DNA from: Spirochaetales bacterium
GTDB lineage: Bacteria; Spirochaetota; Leptospiria; Leptospirales; Leptonemataceae
Direction of reading: 5' to 3'
DNA length: 64,000 nucleotides
NCBI GenBank assembly: GCA_015075425.1
Contig: JABTUL010000001.1
Location: 1,054,001-1,118,000, forward strand
The notes under the pieces: generated by a model
What the model was told of the DNA's origin: nothing
Database searches by the model: none
The model's input: only the letters and a program-made list of their open reading frames with translations
Shown here: one piece after another, positions 1-64,000 of the stretch
Layout: every line of letters starts with the position of its first letter
How positions within the stretch are numbered: the first letter of the stretch is position 1
Position numbers and translations under genes: made by a program

Positions 1-556
1 GACGACAACAGGTTTCATCACCGCAGGCTTCCGATTCGGCCCAGGTGTAACTGTTTTTGCCTGTGCTTTCCATGAGGCCCTCTGCCTCCCCCAGGTGAGC
101 CGTTGGCCCGCGGACTACCTCCAGGCGAAACTGAGTTCCTCCCGTTGCGCTACGAATATCGAGTTTTCCGCCGGCACCATCGTCAAAATGGCCCACAGGA
201 TTCAGGGACGGCGGGACCTTTCGCTCAAAGACCTCGGTGATAAAGCCGATGCGGGACACGGTCCAATCCAGCTGGCACTGGAAATGCTCGGCACCGGTTT
301 CCCGCTGGCAACTGTCTGTTTTCAAAGCGACCCAGTGTTGCGAATTTTCTTTCAATTCCTGGGCCATTGGTGCCGTCAGGGACTTACGCAATCTCTGGTA
401 CAGGGCATTGAGCCGGCGATCTTCCACCGTATAAGCCTTTTTATAGCAGGCCAGAGCTTCTTTTTTGTGGACTCCCTGGCAGGGAGTCGGCCCGGCGAAG
501 GGGGCCGTCGGGAGTAGCAGGCCGGTCAACAGGATGGTAAAAAAGGCGCGTTTCAT
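1..556 (-). CDS. Secreted LprI-like (DUF1311) protein, C-terminus outside the window
   Basis: The minus strand is open from an ATG at 556 to the window edge, so the C-terminus is missing. Residues 1-24 form a signal peptide (MKRAFFTILL, then TGLLLPTAPFAG), which suggests a periplasmic or surface protein. The following segment has the pattern of LprI/DUF1311 domains: a Cys, then ALACYKKAY, a Leu-rich helix containing LNALYQRLRKSL, then NSQHWVALKTDSCQRE, with paired cysteines. This domain occurs in lysozyme-inhibitor LprI and many uncharacterised secreted proteins; the exact role here is unknown. There is no clear ribosome-binding site before the ATG. It is divergent from the lipoprotein gene at 658. 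Confidence 0.7.
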   Translation of the reverse strand, partial: MKRAFFTILLTGLLLPTAPFAGPTPCQGVHKKEALACYKKAYTVEDRRLNALYQRLRKSLTAPMAQELKENSQHWVALKTDSCQRETGAEHFQCQLDWTVSRIGFITEVFERKVPPSLNPVGHFDDGAGGKLDIRSATGGTQFRLEVVRGPTAHLGEAEGLMESTGKNSYTWAESEACGDETCCR

Positions 557-657
557 GCGGGCAGGTGAGGCCGTGGCAACCTTCTGGCCAGCTTTTTTTC
601 TTGTGGAATCGTTTCGCTGTAGACCATGGCATTGACAGATCACAAAAGGAGTTACTG

Positions 658-1272
658 ATGATACGACGAATGATTGGACCGATGGTTGTTATGGCACTCG
701 TTGCCTGCGGTGGACCCTCTGACGCAGATGTCGATGAGGCGATCGGTGGCATTAAGGATGTTTACAGCGGTTTTTTTGCCGTGCTTGAGAAAAATCAGGC
801 GAATCCGGCAGCAGCCTTTGCGGAAGGCGAAAAATACATAGAAAGTAAGAAGGACGAACTTGGCAAACACGGCAAATTGCTGGGCGGCGGAATCAAGGCC
901 AGTCAGTTTGAAAAAGTGGAACAATTTCGTGAGGATATCCAGACGATGTCGCGAGAAGCCGGTGGTCGTCTTTCCTCTCTTGCCCAGGCGCCGGGTGGAC
1001 GGGAAAAACTGGGATCGCTGATGGAAAAACTGGGAAGCTATTATGTTTCCGGTGCTCAGGCGGCCGAGGGTTCAAGCATTGGCGGTTCCATTGCCCGCAA
1101 AGCAGCCAAGAAAACCATCATCATGGCCGCTAAAGCCGCCAAAGATTCCACACCGGCGGAAATGCGTGACCAGATGCTGGATGGTTATGTGGAATCCATC
1201 GCTGCCCAGGGCGCAGATAAAGCAGAGCAGGATGAATTCCGTGCCGAACTCAAAAGTGAGCTGGGCTGGTAA
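658..1272 (+). CDS. Small predicted lipoprotein, function unknown
   Basis: A 204-residue protein. I chose the ATG at 658 over an in-frame ATG at 565 because AAAAGGAG lies just before it and it opens directly into a lipoprotein signal (MIRRMIGPMVVMALVACGG, lipobox VAC-G). The mature part is rich in Ala, Glu and Lys, predicted helical, and contains an Ala-rich stretch around residues 145-165 (GSIARKAAKKTIIMAAKAAK) that could be a membrane-interacting helix. I recognise no domain. The gene ends one base before the convergent acyl-CoA ligase, leaving no room for a terminator. Location is inferred to be the envelope; no function can be assigned. Confidence 0.75.
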   Translation: MIRRMIGPMVVMALVACGGPSDADVDEAIGGIKDVYSGFFAVLEKNQANPAAAFAEGEKYIESKKDELGKHGKLLGGGIKASQFEKVEQFREDIQTMSREAGGRLSSLAQAPGGREKLGSLMEKLGSYYVSGAQAAEGSSIGGSIARKAAKKTIIMAAKAAKDSTPAEMRDQMLDGYVESIAAQGADKAEQDEFRAELKSELGW

Positions 1273-3186
1273 TTAACGGTACATAGAACTGATCTGGGCG
1301 GCAAAACGCTCTTTGATGACCGGACGCTTCATCTTGAGCGTCCGGGTCATCTCCAGATCCGGATCGAAATTCCTGGGTGTCACATAAAAGCAGTTGCCAG
1401 GTATGATTTCAAAATTCTTAAAACCGCTGGATTGATTGATGAGCCGCAGGATTTCCGCGCGGAAAAGGCTGCGCACGGCTGCATGCTCATTCCAGTTTTC
1501 ACGGGGCGGCACGGCGACCCCGGGTGCATCCTCTTTGAGTTTTTGTTCCACCCGGTCAAAATGCGGAACGATCAAAGCGCCAAGAGTTTTTCTATCGTCT
1601 CCTACCACCATCACCTGGTCAATGTAGGGCGAAAGCAGCAGACGATCCTCAACGGGCACCGGTTCTACATTTTCCCCCCCGGCAAGGGCAATCGTATCCT
1701 TGGCCCGGCCGGCAAACATGAGTTCCCCGCGCGGGGAAACGAGCATCAGGTCTCCGGTATCAAAGAAACCATCGCTGTCAAAAACGACGGAATTGAGTTC
1801 CGGACGTTTGTAATAGCCCAGCAGAATCTGGTCGCTCTTCACCCACAGAGTGCCCTTTTCCCCGGGAGTGTTGCTAATATCCTGACCCTCATTATTTTTA
1901 AGTTTGATCCGGTAGCCTGGCAGGGGACGGCCTACAGTCCCGGGAGTGGGACGTTTCAGGCTGCGAATGGAAATGACCGCTGAGGTTTCTGTCATGCCAT
2001 ATCCTTCCATGACTGTCATGCCGATGGCAGAAAGGAAATGATCCACAACGGCCGGCAAGGCACTTCCACCGGTAATGGAAAAACGCAGAGCGCCACCCAG
2101 TGCCCCGTGGATCTTACTGAAGATGAGCACCGCCACTCCTTTGGCCGGGAGGATGCATAAAAGAAGGAAAGCGCTCAGCAGTCGCCGCAGGGCCTTGAGC
2201 AAGAGGGAAGGTTTCTTTACTTCCGGGTTAAAATCCAGCAGGATGCTTTTTTCTTTCATCCACAGCCCGCCCACTGCCAGAGCAAAAGCAAAGATCTTTT
2301 GCTTGGCGGGCGATTCCTTCTGCAGTTTGGTAATGATGCCGTTGTAAACCGATTCCCAGATACGCGGAACAGAAGGGAAAACCGTTGGCTTGAAGGAGTA
2401 CAGATCTTCTTTGATGCGCGATGGTTCCGTGAACAGGCAGTCCATGCCTTTGGAGATCACACCGTATTCGAGTGCCCGTTCAAAAGCATGCCAGGGTGGG
2501 AGCAGAGTTATGCCGCGATCGGCGGCTGTGAATTGCAGGCGGTCCATGACTCTTTCAATGGCGCGGATCCAGCCTGTTTGTGCCAGCATCACTCCCTTGG
2601 GTTCACCGGTCGTGCCTGATGTATAAATGAGCGTGGCCAGATCATCGGGATTGATTTCCTGCTGGTATCTGGCGATGTAGCCGGGAAGGTCAGCGATATT
2701 CTTGCTTTCTGCCCGTAGTTCGGCAACGGTTCCGGGTCCAGTGGCCAGTTGTCCGGTATCATCTTCCAGCACAAGAATCGTACCCAGCAGGGGCAATTTG
2801 TTCTTCAGGCCTTCCAGTCGAATCCGGTCTCTGGGTCGCATAACGATGGCAATCTTACTTTCTGAATGGTTGAGAATATACAGGATATCGTCGTCGGTAA
2901 CATCCGTTCCCCGTGGCACACTTACGCAACCGCAGGCCAGGATGCCGGCATCGGCCAGAATCCAGTGCGGTGAGGAATCACAGAGGAGGGCAACTCGATC
3001 TCCTTTCTGTACCTTGCGCTGGATGAGTCCGCCGGCGATTTCATCGACGATTTGTTTCATCTGCGCAAAAGTAAGCCCCTGGTAGGCGTCACGGCTGTCC
3101 CGCCGGCGGAAGGTCACTTTATCCGGAAAATCTCTGGCCGAGCGGGCTAAAAAATCGTAAAGGTGGCTTATGGTTCCTGGTTGCAT
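1273..3186 (-). CDS. Long-chain fatty-acid-CoA ligase (AMP-forming)
   Basis: An adenylate-forming enzyme of about 637 residues that would activate long-chain fatty acids to acyl-CoA through an acyl-AMP. The P-loop-like A3 motif LIYTSGTTGEPKGV, the A5 motif GYGMTETSAVIS and the A7 hinge-side motif DGFFDTGDLMLVSPRG are all present, followed by a C-terminal domain with GGENVEPVPVE. Length and motifs fit the FadD15/eukaryote-like LC-FACS group. Translation begins best at ATG 3186 (MQPGTISHLYDFLARSA); a longer reading to 3261 would overlap bioB's leader and adds a non-family N-terminus. Divergent from bioB, convergent with the lipoprotein at 658. The role could be lipid synthesis or beta-oxidation; which one cannot be told from sequence. 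Confidence 0.88.
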   Translation of the reverse strand: MQPGTISHLYDFLARSARDFPDKVTFRRRDSRDAYQGLTFAQMKQIVDEIAGGLIQRKVQKGDRVALLCDSSPHWILADAGILACGCVSVPRGTDVTDDDILYILNHSESKIAIVMRPRDRIRLEGLKNKLPLLGTILVLEDDTGQLATGPGTVAELRAESKNIADLPGYIARYQQEINPDDLATLIYTSGTTGEPKGVMLAQTGWIRAIERVMDRLQFTAADRGITLLPPWHAFERALEYGVISKGMDCLFTEPSRIKEDLYSFKPTVFPSVPRIWESVYNGIITKLQKESPAKQKIFAFALAVGGLWMKEKSILLDFNPEVKKPSLLLKALRRLLSAFLLLCILPAKGVAVLIFSKIHGALGGALRFSITGGSALPAVVDHFLSAIGMTVMEGYGMTETSAVISIRSLKRPTPGTVGRPLPGYRIKLKNNEGQDISNTPGEKGTLWVKSDQILLGYYKRPELNSVVFDSDGFFDTGDLMLVSPRGELMFAGRAKDTIALAGGENVEPVPVEDRLLLSPYIDQVMVVGDDRKTLGALIVPHFDRVEQKLKEDAPGVAVPPRENWNEHAAVRSLFRAEILRLINQSSGFKNFEIIPGNCFYVTPRNFDPDLEMTRTLKMKRPVIKERFAAQISSMYR

Positions 3187-3274
3187 CGGAGGGAAGGGAA
3201 AACAAACGCTGATTTCTGTCAAGCCTTCGGAATTTTCAACTTGCCCGGCGCAGTCCCTCAAGAGGTCTTGCTTT

Positions 3275-4321
3275 ATGAACCGTGCCGGGGAAACTTCCTT
3301 CGATGAGCTACTGGCCTTTCTTCTGGGCCAGACGACCGCACAGGAAGATGCGCGGTTGCTTTCCCGGGCCCGGCAGCTGCGCGCAGAGTACTGGCAGAAT
3401 CGGATACAGGTTCATATCATCAACAATGTCCGTAACGGCAATTGTCGGGAAGATTGCGGGTATTGCGCCCAGCGCAGGACGGCCACAGAGGATTTACCGG
3501 ATTATGGCCTTAAATCAGATGAAGAAATCCTGAAAGAAGCAGAGGCAGCCCATGCGGCGGGAGCGTATCGTTATTGCATGGTTATGTCCGGTCGTGGCCC
3601 GGGCCGCAATACTGTTGAGCGAGTGAGCCGGGTCATAGGCAAGATCAAAGAGCGCTATCCTCTGGAGATCTGCCTGTCCGCCGGCATTCTCACGGATGGG
3701 CAGCTGGCGCTGGAACTCAAGAACGCCGGTCTGGATCGTTACAATCATAACTTGAATACTTCTAAAAGAAACTATGAAAATATTGCCAGCACGCACAGTT
3801 ATTCCGATCGTGAAGCCACTCTGCAAACCATGCAGGGTGCGGGTGTTTCGCTGTGCAGTGGAGTCATAGTGGGCCTTGGTGAAGAGCCGGACGAGTTGAT
3901 TGCTCTGGCTGCACGCCTTGCCGGGCTGGGTGCGGTGAGTGTGCCGGTGAATTTTTTTATTCCGGTACCCGGTCATGGACTTAAAGAAGAGCCCCGTTTG
4001 ACGGCGGATTACTGTCTGCGCGTTCTTGCCATGTTCCGGATGGTTCTGGGTCCGGCGGAAGTGCGACTCGCTGCCGGTCGGGAACTCTATCTGGATCGGG
4101 AACTGGAGGAAGCCATGCAACTGGCTAACTCGCTTTTTGTTTCCGGCTATTTGAACGTGAAAGGTAGCTCACCCGATGCCACAGTCCAGCGTCTGTCCCG
4201 GGCCGGCTTTGCCATTGAGACGGTGGAAGGCCATCTGGAGCTGGATGAAACCGGTGAAATCGCCCCGCAGCCGGATGGTCTGAGGATGAAGACCTTGCAG
4301 GAATTGCGCCCCTTTCATTGA
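3275..4321 (+). CDS. bioB: Biotin synthase BioB
   Basis: Radical SAM enzyme of 348 residues that inserts sulfur into dethiobiotin, the last step of biotin synthesis. The radical SAM cluster motif is CREDCGYC (CxxxCxxC). Family blocks follow in order: YNHNLNTSKRNYENI, the THSYSDREATL helix, GAGVSLCSGVIVGLGE with the [2Fe-2S] cysteine, RLAAGRE with the conserved Arg, and ANSLFVSGYLNVKG. An AGAGG sequence sits about 9 bases before the ATG at 3275; an upstream in-frame start at 3170 would overlap the divergent ligase and gives no family sequence. The C-terminus carries about 30 residues beyond the usual end. No other bio gene is in the window. A LonH-like protease begins 8 bases after its stop. 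Confidence 0.92.
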   Translation: MNRAGETSFDELLAFLLGQTTAQEDARLLSRARQLRAEYWQNRIQVHIINNVRNGNCREDCGYCAQRRTATEDLPDYGLKSDEEILKEAEAAHAAGAYRYCMVMSGRGPGRNTVERVSRVIGKIKERYPLEICLSAGILTDGQLALELKNAGLDRYNHNLNTSKRNYENIASTHSYSDREATLQTMQGAGVSLCSGVIVGLGEEPDELIALAARLAGLGAVSVPVNFFIPVPGHGLKEEPRLTADYCLRVLAMFRMVLGPAEVRLAAGRELYLDRELEEAMQLANSLFVSGYLNVKGSSPDATVQRLSRAGFAIETVEGHLELDETGEIAPQPDGLRMKTLQELRPFH

Positions 4322-4328
4322 TTGTTAC

Positions 4329-6707
4329 ATGCCGGCTCGCTTGCTCAAAGCTACATCCCTCTTCGCTTCCTGTGATCCGCTGATCTTTCCTTTTGAAACG
4401 ACAGCCACAGCTACAGGGCTCTCCGACTCTTTTGGTCAGAGTCGTGCTCATGAAGCACTGGCCTTTGCGATGTCCATGGACAGATCCGGGTACAATGTTT
4501 ACGTTCTGGGTGATCCGGGGACGGGCCGGCACACGGTGGTACGCCACACGCTGGAGAGCAGGGCCCGAGCAGAGGCGACGCCCCCGGACCTTGTGTATCT
4601 GCATTCGTTTACTGATCCGGAAAGGCCGCGTTCTTTAAGTCTCCCGGCCGGGCGCGGACTGGCCTTCCGGCAGACGATGCAGAAGTTTGTCCAGGACCTG
4701 GCGACCGCCACTCTCGCCGCGTTTGAGAGCGAAGAATTCCGCAGTCGTATCGAATCTTTACAGAGTGAATTTAAGGGCCGTGAGGACGGGGCTCTGACAG
4801 AACTCGGCAAGGCAGCCGTGAGTGAGGGAGTGGTTCTCATGCGCACGCCCCAGGGTTTTGTTTTTGCTCCACTGCGCGGAGAGGAAGCCCTGGATGCAGA
4901 TGAGTTTGCGAAACTTCCGGAAGAAGAGCGTGAACGTCTGGGTCATAGTATGCAGAAATTTGGGCAGGAGCTGGAAAAACTACTGCACCAGTTTCCGCGC
5001 TGGCGTAAAGAGTTGCAGGAGAAAATCCGCCAGGCCAGCCGGGAAGCTATCACTCTGGCTGTGGGCCATCTCATTGAAGATCTGAAAGCAGAATACCAGG
5101 ACCTGCCGGAGATTGGAGCCTTTCTGGACGAGGTCATGCAGGACGTCATTGATTTGAGTGAGGCTCTACGGGATCGCGATTCGGGCCAGGGGCCGTTTCA
5201 GGGAGGCGGTCTCACTCTCGAGCGCTACCAGGTGAATCTGCTCGTATCACACGCAGGAAAACAGGGTGCTCCCGTGGTTTATGAGGACAATCCCTCCTAT
5301 CAGAATTTGATCGGTCGTGTGGACACCATGGCCCAGTTCGGGATGCAAATGACCAATTTTACCTTGATTCGTGCCGGTTCACTGCATCGGGCGAATGGGG
5401 GCTATCTGGTGCTCGATGCACACAAGATACTCTCCGCTCCTTTTGCCTGGGAGGGTCTCAAGCGAGCGCTTAAATCCGCGCAAATACAGATTGAATCAAC
5501 GACACAGCTGTACGGTTTGTCGGGATCGGTTTCTCTCGAGCCGCAACCCGTTCCGTTGCAGATCAAAGTGATCTTGATCGGGGATCGTCAGATCTACTAT
5601 TTGCTCCGGAATCTGGATCCAGAATTTGCGGACCTCTTCAAAGTGGAGGCTGATTTTGAAGATCAGCTGGAAAAAAGCGACCAGAACATCCGTCTGTATG
5701 GGGAACTTATCACCACACTCGTTTCCACCCATAGCCTGCTGCCTGTGCATCGCCGGGCCGCAGCACGGATCGTGGAAGAGAGCGGCCGTCGCGCTGCCGA
5801 CCAGAGTCGGTTGTCTGCCGGGACACGCTGGATTGCCGATCTCCTCTGTGAATCCGATCACCATGCGCGCCAGGAAAAACGTTCCGTAGTCGATGCCGTC
5901 GATATTGATGCGGCCCTGCTCATGCGTGCCCGGCGAGCGGATCGTTTGAAATTGCGCATCCATGAGGCGATTTTGCGTGAGTCGCTTCTTATCGAAACCA
6001 GCGGGAGCGTGGTCGGTCAGATCAATGGTCTGGCCGTAGTGGATCCAGGGGAATCAGCCTTTGCCTATCCTGTGCGCATCACGGCGACCGTTCGCATGGG
6101 CGATGGTCATGTCGTGGATATTGAACGGGAAACCGAGATGGGTGGACCCATCCACTCCAAGGGAGTACTGATCTTAACAGCTTACCTGGCGAACGAATTT
6201 GCGCAGGAGGCACCGCTTTGTTTATCGGCCAGTCTCGTTTTTGAGCAGAGTTATGGAGCTGTGGAAGGTGACAGCGCATCGCTTGCCGAGCTCTGTGTGC
6301 TGCTTTCCGCGATAGCGCGTGTTCCTTTGCGGCAGGATCTGGCTTTGACCGGATCAGTGAATCAACGCGGGCAGGCTCAGGCAATTGGAGGAGTGAATGA
6401 GAAAATAGAAGGGTTTTATGATATTTGCAAAAAACGCACTCTTAATGGCACGCAGGGAGTTATTATTCCTGCAGCTAATGAAAAGCATTTGATGTTGCGC
6501 CCGTCTGTCCGCGAATCGGTGGAAAAAGGAGAGTTTCATATCTATTCCGTAGAGCACGTGGACCAGGCGATCGAGCTTTTGACCGGACTGCCGGCGCGGG
6601 GTAGTGGATCGGAGTGGACAGAAAATATTCGCAGTCTCACAGCTTCACGGCTGGATAACTATTCCCGTTTGCGTCAGGCGTATGCGAATGCGAAAAGTTC
6701 GTCATAG
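4329..6707 (+). CDS. Lon-related ATP-dependent protease (LonH/YcbZ-like, S16)
   Basis: A 792-residue AAA+ protease of the Lon-related group (AAA_32 plus Lon_2), which lacks the classical Lon N-domain. The P-loop near residue 61 reads GDPGTGRHT, with Arg where Lys is usual; this degenerate form occurs in the family. A second ATPase region follows (LIGRVDTMAQFG, HRANGGYLVLDA, LIGDRQIYYLL). The C-terminal protease domain has catalytic Ser649 in EGDSAS and Lys692 in GGVNEKIEGF, a 43-residue spacing that matches the Lon Ser-Lys dyad. The gene starts 8 bases after bioB and precedes gatCA on the same strand. Substrates are unknown; a role in protein quality control is inferred from the family. Confidence 0.9.
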   Translation: MPARLLKATSLFASCDPLIFPFETTATATGLSDSFGQSRAHEALAFAMSMDRSGYNVYVLGDPGTGRHTVVRHTLESRARAEATPPDLVYLHSFTDPERPRSLSLPAGRGLAFRQTMQKFVQDLATATLAAFESEEFRSRIESLQSEFKGREDGALTELGKAAVSEGVVLMRTPQGFVFAPLRGEEALDADEFAKLPEEERERLGHSMQKFGQELEKLLHQFPRWRKELQEKIRQASREAITLAVGHLIEDLKAEYQDLPEIGAFLDEVMQDVIDLSEALRDRDSGQGPFQGGGLTLERYQVNLLVSHAGKQGAPVVYEDNPSYQNLIGRVDTMAQFGMQMTNFTLIRAGSLHRANGGYLVLDAHKILSAPFAWEGLKRALKSAQIQIESTTQLYGLSGSVSLEPQPVPLQIKVILIGDRQIYYLLRNLDPEFADLFKVEADFEDQLEKSDQNIRLYGELITTLVSTHSLLPVHRRAAARIVEESGRRAADQSRLSAGTRWIADLLCESDHHARQEKRSVVDAVDIDAALLMRARRADRLKLRIHEAILRESLLIETSGSVVGQINGLAVVDPGESAFAYPVRITATVRMGDGHVVDIERETEMGGPIHSKGVLILTAYLANEFAQEAPLCLSASLVFEQSYGAVEGDSASLAELCVLLSAIARVPLRQDLALTGSVNQRGQAQAIGGVNEKIEGFYDICKKRTLNGTQGVIIPAANEKHLMLRPSVRESVEKGEFHIYSVEHVDQAIELLTGLPARGSGSEWTENIRSLTASRLDNYSRLRQAYANAKSSS

Positions 6708-6728
6708 CTTTTTTCAATTGACGCATCT

Positions 6729-7034
6729 TTGAGTTCCCACGATCAGGCAGAGGTGCTCACTGACAGAGAATTCGCCAATTTAGCCCACCTTGCCCGCTTG
6801 AGTCCCGATGATCCTGCCTTGCAGGGTTTGCAGAAGGATCTGGTGAATATCCTGGATTTTGTCGCCCGGATCCAGAAGGCTCCGGTATTAAAGACACCTG
6901 CTCTGACCGGCCTTCCGGAAACGTTTCGTGAAGACAAACCGGAAGCTTCCCTGCCGGCGGACGTGCTTTCAGCTATGGCGCCTGCCTGGGAGTCCGGCCA
7001 TTTTGTTGTTCCTCAAGTGATTGATGCGGAGTAG
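6729..7034 (+). CDS. gatC: Asp-tRNA(Asn)/Glu-tRNA(Gln) amidotransferase subunit C
   Basis: A GatC-type protein of about 100 residues. It stabilises GatA and GatB in the complex that converts mis-charged Glu-tRNA(Gln) or Asp-tRNA(Asn) to the correct amide. The family pattern is clear: LTDREFANLAHLARL, then LQKDLVNILDFVARIQ, then a Pro-rich TGLPETFREDKP. The longest reading starts at TTG 6729; a GTG at 6753 (LTDREF), preceded by a purine-rich GGCAGAG, is an equally good start. The stop lies 3 bases before the gatA start, so translation is likely coupled. gatB is not in the window. Confidence 0.9.
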   Translation: MSSHDQAEVLTDREFANLAHLARLSPDDPALQGLQKDLVNILDFVARIQKAPVLKTPALTGLPETFREDKPEASLPADVLSAMAPAWESGHFVVPQVIDAE

Positions 7035-7037
7035 GAA

Positions 7038-8573
7038 ATGAAAACTGCTCTGGAACTCATTGCTGCCTACCGGTCCGGTAAAGCCGACCCTCTGGACGTG
7101 GCCCGGGCGTGCCTGGAGCGTGCCCGCTCCCGGCAGTCGCTGGGAGCTTTTTTACGCCTGGATGGAGAGCAGATCGAGCGGCAGGCCCGGGCCTCTAAAG
7201 AAAAATGGCAGAAAGGCACTGCTGGACCTCTGGAAGGCATACCCATCAGCATCAAAGACAACATCTGTGAAAAGGGAGAACGAGTCACCTGTGCTTCCCG
7301 GATGCTTGAGCATTTTGTATCCCCTTACGACGCAACGGTCGTTGCTCGTTTAAAGGATGCGGGCGCGATTCTCTTTGGTCGGACCAATATGGATGAATTT
7401 GCCATGGGATCGTCAACGGAGAATTCTGCCTTTCAGAAGACATTGAATCCCTGGAATGAGGATTGCGTGCCAGGTGGATCATCGGGCGGTGCGGCAGCAA
7501 GCGTTGCAGCCGGTATCACGCCGCTGGCCCTGGGTTCGGATACGGGCGGTTCCATTCGCCAGCCGGCTGCCTTTTGTGGCATAGCCGGCCTGAAACCCAC
7601 TTACGGTATGGTTTCGCGCTACGGCCTGGTTGCCTTTGCCTCCAGTCTGGATCAGATTGGACCCATGGCCGCATCCGTTGATGATCTGGCTCTGGCCCTG
7701 TCCGTGATCCGTGGTCGTGATGTTCGTGATGCTACCTCCTCTGTGCTGGCCGATCAGGTTGATCTGACTTTACGCCGCCCGGATTACAAAAAGGTCCGCA
7801 TCGGACTGCCTGGCTTTAATCGTTCTCTCTGTGAAGAGGCCGTGGTGGCTCGCCTGGATGAAGCCCTGGACTACTATCGTTCCCTGGGTGCAACCATTGT
7901 GGATCTCCCTTTTCCTATGGAAGATGTATTGATTCCCGTGTACTATGTCCTGGCTCCGGCTGAGGCTTCCAGCAATCTGAGTCGCTTTGATGGAGTGCGC
8001 TATGGCTATCGCAGTAAGCGTCAGGATACGCTGCTTGATCTTTACACCCACTCAAGGTCGGAGGGACTCGGGCCAGAAGTTAAGCGCCGGATCCTGACGG
8101 GCACGTACGTTCTCTCTTCGGGTTACTATGATGCCTACTACAAAAGAGCGCAAGCGCTGCGTGAGAGTCTCAAGGCAACGTATCAGGATTTCTTTAAAAA
8201 AGTAGATGTAATTTTGCAGCCCACCACTCCAACGGCAGCCTTTCGTTTTGGAGAAAAATCGGGAGATCCTCTGGCCATGTACCAGAGCGATGTTTTGACC
8301 GTGGCGGCCAATCTGGCCGGCGTGCCGGCAGTGAGCATTCCGGCCGGTCAGAATGCGAGTGGTCTTCCTCTGGGCTTGCAGCTGACCGGCATGTATTTTG
8401 AAGACGGTAAACTTCTTTCTTTTGCCAGGGACCTGGCGGCAAACTTTGCAGCAGTGCCGGAGAATGCCGTAGAGGCTCCGCAGAAGGAACTGAAACAAAA
8501 AAAGGAAAAGCCAGAGAAGAATGCTCCCAAAAAGAAGACCGGGAAAAAGAAGACCGGGAAAAAGAAAAAATAA
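7038..8573 (+). CDS. gatA: Asp-tRNA(Asn)/Glu-tRNA(Gln) amidotransferase subunit A, with Lys-rich tail
   Basis: A 511-residue glutaminase subunit that releases ammonia from glutamine for tRNA-bound Glu or Asp. The amidase signature is intact: catalytic Lys in ISIKDNI, the Ser of GGSSGGAAASVAAG and the nucleophile Ser of GSDTGGSIRQPA. A GTAGGA ribosome-binding site overlaps the end of gatC. The last ~27 residues are an unusual basic tail (PEKNAPKKKTGKKKTGKKKK) that is not part of the catalytic fold. It is encoded partly by two perfect 15-base tandem units and may be low-complexity drift or an RNA-contacting extension. The stop codon directly abuts the convergent tyrS stop. Confidence 0.95.
   Translation: MKTALELIAAYRSGKADPLDVARACLERARSRQSLGAFLRLDGEQIERQARASKEKWQKGTAGPLEGIPISIKDNICEKGERVTCASRMLEHFVSPYDATVVARLKDAGAILFGRTNMDEFAMGSSTENSAFQKTLNPWNEDCVPGGSSGGAAASVAAGITPLALGSDTGGSIRQPAAFCGIAGLKPTYGMVSRYGLVAFASSLDQIGPMAASVDDLALALSVIRGRDVRDATSSVLADQVDLTLRRPDYKKVRIGLPGFNRSLCEEAVVARLDEALDYYRSLGATIVDLPFPMEDVLIPVYYVLAPAEASSNLSRFDGVRYGYRSKRQDTLLDLYTHSRSEGLGPEVKRRILTGTYVLSSGYYDAYYKRAQALRESLKATYQDFFKKVDVILQPTTPTAAFRFGEKSGDPLAMYQSDVLTVAANLAGVPAVSIPAGQNASGLPLGLQLTGMYFEDGKLLSFARDLAANFAAVPENAVEAPQKELKQKKEKPEKNAPKKKTGKKKTGKKKK
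8532..8561 (+). repeat. Two tandem 15-base units encoding the GatA Lys-rich tail
   Basis: The unit AAGAAGACCGGGAAA occurs twice in perfect tandem at 8532-8546 and 8547-8561, followed by a partial third copy. It encodes KKTGK repeats at the end of gatA. Being in frame and a multiple of three, copy-number changes by slippage would lengthen or shorten the tail without disrupting the protein. Confidence 0.9.
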
Positions 8574-9797
8574 CTAACCTTTTAGAATAATGTATTTCTT
8601 TTTCCCGACCCGGAGCTGATACTCCCCCGGAAAGTCCAGGGTATGCTGTACATTTTCTACTGTGGTCAGATCTTCCCCTATTTTCACCGACTTACTTTCA
8701 ATGAGACGCCGCACCGCACTGTTGCTCTTTTCAATCCCCGCTTCCACAAGCAGTTGCACCAGAGGGAGCTGGCAGGGCATTACGGCCGTTATGGTATGAA
8801 CGGGTGTATCCGGAGGCAGGACCATAACGGTGCGACCCGCAGCGGATTTCTCTTTTTCCCACTGTTCTTTAGCCGCACCTCCCGATCCGGGCGGATGGTA
8901 GTCCTCCACAATGCGAGCGGCCAGCTCTTTTTTAGAAGCAAAGGGATCCGCAGCAATTTTTTCCGCACAGAGATCTGCAGACAGGTCTGTAAGTAGCAGG
9001 TAATAATCCTTGAGCAGGTTATCCGGTATGGACATGATCCGGGCAAACATGTCGTAGGCACCATCATTGACGCCAACCGTATTGCCAAAGGATTTACTCA
9101 TTTTGCGGCTACCATCAAGACCTACAAGCAAAGGAACGGTCATTACAACCTGGGGTGGCTGACCGTACTCCCGCTGCAGATCGCGTCCGACCAGCAGATT
9201 GAATTTTTGATCCGTCCCACCCAGTTCCACGTCTGCTTTCAGGGCAACGGAATCATAACCCTGGATCAAAGGGTACATCAGTTCAATCATTCCCACGGGA
9301 TCGCCGTTTTTCAGTCTTTTGGCAAAATCATCGCGCTCAATCATACGGGCAACGGTATAATGCGCGGTCAGCTCCAGCATATCCTGGAAAGAGAGTTTCT
9401 CAAGCCAGGTAGAGTTAAAAACTATCTCTGTTTTTTCTGGATCCAGAATTTTGAAGACCTGGTCTTTATATGTAATGGCATTGCTGGCCACTTCTTCAAG
9501 TGTCATTCTTTTCCGCGTTGCCGATCTACCTGTAGGGTCGCCGATCAGACCGGTGTAGTCTCCAATCAAAAAGAGGACATGGTGTCCCTGATCCTGAAAA
9601 TGTTTGAGCTTGCGCAGTAGCACTGTGTGGCCCAAATGCAGATCGGGCGCCGTGGGATCGAATCCAGCTTTGATGCGCAGAGGTTTTTTACTTCTGGCGC
9701 TCTCTTTCAGTCGCAGGGATAAATCTTCCCTGGAGATCACATCCACGCAGCCACGACAGAGCAAGTCGATATCCGGTTCTTTTTTTTTCGCGCCCAT
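8574..9797 (-). CDS. tyrS: Tyrosyl-tRNA synthetase
   Basis: A class I aminoacyl-tRNA synthetase of 407 residues that charges tRNA(Tyr). The HIGH-type motif is [13 protein letters not shown] and the KMSKS motif is [10 protein letters not shown]. The tyrosine pocket region contains [20 protein letters not shown] followed by [12 protein letters not shown]-terminal S4 RNA-binding domain ([19 protein letters not shown], ending [13 protein letters not shown]) completes it. Length and motif spacing fit the shorter TyrZ-like bacterial form. The start ATG is at 9797; the stop abuts the gatA stop with no spacer. Confidence 0.95.
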
Positions 9798-9891
9798 GCG
9801 TCCACGGGGTCAGGGGGAAGCTCCCGGAAAAGAACTTTATGTGCTGATTTTTCTGGACCTGTCAGGTCAGCGTACACTCCGGGGAATGAGT

Positions 9892-10113
9892 ATGGAAATC
9901 CTGTTGCGCTACCTGCATTTTATTAGTATCTTACTGATCTTTGGAACATTAATGGCGGAGCATTTGCTCGTGAAGAAGGAGTTGACTCGCGCGGATATTG
10001 CACTCCTGGTGCGCATTGATAGCCTCTACGGACTTGCGGCTCTGCTCCTGCTTATGGTTTTGCCTCTCCTGGCCGGCCTGATGGCCAGGGGGATCGGTTA
10101 CCGGGGTCATTGA
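9892..10113 (+). CDS. Short membrane protein resembling the N-terminal half of DUF2214
   Basis: A peptide of about 73 residues with two predicted membrane helices: LLRYLHFISILLIFGTLMAEH and YGLAALLLLMVLPLLAGLMA. The segment YLHF...AEHLL...LTRADIALLVRIDSLYGLAALL follows the N-terminal pattern of DUF2214 membrane proteins, which are about twice as long. The expected second half (a GxxRxxYGxKG-type segment and further helices) is missing; I tried the other two forward frames and found no continuation. GGGGA precedes the ATG at 9892; another ATG lies at 9886. It could be a genuinely short variant or a decayed remnant squeezed against ubiX. Function unknown. Confidence 0.5.
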   Translation: MEILLRYLHFISILLIFGTLMAEHLLVKKELTRADIALLVRIDSLYGLAALLLLMVLPLLAGLMARGIGYRGH

Positions 10114-10125
10114 AATATGTTGTTT

Positions 10126-10728
10126 TCAAGACAGACCTTCCCATGGTTGGAATAAAGAATGCTCTATTTTTAATAGATTAAAGATCCGCCCGGTCATGAA
10201 TCGTCCCAGATCTTCCAGGTTGCGCGGATGCTGGTAGAATCCAGGACTTGCCGGAGCAATAACAACACCGGCCCTGCTCAGGGCATGCATGTTTTCCAGC
10301 TGAAATTCGTTGAATGGGGTTTCGCGGGGAACTAAAATGAGCGGTCGCTTTTCTTTCAGGCAAACGTCTGCGGCTCGTTCCATCAGACTGGAAGCCAAAC
10401 CATGGCGAATCCCGGCTAACGTTTTCATGGAGCAGGGGACGATGACCATAGCGTCATAGCGTGCGGAGCCGCTGGCCGGCCTTGCAGCATAATCTGACGG
10501 GTGATAGAGTGTAAAGGAATGGACAGTGTTCCCTGTCTGCTCCAGCACCTGTTCCAGATACTCTTCCCTTGAAGTGATCTTCGTGCCATACTCCTGATTG
10601 TAGACTTTCAGTGCTGCATCGGAAATGATCAGGGCGCTCGCTCCGGGCTGATGGGTGACCAGATGCTTCAGGAATGATTTTCCATAGAGCGCACCGCTGG
10701 CTCCAGAGATACCAATGATGAGATTCAT
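10126..10728 (-). CDS. ubiX: Flavin prenyltransferase, UbiX family
   Basis: A 200-residue flavoprotein of the UbiX/Pad1 family, which attaches dimethylallyl phosphate to FMN to make prenyl-FMN, the cofactor of UbiD-type decarboxylases. The N-terminal FMN loop is IIGISGASGALYGKSFL. Family blocks VIVPCSMKTLAGIRHGLASSLMERAADVCLKE and PLILVPRETPFNEFQLENM (phosphate-binding Arg) are intact, and the end has ASPGFYQHPRNLEDL. The start overlaps the stop of the UbiA-family gene by ATGA, so the two are co-translated. With mqnC elsewhere in the window, this pairing points to menaquinone synthesis by the futalosine route. Confidence 0.9.
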   Translation of the reverse strand: MNLIIGISGASGALYGKSFLKHLVTHQPGASALIISDAALKVYNQEYGTKITSREEYLEQVLEQTGNTVHSFTLYHPSDYAARPASGSARYDAMVIVPCSMKTLAGIRHGLASSLMERAADVCLKEKRPLILVPRETPFNEFQLENMHALSRAGVVIAPASPGFYQHPRNLEDLGRFMTGRIFNLLKIEHSLFQPWEGLS

Positions 10729-11594
10729 GTCGGGTACCGGAAGTAGAAATCCAGCAAGAGGCCAGTGAAAAGAACCGTACTGATGATAGCATTGATGTGA
10801 AAGAAGGCGAGGGGAATTCTATCCAGGTTGTTACCCCGCACCAGGTAGTGCTCGGTAAAAAAAAGAATCCCCACAATTCCCAGAACCACGTAAAAAAGTA
10901 GCCCACTTCCCTGGGCGGCCAGCAGGAAAAAAGTAAGGGACAGGAGATGAGAAAATCGGGCCAGATAGAGGGCAGCCCTGGCGCCAAAACGGGCGGGGAT
11001 AGAATGCAATCGTGCCCGGCGATCAAACTCCTGATCCATAAGACTGTAAAGAATGTCAAAGCCTGCTATGTAAAACATAAGGCCTGCCGACCAGAAAAGG
11101 ATACTCAGTGGCACGGCCTGGGTCAGGGCGATGGCTGCGGCCGCCGGGGCCTGGCCAATGGCCAGGCCCAGCCAGAAATGACACAGGAAGGTAAAACGCT
11201 TGGCATAGGAGTAGCCCAGTGTGATCGTAATGGCCAGCGGTGAAAGCATTCCGCAGAGGTTGCTCAGGGCAAAAGCTGTCAGAACAAAAATTATGAGCAT
11301 GAAGAGAGTAATGAAAACGGCCATGCGCGGGGTGATTTTTCCGGAAGGGATTTCCCGCATGGCCGTACGCGGATTCTGTGCATCATACTTCTGGTCCGCC
11401 AGGCGGTTGAAAGTCATGGCTGCGGTGCGCAGTGTGACCATGCAAATGAAAATCTTAAACAGGTCCAGATACAACTGTGGACCGACAGTAATTTCCGGCC
11501 AGACAACTAAAATAGCAATGCCAGCAAAAGGGAGCGCAAAGATCGTGTGCGAAAATTTGATCATGCGCAGGAAATCAGCCAGACCCGTGACCAC
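10725..11594 (-). CDS. mqnP: UbiA-family polyprenyltransferase, probably MqnP
   Basis: A 289-residue integral membrane prenyltransferase with about nine helices. The two Asp-rich motifs that bind Mg and prenyl diphosphate are NRLADQKYDAQNPRT and YSLMDQEFDRRARLHSIPARFG. The N-terminus MIKFSHTIFALPFA is typical of 4-hydroxybenzoate or menaquinone prenyltransferases. It is read from a GTG at 11594; an ATG at 11564 is the alternative. Coupling to ubiX and the presence of mqnC (46280) favour MqnP, which prenylates 1,4-dihydroxy-6-naphthoate; a ubiquinone-type UbiA is the alternative from sequence alone. Confidence 0.8.
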   Translation of the reverse strand: MVTGLADFLRMIKFSHTIFALPFAGIAILVVWPEITVGPQLYLDLFKIFICMVTLRTAAMTFNRLADQKYDAQNPRTAMREIPSGKITPRMAVFITLFMLIIFVLTAFALSNLCGMLSPLAITITLGYSYAKRFTFLCHFWLGLAIGQAPAAAAIALTQAVPLSILFWSAGLMFYIAGFDILYSLMDQEFDRRARLHSIPARFGARAALYLARFSHLLSLTFFLLAAQGSGLLFYVVLGIVGILFFTEHYLVRGNNLDRIPLAFFHINAIISTVLFTGLLLDFYFRYPT

Positions 11595-11634
11595 GGGTCA
11601 CGCTCTTTTGGGGATGAGCGATGTCAATTTTCCT

Positions 11635-12282
11635 TCAAGGCCGATTGAGCAATTTCAAATCAGACAGGTCGTGGCGCAACTGCTCCATGAACAGGGGGCC
11701 GGGGTCCTCTTTTGCCGAGCGATATTTGGGATCACGTTCTTCAAAGAACGGACTGTTCTCAAAATTTAAGTATTCGTAGTGGCCGATCAAATAGCGGATA
11801 CCCGGGATTTTTCCTTTGAGATAACGAATCAAACGGACGTTGGCCTGGCGCTGCTGCCAGGTAAGCGGGTGCTCCCGGCTGCCGGCGTTCTCAATCCCGA
11901 TCGCGTACCGATTCAGCCCAATTGTATGCCTTGCCATAGTATGCAGATCCATGAGCTGGTAGGTTTCGCCGCGGCGGCCTACAAGGAAATGGACAGAAAC
12001 ATTCACTTCTCCGGCAGCAAACATTTCTTTACGACTGTTTTCAGCTTTTTCCCGGTCAAAGTAGCGGAAGGATCGTTCCAGATCGGGATCCCCCGTCCAG
12101 TGGATTACGATGATCGCAGGTTCCATGCTGATGGAAGTCGCCCTGGCATCCAGACGATGGACAATGTAGTCGAGCGTGGCTTTTTCCCGCCAGGCAGAAA
12201 AAGAGATAGGCCGGCCGATGAGCCAATCCGGACCGGCCAGCAGAGGTTGAAGGGCAATGCAAAGGAGGAGAGTGAGCCGCAC
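11635..12282 (-). CDS. Exported N-acetylmuramoyl-L-alanine amidase (Amidase_2 type)
   Basis: A 215-residue exported amidase_2/PGRP-fold enzyme that would cleave the bond between MurNAc and the stem peptide. Zinc ligands are expected at the His of IIVIHWTGD and the His in MARHTIGLN; the family segment YAIGIENAG and the later RYLIGHYEYLN match the fold. The preferred start is a GTG at 12282, giving the signal peptide MRLTLLLCIALQPLLAG; AAGGGG lies very close to it. An ATG at 12315 would add eleven charged residues before the same signal. It is divergent from the TauE-type permease and would act in the periplasm on cell-wall turnover. Confidence 0.85.
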   Translation of the reverse strand: MRLTLLLCIALQPLLAGPDWLIGRPISFSAWREKATLDYIVHRLDARATSISMEPAIIVIHWTGDPDLERSFRYFDREKAENSRKEMFAAGEVNVSVHFLVGRRGETYQLMDLHTMARHTIGLNRYAIGIENAGSREHPLTWQQRQANVRLIRYLKGKIPGIRYLIGHYEYLNFENSPFFEERDPKYRSAKEDPGPLFMEQLRHDLSDLKLLNRP

Positions 12283-12329
12283 GTCCCCTTTTTCTCTTGC
12301 CCGCTGCCCGGTCATTCCAAAATGAAGAG

Positions 12330-13208
12330 ATGCTTCTGGATGTCTCTGCACTGGATGCACTGGGTGGCGTGCCAGTTGGAGCGTTGGTCCTGATCTTTGT
12401 CGGCTTCACCATAGGTTTTGTGTCAGCCATCTTTGGGGTGGGCGGTGGTTTTTTTATTACACCGTTCTTGCACAGCGTGGTTCATTTGCCGGCAGTTCTG
12501 GCTTCAGCAACATCTCTGGGCCAGATTCCCTTCATGAGTCTTTCGGGCACTTTCGGCTATCTAAAGGAAGGTTTGATTCAACTGCGGCCGGTTCTGCTTT
12601 TTTTGCTGGGTTCCATTCCTGCATCTCAGGGCATCGTCTATGCTATGGCGCTATTCCAGCGCAGCGCCTGGGCTTCAGAGCCCTGGCTCGGGCGTTTGAC
12701 GGCCAGTGATCTGGTGCTGCTTCTATCGTTTAGCATTTTTATAGGAATGCAGGGTATCTACAACCTGAAAAAGGCGGGCGAACACGGCAGATCCGGTGAA
12801 AGTAAAAACTTTCAACGATGGGCAGTATCCCGAAACAAGGAAGCGCTTTTTCTGGTTCTTTCCGGGTTGCTGGCCGGTTGCTTTTCGGCACTGCTGGGCA
12901 TTGGCGGTGGTTTTTTTTCCTTTCCGGTGATGGTCTACGTGTGTGGCCTGACACCGGCGGGAGCGGTCGCCAGCGGCCTTTTGGCGGTTTTTGTTACCAG
13001 CCTTCTGGCGCTCCTGCAGCATATCTATCATGAACAGATCTACCTGGTTTTAAGTCTAATGCTTGCAGCCGGTGCCATCCCTGGAGCTTTTCTGGGTGCA
13101 CGCCGCGCTGTTCAGCTATCCCCTGTCCTTCTACTCCGGTCCATGGGCTATATGCAACTGGGCATTGTAGTTGTGTATTTATCCGTAAAGCTGAGTTCCG
13201 GTCTGTGA
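12330..13208 (+). CDS. TauE/SafE-family membrane permease
   Basis: A membrane protein of about 292 residues with eight or so helices and the two-fold repeat of the TauE/SafE (DUF81) family. Each half carries the diagnostic glycine-rich loop: FGVGGGFFITPFL near the start and LGIGGGFFSFPVMVYV in the second half. Family members export or import sulfite, sulfoacetate or other organic anions; the substrate here is unknown. The ATG at 12330 is preceded by GAAGAG. Its end overlaps the next small membrane-protein gene by GTGA, indicating co-translation. Confidence 0.87.
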   Translation: MLLDVSALDALGGVPVGALVLIFVGFTIGFVSAIFGVGGGFFITPFLHSVVHLPAVLASATSLGQIPFMSLSGTFGYLKEGLIQLRPVLLFLLGSIPASQGIVYAMALFQRSAWASEPWLGRLTASDLVLLLSFSIFIGMQGIYNLKKAGEHGRSGESKNFQRWAVSRNKEALFLVLSGLLAGCFSALLGIGGGFFSFPVMVYVCGLTPAGAVASGLLAVFVTSLLALLQHIYHEQIYLVLSLMLAAGAIPGAFLGARRAVQLSPVLLLRSMGYMQLGIVVVYLSVKLSSGL

Positions 13209-13453
13209 GTTTTCTTTCTGCAATCCTGATCGGGCTTATCATTGGAGGCCTGGCCCGGTTCCTTTTTCCCGCTCAGATGAAGTTGGGGCTTGTGCTGACC
13301 GTCCTTCTCGGGCTTTTTGGTTCTCTTCTGGCCACCTACCTGGGACAGCAATGGGGCTGGTACGCGGGTGCGGAAAAGGCAGGAATTCCGGCGGCAGTCC
13401 TTGGAGCGGTCGTGATCCTTCTGGCTGTTCGTTTTTTCAAGAATCCTGCCTGA
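13205..13453 (+). CDS. GlsB/YeaQ/YmgE-type small membrane protein
   Basis: An 82-residue protein with three membrane helices (MSFLSAILIGLIIGGLARFL, LVLTVLLGLFGSLLATYLG, AAVLGAVVILLAVRFF), as in the transglycosylase-associated/YeaQ family, often stress-induced in other bacteria. It starts with GTG at 13205, inside the stop of the permease gene. Its end overlaps the convergent patatin gene by 17 bases. Function is not established for the family. Confidence 0.75.
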   Translation: MSFLSAILIGLIIGGLARFLFPAQMKLGLVLTVLLGLFGSLLATYLGQQWGWYAGAEKAGIPAAVLGAVVILLAVRFFKNPA

Positions 13454-14288
13454 GTCTCTTCCAGGTTGCGCTGTTATCGCGCGCTGTGGCCAGACCGGCA
13501 TTGATGGCCCGGATGCCCGCCTGGCGATTGCCCGGTCGCGGCGGCGCAGTGCGGGTCTCCAGGATAATAAGCTTTTTTTTCTTGTGCCGGGCCAGTTCGG
13601 TTTTGAGCCGGATGATTTCCGAACTGATGATACTGTGGGAACGCACCAGGGCCCCATAGAAGCTGTAGGTCGGCTCATCGCTTGAGCTCTGTACCAGATG
13701 CAACACAATGGTGTGAATGCGTGAATCATCAAGCAGGTGTTCAAAAGGCAGAGGGTCGGCCACGCCGCCATCCCAGAAATGTCCATTGCCGATTTCGACC
13801 GCAGCAAAAAGCCCGGGCACAGCGCAACTGGCGACGATGTAGTCGGCGAGCGGACCTGACTGGACTACCCGGCTTTCCTGATGCTTGAGATCCAGGACGG
13901 AAAGGCTGAAAGTCGGGCTGGCATCCTCTATACGGCGCACGCCGACTTCATTTTCTATCAGGTTCTGCAGTATGGTTCCGGCAAAAATTCCGGTGTGGCC
14001 CCTGGATCCGGTTAACATCTTAAAAAATCGTAGCGGTGCTTTGAATTCTTTAAAAACATGCAGAAGGTCCGGTTGTAGAAAGAGTTGGATCAAACGGCGC
14101 GGGGAGAGGCCCGCTGTGTACAGGCCGCCCACCAGAGCTCCGGCCGATGCGCCGGATACATGGGTAAACTTCAGACCGGAGTCGGTAAGTCCCAGCAGAA
14201 ATCCTGCATGAGCATAGAAACCAAAGAAGGAAGAATTCATACAGAGGGCCACGCCCCCTTTGCGCCAGGGAAAAAGGGAAAACGACAT
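13437..14288 (-). CDS. Patatin-like phospholipase with altered oxyanion loop
   Basis: A protein of about 283 residues with the patatin fold: nucleophile elbow HVSGASAGALVGGL (GxSxG) and the dyad Asp in FWDGGVADPLPF. The usual glycine-rich oxyanion loop (GGGxRG) before the first helix is replaced: the sequence there is GGVALCMNSSFFGFYAHAGF, so three glycines and the Arg are substituted while the helix that follows is kept. ATG 14288 with AAGAG upstream is preferred over the longer reading to 14381. Lipid acyl hydrolase activity is likely for the family, but this loop may alter or abolish it. There is no signal peptide, so a cytoplasmic location is inferred. Confidence 0.8.
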   Translation of the reverse strand: MSFSLFPWRKGGVALCMNSSFFGFYAHAGFLLGLTDSGLKFTHVSGASAGALVGGLYTAGLSPRRLIQLFLQPDLLHVFKEFKAPLRFFKMLTGSRGHTGIFAGTILQNLIENEVGVRRIEDASPTFSLSVLDLKHQESRVVQSGPLADYIVASCAVPGLFAAVEIGNGHFWDGGVADPLPFEHLLDDSRIHTIVLHLVQSSSDEPTYSFYGALVRSHSIISSEIIRLKTELARHKKKKLIILETRTAPPRPGNRQAGIRAINAGLATARDNSATWKRLRQDS

Positions 14289-14329
14289 AATCTCTTGACC
14301 GGAAGTGCCGGTCAGCATAACTTTCCCGC

Positions 14330-14848
14330 ATGCTTCGTTTTGTCGCTTTCCTTTTTTTGAGTCTGGTAGCCTGCACGTCACCCATAGACCGACTCAAGAA
14401 AACACGTAACTGTGAGCGCTGCGATCTGCGCGGCGCTGACCTGTCCAATCTGGATCTCATTGGCGTGAATTTGCGAGAAGCCAATCTTTCCGGCGCCAAC
14501 CTTTCGCGATCCAATTTGCTGGGTGCTGATTTGACCGGCGCGGATCTGAGTCGGGCCAATCTGACCGGCTCCTATCTGACTACAAACCTGACCCGCGCCA
14601 ATTTAACTCAGGCCAGTCTGCACCGGGCCAATTTGCGCAATGCCAGGCTCGATGAGGCTATCTTGCGGGCGGCGGATCTGCGTAATGCCAGTCTGTTTTC
14701 TGTGAGTATGCGCAATACCATTGTGGAAGATGCGAATCTGGAAGAGGCTGACCTGCGGCGCGCACAAATTTCCGGCGGTGATTTGAGTCGAGCGCGACTC
14801 TGCCGCACCATCATGCCCGACAACCGCGAGGACAGCAGCAATTGTTGA
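14330..14848 (+). CDS. Pentapeptide-repeat lipoprotein
   Basis: A 172-residue protein: lipoprotein signal MLRFVAFLFLSLVAC (lipobox LVAC), a short linker with two Cys (NCERCDLRG), then about 20 tandem A(D/N)Lxx pentapeptides from residue 33 to 155 that should form a right-handed quadrilateral beta-helix. Some turns deviate (GSYLTTNLTRA, where the repeat phase slips, and SLFSVSMRNT). A Cys-containing C-terminus (LCRTIMPD...SNC) follows. Pentapeptide proteins can mimic DNA or act as scaffolds; a lipid-anchored one is more likely structural. It is divergent from the patatin gene. Confidence 0.85.
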   Translation: MLRFVAFLFLSLVACTSPIDRLKKTRNCERCDLRGADLSNLDLIGVNLREANLSGANLSRSNLLGADLTGADLSRANLTGSYLTTNLTRANLTQASLHRANLRNARLDEAILRAADLRNASLFSVSMRNTIVEDANLEEADLRRAQISGGDLSRARLCRTIMPDNREDSSNC

Positions 14849-14880
14849 AATGCCATCTCAGGCATCGCGAGCCACTTTTG

Positions 14881-16281
14881 CTACGCGCCAGGCAGTGAGT
14901 CGTCCGCAATGCGGATGCGCAAAAGCGTTATATCGTCATCAATGGGGCGGCTTGCGGCAAAACGCAGGGCGTCGCGCTCCAGTTGTTTCAAAAAGTCATC
15001 CCCGGGATAGCTGCGAAACAATGCGCACAGCCGATCCGCGGAGAACTCCTCCCCGCGAGGGCTGCGCAATTCAATGATTCCGTCAGTGTAGAAGAGCAGA
15101 TGATCTCCCGGATCCAATTTGACCGTCATTTCCCGGTAGTTTTGATCAGAAAACATCCCAATCATCAGATCTTCGCTTTCGAGTTGTTCAATGCTCTGGT
15201 CTTTTGCTCGCAGGAGCAGTGCCGGGCGGTGTGCAGCCATTGCGTAGCTGACCTGATCTTTGCTGATGAGAGCGACGATGCCGGTAAGATAGTGCTCCGC
15301 GAGCAGGTAGCGGCAGGTTTGTTTGTTGATAAAGTTCATTATTTCCGCCGGGGAGCGTAACTGGTTTTCCAGCGCGTGGTGGAATGCCATGCGAGCCATG
15401 GTTGACATGAGGGCAGCCGAAACTCCGTGGCCTGCGGCATCGGCTATGATGAGTAGAAAAGAATTGATGTTGCGTTCTGTGCCGGCCTCAACAATGGAGT
15501 TATCTTCCGCAATGCATACGATATCATAGAAGTCCCCGCCCACCTTTTCCATGCTGCGATACAGGCCGTCGAAAACAATTTGCCTGTTCTTCGGGAAAAC
15601 GGAAGGCAGGAGATTTTGTTGCACGGCCCGGGCAAGGGACAGATCGTTATCAACGATGTTCATGCGCAGGGCCAGCTCACTCTGCGTTGTTTCCAGGTCC
15701 TGTTCCCGCAACCAGGCGCGGAGTCTTAGTTTCTCATTGAAGAAAGAAAAAACCGTTCCTGTTGTTGTGGCTATGGCAAGGTTGATGACATCGTAAGCGT
15801 TGAGAGGGTGTGTAGCCGGAAGAATCAGTTGACCGGTGAAATAGCATGCTAGAGAAAATGCAAGAATTCCGGCAACCCAGAGAAAAGGGAGAGGAAACAG
15901 CGCCGTGATCAGAATGGCTATGTAGTAACCACCCAGATAAGATGGATTGTTGCCGGTCATGAGCGTAATGGTAGCCGTGAGTAGTTGAAGCAAAAGAAGT
16001 ACTGAGGCACCGTACAGGGAACCGTAATCATTTACACTGCGGGTGCGGGAAAGAAAGTAGAGTAGAATTCCGCTCAGAGGCAGCCCGCTGCGCAGTATCG
16101 CAAGTTCTACAGCTCTTTCCGGTATCATGTAAGCGTCGATCCAGTAAAAAGGAAGCCAGGCAACTATGGCCAGTAACGAACCCGAGGGTAAAAAGTCTTT
16201 GATCTCATGCTTCAGGCCAATTTGGTAGCGAGCAATGTTCTGGCCTTTAAGTTCCGGGAAGAAAAACGGATACAGATTCAT
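14881..16281 (-). CDS. Membrane-bound SpoIIE/PP2C-type serine phosphatase
   Basis: A 466-residue protein: about six membrane helices in residues 30-195, a short coiled-coil linker (WLREQDLETTQSELALRMNIVDND), then a C-terminal SpoIIE/RsbU PP2C phosphatase domain. Motifs are LARAVQQNLLPS, EKVGGDFYDIV (metal Asp), LIIADAAGHGVSAALMS, LFYTDGIIELRSPRGEEFS and DDDITLLRIR. Such proteins usually dephosphorylate an anti-anti-sigma factor (STAS protein) in response to a membrane signal; no STAS or anti-sigma gene is next to it. Its start region overlaps the divergent dipeptidase gene by 47 bases if both long starts are used. Confidence 0.9.
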   Translation of the reverse strand: MNLYPFFFPELKGQNIARYQIGLKHEIKDFLPSGSLLAIVAWLPFYWIDAYMIPERAVELAILRSGLPLSGILLYFLSRTRSVNDYGSLYGASVLLLLQLLTATITLMTGNNPSYLGGYYIAILITALFPLPFLWVAGILAFSLACYFTGQLILPATHPLNAYDVINLAIATTTGTVFSFFNEKLRLRAWLREQDLETTQSELALRMNIVDNDLSLARAVQQNLLPSVFPKNRQIVFDGLYRSMEKVGGDFYDIVCIAEDNSIVEAGTERNINSFLLIIADAAGHGVSAALMSTMARMAFHHALENQLRSPAEIMNFINKQTCRYLLAEHYLTGIVALISKDQVSYAMAAHRPALLLRAKDQSIEQLESEDLMIGMFSDQNYREMTVKLDPGDHLLFYTDGIIELRSPRGEEFSADRLCALFRSYPGDDFLKQLERDALRFAASRPIDDDITLLRIRIADDSLPGA

Positions 16282-17362
16282 TTGCCTTGCCTTCTCAATG
16301 TTTACCCTGCCTCTTGCGGGTCAAAGTCCGCTACCGGTCATTGATTTACACAACGACCGGGCATTCTATCTGACCGCTGCCCGGATTCCCTGGCAGCAAT
16401 GTGAGAAGGTGCATATCTGTGCCGAACGTTACCAGAATGCCAGTTATTTTTTTTCTATCTTTCGTCCCCAGCCTCCTTACCGGCCGGGAGGGGTGTTCCT
16501 GCTATCCCGGGAGAGGGTGCGCGCCCTTACGGAACAGAGCCATTATGATTATGTCCTGGAAGCGATTGCCGCGCTCAAAGCTACAGGGAGACCCATCACT
16601 CGCTTTCCTGACCTGGACAAAGGATCCATCTCCATATCTATAGAGGGAACCCATCTGCTCCATAAAGGAAAGCCGCCCGATGTCGATGAACTGGAGAGTA
16701 TGCTGGTGCAGCTTCGCGATCTGGGGGTCTCCAGCATTCAGCTCACCTGGAATTATCAGAATCCTTACGCCGGGACCAACTGGCAGTGGCACGGATTAAC
16801 CCCGGTGGGCAAAGAGCTGGTGCGTTTGCTCAAAAAATATGACTATCTGATTGATTTGAGTCATGCCAGCGAGAAGACCGTCCTGGATGTGCATGAGATG
16901 TGGCCACAGATGCCGCTCTTTTTTTCTCATTCCAGTATTAAGGCTGTCTGTAATCATCCCCGCAATATAAGTGACAGAGTTCTGGCTCTTGTCAAGAAAA
17001 CGGGAGGTCTTGTAGGCATCAATTTTCATGCACCCTTCATTGCCTGTAAGAATCGGGCCAGCTACGCTGATGTAATCAAGCATTTTGCTTACATGAAGAA
17101 AAAAATAGGAATGGATGAGATTGCCCTGGGTGCTGATCTGGATGGTTTTATCATTCCACCGCAGCAAATGAAAAGCAGTCTGGATTATCAGGCTCTGGCA
17201 AAGTCTATGGAAGAGCAGGGCTGGTCCCGGCTGGATATCGAAAAAATTTTTTTCCAGAATGCTCGAATTTTTTTTGAAAAGATAGGGGCCGTCAAAAAAG
17301 TACACTCGGACTCTCCCCGGAGAGCCGAGTCAAAAGGGAATCACCTGATTATAAAGAAATGA
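16235..17362 (+). CDS. Exported M19 (renal-type) membrane dipeptidase
   Basis: A zinc dipeptidase of about 375 residues in the M19 family. Metal-site signatures are in order: VIDLHNDR (HxD), SIEGTHLL (bridging Glu), LIDLSHASEKTV and LFFSHSSIKAV (His ligands), ALGADLDGF (Asp). The start at 16235 gives a signal peptide (GKKNGYRFICLAFSMFTLPLAG) and overlaps the divergent phosphatase gene; the next ATG (16298) would be too short for a signal. It begins a run of six same-strand genes to 24029, coupled to the next by ATGA. Family members cleave dipeptides, including D-amino-acid or cyclic types; the substrate is unknown. Confidence 0.85.
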   Translation: MFWPLSSGKKNGYRFICLAFSMFTLPLAGQSPLPVIDLHNDRAFYLTAARIPWQQCEKVHICAERYQNASYFFSIFRPQPPYRPGGVFLLSRERVRALTEQSHYDYVLEAIAALKATGRPITRFPDLDKGSISISIEGTHLLHKGKPPDVDELESMLVQLRDLGVSSIQLTWNYQNPYAGTNWQWHGLTPVGKELVRLLKKYDYLIDLSHASEKTVLDVHEMWPQMPLFFSHSSIKAVCNHPRNISDRVLALVKKTGGLVGINFHAPFIACKNRASYADVIKHFAYMKKKIGMDEIALGADLDGFIIPPQQMKSSLDYQALAKSMEEQGWSRLDIEKIFFQNARIFFEKIGAVKKVHSDSPRRAESKGNHLIIKK

Positions 17363-18114
17363 AAAAAAGTTCAGGGTCAAATAAACGTGGAAAATCAAAG
17401 CAGGACGAGCTACCGGAGTATCGCATCAAAATCAGCAAAAAAGCTAAATATATCAGTTTGAAATTTTCGCTGCTGGACGGTCTGGAAGTCATAGTTCCGC
17501 AGAACAAAAGGCTGCCCCGTAAATCCATACAGAATATCCTTACAGAAGGGCGGACCTGGATTGAATTTACGCGCAAACGTATCAACAGGCAGCGCAGTGA
17601 GCTCAAAAAAAGGGATCTCTACACTCTGCCCCGCAAAATGCAGCTTCTCGCGGCCGGGCGGACCATAACCGTTCAGTATCGGTTTACAAAAGATAGAGGG
17701 GTTCAGCTGGAGGAAGCAGGGGATGTGCTGAAATTGACCGGAGCCGTTCGGGACGCCGCAGCCTGCCGGCTTGCCTTCCGGCGCTGGATGTCTGCCCTGG
17801 CGTATGCCACGTTTGCTCCCATTTTAGAAGACGTCAGTCAGAGGACGGGTCTTTCTTACAAAAGACTGGTGATGCGTGGACAAAAGACGCGCTGGGCCAG
17901 TTGCTCCAGTATGGGAACCATCAGTTTGAATTTTAAGTTGCTCTTTCTGCGGCCGGAAACCGTGCGCTATGTAATGTTGCATGAGCTCTGCCATACTGTT
18001 CATATGAACCATTCCCGGGATTTCTGGGAGCTGGTATCCCGTTTTCAGCCTGATTATGTTGCTATGGAGCAGGAGTTGCACATAGCCTCGCGGCACATGC
18101 CGCTCTGGGTTTGA
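17359..18114 (+). CDS. YgjP/SprT-like zinc metallopeptidase (DUF45)
   Basis: A 251-residue protein with the YgjP-like (DUF45/M48-related) layout: an N-terminal beta domain (KISKKAKYISLKFSLLDGLEVIVP), then TRWASCSSMGTISLNFKLLFL, then the zinc motif MLHELCHTVHMNHSRDFW (HExxH with a downstream His). The start overlaps the dipeptidase stop by ATGA. There is no signal peptide, so it is probably cytoplasmic. The N-terminal ~20 residues are strongly basic. The biological role of the family is poorly known; restriction-modification-linked copies exist, but no such system is nearby. Confidence 0.85.
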   Translation: MKKSSGSNKRGKSKQDELPEYRIKISKKAKYISLKFSLLDGLEVIVPQNKRLPRKSIQNILTEGRTWIEFTRKRINRQRSELKKRDLYTLPRKMQLLAAGRTITVQYRFTKDRGVQLEEAGDVLKLTGAVRDAAACRLAFRRWMSALAYATFAPILEDVSQRTGLSYKRLVMRGQKTRWASCSSMGTISLNFKLLFLRPETVRYVMLHELCHTVHMNHSRDFWELVSRFQPDYVAMEQELHIASRHMPLWV

Positions 18115-18127
18115 GGCAGGAGGAATC

Positions 18128-20293
18128 ATGAAAGCAAGGACCGGAAGCCTCCTGGCGATTCTTTTCCTGATGGCCTGCTCCAGTCAGCTGCCACAGCTGC
18201 GTTCGGATGTTCAGCCGCGGACGGATACTCTGGGTGCCTTTGCCTTTGAGTGGTCCGCGAATCAAACATTTACCGTCCGCGGACCCGGGGGGCAGATTCT
18301 CCTGGAGAGTCTGCCCGGCGTGGCCTTCGTATCCGGATTTCAGGGCAAGGCCGATTTTCACGAAAGCCGGGGCATGTTCTTCATTAAAGAAAGCAAAGAG
18401 AAGGAATGCCAGACACAGCTCCTTGAGCGTATTGAGGCCGGTCCGGACCGTTACGCGCTGAGTGGAGAGCTGCTGTGTGCAGCAGAAAAATCGGCCTATA
18501 CTCTGGAATTCTTTGTAGAGAGTGATCAGCGCCTGGGCTTCGAGCTCAATCTTGCCGGGCCACTCAATCGGGCCATGCTGATAGCCGCCAGTGTTCCGGA
18601 GGAAGGGTTCTTTGGCTTTGGTGAACAATTCACCTACTTCAATCAAAAGGGGCGACTTCTGCCCATCTTTGTGATGGAGCAGGGGATCGGACGCGGGGCC
18701 GAGCCCATTACAACCGGGGCAGATCTCACCGCTGATGCCGGAGGGAAGTGGCACACCAGTTACGCCGGTGTGCCCCATTTTCTGAGCAGTCGCATGCGCT
18801 CCCTTTTTCTGGAAAACTATGAATACTCTGTATTCGATATGCGACCGGCCAATCACCTGAGTATCTATGTCCTCTCAGCGCAAATGCGCGGGCAATTGCT
18901 TGCCGGTAAGGACCCTTTAGAATTGACCCGGGCGTATACGGAAGCAACCGGTCGCATGCGTGCCCTGCCTGATTGGGTCCATTCTGGCGCGATTGTCGGC
19001 ATGCAGGGGGGCACTGAGAAGGTCCGGCGGGTGCTATCCTTGCTTAAGGAACACAACACACCGATAGCTGCCTTCTGGCTGCAGGACTGGGTCGGGCAGC
19101 GTAAGACAACCTTTGGCAAACAGCTCTGGTGGAACTGGCAGCTGGACCGGCAACACTATCCTGGCTGGGAGGATTTAAGGCAAACCCTGGGAAAGGATGG
19201 CATCCGGGTGCTGCTCTATATCAATCCTTTTCTGGCGGACATTGCAGAGAAAGGCAGCCAGGAACGTAACCTGTATCCCGAGGCCCTGGCAGCCGGATGT
19301 CTGGTGCGCAAAGCTGACGGTAAGCCCTATTTAATATTAAACACTTCTTTTTCTGCGGGTCTTCTGGATCTTTCCGCACCGGCCTGTCGGGAATGGATCA
19401 AAGGGATCATCAAAACAGAGATGATTGCTCAGGGTGCTTCCGGTTGGATGGCCGATTTTGGCGAGGCCTTACCCATGGATTCTGTGCTCCAGAATGGGGA
19501 TCCGGCCACCTATCACAACCGTTATCCGGAAGAATGGGCCCGGGTCAATCGAGAAGCCATAAACGAAGCAGGACGCGGTCAGGACATCGTGTTTTTTATG
19601 CGCGCGGGCTTTACGCGCAGCCCGCAGAACAGTACCCTTTTCTGGCTGGGCGATCAGCTGGTTAGCTGGGACCGTTACGACGGAATCAAAACTGCAGTTA
19701 CCGGACTGTTGACCGGGGGACTTTCCGGCTATACGCTGAACCACAGTGATATTGGCGGATACACGACCATCAACAATCCGCTGAAAAACTATCATCGCTC
19801 GGAAGAATTGCTGCTCCGCTGGGCCGAGCTTTCCGCTTTCAATGCCATTTTCCGGACCCATGAAGGAAATCGTCCCGATGAAAACGTTCAGGTGTATTCC
19901 AATGAAAGGACATTGTCCCACTTTGCCCGTTTTGCCCGCATTTTTGCCGCTCTCGCCCCCTACCGCCAGCTCTTGATAGAGGAGGCAGCCCGCGACGGAC
20001 ACCCTGTGGTCCGGCCCATGTTTTTTCATTATCCAGGGGAGAAAGCTTTCCACCATATTGATTCGGAGCAATTCATGCTGGGTCCTGATATCATCATGGC
20101 TCCGGTTCTTGATCCCGGGCGGTCCCATGTTCGCCTGCATCTTCCGGAGGGAGAGTGGGTGCATTTTTTCAGCGGAAAGATCTATCGCAGTCGCTCGCAA
20201 ACCTTCTCAGTTTCAGCGCCCATCGGTTCTCCTGCTGTCTTTTACCGCCAGGAATCGGCTTTTGCCGAACTTTTTGCCCGCAGCAAAGACTGA
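18128..20293 (+). CDS. GH31 lipoprotein, sulfoquinovosidase (YihQ)-like with Arg-to-Gln change
   Basis: A 721-residue alpha-glycosidase of family GH31 with a lipoprotein signal (ILFLMACSS). A perfect AGGAGGAATC precedes the ATG. Sequence blocks follow E. coli sulfoquinovosidase YihQ closely: FGFGEQFTYFNQKG, EQGIGR, MQGGTE, LQDWVGQRKTTFGKQ, WMADFGEALP with nucleophile Asp443, FWLGDQLVSW with acid/base Asp509, and LNHSDIGGYTT. At the four sulfonate-site positions known from YihQ (Gln262, Gln288, Arg301, Trp304; recalled from the literature) this protein has Gln293, Gln319, Gln332 and Trp335, so the Arg is replaced. It may act on sulfoquinovosides with altered binding or on a different, neutral glycoside. 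Surface anchoring suggests degradation of external glycolipids. Confidence 0.85.
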   Translation: MKARTGSLLAILFLMACSSQLPQLRSDVQPRTDTLGAFAFEWSANQTFTVRGPGGQILLESLPGVAFVSGFQGKADFHESRGMFFIKESKEKECQTQLLERIEAGPDRYALSGELLCAAEKSAYTLEFFVESDQRLGFELNLAGPLNRAMLIAASVPEEGFFGFGEQFTYFNQKGRLLPIFVMEQGIGRGAEPITTGADLTADAGGKWHTSYAGVPHFLSSRMRSLFLENYEYSVFDMRPANHLSIYVLSAQMRGQLLAGKDPLELTRAYTEATGRMRALPDWVHSGAIVGMQGGTEKVRRVLSLLKEHNTPIAAFWLQDWVGQRKTTFGKQLWWNWQLDRQHYPGWEDLRQTLGKDGIRVLLYINPFLADIAEKGSQERNLYPEALAAGCLVRKADGKPYLILNTSFSAGLLDLSAPACREWIKGIIKTEMIAQGASGWMADFGEALPMDSVLQNGDPATYHNRYPEEWARVNREAINEAGRGQDIVFFMRAGFTRSPQNSTLFWLGDQLVSWDRYDGIKTAVTGLLTGGLSGYTLNHSDIGGYTTINNPLKNYHRSEELLLRWAELSAFNAIFRTHEGNRPDENVQVYSNERTLSHFARFARIFAALAPYRQLLIEEAARDGHPVVRPMFFHYPGEKAFHHIDSEQFMLGPDIIMAPVLDPGRSHVRLHLPEGEWVHFFSGKIYRSRSQTFSVSAPIGSPAVFYRQESAFAELFARSKD

Positions 20294-20294
20294 T

Positions 20295-21437
20295 ATGCCG
20301 GGTGCGGAACCAGGACCGGATCTGGAGCCGGAGAATCCGGGCTGGTTTGAATCCTGGGGTGTGCGGGCCATTGCTCGATTGCAAAAGAAGGTGTCCGGTG
20401 AACCGGCGAAGACTGATGAAGAGCTGACGGACCGCGTTCGTCGTATAACCTATCAGCATGCTTTTTTTGCCTTCCTGGTTGGTGCAATTTCCGCAGCCGG
20501 CACGGTCATCACTGAGGAACTTTACGAGCATGATCCGGCCGTCCTGCTTTATACTAAAGTTGCAGTAGTAACGGGAGTGCTGACGGCCATTGAATTTATT
20601 GTTCTATTTTATTTGTCTTTAAGGACGGTCCATTGCATATCTGTGGCTACAGGTCATGCGAGATTCCTTTTTGAGAAAGAAGATCCGGTTGTCGCTCTGC
20701 CCAATATGCTGGCCCGGGCTGCCCTGGAAATTCCCGATCCTGTTCGCCGGGCGCTGGGCATCAATCCGCTGGCGCGGGTTTCGCGCTGGAAGCTTTTGCT
20801 TCTGGGGTTACTCTATAAGATGAAAATCATGGCCTCCAACACCCTGGCCAAACTGCTCCTCCGGCGCCTCTTTGGTAAGAGTCTGTTCCGATTCAGTGTA
20901 GCCTACATTGCCGTACCCATAACCGGACTCTGGAATGCTTTCGTGATCTGGAAAGTGGCGCGCGATGCCCGTTTGCGTCTGGCCGGCCATCTCATGGTCC
21001 AGTCCATGGGCCGTGATATTTTAACTGCTGAAGATCTGGGCCGACTCTCAGAGCGCGCCCGGATGGCCTGTCTGCGTGCCGTGGGCAATTCCGTGGTCCT
21101 CACCCAGAACTCTCATCCGAACATGCTCGTTCTATTGCTCAAAATGTTTGAGATACTGGAGCGCAAACGCCCTGATCGTCTTGATGATTGGGAATATTTT
21201 CTAAGTGAACTGGCTCTACTTCCCGAAGCGGAAAGGTTTTTTGTTCTTGATCTTCTCTGTGTGGCAACGGCTTTTGATGGCAAAATGTCGCGACTGGAAA
21301 GACGGTTATTGCCCCAGGCATTTGGCACTCATACTCCACTGTACTTTCAGCGCATTGAACGATTGCGCCGGCTGCTTATTCAGGGGAAGGTGCGGGCCGC
21401 CCTGCTGGAATGCCGGCTGGATTTCCGACCGGCCTGA
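20295..21437 (+). CDS. Membrane protein with C-terminal TerB-like region, function unknown
   Basis: A 380-residue protein starting 1 base after the GH31 stop. Residues ~55-115 hold two membrane helices (FFAFLVGAISAAGTVI and VAVVTGVLTAIEFIVLFYLSL), and FSVAYIAVPITGLWNAFVIW near residues 200-220 is a third. The central part (WKLLLLGLLYKMKIMASNTLAKLLLRRLFG) is basic and amphipathic. Near the C-terminus VLDLLCVATAFDGKMSRLERRLL resembles the Asp-rich helix pair of TerB-like domains. I do not recognise a named family. The gene overlaps the sigma-54 activator by TGATG, so it may sense or gate that receiver-less regulator; this is inference. Confidence 0.6.
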   Translation: MPGAEPGPDLEPENPGWFESWGVRAIARLQKKVSGEPAKTDEELTDRVRRITYQHAFFAFLVGAISAAGTVITEELYEHDPAVLLYTKVAVVTGVLTAIEFIVLFYLSLRTVHCISVATGHARFLFEKEDPVVALPNMLARAALEIPDPVRRALGINPLARVSRWKLLLLGLLYKMKIMASNTLAKLLLRRLFGKSLFRFSVAYIAVPITGLWNAFVIWKVARDARLRLAGHLMVQSMGRDILTAEDLGRLSERARMACLRAVGNSVVLTQNSHPNMLVLLLKMFEILERKRPDRLDDWEYFLSELALLPEAERFFVLDLLCVATAFDGKMSRLERRLLPQAFGTHTPLYFQRIERLRRLLIQGKVRAALLECRLDFRPA

Positions 21438-22453
21438 TGCATCCACCGGAGTGGCTTGATCCGGCCGCTAATGTTGAGCGGACCCGCGTGGGTGATCGGC
21501 TGCTTTTAACACGCAGCCCGGAAATGGAGAGAGTTCTGGAACTCAGCGCTCAGGCCCGCGAAAGCCGGCGGCCGGTACTCATCACCGGTGAGACAGGAAC
21601 GGGGAAGGAGTTGGTGGCCCGGCTGTTGCACGATCAGGGCCAGGAAGGAACGGAACCGTTTCTGGCCATAAACTGTGCAGCTTTCCCGGCGCACCTGATG
21701 GAAGATGAAATCTTTGGTCACAAACGTGGTGCCTTTACGGATGCGCGTTCGGACCGTGCGGGCAAGATCGCGGCCGCCGGGCGGGGTTCCCTTTTCTTTG
21801 ATGAGATGGGGGAGTTGCCCCTGGAATTTCAGGCCAAGCTCCTGCGTCTGCTCCAGGAGAACACCTACACTATGCTCGGGTCGGATCAGGAGCTCCGGGC
21901 TGAATGTCGTTTCCTTTTTGCCACCAATCGCGACATAGCTGAGCTTGTGGCCCGCAACCTTTTCCGGCTGGATCTTTACTATCGCATCAGTGTTTTTGAG
22001 ATTGCTTTACCGCCTCTGCGGCAGCGGCGGTCGGAGATTGCTCCACTTGTGCGCTACTTTCTCCTGCGCTTCGCAGCTGAGCTGGGAGCGGAGCCTCCTG
22101 GAATTGAAGAAAGCGCGCTGGCTGCACTGGTTGCCTACGACTGGCCCGGTAACATTCGCGAACTGGAAAATGTGATGTACCGCCTGCTTGCCGGCCGCAG
22201 CCGTGAAATGATTCGCCTGACAGACCTGCCGATGAGTGTGCAGCAGGCGCTTTTCACTCAACCGGGTCCTGGCATCGCCGCAAGCAATGGCTTGCCGACC
22301 GGAACCTTTGATGAACTGATGCAGGCACACGCTCGTTCCTTGATCCAGCAGGCCCTGGCTGAGGCTGGCGGTAATAAGGCAGCGGCTGCCCGTCGATTGG
22401 GAATGAAGCGAACGCGATTGATCTATCAAATGAAAGAACTGGGGTTATCCTGA
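21437..22453 (+). CDS. Sigma-54-dependent transcriptional activator without receiver domain
   Basis: A 338-residue bacterial enhancer-binding protein: only ~25 N-terminal residues, then the AAA+ domain with Walker A GETGTGKEL, the sigma-54 contact loop GAFTDA (GAFTGA in the classical form), Walker B GSLFFDEMGELP, the sensor region FLFATNRD and the WPGNIRELENV motif, ending in a Fis-type helix-turn-helix (NKAAAARRLGMKRTRLIYQMKEL). There is no response-receiver, GAF or PAS domain, so regulation must come through expression or a partner. It is TGATG-coupled to the membrane protein before it and 1 base from the cytochrome/FG-GAP gene after it. I saw no certain sigma-54 promoter (GG-N10-GC) near it, but did not search exhaustively. 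Confidence 0.9.
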   Translation: MHPPEWLDPAANVERTRVGDRLLLTRSPEMERVLELSAQARESRRPVLITGETGTGKELVARLLHDQGQEGTEPFLAINCAAFPAHLMEDEIFGHKRGAFTDARSDRAGKIAAAGRGSLFFDEMGELPLEFQAKLLRLLQENTYTMLGSDQELRAECRFLFATNRDIAELVARNLFRLDLYYRISVFEIALPPLRQRRSEIAPLVRYFLLRFAAELGAEPPGIEESALAALVAYDWPGNIRELENVMYRLLAGRSREMIRLTDLPMSVQQALFTQPGPGIAASNGLPTGTFDELMQAHARSLIQQALAEAGGNKAAAARRLGMKRTRLIYQMKELGLS

Positions 22454-22454
22454 A

Positions 22455-24029
22455 ATGCGCTTCTATATGCTGATCGGCCTGTTCCTCCTATCTGTATGTA
22501 AAACAGAAGAGGATGGCCGCTCCCTGGCCCGCTCCCATTGTTCATCCTGCCACCTCTTTCCGGAAGCGGACCTGCTGCGCAAACAGGACTGGCATGATGT
22601 GCTCGATGTTATGGGGATCTATCTGGGTTATGACGATGCCGGTCTGCTCACCGGGACCCCCTCTGCGGCCAAATTGATGGACCGGCAGGCCATGTTTGAC
22701 AGGCGTCTGATTCCAGAAAAGCCAGCCCTGTCTTCTGTGGACTGGCAGAAGATACGCGCCTACTATAGAGAAAATGCTCCTGCCTCCTTTACGCCGGCCC
22801 GGACGGAAAAATTGGAGACAGCGCATCTCTTCCGGGCCATCGCAGCGGAGAAAGCCGGACCAGAGTCGCTCTTTTTTCTGGTTCGCTCCCATAAGGAGCG
22901 TATCTATGCAGCCGATGCCCGCGCCGGAATTCTTTATCTCTTCAGCAATAGCGGTAAACTCATTCGTTCCGATCCCCTGCCGGGGCTTGCTGTGGACGTG
23001 CAGTTCACGGATGAACGGTTTTTTCTGACGCTTCTGGGTAGCTGGAAGACTGAGAATACACGGGAAGGAAAGATTCTTGAGGCTCGGCTTCATGGTGGCC
23101 AGTTATTTTTGCGGCCCGTTCTTACGAACCTTTATCGCGTTCCCTCGGCCCAGCTGATTGACCTGAACGGTGATGGTCGGGCGGAAATTCTCACCGCTCA
23201 GTTTGGCCATCAGCTGGGGCACCTTTCCTATTTTGAAAATCGCTCTTCTCCCGATGAAAAAGAAAACTGGGAGGAAGAGGTCCTGCTCCCCTTACCGGGC
23301 ACAGTCAGGGCGCGTGCGGTGGATCTGGGGGATGGCTCTTTATCGATCGTTGCTCTTGTGGCTCAGGCGCGTGAGGGGCTGTATGTATTTCGCAAAACCT
23401 GGCGGGGCTGGGATAAACAGGTTATTGTGGAGCAGCCACCGGTCTTTGGTTATACGGATTTTCAGCTGGGGGACTTTGATGGCGACGGAAGGCTCGATAT
23501 TCTCACGGTGAATGGAGACAATGCGGAGATTCTGTCCGTGCCACCCAAGCCCTACCACGGTCTGCGTCTGTATTTGAATCGATCCACAGGTTTTGAGGAG
23601 GCGTTCTTTCTGCCGTTGAACGGGGCTTACCGGGCAACTCTTGCGGACTTTGACGGGGATGGCGATCTGGACATAGCAGCTACCGCTTTCTTTGCCGACT
23701 TTGGGTCCCGTCCACCGCAGAACGCCGTCCTTTTTCTCAATGAATCCCGGCAAAATCGCTTTTCTTTTTCCAGGCATCTAATTGCGGGCACAGAATGCGG
23801 CCGCTGGGTTTCCCTGGATGCGGCAGACCTGGACGGTGACGGGCGGATGGATCTCATTCTGGGGGGAGCCGATGTTCCGGGAATGCCGGCCCGGGGAATC
23901 GCAGAATGGCGGAAGCGGTGTCGGATCCAATCGCTCCTGATTTTGCGGAACCAGGCCCGGGCCCGCTTCCTGGAAAACCGTAAGGCGCCCCTTGCGACGC
24001 TTCCATTGGCCAAACACCGGGCGCTGTAG
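22455..24029 (+). CDS. Lipoprotein fusing a c-type heme motif to FG-GAP/VCBS repeats
   Basis: A 524-residue protein with lipoprotein signal MRFYMLIGLFLLSVCK (lipobox LSVC). A single heme-binding motif CSSCH lies at residues 29-33, followed by LFPEADLLRKQDWHDVLDVMG, then four or more FG-GAP/VCBS calcium-loop repeats: DLNGDGRAEIL, DFDGDGRLDIL, DFDGDGDLDIA and DLDGDGRMDLI. These repeats form beta-propellers that often bind ligands or sugars at the cell surface. A heme on a propeller suggests an extracellular redox enzyme or electron relay, for example acting on a released sugar. It is the last gene of the coupled run that starts at 16235 and includes the GH31 lipoprotein. No terminator is evident after it. 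Confidence 0.85.
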   Translation: MRFYMLIGLFLLSVCKTEEDGRSLARSHCSSCHLFPEADLLRKQDWHDVLDVMGIYLGYDDAGLLTGTPSAAKLMDRQAMFDRRLIPEKPALSSVDWQKIRAYYRENAPASFTPARTEKLETAHLFRAIAAEKAGPESLFFLVRSHKERIYAADARAGILYLFSNSGKLIRSDPLPGLAVDVQFTDERFFLTLLGSWKTENTREGKILEARLHGGQLFLRPVLTNLYRVPSAQLIDLNGDGRAEILTAQFGHQLGHLSYFENRSSPDEKENWEEEVLLPLPGTVRARAVDLGDGSLSIVALVAQAREGLYVFRKTWRGWDKQVIVEQPPVFGYTDFQLGDFDGDGRLDILTVNGDNAEILSVPPKPYHGLRLYLNRSTGFEEAFFLPLNGAYRATLADFDGDGDLDIAATAFFADFGSRPPQNAVLFLNESRQNRFSFSRHLIAGTECGRWVSLDAADLDGDGRMDLILGGADVPGMPARGIAEWRKRCRIQSLLILRNQARARFLENRKAPLATLPLAKHRAL

Positions 24030-24180
24030 TCAGATAATTGACGCATGTCAAATTTTAGATATGCCATTTTCTGCCAATTCTCCGGGCCGGCTGCCTGGAA
24101 GGCCGCTGATTTGCCCGTACTCGAAGGAATTGCCCTGGTACTGAAATTGCATGAGTATCTTCCGGTGTAAGGAGATGGAA

Positions 24181-25113
24181 ATGCGAAGAAATCAATTTCT
24201 CATTGTAGCAGCTTTTATGGCTTTTTCCGGCCTGTCAGCTGTGAATACGGTTATTTTTGTTCATGGCCGCAGTTCCGGCAACAATCATTGCGGCTGGGGC
24301 ACAACGGATGTAGGCAACTACTGGGGTTCCAGTAAGGATATCGAGCTGAATAGCTGGATTACAAGTACTGCGCAGCGGTATTTTGTTGGCTACCACGGTG
24401 ATTCTGATCCGCGTAGCTGGTCCGGTTATGGCGATTGCGGTTATGGAGCCCGGGACAACCTGGATTACATTGTGGCTACTCGCTGCGATTCGTCAGTCGG
24501 TAACTATTGTAAGGTTATCTGCCATAGCGCAGGATGCTACGCCGTCGACACCTATTTATCCGCGAATGTCGGTTACTATACCTATGCCGGGTCCGGGTAC
24601 GGCACCATCCAGACTAAACACCTCACCGGAATCACCTATGTAATGGCCCTTTCCAGCGCCAGCGGTGGCTCAGAGCTGGCCGATTCTGCGGACTGGTGGG
24701 GGGTGGATGGTACTCCCATGACGCTTTCCTTGCGAGTCGGCGTGGCTCGTGGTGCTGGTATGCATGATAGCACCCGGGGCATTGCTGTGAAGCACCTGAT
24801 GGGTGACCCCAGCTGGGATATGGGATCGGGAATCCTTCCCGGTGAAGACGATGGAGCGGTGGCGTTCCACTCCGGTTGCGGACTCAACGCTGCTTCTGAT
24901 GTATCTACCTGTAGCACCGGTACCAAGTGGAGCGGACATTCCAACTGGTATGCATCCACAAGCCTGGGCCAGCATAACACATCTGTGGGCGGCTATCAGT
25001 GGGCTCAGAGTGCTCACAATCACTGGACCAACTCTTATGGTGGAACAGCTTTTGAAGCCAACCATTCTGACATGAAAACCGTTGGTCGAAACGTATACAA
25101 CTACAGCCACTGA
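24181..25113 (+). CDS. Secreted alpha/beta-hydrolase (lipase-like)
   Basis: A 310-residue exported protein. TAAGGAG lies 7 bases before the ATG at 24181, which opens a signal peptide (MRRNQFLIVAAFMAFSGLSA). The mature protein begins with a lipase-type oxyanion segment VIFVHGRSSGNN, and the nucleophile elbow is ICHSAGCYAVD (CxSxG, where GxSxG is usual). A late His-rich segment (FHSGCGLN...GHSNW...GQHNT) and acidic LPGEDDGAV could give the catalytic Asp and His. It is rich in Gly, Ser, Tyr, Trp and Cys, which fits a stable extracellular enzyme with several disulfides. It has its own upstream 150-base leader and a strong terminator, so it is likely a single-gene transcript. Substrate unknown; lipase or esterase is the best guess. 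Confidence 0.75.
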   Translation: MRRNQFLIVAAFMAFSGLSAVNTVIFVHGRSSGNNHCGWGTTDVGNYWGSSKDIELNSWITSTAQRYFVGYHGDSDPRSWSGYGDCGYGARDNLDYIVATRCDSSVGNYCKVICHSAGCYAVDTYLSANVGYYTYAGSGYGTIQTKHLTGITYVMALSSASGGSELADSADWWGVDGTPMTLSLRVGVARGAGMHDSTRGIAVKHLMGDPSWDMGSGILPGEDDGAVAFHSGCGLNAASDVSTCSTGTKWSGHSNWYASTSLGQHNTSVGGYQWAQSAHNHWTNSYGGTAFEANHSDMKTVGRNVYNYSH

Positions 25114-25138
25114 TTTCTTTACTTTCTGCCGATGGATG

Positions 25139-25167
25139 AAAGGCCGCTTGCTGCGGCCTTTTTTTTT
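25139..25167 (+). terminator. Intrinsic terminator after the secreted hydrolase gene
   Basis: AAAGGCCGC - TTGCT - GCGGCCTTT forms a perfect 9-bp stem with a 5-base loop and runs directly into nine T residues. It lies 26 bases after the stop of the gene at 24181. This is the only textbook rho-independent terminator I see in the window. Confidence 0.93.
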
Positions 25168-25214
25168 GCGGGCAAAACGCTTGACGGTACGACTTCCGGT
25201 CTTACTTCCAGTGA

Positions 25215-26423
25215 ATGCCTGTAGCCTCTTCGCGCCGTATCCTGTGGGCCCTGGTTGCGACGAGCGTGTTGCTCGTCGTTGTTTTGTTTTTTGTGCTGAC
25301 CTCCGGGAACGAGGGGGATGATGCTCTGTCCCAGGAGAGCCTCTTGCGCGAGCTGGAGAGTGAGGTGGATCGCTCCGGTGGTTTGAATTTTCTCAAGCTG
25401 GAGCGGATGATGCGCGGGGGCTGGGAACCGGGGCGCGAAAATCTCAAAGCTCATGTCCGCCTCTACTACCGTTATCCGGATCTGTCGCGGCCCTTAAACG
25501 ATGACATGCCCCATCTATTGGATCCCTATCGTGTTGTGCAGCCACCCCGCCCACTCTATCAAAAGGCAAAACCGGATGAGTCGGATGAGCCCCTCTTTTT
25601 CATCCATGAAGAAGTGCCCCGCAATATCGTTGTCGGCGAACCTTTTTTGTGCCATCTGAGCGTTCGCGATCGACAGAACACGGCTGTACCTTTTGAAATC
25701 GTATCGGCGCGGGTTCTTTCTGATTCCGGAACGGGCCGGGTGGCACTGGATGAACCGCGCTACAATGATGATGGACGTGATGGTGACCGTAAGGCCGGGG
25801 ATATGGTCTATGTCATGAGCTGGCAGGCCATTGCTCCCACTCGACTCGCCTGGGGTGAGCTTACTCTGTCGCTTGAACTTAAAGCCGGGGAGCAGGTTTT
25901 CAAACATGAGATCCCCTTCCACTCCACCCCGGAGATGGTTGGTCGCTTTACGGGAAGATTTCGCGAGGCAATCGAAGATGGATCCCTGGTTATCTATGCT
26001 GAGGTAGATATTACGCGTGCGGGTTTTTACCAGCTGGCAGCCAACTTGATTCATCTGGAGAGTGGACAGGCATCGCACGTGGCCTTCCACTATGGAAATC
26101 TTGCTGCGGGCGTGCAAAATATTCCCTTTTTATTTTTTGGTAAAATCTTCCATGATAAGAACAGGCAGGGTCGGTTTGTATTGCGCTATCCGCGCGGAAA
26201 AAGGCACAACCTTCCCGATCGCGGCCCCTGGGCTGGCGCAGATAAGCTCAAGCACAGGGAAGCCGCTCCGGTGGTCGCCGGAAAAGAGCCTCCGGCCAGC
26301 TGGCTTCTCCCTTACGCGGGCGAATACATAACTGCCTCATACACCCTGGATGCCTTTTCTGACAAAGAATACGAGGGCGAGGACAAAGAATCCGCCCTGC
26401 AGGCAGCTGAGAGTGAGCGTTAG
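25215..26423 (+). CDS. Membrane-anchored extracytoplasmic protein with choice-of-anchor X-like segment
   Basis: A 402-residue protein with one N-terminal membrane helix (ILWALVATSVLLVVVLFFVL) and the rest outside the cytoplasm. The segment RYNDDGRDGDRKAGDMVYVMSW fits the NDDG..GD..AGD.VY motif of the so-called choice-of-anchor X beta-sandwich; a second sandwich probably spans residues 240-320. The C-terminus is acidic and repetitive in Glu/Lys (EYEGEDKESALQAAESER). It starts a four-gene coupled set: the next lipoprotein overlaps it by 11 bases. Function unknown; an envelope assembly or adhesion scaffold would fit. Confidence 0.65.
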   Translation: MPVASSRRILWALVATSVLLVVVLFFVLTSGNEGDDALSQESLLRELESEVDRSGGLNFLKLERMMRGGWEPGRENLKAHVRLYYRYPDLSRPLNDDMPHLLDPYRVVQPPRPLYQKAKPDESDEPLFFIHEEVPRNIVVGEPFLCHLSVRDRQNTAVPFEIVSARVLSDSGTGRVALDEPRYNDDGRDGDRKAGDMVYVMSWQAIAPTRLAWGELTLSLELKAGEQVFKHEIPFHSTPEMVGRFTGRFREAIEDGSLVIYAEVDITRAGFYQLAANLIHLESGQASHVAFHYGNLAAGVQNIPFLFFGKIFHDKNRQGRFVLRYPRGKRHNLPDRGPWAGADKLKHREAAPVVAGKEPPASWLLPYAGEYITASYTLDAFSDKEYEGEDKESALQAAESER

Positions 26424-27255
26424 GCTGCTCGGTATCGGGCTGGCCCTTTCGGGCTTACTTGCCGGGTGCAACCGCCTGTTCTGGCGCGAGCGCTCGGATT
26501 TTCATTCTGCACACTGGATCGAAGCCCATCGTGTCATGGAAGTGCGTTTGCTCTATTCTGAAAAAACCCCCTGGGATCTTCTGGCGGGAACGACCCTCAA
26601 GAAAGATCTGCGGACGCGGCTTTATGAGATGGTTCGTGAGGGCGGGGCATTCAAGGTTCAGAGGGAATCCGCCGATATGCCGGGACAGCCTGAATATGAT
26701 CTGGGACTCTTTCAGGGTGAAATCATATTCTTACAGCGTTCTCCTTTGCCGGGAGGTGAGTTGACGCCGCCACGGCTCTACGCCTGGGATCGCAACAGCC
26801 GGTCCTTCCGGCAGCGCCTCCCCGACAGCATTGCCGCCTATACTCTGCGCGGTTTTCTACTCTCACCGGACAGTCGTAGGCTTTTGCTACGTCTGGAGAA
26901 AGAACGACGCGAAGCCTTCCTCCTTGTCATGGATTGGCGGGAAATAGCCGCAAAGCCCCTGGTCCTTGATGAAGTAACAGAAATTGCCTGGCATCCTGAC
27001 AGTTCGCATGTGTTTTTCCGGCGCTCCAGAGAGGTTCTAAGCTGGGATGGGCGCGATGCAGTGGCACGTGCCCCTCAATTCCCGCGCTGCTTTCAGCCAG
27101 CGACCCGCTGGGGTCTGTCGATTTCCCCCACCGGAGAAATGTACCACCGGGAAAAGGAAGATTCCGCTCCGGAGATTCTGGTTCAGCCCGAAAGGATCTT
27201 TGGCAGGCAGGGAATGGTATCCGATATCAAGCAGATTGGCACCAATTGTGAGTAG
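26413..27255 (+). CDS. Lipoprotein with PD40-like propeller motifs
   Basis: A 280-residue protein starting at GTG 26413, inside the end of the preceding gene. The signal MSVRLLGIGLALSGLLAGCN has lipobox LAGC. Repeating segments LSPDSRRLLLRLE, IAWHPDSSHVFFRR and LSISPTGEMYHRE look like PD40/WD40-type beta-propeller blades, as in TolB. I count only three or four blades, too few for a closed propeller, so the fold may be partial or made with partners. The next gene starts 8 bases before its stop. Function unknown. Confidence 0.65.
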   Translation: MSVRLLGIGLALSGLLAGCNRLFWRERSDFHSAHWIEAHRVMEVRLLYSEKTPWDLLAGTTLKKDLRTRLYEMVREGGAFKVQRESADMPGQPEYDLGLFQGEIIFLQRSPLPGGELTPPRLYAWDRNSRSFRQRLPDSIAAYTLRGFLLSPDSRRLLLRLEKERREAFLLVMDWREIAAKPLVLDEVTEIAWHPDSSHVFFRRSREVLSWDGRDAVARAPQFPRCFQPATRWGLSISPTGEMYHREKEDSAPEILVQPERIFGRQGMVSDIKQIGTNCE

Positions 27256-28579
27256 GAGTTTCATCTTTGTTTTCATCCTGAGCCTGGCCTGTGCCACGGA
27301 ACGGGACAGGGAAGTGGAGCGCCTGCGCAATCAGCTAAAGGGCACGACAGAACAAAAATTAGCGTCGCTCGGTCGCCTGGGGCAAATCGGCCCTGATGCG
27401 GCGCAGGCGCTACCTGATTTAGAACAGCTGTACCGGGGTTCAGACCTGAAGATTCGCGAGCAAATCGTCCCCGTTGTCGTGGCTCTTGATCCTGAGGGAA
27501 AGCAGTGTATTCCCTTCCTCAAGGAAGTCACAAAGGACCGCTTTGTTCATGTGGGGGAGATGGGCATTAAGGGGTTGCGGACTGTCGGTGCGCGTTCGGA
27601 GGTCCCTTTTCTCATCGAACTTCTGGGCCATGAAATTCCTGGCCACCGGGCGGAGGCCGCACACGCACTGGCTTTGCTGCTACCGGAGTCGCGCATTGCC
27701 GACGCGCCGCTTGTGGCTGCTCTGAAAGGCGAAAAAGAACCGCGGACCCGGGCCTTTATGCAGATGGCCCTGCTGCGTCTTGATCCCGCAGACCAGGAAA
27801 GGAAGAAAGCCTTCCAGGCTCTCTTTACGGATAAAGATCCGGAAGCGCGGCAGTTTGCCGTGGGATTTTTGCAGGCATTGCCCTTTGATAGTGCGGAAAA
27901 GCTAAACGTTCTACGCAGGGCACTGAAAGATCCGGATATGCGTACCCGGCGCATGGCCACGCGGATCAGCGGGCTTATGGGAGAGGAGGCCGCAGAGCTG
28001 ATACCACTTTTATTTGATATTTTTTATGAAAAAGACCATGCCCTCTCTCGGGAAGCCATACGTGCTCTGGGTCGGGTAGACCCGTCCGGGGAAAAACTTC
28101 TACCCCATCTGGGCCGGGCCCTGCGTTCAGGCGATGCCCGGGTGCGTACGGAAGCTGTTGTCGGGCTGGGGCAGATTGCGAGTCCCTCCAGCCTTGCCGA
28201 TCTGCGCCGCATGCTATCTGATCCGGCCGATCTGGTGCGGCTGGAAGCTATGCGAGCTATAGCCCGGCTGGGACCGGCCGGGCAGCCGGCCATGCTCGAT
28301 TTTCTACCCAATCTGCGTTCCCCCAGTGCAGAGGTGGCTTATGTGGCCGCAGAAAGCCTGGGAGCATTTGGTCCATCGGTGATCGATCCTCTTGAGCCGT
28401 ATCTGCAAAGTCCCGAGGCCCCTGTGCGGGAAAAAGCAATTCTTGTGCTGGGCTGGATTCGTGCGGAGGACCCGCGCATCGATTCATGGATCGAGAAATT
28501 TCTGAAAGATCCAGAAACAGCAGTGCAGGCAGCAGCCCGTCAGGCGCAACAAAATCGCAGCAGGGGAAAGAAACCATGA
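27248..28579 (+). CDS. HEAT-repeat lipoprotein
   Basis: A 443-residue protein starting at GTG 27248 (signal MSRSFIFVFILSLACATE, lipobox SLAC). After it the whole protein is made of about ten HEAT-like helical repeats, e.g. GLRTVGARSEVPFLIELLGHE, ALGRVDPSGEKLLPHLGRAL, GLGQIASPSSLADLRRMLSD and ESLGAFGPSVIDPLEPYLQS. HEAT solenoids serve as protein-binding scaffolds. It overlaps the propeller-like lipoprotein by 8 bases and hemB by ATGA. The three upstream genes may form one surface complex; hemB downstream is probably coincidental cotranscription. Confidence 0.8.
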   Translation: MSRSFIFVFILSLACATERDREVERLRNQLKGTTEQKLASLGRLGQIGPDAAQALPDLEQLYRGSDLKIREQIVPVVVALDPEGKQCIPFLKEVTKDRFVHVGEMGIKGLRTVGARSEVPFLIELLGHEIPGHRAEAAHALALLLPESRIADAPLVAALKGEKEPRTRAFMQMALLRLDPADQERKKAFQALFTDKDPEARQFAVGFLQALPFDSAEKLNVLRRALKDPDMRTRRMATRISGLMGEEAAELIPLLFDIFYEKDHALSREAIRALGRVDPSGEKLLPHLGRALRSGDARVRTEAVVGLGQIASPSSLADLRRMLSDPADLVRLEAMRAIARLGPAGQPAMLDFLPNLRSPSAEVAYVAAESLGAFGPSVIDPLEPYLQSPEAPVREKAILVLGWIRAEDPRIDSWIEKFLKDPETAVQAAARQAQQNRSRGKKP

Positions 28580-29562
28580 AAGAACGTCCGCGACGCAACC
28601 GCAGAACGGCGGCCATACGCGATCTGGTCCGCGAAAATCATATAGCGGTTCGGGATTTGATCCTTCCCGTATTTCTAATTGATGGCCAGCAGAAGAAGGT
28701 ACCCATTCCGGCCATGCCCGATTTTTACCGTTACACACCGGATCTCCTGCTTGAGCTATGCGATGAACTCATGCGGCTGGGAATTCGTGCCATTGCACCA
28801 TTCCCGGCTATTGAGGATCGACTCAAGGACCGGACAGGCAGTGAAGCTCTGCGCGAGGACGGACTGTACTTACGGACCATCCGCTTGTTAAAAGAAAATT
28901 ATCCCGAGCTACTGATCTTCAGTGACGTGGCTCTGGATCCTTACAGTTCCGATGGTCATGATGGTCTTGTGTCGCCGGCCGGGGAAATCTTAAATGATGA
29001 AACTTTGCCGCTGCTCGCTTCTATGGCTGTTGCCCAGGCCCGGGCCGGCGCCGATTATGTATCCCCGTCAGATATGATGGACGGTCGTGTCGGTTACATT
29101 CGCGATGCACTGGATGCGGCCGGCTTCAGTGCTACAGGTATTCTTTCCTACACGGCCAAGTATGCCAGCGGCTTTTACGGTCCCTTTCGTGAAGCCCTGG
29201 ATTCCGCCCCGCGCTCGGGTGATAAAAAAACCTACCAGATGGATCCGGCCAATGCCATAGAAGCCTTGCGTGAACTGGAACTTGATCTAAGAGAAGGTGC
29301 AGATATGGTGATGGTGAAACCCGGACTGCCTTATCTGGATGTTTTGCGTCGGCTGCGGGATGCGGCCACTGTACCTGTTGCCGTTTACAATGTATCCGGT
29401 GAGTATTCCATGCTCAAAGCAGCGGCGGATCGAGGCTGGCTCAATTACGAAACAGCGGTGCGGGAGGTGCTGCTTTCTTTCAAACGCGCCGGAGCCGATG
29501 TCATTTTAACCTATCACGCTCTGGAATTTGCCCGCTGGGAAGCCGGTAACCCGGACCATTAG
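28576..29562 (+). CDS. hemB: Porphobilinogen synthase (delta-aminolevulinic acid dehydratase)
   Basis: A 328-residue enzyme condensing two 5-aminolevulinates to porphobilinogen in heme synthesis. The active-site lysines lie in SYTAKYASGFYGPFREA and MVKPGLPYLDV. The metal loop reads DVALDPYSSDGHDG, with Asp at positions where zinc-type enzymes have Cys, so it is of the Mg-dependent type. The start at 28576 overlaps the HEAT lipoprotein stop by ATGA; a longer reading from 28486 has no family sequence. No other heme gene is nearby. Confidence 0.95.
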   Translation: MKERPRRNRRTAAIRDLVRENHIAVRDLILPVFLIDGQQKKVPIPAMPDFYRYTPDLLLELCDELMRLGIRAIAPFPAIEDRLKDRTGSEALREDGLYLRTIRLLKENYPELLIFSDVALDPYSSDGHDGLVSPAGEILNDETLPLLASMAVAQARAGADYVSPSDMMDGRVGYIRDALDAAGFSATGILSYTAKYASGFYGPFREALDSAPRSGDKKTYQMDPANAIEALRELELDLREGADMVMVKPGLPYLDVLRRLRDAATVPVAVYNVSGEYSMLKAAADRGWLNYETAVREVLLSFKRAGADVILTYHALEFARWEAGNPDH

Positions 29563-29585
29563 CCCGGATTACTCGTGACAACAGT

Positions 29586-29602
29586 GGTCGCCGCAGGCGA
29601 CC
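29586..29602 (+). other. Perfect hairpin between hemB and ileS
   Basis: GGTCGCC - GCA - GGCGACC is a perfect 7-bp inverted repeat with a 3-base loop, 24 bases after the hemB stop. No U-run follows (TTACCCC does), so it is not a standard intrinsic terminator; it may stabilise the mRNA 3' end or be part of the ileS leader. T runs further on (CTTTTT, CTTTTTT) are not preceded by a good stem. Confidence 0.5.
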
Positions 29603-29672
29603 TTACCCCGCCCCGCGGCACGAGGGCTGCCTTTTTCTGGACAGAGCCGGCCTTTTTTAGACGCTGCCTTGC

Positions 29673-32600
29673 ATGACTTCCCCTCCTGCGAAAGCCAGCG
29701 TGGATGAAAAGGAAAGGGCCATCCTTGCCTTCTGGCAGGAAAATGGCATCTTCCAGAAAAGCGTGCGCAAAAATCGGGGCAAGCCCCCCTTTGTTTTTTT
29801 TGAGGGGCCCCCAACAGCCAATGGCAAACCCGGTATTCACCATGTGCTGGCGCGTGTCTATAAAGATATATATATTAGATTTTACAATCAACTGGGGTAC
29901 TACGTTCCGCGTCGAGCGGGCTGGGACTGTCATGGCCTTCCCGTGGAGCGGGAAGTGGAAAAAAAGCTGGGAATCCAGACCAAATCTGAGATTGAAGAGC
30001 GCATCGGTCTTGCTAAGTTCAACCGGATGTGCCGGGAGTCCGTGCTCGAATATGTGCGGGACTGGAACCACTTCAGCGAGCGCATGGGTTTCTGGATCGA
30101 TCTGCAAGATGCTTACTTTACCATGGATGATGCCTACATCGAATCCGTATGGTCTTTGCTAAAAACAATTCATGAACGCGGTCTGCTCTACCGCGGCTAC
30201 AAAGTAGTTCCCTATGATACGGTGATGGGAGCCACCATGTCCGATGCGGAGGTAGCTCTCGGGTATCGCACCGTAAGTGATCCTTCCCTCACGGTGCGTT
30301 TTGCCATTAAAGATAGCCGATTTGCGGACGCGTCTTTCCTGGTCTGGACCACGACTCCCTGGACATTGCCCTCCAATGTAGCTCTGGCTCTGAATACGGA
30401 CGAAGATTATGTCCTCTGCCAGAGTAAGAACTACCGATGCATTTGCGCGGCAGCACTTGCCCGCTCTGTGCTGGGGAAAGATCTGGAAATTCTGGAAACA
30501 TGGAAAGGTAAGGATCTCCTGGGGATTGAGTATGAGCCCCTTTTTCCCTGGGAGGATCCGGCGGTGGTCAGAGATGCTTACCGCACCATTGCGGGAAGTT
30601 TTGTGACCATGGATACAGGAACGGGAATCGTGCATATTGCCCCGGCCTACGGTGCTGATGACCTGAATGTCGGGCAGGAGAATGGGCTGCCGGTTCTGCA
30701 TGCCGTGGGCCTTGATGGGACGTTTCAGGTAGATCTACCCTTTCGCGGTGTCTTTTTCAAGGATGCCGATGCTGCAATTATTAAAATTCTTAAAGAAAAA
30801 GATTGTGTTCATAGAAGTGAACGCTTTGAGCATGAATATCCTTTTGGATACAGAACCGGGTCGCCGCTGATCTACTATGCCAAACATGCCTGGTACATTC
30901 GCACCACGGACCTTCGCGAGGAAATGATAGCTCAGAATCAAACCATCGGCTGGATTCCCGAGCATATTAGAGCCGGTCGATTTGGTCGCTGGCTGGAAAG
31001 TAACAGGGACTGGGCTCTCTCCCGCGAAAGATACTGGGGCACGCCCCTTCCGGTCTGGAGTGATGAAGAGGGCAATATGGTCGTTGTGGGTTCCAGGGCA
31101 GAACTGGAAGCGCTCAGTGGTCAAAAACTCAAAGGGCTGGATTTGCACCGGCCGGCCATCGATGCGATCGAATGGAAGAATAAGAATGGCAAAACGATGC
31201 GACGAGTTCCCGAGGTCATCGACTGCTGGTTTGATTCTGGAGCCATGCCCTATGCTCAGTGGGGTTATCCGGTTCGCGGTAAGGATCGTTTTGAAGAAGC
31301 GTTTCCTGCCGATTTTATTTCCGAGGCAGTGGATCAGACGCGTGGCTGGTTCTACACACTGCTGGCCATCGGTGTTATGATATCCGGTCGCGCCCCTTAT
31401 CGCAATGTGATCTGTCTGGGCCACGTTGTCGATGCGAAAGGTGAGAAAATGTCCAAAAGTAAGGGCAACACTGTTGCCCCGCAGGAAATTTTTGAGCACC
31501 ACGGAGCCGATGTTTTGCGCTGGTATTTTCTTACGGCGGCTCCGCCTGGTCAGCCAAGGCGAGTGGGCCGGCCGGGGGAATCGAATGATCCGCTTGCTGT
31601 GGTCCACGGTTTCTTCAATATGGTCCGTAACAGTTGCGATTTTTTGCGAATGTATGCACAGGTCGATGGCCTGACCGTTGCATCGTCCTGGCAAAAGCAG
31701 GCTGTCCGGGGAGCCCCGGCTTTTGGCCACCGGCCGGCGATGGATCGCTGGCTACTGTCCCGCACCCAGGTTCTCATTGAAGAAGTATCCCGGGCATTGC
31801 GGTCCTATGATTCGAGGCTGGCCGGCGCTTTGCTCGAAGAATTTGCCGATCAGCTCTCCAACTGGTACATTCGTCGCAACCGGCGGCGCTTCTGGCGCGG
31901 TGAACTGGATGCGGACAAGAAAGCTGCCTATGATACTTTGTTCTATGCTATTATGACGCTGGTGCGTCTTATTGCCCCATTCACACCCTTCTTTGCCGAG
32001 GAATTGTTTCAGGAACTGTTGTCGCTCTGTAAAAAGAAAGAGGGTAAGAGTAAAGCCGTTGCCAGCGTTCATTTGCTCGACTGGCCAGTCTCTCAAAGAG
32101 AGACTCTTTTTGATGAAACGATGCTCCGCGAGGGTAATCTGCTGCAAAAAGCCGCGGGCCTGGGACGGTCAGCACGAACGCAAGCCGGCGTCAGAGTGCG
32201 ACAGCCTCTGGCTTTGTTGCTGGTCCACGCCGCTGATCGTGAGGACCGGCAGATACTCAAACAAAATGCGGAAATTTTACTGGAAGAATTAAATGTTAAA
32301 AAAATTGAATTTCTGGACGATTCTTCCGGTATTCTGGACTATCGTGTGCGTCCCGATCTGAAAGTCCTCGGGAAGCGGCTCGGGCCCAGGATCAAAGCCC
32401 TGCAGGAAGAATTGGTGCGACGCCCTCATCGCGATATCGTAGAGAGTCTCCGCTCTCCTTTGGGCCGGATTGCCTTTGAGCTTGAGGGCCGGGTGGAAGA
32501 ATTCACCGCTGCGGACTTCCTGATCGACTCTCTTTCCCGCCCTGGAATCGCCGGCGCGGAGGCCCCCGGCCTTCTTGTCGCTCTGGATACGGAACTGACC

Positions 32601-32864
32601 GATGAGCTGAAAAGGGAAGGGCTGGCCCGCGATGTTGTCCGGCAAATCCAGGAGAGCCGGAAGCAATCCGGTCTTTTGATCACTGACCGCATCATTCTAT
32701 TTCTTCACGCCGGGGGTGAACTGGCCCGGGCCCTTGAGGAGTTTTCCGCCACCCTGGCCAGGGAAACTCTGGCAGTAATTGGCGAGAAGAAGGGCCAGCC
32801 ACTGTTGGAGCAAACTCTGGAGATTCAGGGAGAGGCGCTGCTATTGAAATTCTGGAAAGCTTGA
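29673..32864 (+). CDS. ileS: Isoleucyl-tRNA synthetase
   Basis: A 1063-residue class I synthetase that charges tRNA(Ile). The HIGH-type motif is PGIHHVLARVYK, the KMSKS motif is GEKMSKSKGN, and the CP1 editing domain contains WTTTPWTLPSN and DTGTGIVHIAPAYG. The length and C-terminal layout (ELNVKKIEFLDD, then a DUF5915-like tail ending GEALLLKFWKA) fit the long, eukaryote-like type 2 IleRS, which in other bacteria is less sensitive to mupirocin. The ATG at 29673 has no obvious Shine-Dalgarno sequence. I see no T-box elements in the 110-base leader. The gene stands alone. Confidence 0.95.
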   Translation: MTSPPAKASVDEKERAILAFWQENGIFQKSVRKNRGKPPFVFFEGPPTANGKPGIHHVLARVYKDIYIRFYNQLGYYVPRRAGWDCHGLPVEREVEKKLGIQTKSEIEERIGLAKFNRMCRESVLEYVRDWNHFSERMGFWIDLQDAYFTMDDAYIESVWSLLKTIHERGLLYRGYKVVPYDTVMGATMSDAEVALGYRTVSDPSLTVRFAIKDSRFADASFLVWTTTPWTLPSNVALALNTDEDYVLCQSKNYRCICAAALARSVLGKDLEILETWKGKDLLGIEYEPLFPWEDPAVVRDAYRTIAGSFVTMDTGTGIVHIAPAYGADDLNVGQENGLPVLHAVGLDGTFQVDLPFRGVFFKDADAAIIKILKEKDCVHRSERFEHEYPFGYRTGSPLIYYAKHAWYIRTTDLREEMIAQNQTIGWIPEHIRAGRFGRWLESNRDWALSRERYWGTPLPVWSDEEGNMVVVGSRAELEALSGQKLKGLDLHRPAIDAIEWKNKNGKTMRRVPEVIDCWFDSGAMPYAQWGYPVRGKDRFEEAFPADFISEAVDQTRGWFYTLLAIGVMISGRAPYRNVICLGHVVDAKGEKMSKSKGNTVAPQEIFEHHGADVLRWYFLTAAPPGQPRRVGRPGESNDPLAVVHGFFNMVRNSCDFLRMYAQVDGLTVASSWQKQAVRGAPAFGHRPAMDRWLLSRTQVLIEEVSRALRSYDSRLAGALLEEFADQLSNWYIRRNRRRFWRGELDADKKAAYDTLFYAIMTLVRLIAPFTPFFAEELFQELLSLCKKKEGKSKAVASVHLLDWPVSQRETLFDETMLREGNLLQKAAGLGRSARTQAGVRVRQPLALLLVHAADREDRQILKQNAEILLEELNVKKIEFLDDSSGILDYRVRPDLKVLGKRLGPRIKALQEELVRRPHRDIVESLRSPLGRIAFELEGRVEEFTAADFLIDSLSRPGIAGAEAPGLLVALDTELTDELKREGLARDVVRQIQESRKQSGLLITDRIILFLHAGGELARALEEFSATLARETLAVIGEKKGQPLLEQTLEIQGEALLLKFWKA

Positions 32865-32949
32865 ACTATGGCCCGTGTGTCTCTCGCAGAGCCACCTTGT
32901 GCCTTTTGACTTTAACTTGCCAGAATTTAGGGAACCATGAATGTGAGTT

Positions 32950-35900
32950 GTGACTCTGGCTATGGTGTCCCGGGAATTGATCCCCTACATTCCTCAGACA
33001 GAGCTGGCCCGTAGCATTGAAGCTTTACCCGGCACGCCCTCTCGCCTCAAAGAATGGGAAGGCGGTATCCTTTTTATCGACCTGGTTGGTTTCACGCCTC
33101 TCTGTGTAAGCCTTGGTGCTCATGAAGCTGCAGGCCTTGAAGCCCTGCAGGGTATTATGAGTGATTTTTTTACCGGGATTATCGACCTCATCCATGATCA
33201 CGGCGGAGTTGTTTACCAGTTTGCCGGTGACTCCATCCTTGTGGCCTTTGCCATGAGAAAAAGCGAAGAGTGGGATGAGCTGGCCTTGCGCCTGGCCAGC
33301 GCTGCCTGGCGTATCATGCAGAAGATTCACGCAGCACCGGCAGCGCAGGCATTTGATCGTTCATTTTATTTAACAATTCGCGCCGGCGCAAGTCTGGGTC
33401 GTTTCCGCAGCGTACTTCTGGGTTCGCCGCAGTACTGGCTCATTCCCGTAATTGTGGGGGACCCGGTGGAGGAGGCGGTGGGGATTGAAGCTTTTACGGC
33501 GGGCGCTGAGCTCTTGCTCGGGAAATCCTTTCTGCCCTACCTGCCGGATGCACGACTGGAAATGATTCCAGAAAGTCACGGCCAGTACTATCGTTTGCTG
33601 GAATTGAAGAGGCAGACTGCCGACCGGTCGCGCCGCATGGATTTTGACCCCGATGCCGGGCAAAAGGCAGCCCGCCATCTTCTGTTGCCGGCACTCTATG
33701 ATAAGGTAGTCTCCGGTGGCGGCTCTTTTCTGGGTGCGTTCCGGGAGATCACCTGTGTTTTTGTACACTTTCAAAGTACAGTCCATGACGATTTTGACTG
33801 CATCCAGGCATGTTACCTGGAAGTGCAAAGACTCAGCCTGAAGTACGGTGGCAACCTGGTGCAGACGGATATGAGCGACAAGGGAGTCATGCTTCTGGTT
33901 CTCTTTGGCGCTCCATCGGCTCAGGAAAAGAAGGAAAGGATGGCCGCACGATTTGGCCTGGAGTTGCAGCCTCTGCTGGATGTTCAGCCCCTGTCTCGCA
34001 TGCAATGCGGTATCACCACGGGCTTTGCCTATTGCGGTGATCTGGGAGCGAGCGTTCGCAAAGGCTATACAGTCCTTGGAGAAATCGCCAATATTGCTGC
34101 CCGGTTTTCCCGAATGGGTAAAGGTAGCGGTGTATTTGCGGACAATCGAACCGTTCGCCGTGTGCAGCAGGAATTTTTCTGCAAGAGTCTGGAACTCATC
34201 CAGCTCAAGGGATTTGAGCAACCCCATCAAGTGTATCAAATTGAGCGGCCGGTGGAACAAATCGTCGGCTATATCCCCTACGGGCAGGATACCGTCACTC
34301 TGCGCGGCGCTGAACTTCTGGAACTGCAGAGCATCCTGGATCAGGCCACGGAAGGGTCCGGACAGATTTGTATGATTACTGGAAGTGCGGGGTCCGGCAA
34401 ATCCCGATTGCTTGAATCATTTTTATTTTCTCTTGATGTATCTCGTGTACAGGCCCTGAGCGCACGCTGTCATTTTGCGGAACGTAATACCGCTCTGCAT
34501 CCGTGGAAGGAGGTGCTGCAACTGCTATTTGGTATTTACCCCGGGCAGAGCAAGTCTGAACAATCGGCTGCTATCGTGGATTCGTTTGCACTGCTTGATG
34601 CAGAGGCTGCCGTCTGGATGCCATTTTTTATGCGACTGTTTTCCATAGAGATGCCAGACCATGAACTTGTAGCCGGCGTGGACCAGGCCGCTCGCAAGCA
34701 GCAGATATTTCGTATTGTTGCCGACCTCCTCGAAGAGCGTGCCCGTCAGAAAACTTTACTTTTATTATTTGATGATATGCAGTGGATGGATGATATTTCT
34801 TTTGAACTATTGGAATTCATGGCGGCGCGCATCAAAAATTCGGCTGTCCTCCTGCTTCTTTCCGGCCGACCGGAAAGGGATCTCTGGGCTCTGCGCAAGC
34901 GCTGGCATTTTAACCTGATCGAGCTCGGCCCGCTGGAGGAAGAGAAAGCACGATCCTTCCTGAGGGGAAGGCTGGCCCTTCATTCCCCGGATGAAGTGCT
35001 CGAAGGGCAGATCCTTTCACTGGCGCGCGGGAATCCTTATTACCTGGATGCAATCGTGCGCAATTTGAAAGAATCAGGTCAACTGCGTGAACTCGCGCAG
35101 GGTGCTTTTGAGCTGTCCGCTCCTATCGATCATCTTTCCTTACCGGGTACGTTGCAAGAAATCATCCTGGCGCGGCTGGATCGATTGAGTGAAGAGCTGC
35201 AGATGACCCTTAAAGCGGCAGCGGTTCTGGGCAGTCGCATCAGTCAGGCCGGTCTTCTGCCCGTTTTACCTCCGGGAATTGATCTGGCCGGGGCGCTGCA
35301 GGAGCTGTGCGAACGCGAATTCTTAAATTTTACAGACGGCATGCATGAATTTGTCAATCCGGTTGTGCGTGATACCATCTACAACAGTATTCTGCTGGGC
35401 ACGCGCAGTGATTTGCACCGGCAACTGGCAGAGGCGATGGAAACGGAGGCCAGCGAATACTATCAGAATACTGCGGAGTTTCTGGCCTATCATTATGACC
35501 TCTCCGGAGCGCGCGAGAAAGCGCTTAAATACCATCTTATGGCCGCTCTGCAAACCAAAGGACAGCTGGCCTTTGGCGAAGCCATCCATCATCTCAACCG
35601 GGCGGTGGAGCTGGCTTTTGACGATGCAACCCGGGAACAGATCCGTATGGAGCTTGCGGAGGCCTACAGACGTCATGGGCAGGGCGATTCGGCCGCAGAG
35701 CTCTATGAAGCTCTTCTTGCCCGGCAGAGTCGGCGGGAGAAGGCGCTTGAACTCATGCTGGGACTTGCCCTGACCCGGCGCGATCAAGGTCAAATTGAAG
35801 AGTACGCAATGCTGCTCGAGCAAGCGATCCGTCAGGCCGGACTCAAAGTTGCCGGTCACCTCCCGGAAGCCTTCGCATTGATCGAACGACTCAAGCTTCG

Positions 35901-36963
35901 CTTTCATCCGGCAGATCTGGACTTTGATGAGATCGTGATCCATCGTCTGGCTCGCGAAATCCTCGGGCTCTTGATACGACTTTACCAGTTCACCGATTAC
36001 CGGCGCTTCATCTACTCTGTGCATGTGAACTTTTATCGCAGTCAGATTGCCGGACTGCCGGAGAATCGTGTGGCCCATCGCTGGCTGAACGCCTTGCGGG
36101 TCCTCTCGGGAAAATCGAGTGAGATGGAGACGGTTGCCATATTCGAGCCTGAACGCCGGATAACGGAAGCCGTCGTTGATGCTCAGACAAGGCTCGCCGC
36201 AGGTGATCCAGATATCCGTGATTTTATCGGCTCGCGGCCGGCCAATGATCCCTGGGACCGTATGGAAGCCCGACTGGTCCTGGCTCAGGGGTTACTTCAT
36301 CGCGGTCTTTTATCAGGAGCTGAAGAGGAATGCAGTCGTGTGATGCGGGAAGCCTTAAAAGCCAATGCCTCGTTTCACACCCGGCGGGCCACGGCCTTTT
36401 TATCCTGGTGTCAGTATCTGTCTGGCTCGCCGGAGGTAGAGAGTATCAAACAGGTACTGTCACGTATCCATCGTGAAGCGGAGGGGTACGACGACTGGAT
36501 GTCGATAGCGCTGTGTCGGTCGTTTCTGGGAGTCATCACCGGCAGGCAGGGTCTCCTGAATCAGGCTCGCGATCATGCCCGGGCTGTGTGGAAGGCAGCG
36601 GCAAATCATCGGCTCTGGACCCTGGAAATGCAGACGGCCCTTGCCTGCGCTCTTGACGTTCAGTCCAGTCCAGGGGTACTGAGTATTGTGCCTCAGTTTG
36701 CCCTGCGACTCAAACTACGGAGACTGACTCTACCCGCCAGATCTCTCCTGTATCTGGTCCGCGAGCGGCATCTGGCTACTCTGCGGGATGATCGTCACAC
36801 CTGGAAGGAACTTGCCTTGCTCGAACATCCTTTTGTTCGAGAGCGAGCCCTTTTGCTTTACAGTGCCGGGCGCTCCCTGGGTCGCCTTGATTTTCTGGAG
36901 AGAGCCCGGGCGCTCCTTACTGAGTACGGCCACAAAAGCGATCTGCTGTATCTGGAGCGATGA
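32950..36963 (+). CDS. Soluble-adenylyl-cyclase-like protein: tandem cyclase domains, AAA ATPase, helical repeats
   Basis: A 1337-residue protein laid out like mammalian soluble adenylyl cyclase. C1 (residues ~38-215) has both metal Asps, Asp44 in FIDLVGF and Asp94 in FAGDSILVAF. C2 (~265-435) lacks the first Asp (VFVHFQST) but has the sAC-like MSDKGVMLLVLFG and GYTVLGEIANIAARF, so one active site at the C1/C2 interface is expected. A P-loop (GSAGSGKSRL from residue 478) and Walker B LLLLFDDMQW mark a STAND/AAA ATPase, followed by TPR-like helices to the end. Positions that bind bicarbonate in sAC (Lys95, Arg176, recalled) are Gln90 and Val177 here. It probably makes cAMP under control of an unknown ligand. 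The start is GTG 32950 or ATG 32962. Confidence 0.85.
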   Translation: MTLAMVSRELIPYIPQTELARSIEALPGTPSRLKEWEGGILFIDLVGFTPLCVSLGAHEAAGLEALQGIMSDFFTGIIDLIHDHGGVVYQFAGDSILVAFAMRKSEEWDELALRLASAAWRIMQKIHAAPAAQAFDRSFYLTIRAGASLGRFRSVLLGSPQYWLIPVIVGDPVEEAVGIEAFTAGAELLLGKSFLPYLPDARLEMIPESHGQYYRLLELKRQTADRSRRMDFDPDAGQKAARHLLLPALYDKVVSGGGSFLGAFREITCVFVHFQSTVHDDFDCIQACYLEVQRLSLKYGGNLVQTDMSDKGVMLLVLFGAPSAQEKKERMAARFGLELQPLLDVQPLSRMQCGITTGFAYCGDLGASVRKGYTVLGEIANIAARFSRMGKGSGVFADNRTVRRVQQEFFCKSLELIQLKGFEQPHQVYQIERPVEQIVGYIPYGQDTVTLRGAELLELQSILDQATEGSGQICMITGSAGSGKSRLLESFLFSLDVSRVQALSARCHFAERNTALHPWKEVLQLLFGIYPGQSKSEQSAAIVDSFALLDAEAAVWMPFFMRLFSIEMPDHELVAGVDQAARKQQIFRIVADLLEERARQKTLLLLFDDMQWMDDISFELLEFMAARIKNSAVLLLLSGRPERDLWALRKRWHFNLIELGPLEEEKARSFLRGRLALHSPDEVLEGQILSLARGNPYYLDAIVRNLKESGQLRELAQGAFELSAPIDHLSLPGTLQEIILARLDRLSEELQMTLKAAAVLGSRISQAGLLPVLPPGIDLAGALQELCEREFLNFTDGMHEFVNPVVRDTIYNSILLGTRSDLHRQLAEAMETEASEYYQNTAEFLAYHYDLSGAREKALKYHLMAALQTKGQLAFGEAIHHLNRAVELAFDDATREQIRMELAEAYRRHGQGDSAAELYEALLARQSRREKALELMLGLALTRRDQGQIEEYAMLLEQAIRQAGLKVAGHLPEAFALIERLKLRFHPADLDFDEIVIHRLAREILGLLIRLYQFTDYRRFIYSVHVNFYRSQIAGLPENRVAHRWLNALRVLSGKSSEMETVAIFEPERRITEAVVDAQTRLAAGDPDIRDFIGSRPANDPWDRMEARLVLAQGLLHRGLLSGAEEECSRVMREALKANASFHTRRATAFLSWCQYLSGSPEVESIKQVLSRIHREAEGYDDWMSIALCRSFLGVITGRQGLLNQARDHARAVWKAAANHRLWTLEMQTALACALDVQSSPGVLSIVPQFALRLKLRRLTLPARSLLYLVRERHLATLRDDRHTWKELALLEHPFVRERALLLYSAGRSLGRLDFLERARALLTEYGHKSDLLYLER

Positions 36964-37003
36964 AGTGCTTTACTCCCAGTCGGCCTTATGTCATCTGTAA
37001 CGG

Positions 37004-37540
37004 ATGAGTTTCAAACCGGTCAAAAAAACCACCTTCCTGGAAGCGGTAGCAGCCGTCATTCAGCATGAAAAAGATTTGTTCAGTTTTTATGAGAGGCACG
37101 CAGAAAGTCTGCCGGAGGGTCCGGTGCGGAAATTGTTCCATCAGCTTGCTGAAGACATTGATGAACACATTGCCCTGATCGGTGATATTTATTCTCAGGT
37201 AAAGGGAGGGGAGGCTCTGCCCAATCTCAAGCTTGCCTCTCAGGTTCACAAATTTCATACGACTTCATTGAACCTCCTGATGCGTCGCCTGGATCGCAAT
37301 AAAATGCAAAGTGCTGCCACGGATGAATTGGAAGCGTTGCGCCTTGCCTACCAGGAGCACGATGATGCTGCGGAGTTCTACACGCGCATGGCTGACCGCT
37401 TTGATGATCCAGGAATCAAGTATCTGTTCCAGCGCCTGGCTCACTTCCAGCAGGAAAATCGGATGCTTCTTGAGTCCTACACTTCCTATACCGCTCAAGG
37501 CTCAAGCCAGCCCAGTTTTTACTGGGAAGAAGAATCCTGA
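37004..37540 (+). CDS. Ferritin-like (rubrerythrin-related) four-helix protein
   Basis: A 178-residue, all-helical protein. Metal-ligand-like positions recur in four helices: AAVIQHEKDLFSFYERHAE, LAEDIDEHIALIGDIY, LRLAYQEHDDAAEFYTRMAD and LAHFQQENRMLLESY. The pattern resembles the erythrin domain of rubrerythrins, but the last helix has QQEN where ExxH is expected, so the di-iron site may be incomplete. There is no rubredoxin tail. It overlaps the DUF1015 gene by TGATG. Role in oxidative stress or iron handling is only inferred. Confidence 0.65.
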   Translation: MSFKPVKKTTFLEAVAAVIQHEKDLFSFYERHAESLPEGPVRKLFHQLAEDIDEHIALIGDIYSQVKGGEALPNLKLASQVHKFHTTSLNLLMRRLDRNKMQSAATDELEALRLAYQEHDDAAEFYTRMADRFDDPGIKYLFQRLAHFQQENRMLLESYTSYTAQGSSQPSFYWEEES

Positions 37541-38772
37541 TGCCGGACTTCTGGCCACTTCGGGCTATCCGCCCGCGACCAGGGATTTCCGGGGAGGTGG
37601 TAAGCCTTCCCTACGACGTGGTAGAGACAGAGGAGGCCCGGGAGCTGGCGCGCAAGCAAAAGCATTCCTTCTATCATGTAGTGCGCTCGGAGATTGATTT
37701 TCCGGCGGGCACGGATCCTTACGGCCCGGAAATCTATGAACGGGCCAGAAGCAACTTTGAATCTTTGCAAAATCAGGGGATCCTCATTCGCGATTCTGAG
37801 GAAGCATTTTATCTCTATCGATTGAAGCGGAATTCTCGGGTGCAAACGGGAATTGTGGGCCTGGTGGGAGTAGACGATTATCGTTCCGGGAAAATCAAAC
37901 GCCATGAACTTACCAGGCGGGAAAAGGAAGCGGACCGCATCAAGCATATCGACACACTATCAGCCTGCACGGGCCCGGTTTTCCTGGCCTACCGCGAGCG
38001 CACCGCCGGGGACCTGCTCGAAATGGTGAATCGCCTATTTGACCGGGCCGACCTGCTTTACAGCGATACCTTTGATGGTGTAGAGCATTCTGTTGTACGC
38101 ATCAATGATCCGGCGCTCATGGAAGAGCTGGGTTCACGAGCGCGCAGACTTGACTATTTTTACATTGCCGATGGCCACCACCGTGCTGCTTCGGCCGCGC
38201 ATGTTGTCCAGGAAAGAAGAAGTCAGGGCAATTCGAATGGCCGCGGTGCCTTCCTTGCCGTAATCTTTGCTGATACCGAGCTCAACATTCTACCCTACAA
38301 CCGTGCTCTGTCTGATCTGAACGGTCACAGTGCTGACGACCTTTTGCTTGCCATGAAGAAAGTGGCGAATATAGAGGATGACAGGGGGCAGACCTTAGAG
38401 CAGCACATGGTCCGCTTTTTTCTTCCGGACAAAAGTTATATTATTTCCTTTAAGCCCGAACTCTATACCGGAGCTGATGCTATATCTGCGCTGGACGTAA
38501 GCCTTTTACAGGAACATATTTTAAGGCCGCTTTTTGGTATTGAGGATCCACGCAGCTCTGAACGCATCAAATTTGTTGGTGGCATCCACGGCGAGCCGGC
38601 CCTTCGTCAGCTGATTGAGGGTGGAAAGTATCGGGCGGCCTTCAGTATGTACCCCACGTCTCTGACAGAACTTTTTGCCGTCGCTGATCAGAATGCGATT
38701 ATGCCTCCGAAATCCACCTGGTTTGAACCCAAGCTACGGTCAGGTTATTTCATTTATGAGCTGGGAACTTAA
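37540..38772 (+). CDS. DUF1015 family protein
   Basis: A 410-residue protein of the DUF1015 family: N-terminal LRAIRPRPGISGEVVSLPYDVV, KIKRHELTRREKEADRIKH in the middle, then the conserved YFYIADGHHRAASA block. The family has no agreed biochemical function; copies often sit next to serA or coenzyme genes in other bacteria, but not here. It begins in the stop of the ferritin-like gene (TGATG) and its stop overlaps the convergent ppk1 stop by 4 bases. Confidence 0.88.
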   Translation: MPDFWPLRAIRPRPGISGEVVSLPYDVVETEEARELARKQKHSFYHVVRSEIDFPAGTDPYGPEIYERARSNFESLQNQGILIRDSEEAFYLYRLKRNSRVQTGIVGLVGVDDYRSGKIKRHELTRREKEADRIKHIDTLSACTGPVFLAYRERTAGDLLEMVNRLFDRADLLYSDTFDGVEHSVVRINDPALMEELGSRARRLDYFYIADGHHRAASAAHVVQERRSQGNSNGRGAFLAVIFADTELNILPYNRALSDLNGHSADDLLLAMKKVANIEDDRGQTLEQHMVRFFLPDKSYIISFKPELYTGADAISALDVSLLQEHILRPLFGIEDPRSSERIKFVGGIHGEPALRQLIEGGKYRAAFSMYPTSLTELFAVADQNAIMPPKSTWFEPKLRSGYFIYELGT

Positions 38773-40964
38773 GCCGTTTCTGTTTCGCGCTCAGGACTCA
38801 AAATGCTTTCCGGATTCATCACCGGCTGAAAGATGTTTTTACGCTTTTCCTGACGGGCCTTTTCGTTTTCATCGAATTCCTTCATGGCTTCTTCGCGAAA
38901 ATACCTTTGTGCAGAGAATCGGCCTTCACCGCGGGCGGGTTGCAGCCGGCGCCAATTGCCATCCGGCAGCATGACCCGTGCGTTGTGGTTATCACGAAAA
39001 TAGCTCTCCAGAATCTGAACTATGCGTTTCTTGTGATCCACGTCCTGGATGGGGAAGAAAACCTCCACGCGTCGATTCAGATTGCGCGGCATGAGGTCCG
39101 CAGATGATAAATAGATATCCTGTTCTGTTTCATTCTCAAACATGAAAATGCGAGAGTGTTCCAGAAATCGGCCAACTACGGATACAATGCGGATATTCTG
39201 CAATTCCTCTCCGGGTTTCATGCAGCAAATGCTGCGGACACAGATCTGAATTTTCACGCCAGCCCGGGCAGCACGGTAGATCATCAGGATCATTTCCGGA
39301 TCTACAATATTATTTACTTTGATGGTAATGGAAGCTTTCTTTTTGTGCAGGGCATTGTTGATTTCCCGCTGGAAAAGTCGGCTCAGTGTTTCTCTCAGAT
39401 TGATGGGTGCAGCAGCAATGCGCGTCATACGCGGCACGGATGCATAGCCGGTGAGACTGTGGAACAGGTTGGTGACATCCTGATTGATGGCCGCATCTGC
39501 AGTGATCAGGGCCAGATCTGTGTACAGGCGGGCAGTGGCCGGATTGTAATTGCCGGTTGACAGGTGCACATAGGATTTTACCTCATCGTTTTCCCGGCGA
39601 ATGATCTGCAGCATTTTGCCGTGAATTTTGAGTCCAACAAGCCCGTAAACGACATGAATGCCATGCCGTTCCATGGCCCGTGCCCATTCGATATTGCGCT
39701 CTTCATCAAAACGCGCTTTGAGTTCTACCAGTGCTGTTACCTGTTTTCCGTTCTCTGCCGCTTCAATCAGGGACTGGATGATGGGACTGTCTTTGCCGGC
39801 CCGGTACAGCGTTTGTTTGATTGCGAGCACTTTTGGGTCGCGGGCCGCGCTGGAGAGCAGGTCCACAACGGTCTGAAAAGAATCGTAGGGATGGTGCAGA
39901 AGGATATCGTTTTTGCGGATCTTCTTGAAAATGCTGCTTGTCTTATCAAGCAGGACTGCATTGCGCGGAATGAAAACAACGTCGCGTAGCTCTTTCGTTT
40001 CCGGCGCACGATTGTAGATCTCCATGAGGTCGGAAAGGTTCAAAAGTGACGGTCGTTCATACAATTCTATAGGATCAAGATCGAGCTGGAAACGCAAGAA
40101 TTCACGAATACTTTCCGGCATCCCGCTGCGGTAGTTCAGGCGGACTGCCTCTCCCCACCTGCGGTTCTTCAGCTGGTCTTCGATCGTGCTCAGTAAATTT
40201 TCTGAGGCAACCTCATCAATCGAAAGATCGGAATTGCGGGTAATGGTGAAGCCGTGCATGGAGAGGACGGGCGTTCCGGAAAAAAGATCACGGGCGTTCA
40301 GCTTGATGACTTCTTCCAGGGGCAGGAAGCGTAGCGGGGCACTGCTGCGTTGCCGTGGCATTTCCAGAAACCGGGGCAGGACTTGAGGAACTTCAACGAT
40401 GGCATACAGGATCTGACTGCGATCGCCAAATTTCTTGCTCTGCAGGGTGACTGCCTGGTTGAGTCTCCCGGCTATGATGTGTGGAAACGGATGACCTGGA
40501 TCGATGGCCATCGGAGTAAGCACACGGAAGAGTTCCCGGCCAAAATATTTTCGGGAGAATTTCTTTTCTTCCGTGGTTAGTTGTTCAAAGTTTTCAAGAA
40601 TCTCGATTCCTGTTTCCTGCAGTCCCAGAGTTATATCACGCAGACAACGGTACTGTAACTCTACCAGCCGATGCACTTCGGTAGAGATGCTCTGAATCGT
40701 TTCTTCTGCTGTTTTTCCATCAAGCTGTATTTCATTGATAGATGAGGCAACAACCTGTTTGAGGCCGGCAACCCGGACCATGAAAAATTCATCAAGGTTC
40801 GATTCTGTGATGGAAAGAAACTTGAGACGTTCCAGGAGGGGATTGTCTTTGCGCTGCGCTTCTTCAAGGACGCGCAGATTGAAGGCCAGCCAGGATAGCT
40901 CCCGATTGAGAAAAAGATTCGGGTTGCTCAGTTGAATCTGCGAATCACGGCGTAATCTGGCCAT
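38769..40964 (-). CDS. ppk1: Polyphosphate kinase 1
   Basis: A 731-residue enzyme making polyphosphate from ATP. The N-terminal domain begins FLNRELSWLAFNLRVLEEA and SITESNLDEFFMVRVAG; the phosphorylated His is in GLKIHGKMLQI, followed by YVHLSTGNYNP, and the C-terminal domain has SICCMKPG and SSADLMPRNLNRRVEVFFP. Length and motif order match bacterial PPK1. The gene overlaps the small helical protein gene upstream by TGATG, so the two are probably co-translated. No ppx is in the window. Confidence 0.95.
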   Translation of the reverse strand: MARLRRDSQIQLSNPNLFLNRELSWLAFNLRVLEEAQRKDNPLLERLKFLSITESNLDEFFMVRVAGLKQVVASSINEIQLDGKTAEETIQSISTEVHRLVELQYRCLRDITLGLQETGIEILENFEQLTTEEKKFSRKYFGRELFRVLTPMAIDPGHPFPHIIAGRLNQAVTLQSKKFGDRSQILYAIVEVPQVLPRFLEMPRQRSSAPLRFLPLEEVIKLNARDLFSGTPVLSMHGFTITRNSDLSIDEVASENLLSTIEDQLKNRRWGEAVRLNYRSGMPESIREFLRFQLDLDPIELYERPSLLNLSDLMEIYNRAPETKELRDVVFIPRNAVLLDKTSSIFKKIRKNDILLHHPYDSFQTVVDLLSSAARDPKVLAIKQTLYRAGKDSPIIQSLIEAAENGKQVTALVELKARFDEERNIEWARAMERHGIHVVYGLVGLKIHGKMLQIIRRENDEVKSYVHLSTGNYNPATARLYTDLALITADAAINQDVTNLFHSLTGYASVPRMTRIAAAPINLRETLSRLFQREINNALHKKKASITIKVNNIVDPEMILMIYRAARAGVKIQICVRSICCMKPGEELQNIRIVSVVGRFLEHSRIFMFENETEQDIYLSSADLMPRNLNRRVEVFFPIQDVDHKKRIVQILESYFRDNHNARVMLPDGNWRRLQPARGEGRFSAQRYFREEAMKEFDENEKARQEKRKNIFQPVMNPESILSPERETETA

Positions 40965-41602
40965 CAGCCAAAAAGCTCGTTGAGATTGTTCGATTCTCGA
41001 AGCTGAAACTGTTCTACGAATGGTTTCATATCTTTAATGCCGCGGGACAATGTATAGCCGGCTTCCATTGTTTCTACCAGTTCCATAGCGCCCACAAGAG
41101 ACGCAGCCACCTTGATGGGTGCCATGACCAGCTTGATAAGCGGCAGCTTGGAAAGAGAGAAAAAGAAGGTGAGCGATTCGGCAACCATACGGACCTGGTT
41201 TAAACGATCTTCCTTGCGTCCTGCGGTTTTGATTGCGGTGAGCAGTTGGGAATGCTCGAGTTTGATGGTAGCAATGTCAGCAGCCTTCTTTTTCTTAAGC
41301 GGTCCCTTCAGAAGAACCCTGGCTGTTTCCAGATCCAGATCATCGGTCAACTTGTTGAGCAAAATCAGCTTGTGAATGCTGGCCGTCATCTCCTCACCGG
41401 TGACGGATTTGAGCTTTTCATAAAGATTGTCGAGTGCTTTGTCCCTGGCCTCCTTATTGGGAGGACTGTAGAGGTGCTTGCGGAAAAAATCCGGGATTTG
41501 ATCGAAGCCTTTCTGCGATATCAGATCAGCGTAGGTGGTCTCAAGCCGGTCGATCGTCAACTGGACGACCCTGGCTTTGGCCTCTATCTCTTCCGGCGTC
41601 AC
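40964..41602 (-). CDS. Conserved-looking helical protein coupled to ppk1, function unknown
   Basis: A 212-residue, mostly helical and Lys/Leu-rich protein with no signal peptide. A central weakly hydrophobic stretch (FFFSLSKLPLIKLVMAPIKVAASLVGAMELV, residues ~145-175) could bind membranes. I recognise no domain. Its stop overlaps the ppk1 start by TGATG, the strongest hint that the product is needed with polyphosphate kinase; this is inference from arrangement only. Confidence 0.65.
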   Translation of the reverse strand: MTPEEIEAKARVVQLTIDRLETTYADLISQKGFDQIPDFFRKHLYSPPNKEARDKALDNLYEKLKSVTGEEMTASIHKLILLNKLTDDLDLETARVLLKGPLKKKKAADIATIKLEHSQLLTAIKTAGRKEDRLNQVRMVAESLTFFFSLSKLPLIKLVMAPIKVAASLVGAMELVETMEAGYTLSRGIKDMKPFVEQFQLRESNNLNELFG

Positions 41603-41646
41603 TCGTAACTCGAATTCTAAAGCTGCTCTTGTGACAAGTAAAAACG

Positions 41647-42489
41647 TCAGGGTATTTTGACATGAACTGGATCATAGAATTTGGCTCGCAAATTCTTTTC
41701 CAGCTGATTGACCCCGTCTCTGGAAGAAGAACGACCCAGGCGGACATTGTATTTGCCGTTGCTCTGCTCGACATAAGGGTGAAAGCCCTGCTTGCGCAAT
41801 GTTTCTGTCATTGAGGAGGCGGCCTTCTCTGAATAGTAGCTGCCGATCTGCAGGGCGTGGTATGCCGGGTCCTTTCCCTTTGCTGTATTTCTGAATGTGG
41901 TACTTTCCGGTTTTTCCGTAACACCCACGCTCTCTTTCTCTGCGGGCGCTGTATTCTTCATTGCTAAAGGTTTGCGAACGCTTTCCTTTTTCCGGGTAAC
42001 CTTTTTCTCCCGAACAGGCCGCACTTCTTTTTTTGGTTTTTCACTTTCTTTCTGGCGATTGATGGCATCAGCTATACGGCTGCGCTTTTCTTCCCGTGTC
42101 GGGATGGCGGCCGTTGCTTCCCGTTCTATGGCCGACGAAGGCACAGACCTCAATGGCGATATCTCCGATGCTACGGGTGACTGCATTGGCTGATCAGCGA
42201 GTCGAGCATTTTCTTCTGGAGCAGGACTTGCGGATAGCGGAGAAGCCGGAGGAAGAATCGTCTCAGCGGAGGGGTCCATTTCTGGTTTGAGTTCATCCTG
42301 CATCAGTAAAGAGCTTTGCAGGGGGTCCCCCGGGGGCTCTAACCGGGAATAATCCGGTGGCTCGGGATGCTGACGGCCCATCCGGTATCCTGTAGCATAA
42401 GCGAGGATCAGGAAGGATAGGGTCAAGACACTCAAGGTAAAGATCCTCCCCCGATCCAGATTCACCACATAAAATGTTCTACGTTTCAT
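41647..42489 (-). CDS. Membrane-anchored SPOR-domain protein
   Basis: A 280-residue protein with a cytoplasmic start, one membrane helix (IFTLSVLTLSFLILAYATGYRMG), a long Pro/Ser/Glu/Lys-rich linker of low complexity, and a C-terminal SPOR domain (residues ~210-280: AYHALQIGSYYSEKAASSMTE, then GKYNVRLGRSSSRDGVNQL). SPOR domains bind denuded peptidoglycan glycans and bring proteins to the division septum. ATG 42489 with AGGA upstream fits better than the longer reading to 42528. It overlaps the end of coaE by 11 bases. Confidence 0.85.
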   Translation of the reverse strand: MKRRTFYVVNLDRGRIFTLSVLTLSFLILAYATGYRMGRQHPEPPDYSRLEPPGDPLQSSLLMQDELKPEMDPSAETILPPASPLSASPAPEENARLADQPMQSPVASEISPLRSVPSSAIEREATAAIPTREEKRSRIADAINRQKESEKPKKEVRPVREKKVTRKKESVRKPLAMKNTAPAEKESVGVTEKPESTTFRNTAKGKDPAYHALQIGSYYSEKAASSMTETLRKQGFHPYVEQSNGKYNVRLGRSSSRDGVNQLEKNLRAKFYDPVHVKIP

Positions 42490-43093
42490 AGTATCCTGTC
42501 CGTTTTTTGAACTCCCGGTAGAGTTCATCCACCCGGAGTTTCAGTTCTTCCCGATTTCCCCTGTTCTCAATTACTGAATCGGCCCTTTTTTCTTTTTCCC
42601 GAAGTGAAAGCTGGCTTGCTTCACGAGCTTTCCAGTCTCTATCAGACCAGCCCCGGTCCTGGACCCGCTCCCGGCGCAGTTCTGCCGGTGCGCTCACGGT
42701 GATGGTACAGTCAAAATCACCTTCAAGGCCGGCTTCAAAGAGGAGGGGAATTTCATAGACCAGGACAGTTCCCGGTTTCTGGTTTTGCTGGATTTCCTGC
42801 AGTCTGCGTCTTACTCCGGGATGGATGAGGGCATTGAGCTTTTTCAATAGCTCGGGGTCCTCAAAAACGATGCGCGCCAGGGCCTGCCGATCCACACCCT
42901 TTTCCGTCAGCAAATTGTCGCCAAAAATGGTCCGGATCTGTTCTTGCACCGCGGGTTCATTGAGTTCAGCATGCGCCAATCGGTCGGCCTGAACACAGAA
43001 AGCGCCGGCTTTTTCAAAGAGTTCGAGTACAGTGCTCTTCCCGGCTCCGATACCGCCGGTGAGCCCCACCAGAAAAACTTTGCCCCGCTCCAC
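42479..43093 (-). CDS. coaE: Dephospho-CoA kinase
   Basis: A 204-residue P-loop kinase catalysing the last step of coenzyme A synthesis. Walker A is GLTGGIGAGKSTV; the CoA-domain signature QADRLAHAELNEPAVQ, the LID segment HPGVRRRLQEI and LVYEIPLLFEAGLEGDFD are in the family order. The end overlaps the SPOR gene start, and the 5' side faces the TANGO2 gene with 87 bases between the two start codons. Confidence 0.93.
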   Translation of the reverse strand: MERGKVFLVGLTGGIGAGKSTVLELFEKAGAFCVQADRLAHAELNEPAVQEQIRTIFGDNLLTEKGVDRQALARIVFEDPELLKKLNALIHPGVRRRLQEIQQNQKPGTVLVYEIPLLFEAGLEGDFDCTITVSAPAELRRERVQDRGWSDRDWKAREASQLSLREKEKRADSVIENRGNREELKLRVDELYREFKKRTGYYET

Positions 43094-43180
43094 CGGACAA
43101 AAGGCAAAGGGACGGTCAGTAAGTACAAGCTTTTTTTAGAAAAGCTTGTCAAAAAAGCCCGGATCTCTCATTTTTCAGGT

Positions 43181-43957
43181 ATGTGTCTGGTCGCCTTTTC
43201 CCTCAATGATCATCCTCTTTATAGACTGGTTCTTATTGCCAATCGAGATGAATTCTACAGCAGACCGACCCTCCCGGCCGCATTTCACAGCGGTGATTTT
43301 GTCTTTTCCGGGCGCGACTTGCTGGGTGGGGGCACCTGGCTGGGAGTAAACCGATTGGGTCAGATGGCTGCCATCACGAACATCAGACATCCGGATTTCT
43401 TTAAACCGGCGCGGCGTTCACGGGGCGAACTGGTTCTCGAATTTTTGCAGAGCGGCCTTGAGCCTCAAGCCTTTATGGAGCGTATCAGGCCGGTCAGTCA
43501 TTTGTATGGGGGCTTCAATTTGCTTCTTTTCTCCGCTGAAGAAGCTCTGGCTTTTCACAGTGCTACAGGGGAGCTGCAAAAAATCTTGAGCGGGAAACAC
43601 GCCCTTTCCAATCATGCACTCAATACTGATTGGCCCAAGGTGCGCCGGGCCCGGCAAATCCTGGAGGATTCGTCAGCCAATCCAGAGGAGCTCTTGACGG
43701 CTTTTAAAGATGCCCGCCAGGCCCTTCCGGACGAGTTACCGGATACGGGGATCGGTCAGGATCGTGAACAGTTGCTCAGTTCCATTTTTATTGCGTCAGA
43801 TCTCTACGGCACCCGTTGCACCACGCTTCTGACCATCAGCCACGAGGGGCAGGTTCACGTCCGCGAGCGCAGTCATGTGCCCTCCGGGGAGGTCAGCGTT
43901 CAATTTTCAGTGAGCACTGCCGACGAGTTCAAAGCCGCCTTCCACCTTGCTCTGTGA
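43181..43957 (+). CDS. TANGO2/NRDE-family protein
   Basis: A 258-residue protein with the family signature at its very N-terminus: MCLVAFSLNDHPLYRLVLIANRDEFYSRPT (NRDE motif), followed by FSGRDLLGGGTWLGVNRLGQ and AITNIRHPDF. The N-terminal Cys2 suggests an N-terminal-nucleophile hydrolase-type fold. The eukaryotic relative TANGO2 has been linked to heme and lipid handling; the bacterial role is unsettled. A longer upstream reading lies across coaE and is not supported. The last 51 bases overlap the convergent EtfD-like gene on the other strand. Confidence 0.88.
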   Translation: MCLVAFSLNDHPLYRLVLIANRDEFYSRPTLPAAFHSGDFVFSGRDLLGGGTWLGVNRLGQMAAITNIRHPDFFKPARRSRGELVLEFLQSGLEPQAFMERIRPVSHLYGGFNLLLFSAEEALAFHSATGELQKILSGKHALSNHALNTDWPKVRRARQILEDSSANPEELLTAFKDARQALPDELPDTGIGQDREQLLSSIFIASDLYGTRCTTLLTISHEGQVHVRERSHVPSGEVSVQFSVSTADEFKAAFHLAL

Positions 43958-46222
43958 ACCCTTCAGGGCAGCAGCAAGAATTTCAGCAACGTCTTTGACC
44001 GCTACCTGCTCCTCTAAATGGGAGGCTTTGACTCCATCCGTGATCATGGTCATGCAGAATGGGCAGGCTGTAGCGATGAGATCAGCTCCCGTATCAATCA
44101 ATTGTTGCGTCCTCTTGAGGTTGACGCGCTCATGCTCTTCTTCCACCCACATCTGACCCCCACCGGCACCGCAACAGAGCGATTTGCTGTGATGATCTAC
44201 AGCTTCCGTGACAGACATCCCGGTGGCCTTTTCTAAAATAGAACGCGGCTGGGCGTAGACGTTGTTGTAGCGACCCAGGTAGCAGGCATCATGATACACC
44301 ACCCGCCGGTGTCCCAGATTTTCCATCCGCTCCGGATCCAGATCCAGCTTTCCCTCTTCCATGAGCATGGCGATGAATTCCGTATGGTGGAAAACTTCAA
44401 AGTCCCCACCCAGCTGCCGGTAATCGTTCTTCAAGCAGTTGTAAGAATGCGGACTGGTGGTCACGATTTTTTTAACATTGTACTTCTTCAGCGTGGCAAT
44501 GTTTTCTGCGGCAATAGTCTGGAAGAGATATTCGTTGCCGGTGCGTCGGGCTGTGTCCCCGGTGGCAAATTCTTCCTCTCCCAGAATGCCAAAGCGAACA
44601 TTTGCGGCTTTCAGTATTTCCACAAAGGCACGGGCTACTTTGCGGTTACGGTCGTCGTAGGAACCGGAAGACCCCACCCAGTAGAGGACATCAACGTTTG
44701 CATCTTCTGCGAGTGTCTTCAGGCCCAGTCCTTCTGCCCACTCTCCTCTTTTATGACGGGCAATGCCCCAGGGGTTGCCATTGTTCTCATAGTTCACAAA
44801 AACGGACTGGATCATCTGCGGCATGCTGGACTGGACCAGCACCAGGTTGCGGCGCATTTCCAGAATCGATTCGAGCTGGTTATTGCCCACGGGACAGGCT
44901 TCAACGCAAGCGTAGCAGGTAGTGCAGGCCCAGAGTTCTTCTTCAGAAATGTATGGTTCGCCAATGACCGGCGCCTCTACTGAATCCTCACCTTTGTGAG
45001 CCAGGATGGCTCCGGCATGGTCGAGCATGGAATGCTTAACTTCTGTCATGATGCGTTTGGGATTGAGCAGTTTGCCGGTTCTGTTGGCGGGGCAGACCAG
45101 AGTGCAGCGTCCGCACTCAATGCAGGAGAGGCCATCTATCAGACTGGTGAAAGGGAGTTCCTGCACGTTTCCCGCACCGTAAACCGTACTGTTCTCCAGG
45201 TCCATGGCATTCATCATGCCCCGGGGCTGGTCTTTGATCAGGAAATAGTTGATCGGTGCAAATATTAAATGCTGGTGTTTGGAGGTCGGCAGGTAGATCA
45301 TAAAGGCATACACAGTGCCGATGTGCATCCACCAGGAAAAATTGCGCACGGCAGTGGCGGTGAGCGCATCGCTCATGCCCAGCCACTGCAGGGCGGCCAG
45401 CATCCACTGGCTTACCAGTGTAGCATACTTGCCACCATCCAGATACAGTTGTGCCCCCGCTCCGACGATGGTTGCCAGCATCAGCGTGCCGATCAAAGAG
45501 AGCACGATTACGGAGGCCGGTGAAGGAACATCGAGTTCCTGTGCCCGACGGATCCAGCGCCTGTAAGCAAAGTAAGCCAGGCCAAGGAGAACAAGGACAG
45601 AGAAGTAGTGCAGGAAGGCTTCATAGAAATGATGGCCGGATAAAGTTACCAGGGCAACAGCCGCTCCAAACAAAGCCAGTAGAGCCAGCGCAAAAACCCA
45701 TTGCATGGCGGCAGGGAGCTTGCTTTCCGCGTTATAAGAGGGATCGATGGCATTCATGATACCCATTGTGGCAATCATGAGCACAATGATCCCGCTAATG
45801 GCCAGGCTGGTCTGGAGGGCAGACAGGCCTGTTTCCAGACCTACGTATTGTGACAGGAAGAAAGTATAAGGGTCAATGCCCTGGGAAGTAAGGACGCTCC
45901 ACAGATTTCCGGCAATCATTTGCGACGGCGTGTGCAGCAGGCTGTAGACAATGAAACCAAAGAAAATGAAGGCATGCATGATGCCGCGAACCGGCTCTTT
46001 GAAGAGCTTTTTCTGGAAGATGACGTTGAAAATGAAGCTGCGCAGCCGGGCTTCCATGCCGGCCAGATTGGGAACTTTCTGACCCTTGAAGATCAGCCGC
46101 AGTCTGTAAACGATTGCTCCAATGAAAATGACATGGGCCAGACCAAAAAAGGCCAGATGAAACAGATTGATTGCGATTTCACTTCCACCAAGCATGTAAA
46201 AGACTCCTGTTTGAAGTGCCAA
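43907..46222 (-). CDS. Membrane Fe-S oxidoreductase, EtfD-like (ETF:quinone oxidoreductase)
   Basis: A 771-residue protein: an N-terminal membrane domain with about six helices (residues 10-330, including nitrate-reductase-gamma-like His residues for heme b), two [4Fe-4S] clusters (CIECGRCTLVCP and CTTCYACVEACP), and two CCG-like modules. The second is intact (HDACYLGRYNN ... SLCCGAGGGQ); the first lacks the Cys pair but has TGDTARRTGNEYLF. This layout matches EtfD-type proteins that pass electrons from acyl-CoA dehydrogenases, via electron-transfer flavoprotein, to menaquinone. That fits the acyl-CoA ligase and futalosine-pathway genes in the window. It is divergent from mqnC, 57 bases apart. 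Confidence 0.87.
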   Translation of the reverse strand: MALQTGVFYMLGGSEIAINLFHLAFFGLAHVIFIGAIVYRLRLIFKGQKVPNLAGMEARLRSFIFNVIFQKKLFKEPVRGIMHAFIFFGFIVYSLLHTPSQMIAGNLWSVLTSQGIDPYTFFLSQYVGLETGLSALQTSLAISGIIVLMIATMGIMNAIDPSYNAESKLPAAMQWVFALALLALFGAAVALVTLSGHHFYEAFLHYFSVLVLLGLAYFAYRRWIRRAQELDVPSPASVIVLSLIGTLMLATIVGAGAQLYLDGGKYATLVSQWMLAALQWLGMSDALTATAVRNFSWWMHIGTVYAFMIYLPTSKHQHLIFAPINYFLIKDQPRGMMNAMDLENSTVYGAGNVQELPFTSLIDGLSCIECGRCTLVCPANRTGKLLNPKRIMTEVKHSMLDHAGAILAHKGEDSVEAPVIGEPYISEEELWACTTCYACVEACPVGNNQLESILEMRRNLVLVQSSMPQMIQSVFVNYENNGNPWGIARHKRGEWAEGLGLKTLAEDANVDVLYWVGSSGSYDDRNRKVARAFVEILKAANVRFGILGEEEFATGDTARRTGNEYLFQTIAAENIATLKKYNVKKIVTTSPHSYNCLKNDYRQLGGDFEVFHHTEFIAMLMEEGKLDLDPERMENLGHRRVVYHDACYLGRYNNVYAQPRSILEKATGMSVTEAVDHHSKSLCCGAGGGQMWVEEEHERVNLKRTQQLIDTGADLIATACPFCMTMITDGVKASHLEEQVAVKDVAEILAAALKGSQSKVEGGFELVGSAH

Positions 46223-46279
46223 TTTTTGCTGAATTAAAGGCTTGTCCAGAAAAAAGCGATGTAGCTTGAGGAGAATGGT

Positions 46280-47365
46280 ATGGTATTGTGGAAAAGCGGG
46301 CCGGAAGATCGGATTTTAGAGAATGTTCTCTCCGGCGGCCGATTGACTCCAGCCGAAGCTCTCTTTTTATATGATGAGGGGGACTTTCTAAAAATCCAGT
46401 ATGCGGCCCGTGAGATGCGAATGCGTCTCAATCCACCGGCTGACGTGACCTACACGATGTTTCGTGTGGTGAACTATACCAACTATTGCAATGTCCATTG
46501 CACTTTTTGTAGCTTTATGGATGAAATCGGCAAAGGGCAGGGCTACGTTCTGAGTCGCGATGAGGTTCTTACCAAAATGGAGGAAGCTGTTTCCCTGGGA
46601 GCCAGGCAGATGTTTTTACAGGGGGGTGTAAACCCCGAGTTACCTTTTGATTACTACCTGGATATCCTCCGCGCTGTGAAGGAAAGATTTGGCCCGGATT
46701 TGCACATCCGTGCTTTTTCTCCGGTGGAGCTCATGAACATGGAAACGATTACCGGGTTGTCTCTGGGGCAGGTGCTGGAAACATTGAAGTCAGCCGGCCT
46801 TGATTCTGTTCCCGGTGCCGGAGCCGAGATTTTGACCGAGCGCATGCGCGCCATTCTCGCTCCGCAAAAAGCATCCGTTGCCGATTGGGTGCGGGTCATG
46901 GAGACCTGCCATGAGCATGGGCTGCCCGGCAGCGCCAATATTGTTTTTGGTAGCGAGGAAACCCGTGCGGAAGTCATCGAACATTTAAACGTTATCCGTT
47001 CCCTTCAAGACCGCACGGGAGGCTTTTTCTCTTTTATCCCCTGGACCTTCCAGAAGCAGACGAAGAAGTTTTTCGTGCGCAATGTAACCACGCCTGAGTA
47101 TCTCAAGGTGCTGGGCATCACCAGGCTTTTTCTCGATAACATTCGTCATATAGAAACATCGATCATGGTCCTGGGACCGGCTGTGGGTGGGTTGGCCCTC
47201 CATTCCGGAGCCGATGATATTTCTTCGATTGTTCTGGAAGAGAATGTGCTGCGCAGCTACGGGCTGAAATCTGAAGAGAAGGCGCGCGAATTGATTTCAG
47301 AAAACGGATTCAATCCTCTGCGGCGGACGCTGAACTATCAGGTGGATGCCCCCGTGCGCGCCTGA
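46280..47365 (+). CDS. mqnC: Dehypoxanthine futalosine cyclase (MqnC), radical SAM
   Basis: A 361-residue radical SAM protein of the MqnC/MqnE/CofH group. The cluster motif is [11 protein letters not shown], followed by [25 protein letters not shown], the [10 protein letters not shown] block and [19 protein letters not shown] near the end. The order and the late EENV segment fit MqnC, which cyclises dehypoxanthine futalosine in the alternative menaquinone pathway; CofH or MqnE are less likely. It lies opposite the EtfD-like gene, so the quinone-reducing complex and quinone synthesis may share a divergent promoter region at 46223-46279. Confidence 0.85.
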
Positions 47366-47375
47366 CTAAAAAGAA

Positions 47376-47894
47376 TCAGCGGGATAGTGCGCGCTGAACT
47401 TCGCAACCCAGAGCATGTCCCCGACGTGCGGGGCGCACGCCGCCGCCTTCCAGGTAGCCAGAGAGGACAACCTGTCCGTTGTTTACATCGATCATGCGTA
47501 CAGAAGCTACGCGCAGGAATAAATCGGCACCGGTTTGTGCTACTTTTCCATTCCCCAGAATCAGGTACTCGGCCTGCAAAAGTTGACCCATGCGTACGAT
47601 TTCTGACGGGGAAAAGAGTCCGCTTTCTGAGCGCAACTGCTCTTTTAATATCCTTTTGATATGCTGTCGATCCAGCACGACAAGCGGACCGGTTACAAGG
47701 CAGGAATTAAAGGCATCCATGAATTCATTTGAGACATTGACATAGCGTTTATCCGGGTCCGTCAGGTCATAGACCTGAAAATCAAGGAAAGCCACTCGAG
47801 CCCCGATGCGTACGTCCAGACTATCGGCTTTACGGACATTGCCGCCGCAGGCAAGCAGGCAGATCAGGTAAAGACCGGTGACAGAGTATTTCAT
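47376..47894 (-). CDS. Small CsgG-like lipoprotein
   Basis: A 172-residue protein: lipoprotein signal MKYSVTGLYLICLLACGG (lipobox LLAC) and a compact domain beginning VAFLDFQVYDLTD, followed by VVLDRQHIKRILKEQ and EIVRMGQLLQAEYLILGNG. This resembles the core of CsgG/TolB-N-like proteins (binding the outer-membrane channel fold or a protein partner), but is shorter than CsgG itself. GGAGGGAAAG lies directly before the ATG at 47894. It follows the secreted protein gene at 47915 by 20 bases, probably in one transcript. Confidence 0.7.
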   Translation of the reverse strand: MKYSVTGLYLICLLACGGNVRKADSLDVRIGARVAFLDFQVYDLTDPDKRYVNVSNEFMDAFNSCLVTGPLVVLDRQHIKRILKEQLRSESGLFSPSEIVRMGQLLQAEYLILGNGKVAQTGADLFLRVASVRMIDVNNGQVVLSGYLEGGGVRPARRGHALGCEVQRALSR

Positions 47895-47914
47895 CTTTCC
47901 CTCCATAAGACAGG

Positions 47915-48697
47915 TCAGTCAGGATTCCTGTAGCTGCATTGCAGTCGGTCCGGAATTGTTGAAAGCTTTGCTTCAAATTTGCTGTACCCGGAGTTTGTTT
48001 GCAGATCAATGGGCTCGCTCTGGCCTGCGGTTTCACCGGTGCATTTGAGGTTTACGGGTCGCCTGCCCAGTCCGAGCCAGCGTTTCCCGGGAGGTACGTT
48101 GATGGAAAGTTTAATCGCGAAATCGGGACTGCGTTTCCAGCCTTTGATGGGCCAGATTTCATATGCGAAGGATTGCTCAAAGCGTCCTGAGGATCCGTAG
48201 CCATGCCCCACTTCTTTCAGCGAGAGCAACTGATCATAAGTAACACCTATTGACAGGAGGCCCGGTGGCAGCGGGGTTTCGATCGTAGCCTCTTTTAAGA
48301 CAATGGACTCATCGCAGAAATTGCAATTGCCGGCATTCTCTCCCTCTGGATTTTTCACTGGCAGGTTCCTGCCAGCACTGCTCTCCTGGCGTGAGCCGAT
48401 AGACCAGTGAACTTTTTCTCCTCCGCTGTAAAGAAAACGCAAGCGCACATCTTCCGCAGCTTTGCTGTCAATACTGTAGATGGCCCGGGCCTGACAATGC
48501 AAGCGCAGATCCGGCCTGGCCCTTCCGTTATGAACGGCCGGGCAATCGAAGGACAATTCCTCTGACAGAACCGTTCCGGACCAGCTGGCCTCAAGCCGAC
48601 TCGCGTGGCTGTTCAGGATTTGTGGTGGCCGCAAGTTGGCCCACGCAGAAGCGGCGATTAAAGTAGAGGTAATAAGAATAGGTCCGGCCAGGCGCAT
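47915..48697 (-). CDS. Secreted protein of unknown function
   Basis: A 260-residue protein with a signal peptide (MRLAGPILITSTLIAASAWA). The mature part looks all-beta with several Cys (SFDCPAV, RLHCQAR, GNCNFCDES, LKCTGE, LQCSYRN); the CNFC pair is a possible metal or disulfide site. I recognise no domain. It lies between the alcohol dehydrogenase gene (35 bases upstream) and the CsgG-like lipoprotein gene (20 bases downstream), all on the minus strand. Confidence 0.65.
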   Translation of the reverse strand: MRLAGPILITSTLIAASAWANLRPPQILNSHASRLEASWSGTVLSEELSFDCPAVHNGRARPDLRLHCQARAIYSIDSKAAEDVRLRFLYSGGEKVHWSIGSRQESSAGRNLPVKNPEGENAGNCNFCDESIVLKEATIETPLPPGLLSIGVTYDQLLSLKEVGHGYGSSGRFEQSFAYEIWPIKGWKRSPDFAIKLSINVPPGKRWLGLGRRPVNLKCTGETAGQSEPIDLQTNSGYSKFEAKLSTIPDRLQCSYRNPD

Positions 48698-48732
48698 GCG
48701 GCCAGATCTGGAAGCTCGCTTTTGCGGTCAAG

Positions 48733-49755
48733 CTACCGGGTCACGACCAGCTTGGTGGTAGGTTCGAGCCAGGCTTCCTTCGCGTCCTTCCAGTTTACGA
48801 CTTTCGTTACCACGTTTCCCGCCTTAAACTTTCCGCTTTGAATCCACTTCAGTGCCTCCGGCATCGTTTCCCGGGAATCGACTCGACCGATTTTCACTGT
48901 CGCACCAGTCACATACAGATCCATGTAGGGCAGGGGAAAGTCATTGCTAAAGAAAATAGAAGCTGAAGTTACCAGTCCTTCGACCGCCGCGGAACGCAGA
49001 CAGAAGCGATAGCCATCGGGTTGGCCGGTGGCATCGACGACCAGGGGAAATTTCTTTGTCCAGGCTCCGGGATACTCCCTTATCTGTTCCACCTCCGCCC
49101 CCAGAGCCACGGCAATTTCCAGGCGATCAGAGTCTGAGTCCAGATAGAGCACAGGCGAGCCCATCGCGATGGCAAGACCTGCTGTATAGAGTCCAATGCT
49201 TCCCGCGTGTCCACCAGCGATGAGCAGAGGAATTCCAGGATGGCTCTTTAGATGAAAGCCGGCCAGTTTGAATGCCTCGCTGATGTTATCGCTCAGGCTG
49301 GCCACGGCAATGAGATCCGTTTCATCGGGCAGGGGCAGCAGCATATGGCTCGCATGGGGTACGTGCACCAGATCTGAGAGGGCACCGCCGAAGGATCGGC
49401 CGCCGGCTCCCATTCCAAAATCGTGCGCACCTGGTATGCTTTCGCAGGCCCGGGAAAGGCCCGCGCTACAGGATGGACAACTGCCGCAGGCCACCTGAAA
49501 GCTCACGGCCACGCGCTGGCCGGGATGAAAAGAAGAGCTGAGATCCGGGGTGAGTTCTACAATTTCTGCTGCGAATTCATGCCCTATGGGAAAAGGCGGG
49601 CGAAACAGAGTCTGCGCCCGCAGCATGGGTATATCCAGGTCGCAGCGAGCCACGGCGAGTGGCCTCACAATCGCCGCGTTCTGTTCACTCAGCACGGGCG
49701 GATGGACTTCCCGCCACTCCAGGATTCCGCGCTTTACAAGTGTTAATTGTTGCAT
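48733..49755 (-). CDS. Zinc-dependent medium-chain alcohol dehydrogenase
   Basis: A 340-residue MDR-family dehydrogenase. The catalytic zinc region has VARCDLD (Cys) and FPIGHEFAAEIVE (GHE); the structural zinc lobe is CGSCPSCSAGLSRAC with four Cys. The nucleotide fold carries LLIAGGHAGSIGLYTAGLA, where the usual GxGxxG is GGHAGS, and YLDSDSDRLEIA with an acidic strand end that favours NAD(H). I start it at ATG 49755 (MQQLTLVKRG); the longer reading to 49794 adds 13 unrelated residues. Substrate unknown. Confidence 0.87.
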   Translation of the reverse strand: MQQLTLVKRGILEWREVHPPVLSEQNAAIVRPLAVARCDLDIPMLRAQTLFRPPFPIGHEFAAEIVELTPDLSSSFHPGQRVAVSFQVACGSCPSCSAGLSRACESIPGAHDFGMGAGGRSFGGALSDLVHVPHASHMLLPLPDETDLIAVASLSDNISEAFKLAGFHLKSHPGIPLLIAGGHAGSIGLYTAGLAIAMGSPVLYLDSDSDRLEIAVALGAEVEQIREYPGAWTKKFPLVVDATGQPDGYRFCLRSAAVEGLVTSASIFFSNDFPLPYMDLYVTGATVKIGRVDSRETMPEALKWIQSGKFKAGNVVTKVVNWKDAKEAWLEPTTKLVVTR

Positions 49756-49895
49756 GGATTTGTGGATAGGCGCAAGCCGGGTATGGTCGAGCAAAATCTG
49801 CAGGGGCTAATCGATCACTTCCTGTTTATACATACCTCCAGCAAATCAGGCAGAAACCGACTTGACCCGCCTTCCGGGTCGCGCACTCTGCTACT

Positions 49896-50276
49896 ATGGG
49901 GCTCGCGTTAGCGACGATTGAGCTGTTCAATCCCCGGGAGCCTGGCCTTGCTCCTTACGTGGGCGAATCCCTCGTGGATACCGGGGCATTTCTGCTGTGC
50001 ATTCCCGAACATGTGCAGATTCAACTCCGCCTTGAGGAGCTCGAGAAGCGCGAAGTGACTCTCGCGGACAACCGCAAACAACTCTGCCCCTATGTTGGAC
50101 CGATTATGGTGCGCTTCGCCAACCGCAGCTGCTATACGGGGGCTCTTGTGCTCGGGGAAAAAATCCTGTTGGGGGCAATTCCGCTGGAAGACATGGATCT
50201 TCTGGTCCACCCGCTCAAAAGGGAACTGGTTGTGAATCCCGCCAGCCCGAATATCGCTTCCGGGCTGGTGATGTAA
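49896..50276 (+). CDS. Clan AA retropepsin-like aspartic protease
   Basis: A 126-residue single-lobe aspartic protease. The catalytic motif is ESLVDTGAFLLCIPE (DTGA), followed by the flap-like strand and the second hydrophobic-hydrophobic-Gly segment GALVLGEKILLGAIPLEDMDLLVH. It would act as a homodimer. No signal peptide. Such small proteases are scattered in bacteria with unknown targets. It is divergent from the alcohol dehydrogenase (140 bases between starts) and convergent with the DUF5989 gene 10 bases on. Confidence 0.8.
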   Translation: MGLALATIELFNPREPGLAPYVGESLVDTGAFLLCIPEHVQIQLRLEELEKREVTLADNRKQLCPYVGPIMVRFANRSCYTGALVLGEKILLGAIPLEDMDLLVHPLKRELVVNPASPNIASGLVM

Positions 50277-50286
50277 GGCCCGCCGC

Positions 50287-50439
50287 TTAAAACAGGGCGT
50301 AGATAAAAGGCGACAGGCTTCCAGCACTCGATCCGACGATTACCAGACCAATCACAAGCCCGAGCATCAGGATAATCGGCAGGAGCCAGAACTTTTTGCG
50401 TACCTTTAAGAAGTCCCAGAACTCACGAATGATATCCAT
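50287..50439 (-). CDS. DUF5989 small membrane protein
   Basis: A 50-residue ORF not longer than a typical cutoff: MDIIREFWDFLKVRKKFW, one membrane helix (LLPIILMLGLVIGLVIV), then GSSAGSLSPFIYALF at the end. The KVRKKFWLLPII and SPFIYxLF elements are the hallmarks of DUF5989 proteins, which in other genomes lie beside SGNH hydrolases, carbamoyltransferases and membrane acyltransferases of polysaccharide loci. Here it is divergent from an SGNH-type gene 67 bases away, matching that association. No Shine-Dalgarno sequence is obvious. Confidence 0.8.
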   Translation of the reverse strand: MDIIREFWDFLKVRKKFWLLPIILMLGLVIGLVIVGSSAGSLSPFIYALF

Positions 50440-50506
50440 GGTGGCAGGAAAGCTGGATACCGGCTTTCAGTCAACATTTTCCCCTAAGGCTTGACAGGAG
50501 GCTTGT

Positions 50507-51694
50507 ATGATCCGTGTTCGGGTGATGAGAGAGTCTTCCCGGAGCGGTCGATGGTTTATACTTTTTTATTTTGTTTTCCTGGCAGTGCTGCTCGCGGTCG
50601 CTGAAGGGATCCTTTCTTTGTTTGATCCAGAAGCTGTTCTTGTACGCGCTGATGACCAGGAAGAAGTTTACAGTTTCTATCCCAACCGGGAAGGGCGCGC
50701 TGTCTCCCGGGAGTATTCAGCTCTGGTAAAGACAGATCATCGTGGTTTGCGTCTCTGCCCTGTTGCCCGTGGGGGACCGCGAGTCCTTGTTCTGGGTGAC
50801 TCTTTTGCGGAAGGCTGGGGAGTCGAATGCCCGGCCAGCTTTGCCGGGATTCTGGGGCAGAGCATGCAAATCTGGAACGCAGGGATCCACGGTGGCACTG
50901 CGCCTTACTATGTGTTACGCCACCGCGTTTTTCAGAAGCAGTGGAACTATGAAATATTGATCATACAGATTTTTGACAATGATCTGGATGATGTTGATAA
51001 GATTTACCCCTATATCCACTGGCAGAACGACGCAGTAGAAAAGGCAAAGCCGGCCCCTTTGCTTGGCTTTCCTGTGCTGAGCCGTTTCCTTAAAGAGCTT
51101 TCCTTGTATCGTATGCTTCGTCGTGCCTACTACAAAGGCCGGGGCGAGCCACAACCCATTAAGTACTACAAACCCGATCGGTTGCCACCCATAGAGGTCC
51201 TCGATCAGGAAGGGGCCCTGAAAGAATTCGGCCCGCTGCGCCCCATTGAAGATTTACAGAAAGCTTATAATGGCCAGTTTCTGTTCTATGACCCGGCTGC
51301 ACTTGCTTCAGGCGTCTGGCAGCGGCGTCTCCATTTCATGGAGTCATCACTCAAGCAGCTGATGCAGGAGAGCCATAGCGATAGTCGTGTCCTTCTCGTG
51401 TACATTCCGGCCAAGGAGGTGCTCGCCCCCGGCGGCATTCGCGGCCTGTTCCCCGGGCGGTCATCCCTGAAAGAATTACGGGCCAGCAACCCGCTCTATC
51501 AGATGTTAAAAAATCTTGAAAATCAAAGAGTGCAGCTGCTTGATGGGCAAGAAGTTTTTCTTAATAATGCAGAAGAGAGCTACTTTCCCTTCGATGCCCA
51601 TTTGAACAGGGAGGGACATGCGCGCCTGGCCCGGGCCATTGCTGCCCGCCTGGCGGAGCCGGCCGGCGCATCACATCGCGGCCCTGAAATATGA
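50507..51694 (+). CDS. Membrane-anchored SGNH/GDSL-type hydrolase or acyltransferase partner
   Basis: A 395-residue protein with one N-terminal membrane helix (WFILFYFVFLAVLLAVAEGIL) and an outer SGNH fold: block I VLVLGDSFAEGWG (Ser), block II-like IWNAGIHGGTAPYY (Gly), block III IIQIFDNDLDD (Asn), and block V FDAHLNREGH (Asp and His). AGGAGG stands 7 bases before ATG. This AlgX/DltD-like topology is used to move or remove acetyl groups on envelope polysaccharides. The adjacent DUF5989 gene supports a polysaccharide-modification role, but no acyltransferase is beside them. Confidence 0.8.
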   Translation: MIRVRVMRESSRSGRWFILFYFVFLAVLLAVAEGILSLFDPEAVLVRADDQEEVYSFYPNREGRAVSREYSALVKTDHRGLRLCPVARGGPRVLVLGDSFAEGWGVECPASFAGILGQSMQIWNAGIHGGTAPYYVLRHRVFQKQWNYEILIIQIFDNDLDDVDKIYPYIHWQNDAVEKAKPAPLLGFPVLSRFLKELSLYRMLRRAYYKGRGEPQPIKYYKPDRLPPIEVLDQEGALKEFGPLRPIEDLQKAYNGQFLFYDPAALASGVWQRRLHFMESSLKQLMQESHSDSRVLLVYIPAKEVLAPGGIRGLFPGRSSLKELRASNPLYQMLKNLENQRVQLLDGQEVFLNNAEESYFPFDAHLNREGHARLARAIAARLAEPAGASHRGPEI

Positions 51695-51799
51695 TATGCA
51701 GGGTGCAGGGTTTGGCTCGCTGATTACTGGAGACGGGATTAACTCGCCCGGATTCCCGGTGTGCGCTTTATACCTGGGTCAGCAATGCTTTTTGACACG

Positions 51800-51818
51800 A
51801 CCCCCCAGTTCTGGGGGT
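51800..51818. promoter_or_regulatory. Inverted repeat before the response-regulator gene, putative operator
   Basis: ACCCCCCAGTTCTGGGGGT contains the perfect arms CCCCCAG-TT-CTGGGGG. It lies 66 bases before the regulator start and directly after a TTGACA hexamer at 51792-51797, though no clear -10 follows at normal spacing. Almost the same sequence stands before the gene at 54614. Binding by the neighbouring LuxR-type regulator is inferred from the shared position. Confidence 0.55.
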
Positions 51819-51883
51819 GCGCTGGACCGAACAACGCTTGTTTCTTACAGGGGGGCAGTACTTTTTGGCCGGGGAAAAAATGG

Positions 51884-52501
51884 ATGTTCATCGGACTTGT
51901 TGAAAACGATCAGGAATACCGGCAGACGGTCAAGCAGCAATTGGAGCAAATCTCAATGGTCAGCCGGGTCCAGGAATGGCATTCTGCGGAAGAATTTCTG
52001 CGTGATTCGGAACGCAGCAAGCTGGACCTTGTTTTCCTGGATATCATGCTCCCGTTAATGAGCGGCGTGGATCTGGCGCGGGAAATTGCCAACAAGCAAC
52101 CGGATTTAAAAATCATCATGCTTTCCAGCATGAATTCAGATGGTCTTATTTTTGAATCCATTAAGAATGGCGCGCTGGGCTATGTGCTCAAGTCGGAACT
52201 GGAGGATTTGCAGTCTATCATTGAAACCGTGCAGAGGGGTGGGGCCATAATCACGCCCACCATCGCTCTGCGCGTATTTTCCAGTTTCAGAAGATTGCCG
52301 CAGAACGCTCCCGATCTAACTGAAAGAGAACGTCAGGTGCTGGAGCTCATGGTCCGCGGCAAAACGGTGGTCGCTGTAGCTGAATTTCTGGATCTATCGG
52401 CTCATACGGTGCAGGGCTATGTAAAGGCGATGTATAAAAAGCTCAATGTTCACAATCGCGCAGGTCTGGCGCTCAAAGCCAGGGAACTCAGGCTCATGTG
52501 A
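51884..52501 (+). CDS. LuxR/NarL-type response regulator
   Basis: A 205-residue two-component regulator: receiver domain (acidic pair in IGLVENDQ, phospho-acceptor Asp53 in VFLDIMLP, switch Ser in MLSSMNS, Lys in YVLKSE) and a C-terminal GerE helix-turn-helix (LTERERQVLELMVRGKT ... LDLSAHTVQGYVKAMYKKLNV). GGGGA precedes the ATG at 51884; the longer reading from 51761 runs through the palindrome-containing leader and is unlikely. The membrane kinase gene follows almost directly. A matching inverted repeat lies before this gene and before the envelope gene at 54614, suggesting autoregulation plus control of that gene. Confidence 0.9.
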   Translation: MFIGLVENDQEYRQTVKQQLEQISMVSRVQEWHSAEEFLRDSERSKLDLVFLDIMLPLMSGVDLAREIANKQPDLKIIMLSSMNSDGLIFESIKNGALGYVLKSELEDLQSIIETVQRGGAIITPTIALRVFSSFRRLPQNAPDLTERERQVLELMVRGKTVVAVAEFLDLSAHTVQGYVKAMYKKLNVHNRAGLALKARELRLM

Positions 52502-52581
52502 TTGCCCGGAAGACGGGGGAGGCGCAGGGCCCCAGGCCAGTGGGTAATTCCATCTTGAAATGCTGTGATTCTACATTATCC

Positions 52582-54516
52582 ATGGCAAAAAATCAGCATA
52601 TTTTCTTTCTGTCTCGAAAAATGCGCTTGGCGGCAATATTTCTGCTCTGCTGTGGTGTTCTGGCCTGCAAGGACCTGGATGGAAACAGGATTCACACTGG
52701 CTGGCTGGATTTGGCTGGCGTAGATCTTTCCCGGCAACGGACAAATCTGAACGGTCCCTGGGAGTTTTACTGGAAGCGCTTTCTAACTTCTGACGATTGG
52801 AAAGCTCCAGCAGCACCGGTGCCGGATCTGGTGTTTCATGGATTGGAAGTCTGGACCGGTAATTCTGTGAAGAACCAGAGGCTGGGGGCCGAGGGCTATG
52901 GCACCTATCGTTTGCGCGTTAAGTTGCCTGAAGACACGGGTAGACTGGGTCTGCGGGTTTCTCAGCAATTTACCAGCTATCGCTTATTTGTCAATAATCG
53001 GCAGGTTGCTGCTAATGGCCAGCCAGGGAAAACAAAAGAAGAAACTATAAATAATCGCGTTGATCAATATGTGTACTTTACCCCGGAAAGTACAGAACTG
53101 GAAATCATCTTTCATGTAGCCAATTACTATACCTTTCGCGGCGGTATGCGCGGCCATGTACAGTTGGGGCAGGCCGATCTTATTCAGAAGACCAGGCTGC
53201 GCTTCATTGCTATTGATTTGCTTTTGATGGGATTTGTCCTGGCAATATTCTTGTACCATGTTCTTATATATTTGCGTGTGCGCTCAGATAAATCATCTAT
53301 ATATTTTATATTATTGTGCTTTAGTTTCTTGATAAGAATGCAATTTTTTGATGAAAAGCCTTTGATTTTATTTCTGGAGATTCCTTTTGATGTAACCATT
53401 CGCATCATGCATGGCATCAATGTAATTTCTCCGTTGTTGATTATGCTTTTCACCGGATCATTATTCCCCGGCTCAGTGCATCGGTGGGCCATCCAGCTCT
53501 ATATTGCGTCGATTCCTTTTTACTTCCTGACATATATTTTTGGCCCCACTGTGTTTACCCTGGCAATGTACATCTATTTGTTTACCGTAGTTTCACCATC
53601 TGCGATCTATATGACCGTTATCGTTAGCAAAGTAGCGCTACGCCGCTATCCCGGATCTCTGTGGATGGCTGCAGGCATCTTTAGTTCTTCCGCGCTACTC
53701 ATTTACACGCTTATCGCCGGTTGGCAGGGACTGCAATCCGGTATCTATGCCATCTTTGGCTTTGCCCTGCTGGTATTCTTTCAATCCATTGCGGCCAGTC
53801 AGGTTTATACCGATCGGATGCTGGCCAGTCAACGTTTGCTGGCGAAATTGCGCCAATCCGAAGCTGCCCTGGCGCACCAGCGCAAGGAATTAGAAATCAA
53901 TCTACACGATTCGTTAGGTGGCAACCTGACAGATTTAAAGATTCTTTTAAGCCGCCTGGGGCAGCAAGTCGGAAATGCAGGGGCGGGCATCCCGGATAGC
54001 GGCCTTTTAACGAGGCTACAGGAAAAAGTGCAGGCGACCATGCAAAATTTCAGGGCCCAGCTTCTTTTCATGGAAGACTTTGAGCTGGCTTCTGAGGAAA
54101 TTTTGACCGGTCTGCAAATGAATCTTTTACGGCGCTATTCAGACGCGGGTCGCGAGGTTGAATTTGCTGTGGCCCCGGAGCTTGATTCCATGCGTGATTC
54201 CTTAAACAGCCGAATTGACCCGGAAGCCAGATTGAATCTGTTTTTGCTGGTCCAGGAAATTTGCACGAATGATCTGAAATATGGCAGAGGAGAATCGCAA
54301 TGGTCTATCTCTGCTCTTCCCGGCGGCGTGGCCCTCAGCCAGAGTAACCAGATCCAGGAGGATATTGATGTGGAGCCCGGGCTAATTGTGCGCCGGGAGC
54401 TAGAAGCCGGGCAGCGCATCAGGGACCGGGTTCGCCTGATGGGCGGGTCCTGCCGGGCTTTCCAGGAGGGGAAAGTGATGAGTATAAATATCCAGCTGGC
54501 CGGGCTGTTTGCATAG
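52582..54516 (+). CDS. 7TM-type histidine kinase (HisKA_3) with degenerate ATP site
   Basis: About 644 residues. After a signal-like N-terminus (lipobox-like VLAC) comes an outer beta-sandwich (WEFYWKRFL, YGTYRLRVKLP, FTSYRLFVNN), seven predicted membrane helices (residues ~225-425), a coiled coil, and a HisKA_3 dimer helix with phospho-acceptor His442 in NLHDSLGGNLTDL. The ATPase part has an N-box-like EICTNDLKYG but lacks the DxGxG and GxGL loops (SQSNQIQEDI and AGQRIRDR stand there), so ATP binding is doubtful. The start is uncertain: GTG 52498 is coupled to the regulator stop, ATG 52582 and 52621 are alternatives. The middle of the gene (53,200-53,600) is clearly AT-richer than its neighbours. 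Confidence 0.78.
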   Translation: MAKNQHIFFLSRKMRLAAIFLLCCGVLACKDLDGNRIHTGWLDLAGVDLSRQRTNLNGPWEFYWKRFLTSDDWKAPAAPVPDLVFHGLEVWTGNSVKNQRLGAEGYGTYRLRVKLPEDTGRLGLRVSQQFTSYRLFVNNRQVAANGQPGKTKEETINNRVDQYVYFTPESTELEIIFHVANYYTFRGGMRGHVQLGQADLIQKTRLRFIAIDLLLMGFVLAIFLYHVLIYLRVRSDKSSIYFILLCFSFLIRMQFFDEKPLILFLEIPFDVTIRIMHGINVISPLLIMLFTGSLFPGSVHRWAIQLYIASIPFYFLTYIFGPTVFTLAMYIYLFTVVSPSAIYMTVIVSKVALRRYPGSLWMAAGIFSSSALLIYTLIAGWQGLQSGIYAIFGFALLVFFQSIAASQVYTDRMLASQRLLAKLRQSEAALAHQRKELEINLHDSLGGNLTDLKILLSRLGQQVGNAGAGIPDSGLLTRLQEKVQATMQNFRAQLLFMEDFELASEEILTGLQMNLLRRYSDAGREVEFAVAPELDSMRDSLNSRIDPEARLNLFLLVQEICTNDLKYGRGESQWSISALPGGVALSQSNQIQEDIDVEPGLIVRRELEAGQRIRDRVRLMGGSCRAFQEGKVMSINIQLAGLFA

Positions 54517-54548
54517 AGCGCTGATTTCTGGCAGCGCTGCTTCTACAA

Positions 54549-54567
54549 ACCCCCAGTTTTAGGGGGT
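54549..54567. promoter_or_regulatory. Second CCCCCAG inverted repeat, before the envelope gene
   Basis: ACCCCCAGTTTTAGGGGGT: arms of CCCCC(A) and (A)GGGGG flank a short T-rich centre. It agrees with the repeat at 51800 at most positions and sits at nearly the same distance (47-65 bases) before the next gene. TTGACT follows at 54586. It could also form an RNA hairpin, but only four T residues lie inside it and none after it, so it is a poor terminator. Confidence 0.55.
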
Positions 54568-54613
54568 CTCTAGAAATGAAACAACTTGACTTTGCAATAA
54601 GGAAAAGTCGTTT

Positions 54614-55594
54614 TTGATTGTGCCGTTTTCGCAACTGAAATGGAGATTTTCTGTTTTTTTTATGATCCTGTCTTTAGAAGGACTGGCTTCTGAAGAAATT
54701 CTGCTGGTAAATGGCACCACAATCTCCGGGCGCATCTTAAGTCAGGATCCAGGAAGTGTAAAAGTCAGTAGTGCAAGCGGAGTGCAGACCCTGGCCAAGT
54801 CACAAATTTCCCGTATCCAGTATGTGAAATTCACCGAAGCGCAGAAGCAGACCCAGCGCGCCGCTTACATCCAGGCAGTTGCCGCATACCGGGAACGCAT
54901 CCAGAGACTGCGCCAGGCACAGATGGAAGCCGCAGAACAACGCCGGAAAATTCAAGAAGCCGAAGCCGCTATTCAGGAGGAGAAACAAAAAGAAGCGCGC
55001 GAGGTGGCTGACCGGGCTGCAGCCTTGCGCGATCTCAAAGAAGAAGGTAAGTTCGAGAATCGTATTGGCGAACCCATTTCCTACTGGGACTTTGCCTGGC
55101 ATTCTCTTCTCCTGCCAGGCTGGGGGCATTTTTATATCGGCAAGCCGGTCGTCGGTTCCCTGTATGCACTGAGCGTGGCCGGACTTGCCGGAAACACCTA
55201 CGAGCGCCGACGCGTTGCCCTGAGAGCTGTGAATGAGAACCATCACCAGGTAGAACGGAATTTCTTGCTTTCGCTCCAGCCTGATCTGGCCGACCTCAAC
55301 ACGCGCATCTTCCTGTCTTATTATGCCAACGCCAAAGCTTTCACCCACTACCAGGGAAAAGTGAACGATTACCATAATTCGCTCTACGCTTTGCAGAGCT
55401 TTTATCTATTTCAAGTGGCGCATATCATCTACAATGGTATCGCCTGGGAAAACGGCCTTTTAATAGTTGATAAAGATACGGAACCTGCGCGCTGGCAACC
55501 CGAGTGGCAGATGGCGCTTGTGCCGGATCAGAATCCCACAACAGGACGATTCGAGGGCCAGAAGCTTAATCTTGCGCTGGGGTTTCGGTTTTAA
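54614..55594 (+). CDS. Exported coiled-coil envelope protein with DUF5683-like segment
   Basis: A 326-residue protein. The signal (LKWRFSVFFMILSLEGLA) is followed by a small beta domain (ILLVNGTTISGRILSQDPGSVKVSS), as in proteins that bind an SH3-like partner, then a charged coiled coil (residues ~75-135), and a hydrophobic DUF5683-like segment (WHSLLLPGWGHFYIGKPVVGSLYALS) that probably lies in the membrane. The end (LALGFRF) looks like an outer-membrane strand. The start is a TTG at 54614 with AAGGA 11 bases upstream, or GTG 54620. The CCCCCAG repeat before it makes it the likely target of the two-component system. Confidence 0.65.
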   Translation: MIVPFSQLKWRFSVFFMILSLEGLASEEILLVNGTTISGRILSQDPGSVKVSSASGVQTLAKSQISRIQYVKFTEAQKQTQRAAYIQAVAAYRERIQRLRQAQMEAAEQRRKIQEAEAAIQEEKQKEAREVADRAAALRDLKEEGKFENRIGEPISYWDFAWHSLLLPGWGHFYIGKPVVGSLYALSVAGLAGNTYERRRVALRAVNENHHQVERNFLLSLQPDLADLNTRIFLSYYANAKAFTHYQGKVNDYHNSLYALQSFYLFQVAHIIYNGIAWENGLLIVDKDTEPARWQPEWQMALVPDQNPTTGRFEGQKLNLALGFRF

Positions 55595-55622
55595 TATGGA
55601 CCAAATCCGGATGGAGAATTGC

Positions 55623-57155
55623 ATGCTTGATTTTCAACTTAAGACCTTCCTGAGCAAAATGTCGAGCCTATTTGTAAGGATTTTTTTTATTATTCCAGCA
55701 CTCTTTCCCTCCTGCCTGCAAATCGATCCGAGCCCTCTGGATTCATCGGAAAACCCGGTAATACTTTTTCTGCCCGTATTGCTGGAGCCATCTTTTGCAC
55801 TTGCTACAGTTTATCCCGCAGCAGATGCCACCAACGTTGCCCCCTGCGATGGATCACCCTGTCTGGGCAATATGCGCGTGCGTTTCACGCGACCCATGCG
55901 CACCGATCTCACGCATAGCCTGACCGCTGAAATATGGGATGGAACCGTGTTTGATCCAGTTGCCACAGACGGCACCAGGTTTGCATGGAGCAAAACCTTC
56001 CGGCCAAATGACACGCTCAATATCTACATCAGCTGGATCTGGTTTCCGGAAACGTCAAAAATTCGTTTTACTTTGCCCGCCTCTCAATTTCAGAGCACAG
56101 TGGGCGACAATCAGCCAGCTGATATTCAGCAAACGTTCGATACTACAGGGAACAAGCAGACCTTTCCAGTGGCGGATACCGGCATGGCCCTGTGCAGCAA
56201 TGGTGGTGTGGGCTTGGTTGCCTGTCCCGGGGGCGGCTTTCCTTCTCAGGACGGAGACTTCACCAATGTTCCCAACTCGCGCAGTTTTACGGGACCCACC
56301 GCGCATGCAACCTACTCCGCCGATTACACCACAATCGACAACCTGACGGGGCTCCGCTGGAAGTCCTGCACGGAAGGGCTTTCGGGCGCCACGTGCGCTA
56401 CTGGCGCCGCCACGGCTGTCGTCTGGGAAGATTCGGTGAATGCCTGCGCTGGTCTCAACCAGGCCAACAGCGGCGCCGGGTACTGGGGACTGAGCAATTG
56501 GAGGCTGCCCACGCGCTCGGAACTGACCTCCATCGTATCCTTTGCTGCGACCAACCCGTCCATCGACGCGGCCAACTTTCCGGCAACGGTGGGTGATACC
56601 TACTGGGCATCGGGCTCTTTTCAGAATAGCACGCGCGGATACCAGGTGCGATTCTTGAATGGCACCAGCCAGGGCGCTTCGGACAACAAGGACGGCGTTA
56701 CCACGGCGCGCGTGCGGTGTGTCTCATCGCCTGCTACAATCCAGTTGCCTGGCTTCAGCGACAACGGCGACGGAACGATTTCGGACCTCCGCACGGGCCT
56801 GCGCTGGCAAAAATGCTCGCGGGGCCAGACCAATGACAGCAGTTGCAGCGGTGCGGCCACAACGGGGAACTGGCAGTCTAACCTGACGTACTGCGATGGG
56901 CTCACCCTCGGCTCTCATGCCAATTCTTCCAGCTGGCGACTTCCCAACGTAAATGAATTCTATTCCATCACCTTCATTGGCAACACCGGCAACAATGTAG
57001 ACGTGACGTACTTTCCAAACACATCGGCGAGCCGCTACGCTACTTCGACAACGCGCCCCGCAGATGGTACGTTCGCGACGAACTTCGATGGCAGCGGCAT
57101 GGCGAACAACCCTCTCGGGACTCTATACACGGCCCGGTGCGCTTCGACGGAATAG
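55623..57155 (+). CDS. Lipoprotein with Ig-like domain and two DUF1566 (Lcl-type) domains
   Basis: A 510-residue protein; GGAG lies 7 bases before the ATG at 55623, and the signal FVRIFFIIPALFPSC has a spirochaete-like lipobox. Residues ~60-175 form an Ig-like domain (ATVYPAADATNVAP, VRFTRPM). Two DUF1566 domains follow, each with a DNLTGLRWKSC- or DLRTGLRWQKC-type start, paired Cys and WRLPT/WRLPN segment (NWRLPTRSELTSI, SWRLPNVNEFYSI). The Lcl member of this family is a collagen-binding adhesin in Legionella; here surface adhesion is inferred. It starts 28 bases after the previous gene stop and may be cotranscribed. Confidence 0.82.
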   Translation: MLDFQLKTFLSKMSSLFVRIFFIIPALFPSCLQIDPSPLDSSENPVILFLPVLLEPSFALATVYPAADATNVAPCDGSPCLGNMRVRFTRPMRTDLTHSLTAEIWDGTVFDPVATDGTRFAWSKTFRPNDTLNIYISWIWFPETSKIRFTLPASQFQSTVGDNQPADIQQTFDTTGNKQTFPVADTGMALCSNGGVGLVACPGGGFPSQDGDFTNVPNSRSFTGPTAHATYSADYTTIDNLTGLRWKSCTEGLSGATCATGAATAVVWEDSVNACAGLNQANSGAGYWGLSNWRLPTRSELTSIVSFAATNPSIDAANFPATVGDTYWASGSFQNSTRGYQVRFLNGTSQGASDNKDGVTTARVRCVSSPATIQLPGFSDNGDGTISDLRTGLRWQKCSRGQTNDSSCSGAATTGNWQSNLTYCDGLTLGSHANSSSWRLPNVNEFYSITFIGNTGNNVDVTYFPNTSASRYATSTTRPADGTFATNFDGSGMANNPLGTLYTARCASTE

Positions 57156-57166
57156 CGCGCCGGGAA

Positions 57167-57345
57167 TCACTGGATAATACCGGTGAAACCCGTGCTGAGA
57201 ACTTCCAGCTTCGAACCATCCGATTGCATACGATATACGCGCTGTGATCCAGCTAACTCCATGCAATAGATCTATCATCGAAGCCGTTATAAAAGGCGTC
57301 GTTGGGCGTGGTAAGGCCTCCGGCACTGCAGAAAGAGCGCAGGCA
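57167..57345 (-). pseudogene. Possible remnant of a propeller-type protein
   Basis: The 268 bases between 57155 and 57424 hold no intact gene. On the minus strand one frame reads GGLTTPNDAFYNGFDDRSIA and, after a shift, another reads MELAGSQRVYRMQSDGSK followed by LEVLSTGFTGIIQ and a TGA ending at 57167. The pattern RVYRMQSDGSKLEVL is like a blade of DUF5050-type beta-propellers. The two pieces in different frames suggest a decayed gene end; the rest of the spacer is AT-rich and empty. Confidence 0.35.
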
Positions 57346-57423
57346 GACCAGAGATAAATAACGGGGCATCTGAAAGGCAATTGAACTGTATAGAAAAAAC
57401 AATAAAAAAACCTACCGTACCGG

Positions 57424-58842
57424 TCAATAGACATCCACCGACTTAAAGGATGCTATTTCTCCCAGGCGACGACGACTCAGCTTCTGATTCACTGTCAGAC
57501 CCTCCAGAATAAATTCGATGCCGGAAGGCAACTCCCTGGCTTCTTTCCAGCCGCGGTCGCTGAGTAAATCAAACAGTGCGGGCACCTGTTTGAGTAAAAT
57601 GCTGTAGTGCGCGTCCGGCATGTGATCGGAGATTTCCAGCTGGCCTGCTACAAAAACTTGCCTCGCGATTTCATCAAACTGGTCTTCGTATTTTTTGAGG
57701 GGATAGTATTCCAGGAAAACTTCTTTGATGGCCAGATCGATGATCTTATTAATCACCTGATACTCGGTGATGGCCTCATCCCTGTACGGATCCAGTTCAA
57801 TCTTTCCGGAGCTCGAAGCGAACAGGTTGCCCAGATCCGACATGCGCACAACACCGGTGCTGTGTCCTTGCTCAAGCGCCCGTCTGCGTGCGGACGCTAT
57901 AGCCGTCTCGTAATTGGCGATGCTGAGTCGCGCGGAAACCCCGGACTTCTGGTTGACCAGATGACTGATCCGCGCCTGCGCCGTGATTTCTTCGATTACC
58001 TGCTCAATGAATTCAGGCACATTCACCGGTGGCTCGACCGGCGGTAAACTGGCTTCCTGGCGGGTGATGGCAATGCCCGTTGTGCGATTGCGCGGATAGT
58101 GGGTACGGATCTCAGAGCCCATACGATCTTTGAGCTGGGTGATGATTTTCCCGGAGCGGGAGTAGTCCGCCGGATTGGCTGTAAAGCAGACAAAAACATC
58201 CAGCGGCAGGCGCAGCGGCAATCCCCGAATCTGTATGTCCGATTCTTCAAGAATATTAAATAACGCCACCTGCACCAGATAATCCAGATCGGGCAATTCA
58301 TTGATGGCAAAGATACCATGATTCATGCGGGGCAGCAGCCCGTAGAAAAGAACATCTTCGCTGCCAAGGGAGCCACCTTCCATAACCCGTGCGGGATCGA
58401 TATCACCGATGATGTCGGCGATGCGGCTGCCGGGAGCCAGCCGTTCGCCGTAGCGCTCCTCTGCAGTAAGCCAGCGCAGGTGGGTTTCATCGCCGTGCAG
58501 ACCGAGAATCTTTTTTCCTTTTGCCGTTACCGGCTGGAAGGGACTTTCGGGAATATCCGTGCCATCGATCACGGGAAAATGCGGATCCAGTAAGCTGGTC
58601 AGCGCGCGCATAAGCCTGGACTTCGCCTGACCTTTTTCTCCCAGGATGACGAGGTTGTGCCCGGCAAGGATAGCATGCATGAGCTGTGGTATTACTGTGT
58701 CGTCGTAGCCATGGATTTCCGGGAAAATCTTTTCCTTTTGTTGGATGCGCCTGGCCAGATTGCTGGCCATCTCCGTCTTTACGGGTCGATAGCGATACTT
58801 GCTCTCTTTCAATTCTCTTAGAGTCCGCGGCAATTCTATCAT
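57424..58842 (-). CDS. Magnesium-chelatase ChlI-like AAA+ ATPase
   Basis: A 472-residue MoxR/ChlI-type AAA+ protein. Walker A is ILGEKGQAKSRLMRA, and a chelatase-type loop follows (GDETHLRWLTAEERYGERL); Walker B is GIFAINELPDLD, with Asn before the Glu, and the sensor region has VFVCFTANPADYSRSG. The C-terminal helices contain ISHLVNQKSGVSARLSIANYE. ChlI-like ATPases usually work with a VWA-domain partner; none is adjacent. With the target unknown, a role in protein or cofactor remodelling is the most one can say. Confidence 0.85.
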   Translation of the reverse strand: MIELPRTLRELKESKYRYRPVKTEMASNLARRIQQKEKIFPEIHGYDDTVIPQLMHAILAGHNLVILGEKGQAKSRLMRALTSLLDPHFPVIDGTDIPESPFQPVTAKGKKILGLHGDETHLRWLTAEERYGERLAPGSRIADIIGDIDPARVMEGGSLGSEDVLFYGLLPRMNHGIFAINELPDLDYLVQVALFNILEESDIQIRGLPLRLPLDVFVCFTANPADYSRSGKIITQLKDRMGSEIRTHYPRNRTTGIAITRQEASLPPVEPPVNVPEFIEQVIEEITAQARISHLVNQKSGVSARLSIANYETAIASARRRALEQGHSTGVVRMSDLGNLFASSSGKIELDPYRDEAITEYQVINKIIDLAIKEVFLEYYPLKKYEDQFDEIARQVFVAGQLEISDHMPDAHYSILLKQVPALFDLLSDRGWKEARELPSGIEFILEGLTVNQKLSRRRLGEIASFKSVDVY

Positions 58843-58924
58843 GATCCAGGCAGAATGCTTGTGGGCCCGGTTGCGTAAAGTTTTTCCGATGGACCCGTCT
58901 ACGGCTTTTCGAAAAATCGTTTGT

Positions 58925-60364
58925 ATGGTGCCAATCCAGACCGGGGTGATAGCTGCAGCCGGTAAGGGAACGCGTGCCTATCCACGGACATCTTTCATTC
59001 CCAAGCCGCTTTTTCGATTTGGTACAGAGACATTGCTTGAGCGCAATCTTGTTTTACTCACCCGCAAGCTTCAGCTCAAGAGAGTCATTATCTTGATCGG
59101 GCACTTAAAAGAGCAGGTCAGTGAGGAAATCGAAAATCTGCGCCGTAAGTATCCCCGCGTGAAAATCGAGACAGCTGACTGGACACAGCGGGGACTCGCA
59201 GCGGATGTGGCATCCCTCCGGAATCGGCTGCGCGGGCCGTTTGTTCTGATTCTGGGAGATGAATGCTATCTGGATACCAACCATGAGATACTGAAGAAGT
59301 CCTGGGAGAAGGATCAGCTGGCCCTTATTGCCATCATGCAGAGCCGACTCATCTCTTCCATTCGCAAAAACTATTCTGTTAAGCTGCGGGGCAATCGAGT
59401 GACCGAGCTCATCGAGAAACCACGTAATCCGCCCAATCGGAATCTGGGTCTCGGGACCTACGTCTTTGATGAGCGCTACTTCGATTATTTTGATCGCACC
59501 GCCAAATCGGCCCGTAGCGGAGTGGTGGAGCTGACGGACGTAATCGATCACATGGCCCGTAGCGGCCGTGTGGATGCCGTACAGCTCAAAGGGGAATACT
59601 TCAATATCAATTCTCTTGCCGACTACTATGCGGCAACCTACGCACTGCGCAGTATTCAATTCGATAAACATAAGATTTCCATTATTATTCCGGCGCGCAA
59701 CAATGCAGAGACTCTGCCGGATGTGCTTGAAGATTTCCGGGGCCGCAGTCAGGAGATCATCGTCCTTGATCTGGGTTCAACGGATGACACGGCAGCCGTG
59801 GCCCGTCGGTTCCCGGTGAAGGTCGTTTCCTTCCCCTCGCGCTCTCTCTTTAACGGTGAAGCGCTGCACGGAGCCTTTAAGGAAGCCCGGGGAGATATTC
59901 TGGTCATGGTCAGTGCCGACGGCAGTTTTCGCGCTCTGGATCTGTCGCGTTTTCTGGAGTACCTCAAGGATTGCGATATGGTCATTGGAACGCGAACCAC
60001 CCGTCAGTTGATTGAACAGGGTGCCAACCTGCCGCCCTTCTACCGCTGGCTGAACGTTTTTCTGGGCAAGGTTGTGGAGTTGCTCTGGTGGAGTCAGGAG
60101 CCCCGCTACACGGACATTGGCTGTGTGTACCGCGCTTTCTGGAAAGAAAGCTACTTGAGGCTGCAGGAAGACCTGAGCGCTCAGGATAAAACTTTTTTAA
60201 CAGACATGATGATCCAGATCATGCGCTATCATATGCGCTGTATTGAAATCCCCGTTTCCTATTATCAGACCTACGGGGAGACGGAATCGATTGGTTTTCT
60301 TGATAATGTACGTTATTTATTTTCTGTCCTTGGTTTGATTTTCCGGCGGCGTTTCCACAGCTAA
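58925..60364 (+). CDS. Fusion of sugar nucleotidyltransferase and family 2 glycosyltransferase
   Basis: A protein of about 479 residues in two parts. Residues 1-240 are an NTP-transferase (GVIAAAGKGTRAYPRTSFIPK, then FVLILGDECYLD and FNINSLADYYAA), as in glucose-1-phosphate or UTP-sugar transferases. Residues 250-479 are a GT2 domain (ISIIIPARNNAETLPDVLED, VLDLGSTDDTAAVA, MVSADGSF) of the dolichol-phosphate-mannose-synthase type, with possible membrane contact at the end (YLFSVLGLIFRRRF). A fused enzyme may make a nucleotide sugar and hand it to a lipid or glycan acceptor. Starts at ATG 58925 or 58889; neither has a Shine-Dalgarno. The end overlaps the convergent mini-protein gene by 48 bases. 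Confidence 0.8.
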   Translation: MVPIQTGVIAAAGKGTRAYPRTSFIPKPLFRFGTETLLERNLVLLTRKLQLKRVIILIGHLKEQVSEEIENLRRKYPRVKIETADWTQRGLAADVASLRNRLRGPFVLILGDECYLDTNHEILKKSWEKDQLALIAIMQSRLISSIRKNYSVKLRGNRVTELIEKPRNPPNRNLGLGTYVFDERYFDYFDRTAKSARSGVVELTDVIDHMARSGRVDAVQLKGEYFNINSLADYYAATYALRSIQFDKHKISIIIPARNNAETLPDVLEDFRGRSQEIIVLDLGSTDDTAAVARRFPVKVVSFPSRSLFNGEALHGAFKEARGDILVMVSADGSFRALDLSRFLEYLKDCDMVIGTRTTRQLIEQGANLPPFYRWLNVFLGKVVELLWWSQEPRYTDIGCVYRAFWKESYLRLQEDLSAQDKTFLTDMMIQIMRYHMRCIEIPVSYYQTYGETESIGFLDNVRYLFSVLGLIFRRRFHS

Positions 60365-60586
60365 CCACTGGCGAAGTACTGCAGCTGTCTTTTCCGGCTC
60401 GTCTCTGGCCATGGAGCGTGCAGCTGCCAGCATCGCCTCCCGTTCATCTGCGGATAGTTGCCGGGAAATCCTGGGAAGCCGGGGAGGCCGGACCACGCTC
60501 CGCTTTCTGGCAGCTGAGCGGCGGAAAAAATAAATCCCCAGAGCGACAAGAAAAAGGGCCACAGTGATTAAATACAGGTATTCCAT
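60317..60586 (-). CDS. Small membrane protein with a FliF-like C-terminal motif
   Basis: An 89-residue protein: one membrane helix (YLYLITVALFLVALGIYFF), a basic linker (RRSAARKRSVVRPPRLPRI), then a helix EREAMLAAARSMARDEPEKT followed by AAVLRQWL. That last part has the pattern of the C-terminal FliG-binding end of the flagellar MS-ring protein FliF (acidic residue, Pro, then helix ending in RxWL). No other flagellar gene is in the window. A tethered FliG-binding peptide is inferred; chance similarity of a short helix is possible. Its last 48 bases overlap the GT2 fusion gene. Confidence 0.6.
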   Translation of the reverse strand: MEYLYLITVALFLVALGIYFFRRSAARKRSVVRPPRLPRISRQLSADEREAMLAAARSMARDEPEKTAAVLRQWLAVETPPENQTKDRK

Positions 60587-60602
60587 TGATAATATTTCTT
60601 AT

Positions 60603-61736
60603 CTAATCCTGTGTTTCCTTTTTTTCTCCTGTCGGGCGCAGGGAAAGACCGAACTTTTCACTGAAATTGTGGCCCTGTAAGAGGTCCCGATTGGCCGGAT
60701 CCAGAAAGAAGCGTGCATCAAAATAGGAAATTCCGGCCATCCGCCTCTGCCGTGCGTGCTGTAGTTGATACCAGGTCATTTCCGGTCCCGGTTTTAAGTA
60801 AAGGCCCACGCCGATCACCATTTTTCTTTCAAGGCGGGGTTGAGCCAGTTCCTGCATTCGGCTATCAAAAAGTTCTTTACGATTGTAATAGGTCATAACG
60901 TACGCATGATCTATCCAGCCTTTTTCCACCCAGTAAGGCCAGTTTTGAAAGATTTCGTCCTTCATTTTTGCGCGGTTGGGCCAGACCGCTGCGGTGAGCT
61001 TCACACTGTAATGGTTGCGCAGACGATGGATGTCCCGGACCATCCGGCTAACGAATCGGCTGCGGATTTCTGCACTGGCTGCCCGGTCGGCTTCTTTTAC
61101 GGAGGCGCTGCGCAACGCGGAGGCCACGCCAAAATCCCGGCTGCCTGGCCGACTCGTGGGATAGCGAATGTAGTCAAGATGGATGCCCGCAACCGGGTAA
61201 TGGTCAAGAATTTCCCGGATGATTTCCAGGTTGTACTGTCTGACAACGGGCAGAGCCGGATCGAGGAAGGCCCCCTCCACGCCGGCACGGCGGCGCTCAG
61301 CTCGCGAGTAACGCAGCATGGAACGCCCTTCGCCATCCATTAAAAACCAGCCGGGCCGCGTTGCGCTGATATGGTCCGGGTGAGCATATTCCCGGGTTGA
61401 ACTGTCCGCGGCCAGAAACACATTGACCCAGGCCTGCACCTCAATGCCGTGCGGCCGCGCTTCGCGCAGGAATTCCGCCAGAGGATCCAGATCCGCTTCA
61501 ATGCCTGGCGCGGGAACCACCAGCCTGGACCGATAGTAAGCATCAGCCCGGCCCCGCACTTGAACTATGGCTGTGGTCAGACCGTAGTCGCGCATCATGG
61601 CCACAACGGCGCGTATGCCTGCACGACTTTTGATCTGATCGCGTACGATCCATACGGCACGGACTTCGGTCGCATCCGCGCGGATGGTCAGGAGTGGCAA
61701 CCAGATCGCCAGAAGAGTGACCCGGATTCGGTGCAT
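60603..61736 (-). CDS. Exported GHL10-type glycoside hydrolase-like protein
   Basis: A 377-residue exported protein with signal MHRIRVTLLAIWLPLLTIRADA. The mature part follows GHL10 (DUF187): EVRAVWIVRDQIKSRAGI, TTAIVQVRGRADAYY, LVVPAPGIEADLDPL, GIEVQAWVNVFLA, the VAGIHLDYIRYP block, AAVWPN, and the GWIDHAYVMTYY strand. The TIM-barrel family is linked to glycan or peptidoglycan hydrolysis; no activity is proven for most members. The start at 61736 is preferred over the longer reading to 61946, which has no family sequence. It faces the channel gene 97 bases away. Confidence 0.85.
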   Translation of the reverse strand: MHRIRVTLLAIWLPLLTIRADATEVRAVWIVRDQIKSRAGIRAVVAMMRDYGLTTAIVQVRGRADAYYRSRLVVPAPGIEADLDPLAEFLREARPHGIEVQAWVNVFLAADSSTREYAHPDHISATRPGWFLMDGEGRSMLRYSRAERRRAGVEGAFLDPALPVVRQYNLEIIREILDHYPVAGIHLDYIRYPTSRPGSRDFGVASALRSASVKEADRAASAEIRSRFVSRMVRDIHRLRNHYSVKLTAAVWPNRAKMKDEIFQNWPYWVEKGWIDHAYVMTYYNRKELFDSRMQELAQPRLERKMVIGVGLYLKPGPEMTWYQLQHARQRRMAGISYFDARFFLDPANRDLLQGHNFSEKFGLSLRPTGEKKETQD

Positions 61737-61833
61737 GGCGTCAGTAGCATTGTACCGCAAGAAAATGTACACCAAAAAAACGTCCCGGCCAAAAGGGGCT
61801 TGCCTGCGGTGGGCCCTTCCGTTAAAGGGCCCC

Positions 61834-62715
61834 ATGATATCGATTGCTCGAAATATTACTGCAGCCAGCTGGTTTAATAACACCATTGTGGCGGTGATTT
61901 TAGCTGCGGGCCTGGTTGTTGGACTGGAGACATATCCCGCCAACATGGAAAAATGGGGGGATGAGCTTCACCTGGCCAATGCTATCATCCTCTGGATTTT
62001 TATTATTGAAATTGTATTGAAATGGGTAGCGCTTATGCCGCGCCCCTGGACCTTTTTCAAGGATCCCTGGAATGTTTTTGACTTTGTCATTGTGGCCCTT
62101 TCTCTCCTGCCTGTAGGTTCAGAAGCCGTGACGGTTGTGCGACTGTTCCGATTGCTTCGCGTCCTGCGTCTTTTACGGGCTCTGCCGGCTCTCCAGATTT
62201 TAGTCAACTCGCTTTTAAAAAGCATTCCTTCCATGGGTTACGTGGGAGTGTTACTCGGGCTGCTCTTTTACATCTATGCTGTGGCTGCCGTATTTCTTTT
62301 TGGCAGCAACGACCCCTGGCATTTTAAAGATTTACAAACCGCTTTTGTGACGCTCTTTGGAGTGGTTACCCTTGAGGGATGGACAGATATTATGTATATA
62401 CAAATGTTTGGTTGCAATGTGTATCCAGGTCCTGGAGGCGAAGCGGAGTGTCTGCATCCCCGGGCGATGCCGGTGGGTGGCGCATTCTTTTTTATCAGCT
62501 TTGTACTCGTCGGGACAATGGTGATCCTCAATTTGTTCATCGGTGTCATTATGAATGGGATGGAAGAGGCTAAATCAGAGCAGGAAGATGCAAGGGTGGC
62601 GGATCTGGGAGGAAAGCCGGATTTAAAAGACGACTTCTTTCAGTTGAATCGGCAGTTGACAGAGTTGCAGGAAAGGCTGCGGCGCATCGAAAAGCAGGCG
62701 CTGGAGCAAAAATAG
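61834..62715 (+). CDS. One-domain voltage-gated cation channel (NaChBac-like) with TLEGWTD filter
   Basis: A 293-residue, six-helix channel subunit expected to work as a tetramer. S4 is VVRLFRLLRVLRLLRALP with five Arg at every third position; the pore helix and filter read FVTLFGVVTLEGWTDIMY (T179 to Y188), and a long pore-S6 loop with two Cys (FGCNVYPGPGGEAECLHP) precedes S6. The C-terminal coiled coil (QLNRQLTELQERLRRIEKQ) matches the tetramerising helix of bacterial sodium channels. The filter EGWTD resembles animal Cav repeat filters (TMEGWTDVLY) more than the bacterial LESWAS type, so calcium permeation is possible. Starts at ATG 61834, with an AAAGGG before it. Confidence 0.87.
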   Translation: MISIARNITAASWFNNTIVAVILAAGLVVGLETYPANMEKWGDELHLANAIILWIFIIEIVLKWVALMPRPWTFFKDPWNVFDFVIVALSLLPVGSEAVTVVRLFRLLRVLRLLRALPALQILVNSLLKSIPSMGYVGVLLGLLFYIYAVAAVFLFGSNDPWHFKDLQTAFVTLFGVVTLEGWTDIMYIQMFGCNVYPGPGGEAECLHPRAMPVGGAFFFISFVLVGTMVILNLFIGVIMNGMEEAKSEQEDARVADLGGKPDLKDDFFQLNRQLTELQERLRRIEKQALEQK

Positions 62716-62756
62716 TCCAGGCTACCAAAAAACTCTTTACAAGGCCTGGAATGCCA

Positions 62757-62775
62757 TCCCCTGTAAACGGGGGGT
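62757..62775. promoter_or_regulatory. Weak third match to the CCCCCAG-type repeat
   Basis: TCCCCTGTAAACGGGGGGT, whose complement reads ACCCCCCGTTTACAGGGGA, matches the repeat at 54549 at 14 of 19 positions. It ends 6 bases before the ATG of the ATPase-domain gene at 62782, so its G-run may simply be the ribosome-binding site. A regulatory link is speculative. Confidence 0.25.
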
Positions 62776-62781
62776 GCGTTC

Positions 62782-63447
62782 ATGGGGAAACAGAAGATTT
62801 CGGTACGGATACTCGACGAGTCCGCCCGCGGCGAACTGCAGACGGCTTTTGACCGGCTGGAGGCTGAGCTGGGCATCGAATGGCTGGCAGCAACCCTGAC
62901 CACAGCCATTCTTGAACTCATTGAGAACGCTGTTAAAGCCAATCTGAAACGAGTTTTTTTTCAGGTGCATGGCTATCGCCTGGATGAACCCGCTTCTTAC
63001 TCTGAAGGGATTCGTCATTTCAAACGTGAGTTTCCGAGCGTAAGCAAGGAAGACTATCGCAAATCGCTCGAAGATCTCAATCTCATGGTTTCTGTGGAAG
63101 TGGACCTGGACCAGGACCGCTTGCTGGTCTTTGTGGAAAACAATACATTGCTCCTCACCGCAGAGGAGGAAAGGATCCGGCGGCAACTGGCCCGGGCCAT
63201 GACAGCGCCGGATCTACTGGAATTCAGCGTTCAGTACGGTGATGAGACGGAAGGCAGCGGGCTGGGACTGGCCATGATCGTCTTTTTGATTCGCACCCTG
63301 GGGTTTAAGCCAGAGCTCTTTCGCATTTACAATCAGGTGGATCGGACCATGGCCCGGCTGGAATTTCCTTTGAATGCCTCGTACGTTTCTCTACGTGAGC
63401 AATACGAACGCGAGCAATCGCTCAAAGTCGGTACGCTTTCAGGATAG
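62782..63447 (+). CDS. GHKL/histidine-kinase-type ATPase-domain protein
   Basis: A 221-residue protein with only a HATPase-type domain. The N-box is AILELIENAVKAN, the G1-like loop is VFVENNTLLL, and G2 is EGSGLGLAMIVFLI, so the ATP pocket is mostly intact, unlike the kinase at 52582. There is no DHp helix or sensor. Such proteins act as anti-sigma kinases or as partners of split signalling systems; the membrane SpoIIE phosphatase at 14881 is a possible opposing partner, but far away. Its stop overlaps the convergent SGNH gene by 26 bases. Confidence 0.78.
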   Translation: MGKQKISVRILDESARGELQTAFDRLEAELGIEWLAATLTTAILELIENAVKANLKRVFFQVHGYRLDEPASYSEGIRHFKREFPSVSKEDYRKSLEDLNLMVSVEVDLDQDRLLVFVENNTLLLTAEEERIRRQLARAMTAPDLLEFSVQYGDETEGSGLGLAMIVFLIRTLGFKPELFRIYNQVDRTMARLEFPLNASYVSLREQYEREQSLKVGTLSG

Positions 63448-64000
63448 CTGCAAAAAAAATCTGCGCCAGATGTTCACCTCCAGCGTAGGTTAAATGGGTC
63501 CCGTCCCGGTGAGCTTCTTGCCGGGCCATCATTCGTTGCATGCCGCCTTCTCCTCCCAGAGCATTGTAGGTATCAAAAAAAGCAAAGCCCTGTTTCAGCG
63601 CCAGTTCCGCCTGGATGGCACTGATGAGTGGAATTTCTGCCTGGGCCTTGAGACGGCCGCCCACAGAAATCAGGCGTTCCGGCGGACCAAAGACCAGCAC
63701 TGCTCCAGGATAAGCATTTCTTAGTTTTTCAAACCACAGTCTGAGTTGTTCGCGGTAAACATCGGTATCAAAAGGCTGGCGACCGGCCCGCATGGTTTCC
63801 GCTTCGTTGATTCCCGATTGAAGAATGATCAGCTGAGGCCTGTACAGTTCCAGGCCGCAGCGAAGATGTTCGTCAGGAATCCCTTGCATCCAGGCCTGAT
63901 GAAGCCCCATTTGCACAAGGGGGCTCAGGGTAACGCCCGTTGCTTTTTCTAAAATCACTGCGTCCAGAAGCGCGGTATCACGGTTCCCTTTGATTTGTAT
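63422..64000 (-). CDS. SGNH-type hydrolase, N-terminus outside the window
   Basis: The frame is open from the stop at 63422 to the window edge (193 codons), with in-frame coding upstream of the first GTG (QIKGNRDTALLDAV), so the 5' part is missing. Block III-like ILQSGINEAETM and the end block DGTHLTYAGGEHLA (Asp and His) fit SGNH/GDSL esterases; the nucleophile Ser block must lie beyond the edge. Between them AVLVFGPPERLIS matches the fold. Substrate unknown. Confidence 0.7.
   Translation of the reverse strand: MQIKGNRDTALLDAVILEKATGVTLSPLVQMGLHQAWMQGIPDEHLRCGLELYRPQLIILQSGINEAETMRAGRQPFDTDVYREQLRLWFEKLRNAYPGAVLVFGPPERLISVGGRLKAQAEIPLISAIQAELALKQGFAFFDTYNALGGEGGMQRMMARQEAHRDGTHLTYAGGEHLAQIFFAAILKAYRL

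Follow-up and report, generated by a model that had tools for sequence, protein, structure and literature searches.

The locus lies in the window, the 64,000-nucleotide stretch of DNA that was analysed, and consists of a response regulator gene and a sensor kinase gene with a palindrome in front of the pair and another behind it, followed by genes for a probable exported or membrane protein and a probable lipoprotein:

51800–51818, + strand: operator 1 (predicted), 5' of the regulator gene, with a 7-2-7 core CCCCCAG-TT-CTGGGGG at 51802–51817; orthologous sites occur in other genomes
51838–51843, + strand: TTGTTT, putative –35 element, with the TTG 20 nt past the core of operator 1 at a conserved position
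51884–52501, + strand: NarL/LuxR-type response regulator (receiver and GerE HTH), assigned by Pfam, orthologues and structure matches
52498–54516, + strand: 7TMR-DISM sensor with a DesK-like histidine-kinase C-terminus and no visible glycine (DxGxG) box, assigned by Pfam, alignment, structure model and Foldseek
54549–54567, + strand: operator 2 (predicted), 5' of the 54614 operon, with a 7-3-7 core CCCCCAG-TTT-TAGGGGG at 54550–54566; sites also precede homologous operons
54586–54591, + strand: TTGACT, putative –35 element; the distance to the left core edge is 36 nt, the same as at operator 1
54614–55594, + strand: probable exported or membrane protein related to a DUF5683-like protein; the start may be the GTG at 54620
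55623–57155, + strand: probable lipoprotein with two Lcl_C domains (Pfam), likely co-operonic with 54614 across a 28-nt gap

The original prediction of a two-component pair was borne out by Pfam and the structure model, which identify a receiver/GerE regulator next to a 7TMR-DISM sensor with a kinase-like C-terminus. The regulator matches Response_reg (1.3e-20) and GerE (1.5e-16) in Pfam, its nearest solved structures are LiaR/VraR, DevR and NarL, and the residues required for phosphorylation (E8/D10, D54 and K104) are present and conserved in the alignment. The sensor contains a 7TM intracellular-signalling domain (PF07695, 3.8e-10), and its C-terminus was modelled as a histidine-kinase core with DesK as the best Foldseek match, while Pfam HisKA_3 remained below the cut-off. 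In the alignment of 10 kinase orthologues, the H-box histidine and the N-box are invariant (HDxLGxxLTD and TNDLK), but by inspection no DxGxG glycine box for ATP was visible in any of them, so the ATP-binding domain may be atypical and the source of the regulator's phosphate is uncertain.

Both 19-base palindromes were found exactly at the positions and distances claimed before: ACCCCCCAGTTCTGGGGGT at 51800–51818 is separated by 65 nt from the regulator ATG at 51884, and ACCCCCAGTTTTAGGGGGT at 54549–54567 by 46 nt from the TTG start at 54614. The two sites, described as nearly identical, differ in layout: the first is a 7-2-7 palindrome, the second a 7-3-7 variant with imperfect arms. Allowing up to two mismatches, the window contains four matches to the motif compared to 2.9 expected. 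A weaker look-alike, CCCCTGTAAACGGGGGG at 62758–62774, lies 7 nt 5' of an open reading frame without Pfam family (62782–63447); it is not distinguishable from background and may be a further target or a chance occurrence.

A fixed-pattern motif scan of the 4.13-Mb genome containing the window yielded only three perfect C5N7G5 sites, all of which adjoin one of two paralogous regulator/kinase pairs. The third site, at C1:18794, is located beside the second pair (locus L035), the regulator of which is 56% identical. It is a variant particular to this paralogous pair, which shares it with a divergent cyclase-hemerythrin gene. This gene encodes a fusion of a class III cyclase with hemerythrin (L035, 3373–4686), behind the third site and divergent from the second regulator, and a similar fusion with reversed domain order is found behind a site in another genome, G022 (L258, 12675–14189). 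The concern that the motif might be frequent at random is answered by its rarity, with three sites in the whole genome. Abundance alone was nevertheless rejected as an argument, because C5N6-7G5, with only three occurrences genome-wide, is no commoner than the reversed control pattern, which is in fact the commoner of the two. As raw counts do not exceed the controls, the case stands on position and conservation.

The named relatives of the window genome are Leptospiraceae and other spirochete metagenome assemblies; no relatives were found among viral contigs. When a site was called at 9/10 or more of C5...G5 within 300 bp upstream and homologous regulators were required to have at least 48% identity, 18 of the 21 orthologous regulators were preceded by a site, in contrast to one of 17 more distant ones (Fisher p=1.3e-6), and dinucleotide shuffles predicted 0.6 sites for the same 21 regulators. 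The motif is thus present upstream of regulator orthologues, which had been proposed as a check. Two of the exceptions, in G006 and G037, have the site 5' of a cyclase gene that leads the regulator's operon, and for the third (G008b, with a regulator of 53% identity) no site was found within 300 bp upstream. Across genomes, the consensus CCCCCTGTTCAGGGGG, which has the 7-2-7 layout CCCCCTG-NN-CAGGGGG, occurred with at most one mismatch in 14/15 genomes with the regulator versus 1/26 without it (p=6e-9). The class as a whole is represented by 48 genomes. In the regulator tree, a branch with 97/93 support parts the site-bearing from the siteless regulators, and the recognition-helix signature T[VI][HQ][GD][YH]xK is found in 17/17 site-bearing and 0/5 siteless regulators. 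Regulators with a TVQ helix (window, G022 and G003a; only three cases) are associated with half-sites CCCCC[A/T][A/G], those with a TVH helix mostly with CCCCCTG or CCCCCCG.

The position of the palindrome relative to the downstream gene was examined in 51 hand-oriented site-gene pairs, 43 of which remained after removal of similar promoters. A TTG is located exactly 20 nt downstream of the palindrome in 16/51 promoters (15/43 in the non-redundant set), compared to a background mean of about 1.5–1.7 per offset and a maximum of eight in shuffled sequences; none of 1000 shuffles reached the observed count. A class-wide scan for C5N6G5-N20-TTG gave 19 matches versus five at a spacing of 14; 18 of the 19 occurred in operator-bearing genomes, and three were absent from the hand-made set. 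Both sites in the window have their TTG 36 nt after the left core edge. An in-frame start codon follows 53–58 nt past the palindrome in about 12 promoters, and start codons cluster approximately 35 nt beyond the TTG. If the TTG is part of a –35 element, transcripts would begin at or near the start codon, and the arrangement suggests class I activation at promoters that would have little or no leader. Transcripts without a leader are common in Leptospira interrogans (PMC5243855). Because no consistent –10 hexamer was found by eye in the site-bearing promoters, it is by inference that we ascribe a –35 role to the TTG, activation to the palindrome and a leaderless start to the transcripts. An A-tract is often located directly 5' of the palindrome, with an adjacent AAA in 15/43 promoters (e.g. 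L035, 4775–4794; L183, 7799–7818), and may belong to the operator or form an UP-like element.

The two genes behind operator 2 had been labelled as envelope or adhesin genes, which is backed only partly: the product of 54614 is probably exported or located in the membrane, and that of 55623 is probably an Lcl_C lipoprotein. No Pfam family was matched by the product of 54614–55594, which probably has a signal sequence and is 27% identical to a DUF5683-like protein; the lipoprotein signal of 55623–57155 is likewise probable, as read from the sequence. With only 28 nt between them, the two genes are likely co-transcribed. Orthologues of 54614 were identified in G013 (53%), G001 (49%), G015, G018, G007 and G003. 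Those of G013 and G001 lie behind the site on contigs different from that of the regulator, and in G003 two sites are located between the regulator pair and a divergent operon containing the orthologue, whereas no site is adjacent to the orthologues in G015, G018 and G007. The motif was thereby found, as expected, upstream of operons with 54614 orthologues in another three genomes, and in two of these the operon is unlinked to the regulator; a distant homologue in a fourth genome is also preceded by the motif.

A wider set of genes behind the site is seen in G022 (34% GC), a genome with six perfect sites, all of them inside 11 kb around the regulator; including one near-perfect site, the cluster comprises seven sites compared to 0.12 expected from shuffling. 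These sites precede the regulator-kinase pair, a kinase-receiver-cyclase operon, a GAF-cyclase, a hemerythrin-cyclase and a pair of DUF5683-like and DUF1554 genes. G022 also has two nearly exact copies of a promoter stretch, each containing two sites at a distance of 106 bp, in front of two different operons (L258, 1841–1962 and 5097–5218). The window genome mirrors the set of genes behind the sites in G022, with the third site between the second regulator and the cyclase-hemerythrin gene and operator 2 before the DUF5683-related and Lcl_C genes. In other genomes, sites precede 7TMR-DISM/GAF/cyclase proteins, hybrid kinases, a GGDEF-EAL protein and an FG-GAP protein. Since class III cyclases and 7TMR-DISM sensors are among the genes behind the sites of relatives, the circuit has the appearance of a signalling hub with output to cyclic-nucleotide enzymes and to exported proteins. 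A separate case are the Turneriellaceae-like genomes G032 (e.g. L234) and G046, which contain many CCCCCGC-NN-GCGGGGG palindromes, probably a lineage-specific style of terminator. The excess of C5N6G5 sites in G032 was therefore rejected as a large regulon, because most of them have this form and are likely terminators.

We consider it likely that the palindromes, predicted here to be operators, serve the NarL-type regulator encoded between them to activate its own operon and the 54614–55623 operon. In this scheme, a dimer of the phosphorylated regulator would bind the inverted heptamers CCCCC[A/T]G around a two- or three-base centre, at a constant distance of about 28 bp from the downstream TTG of the putative –35 element and thus centred near –64. 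From operator 1 it would activate the regulator-kinase operon and from operator 2 the operon for the exported protein and the Lcl_C lipoprotein. The sites themselves, their conservation at corresponding genes, their co-occurrence with the regulator and the constant promoter geometry were observed, whereas we infer that binding is direct, that it activates instead of repressing, that it depends on phosphorylation and that the transcripts are almost leaderless.

The same regulator could instead act as a repressor, with negative autoregulation and derepression of the downstream operon upon a signal. Autoregulated repressors are common, and the position of the promoter is not certain, as a consensus –10 element was not found. 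However, the fixed place of the palindrome 20 nt upstream of the TTG is outside the expected core promoter and typical of activator sites, and NarL, dimers of which bind 7-2-7 inverted heptamers, activates from the comparable position –67.5, where a single upstream site can suffice (PMC7419079), so we regard repression as unlikely. Even less probable, in our estimate, is that the palindromes are bound by a different DNA-binding protein, with the two-component genes among those under its control. Binding of the regulator to the site is a prediction, and many signalling genes far from the regulator also lie behind the site, but the site tracks the regulator clade (in the 14/15 versus 1/26 genomes given above), occurs at the regulator's own promoter in the layout expected for its family, and is found as a separate variant with each of two paralogues in one genome. 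Readings of the palindromes as terminators of transcription, as RNA hairpins or as copies of a dispersed repeat were rejected as very improbable: operator 2 is indeed located 32 nt past the kinase stop codon and the G032 palindromes look like terminators, but neither window site has a T-tract or was called by the terminator scan, there is no Rfam match, the window genome has only three perfect sites, orthologous sites stand before start codons with a TGTTCA-type core and the TTG spacing, and in G032 a TTG at +20 accompanies only the site before the regulator.

The original prediction had regarded the operator form as without precedent for this class of regulators, which does not apply to the layout: operator 1 and the consensus have the inverted 7-2-7 arrangement of NarL/FixJ regulators, with operator 2 as a 7-3-7 variant, and it is the sequence that is new. 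The NarX-NarL system of E. coli similarly combines a LuxR-type response regulator with inverted heptamers around a 2-bp centre. It differs in the heptamer, which is TACYYMT for NarL and CCCCC[T/A]G here, in the sensor, here a 7TMR-DISM protein with DesK-like C-terminus, and in the targets, here sensors, cyclases and exported proteins. DesK-DesR, VraR/LiaR and DevR (DosR), which provide the nearest solved structures for the regulator and kinase and belong to families in which autoregulation of the own genes is usual, differ from the present system in operator sequences, sensor input domain and targets, and the kinase described here has no visible glycine box, unlike those systems. HemR is an OmpR-type regulator and thus of another class than the regulator described here, and HemKR controls heme and iron metabolism. 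In the spirochete relative Leptospira biflexa, HemKR is a studied two-component system (PMC2266917, PMC11426443), and no relation of its site or genes to the present system was found. Neither the consensus motif nor a description of the system was found in the literature (open-licence papers). Accordingly, an autoregulated NarL-type two-component system is a known kind of system, whereas the operator, the promoter geometry and the regulon appear to be new.

As a more tentative proposal, which we would not yet favour, the site may define a regulon throughout the class Leptospirae, in which a single regulator clade would use a dedicated promoter type, composed of the palindrome, exactly 20 nt, the TTG and a leaderless start, for 7TM sensors, class III cyclases and exported proteins; the partner kinase would have lost the usual ATP box and might act solely as phosphatase or scaffold, and duplicated pairs would be insulated from each other by matched changes in recognition helix and half-site. 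To our knowledge, hardly any operators or regulons of two-component systems have been described in Leptospira relatives. The present analysis defines a candidate operator and a promoter geometry and supplies a list of genes for testing, conserved in at least three families. An orphan sensor is thereby connected with cyclic-nucleotide enzymes and exported proteins, and two wider questions become accessible to tests, namely how sites are kept separate between paralogous regulators and how a kinase functions in which no glycine box is visible.
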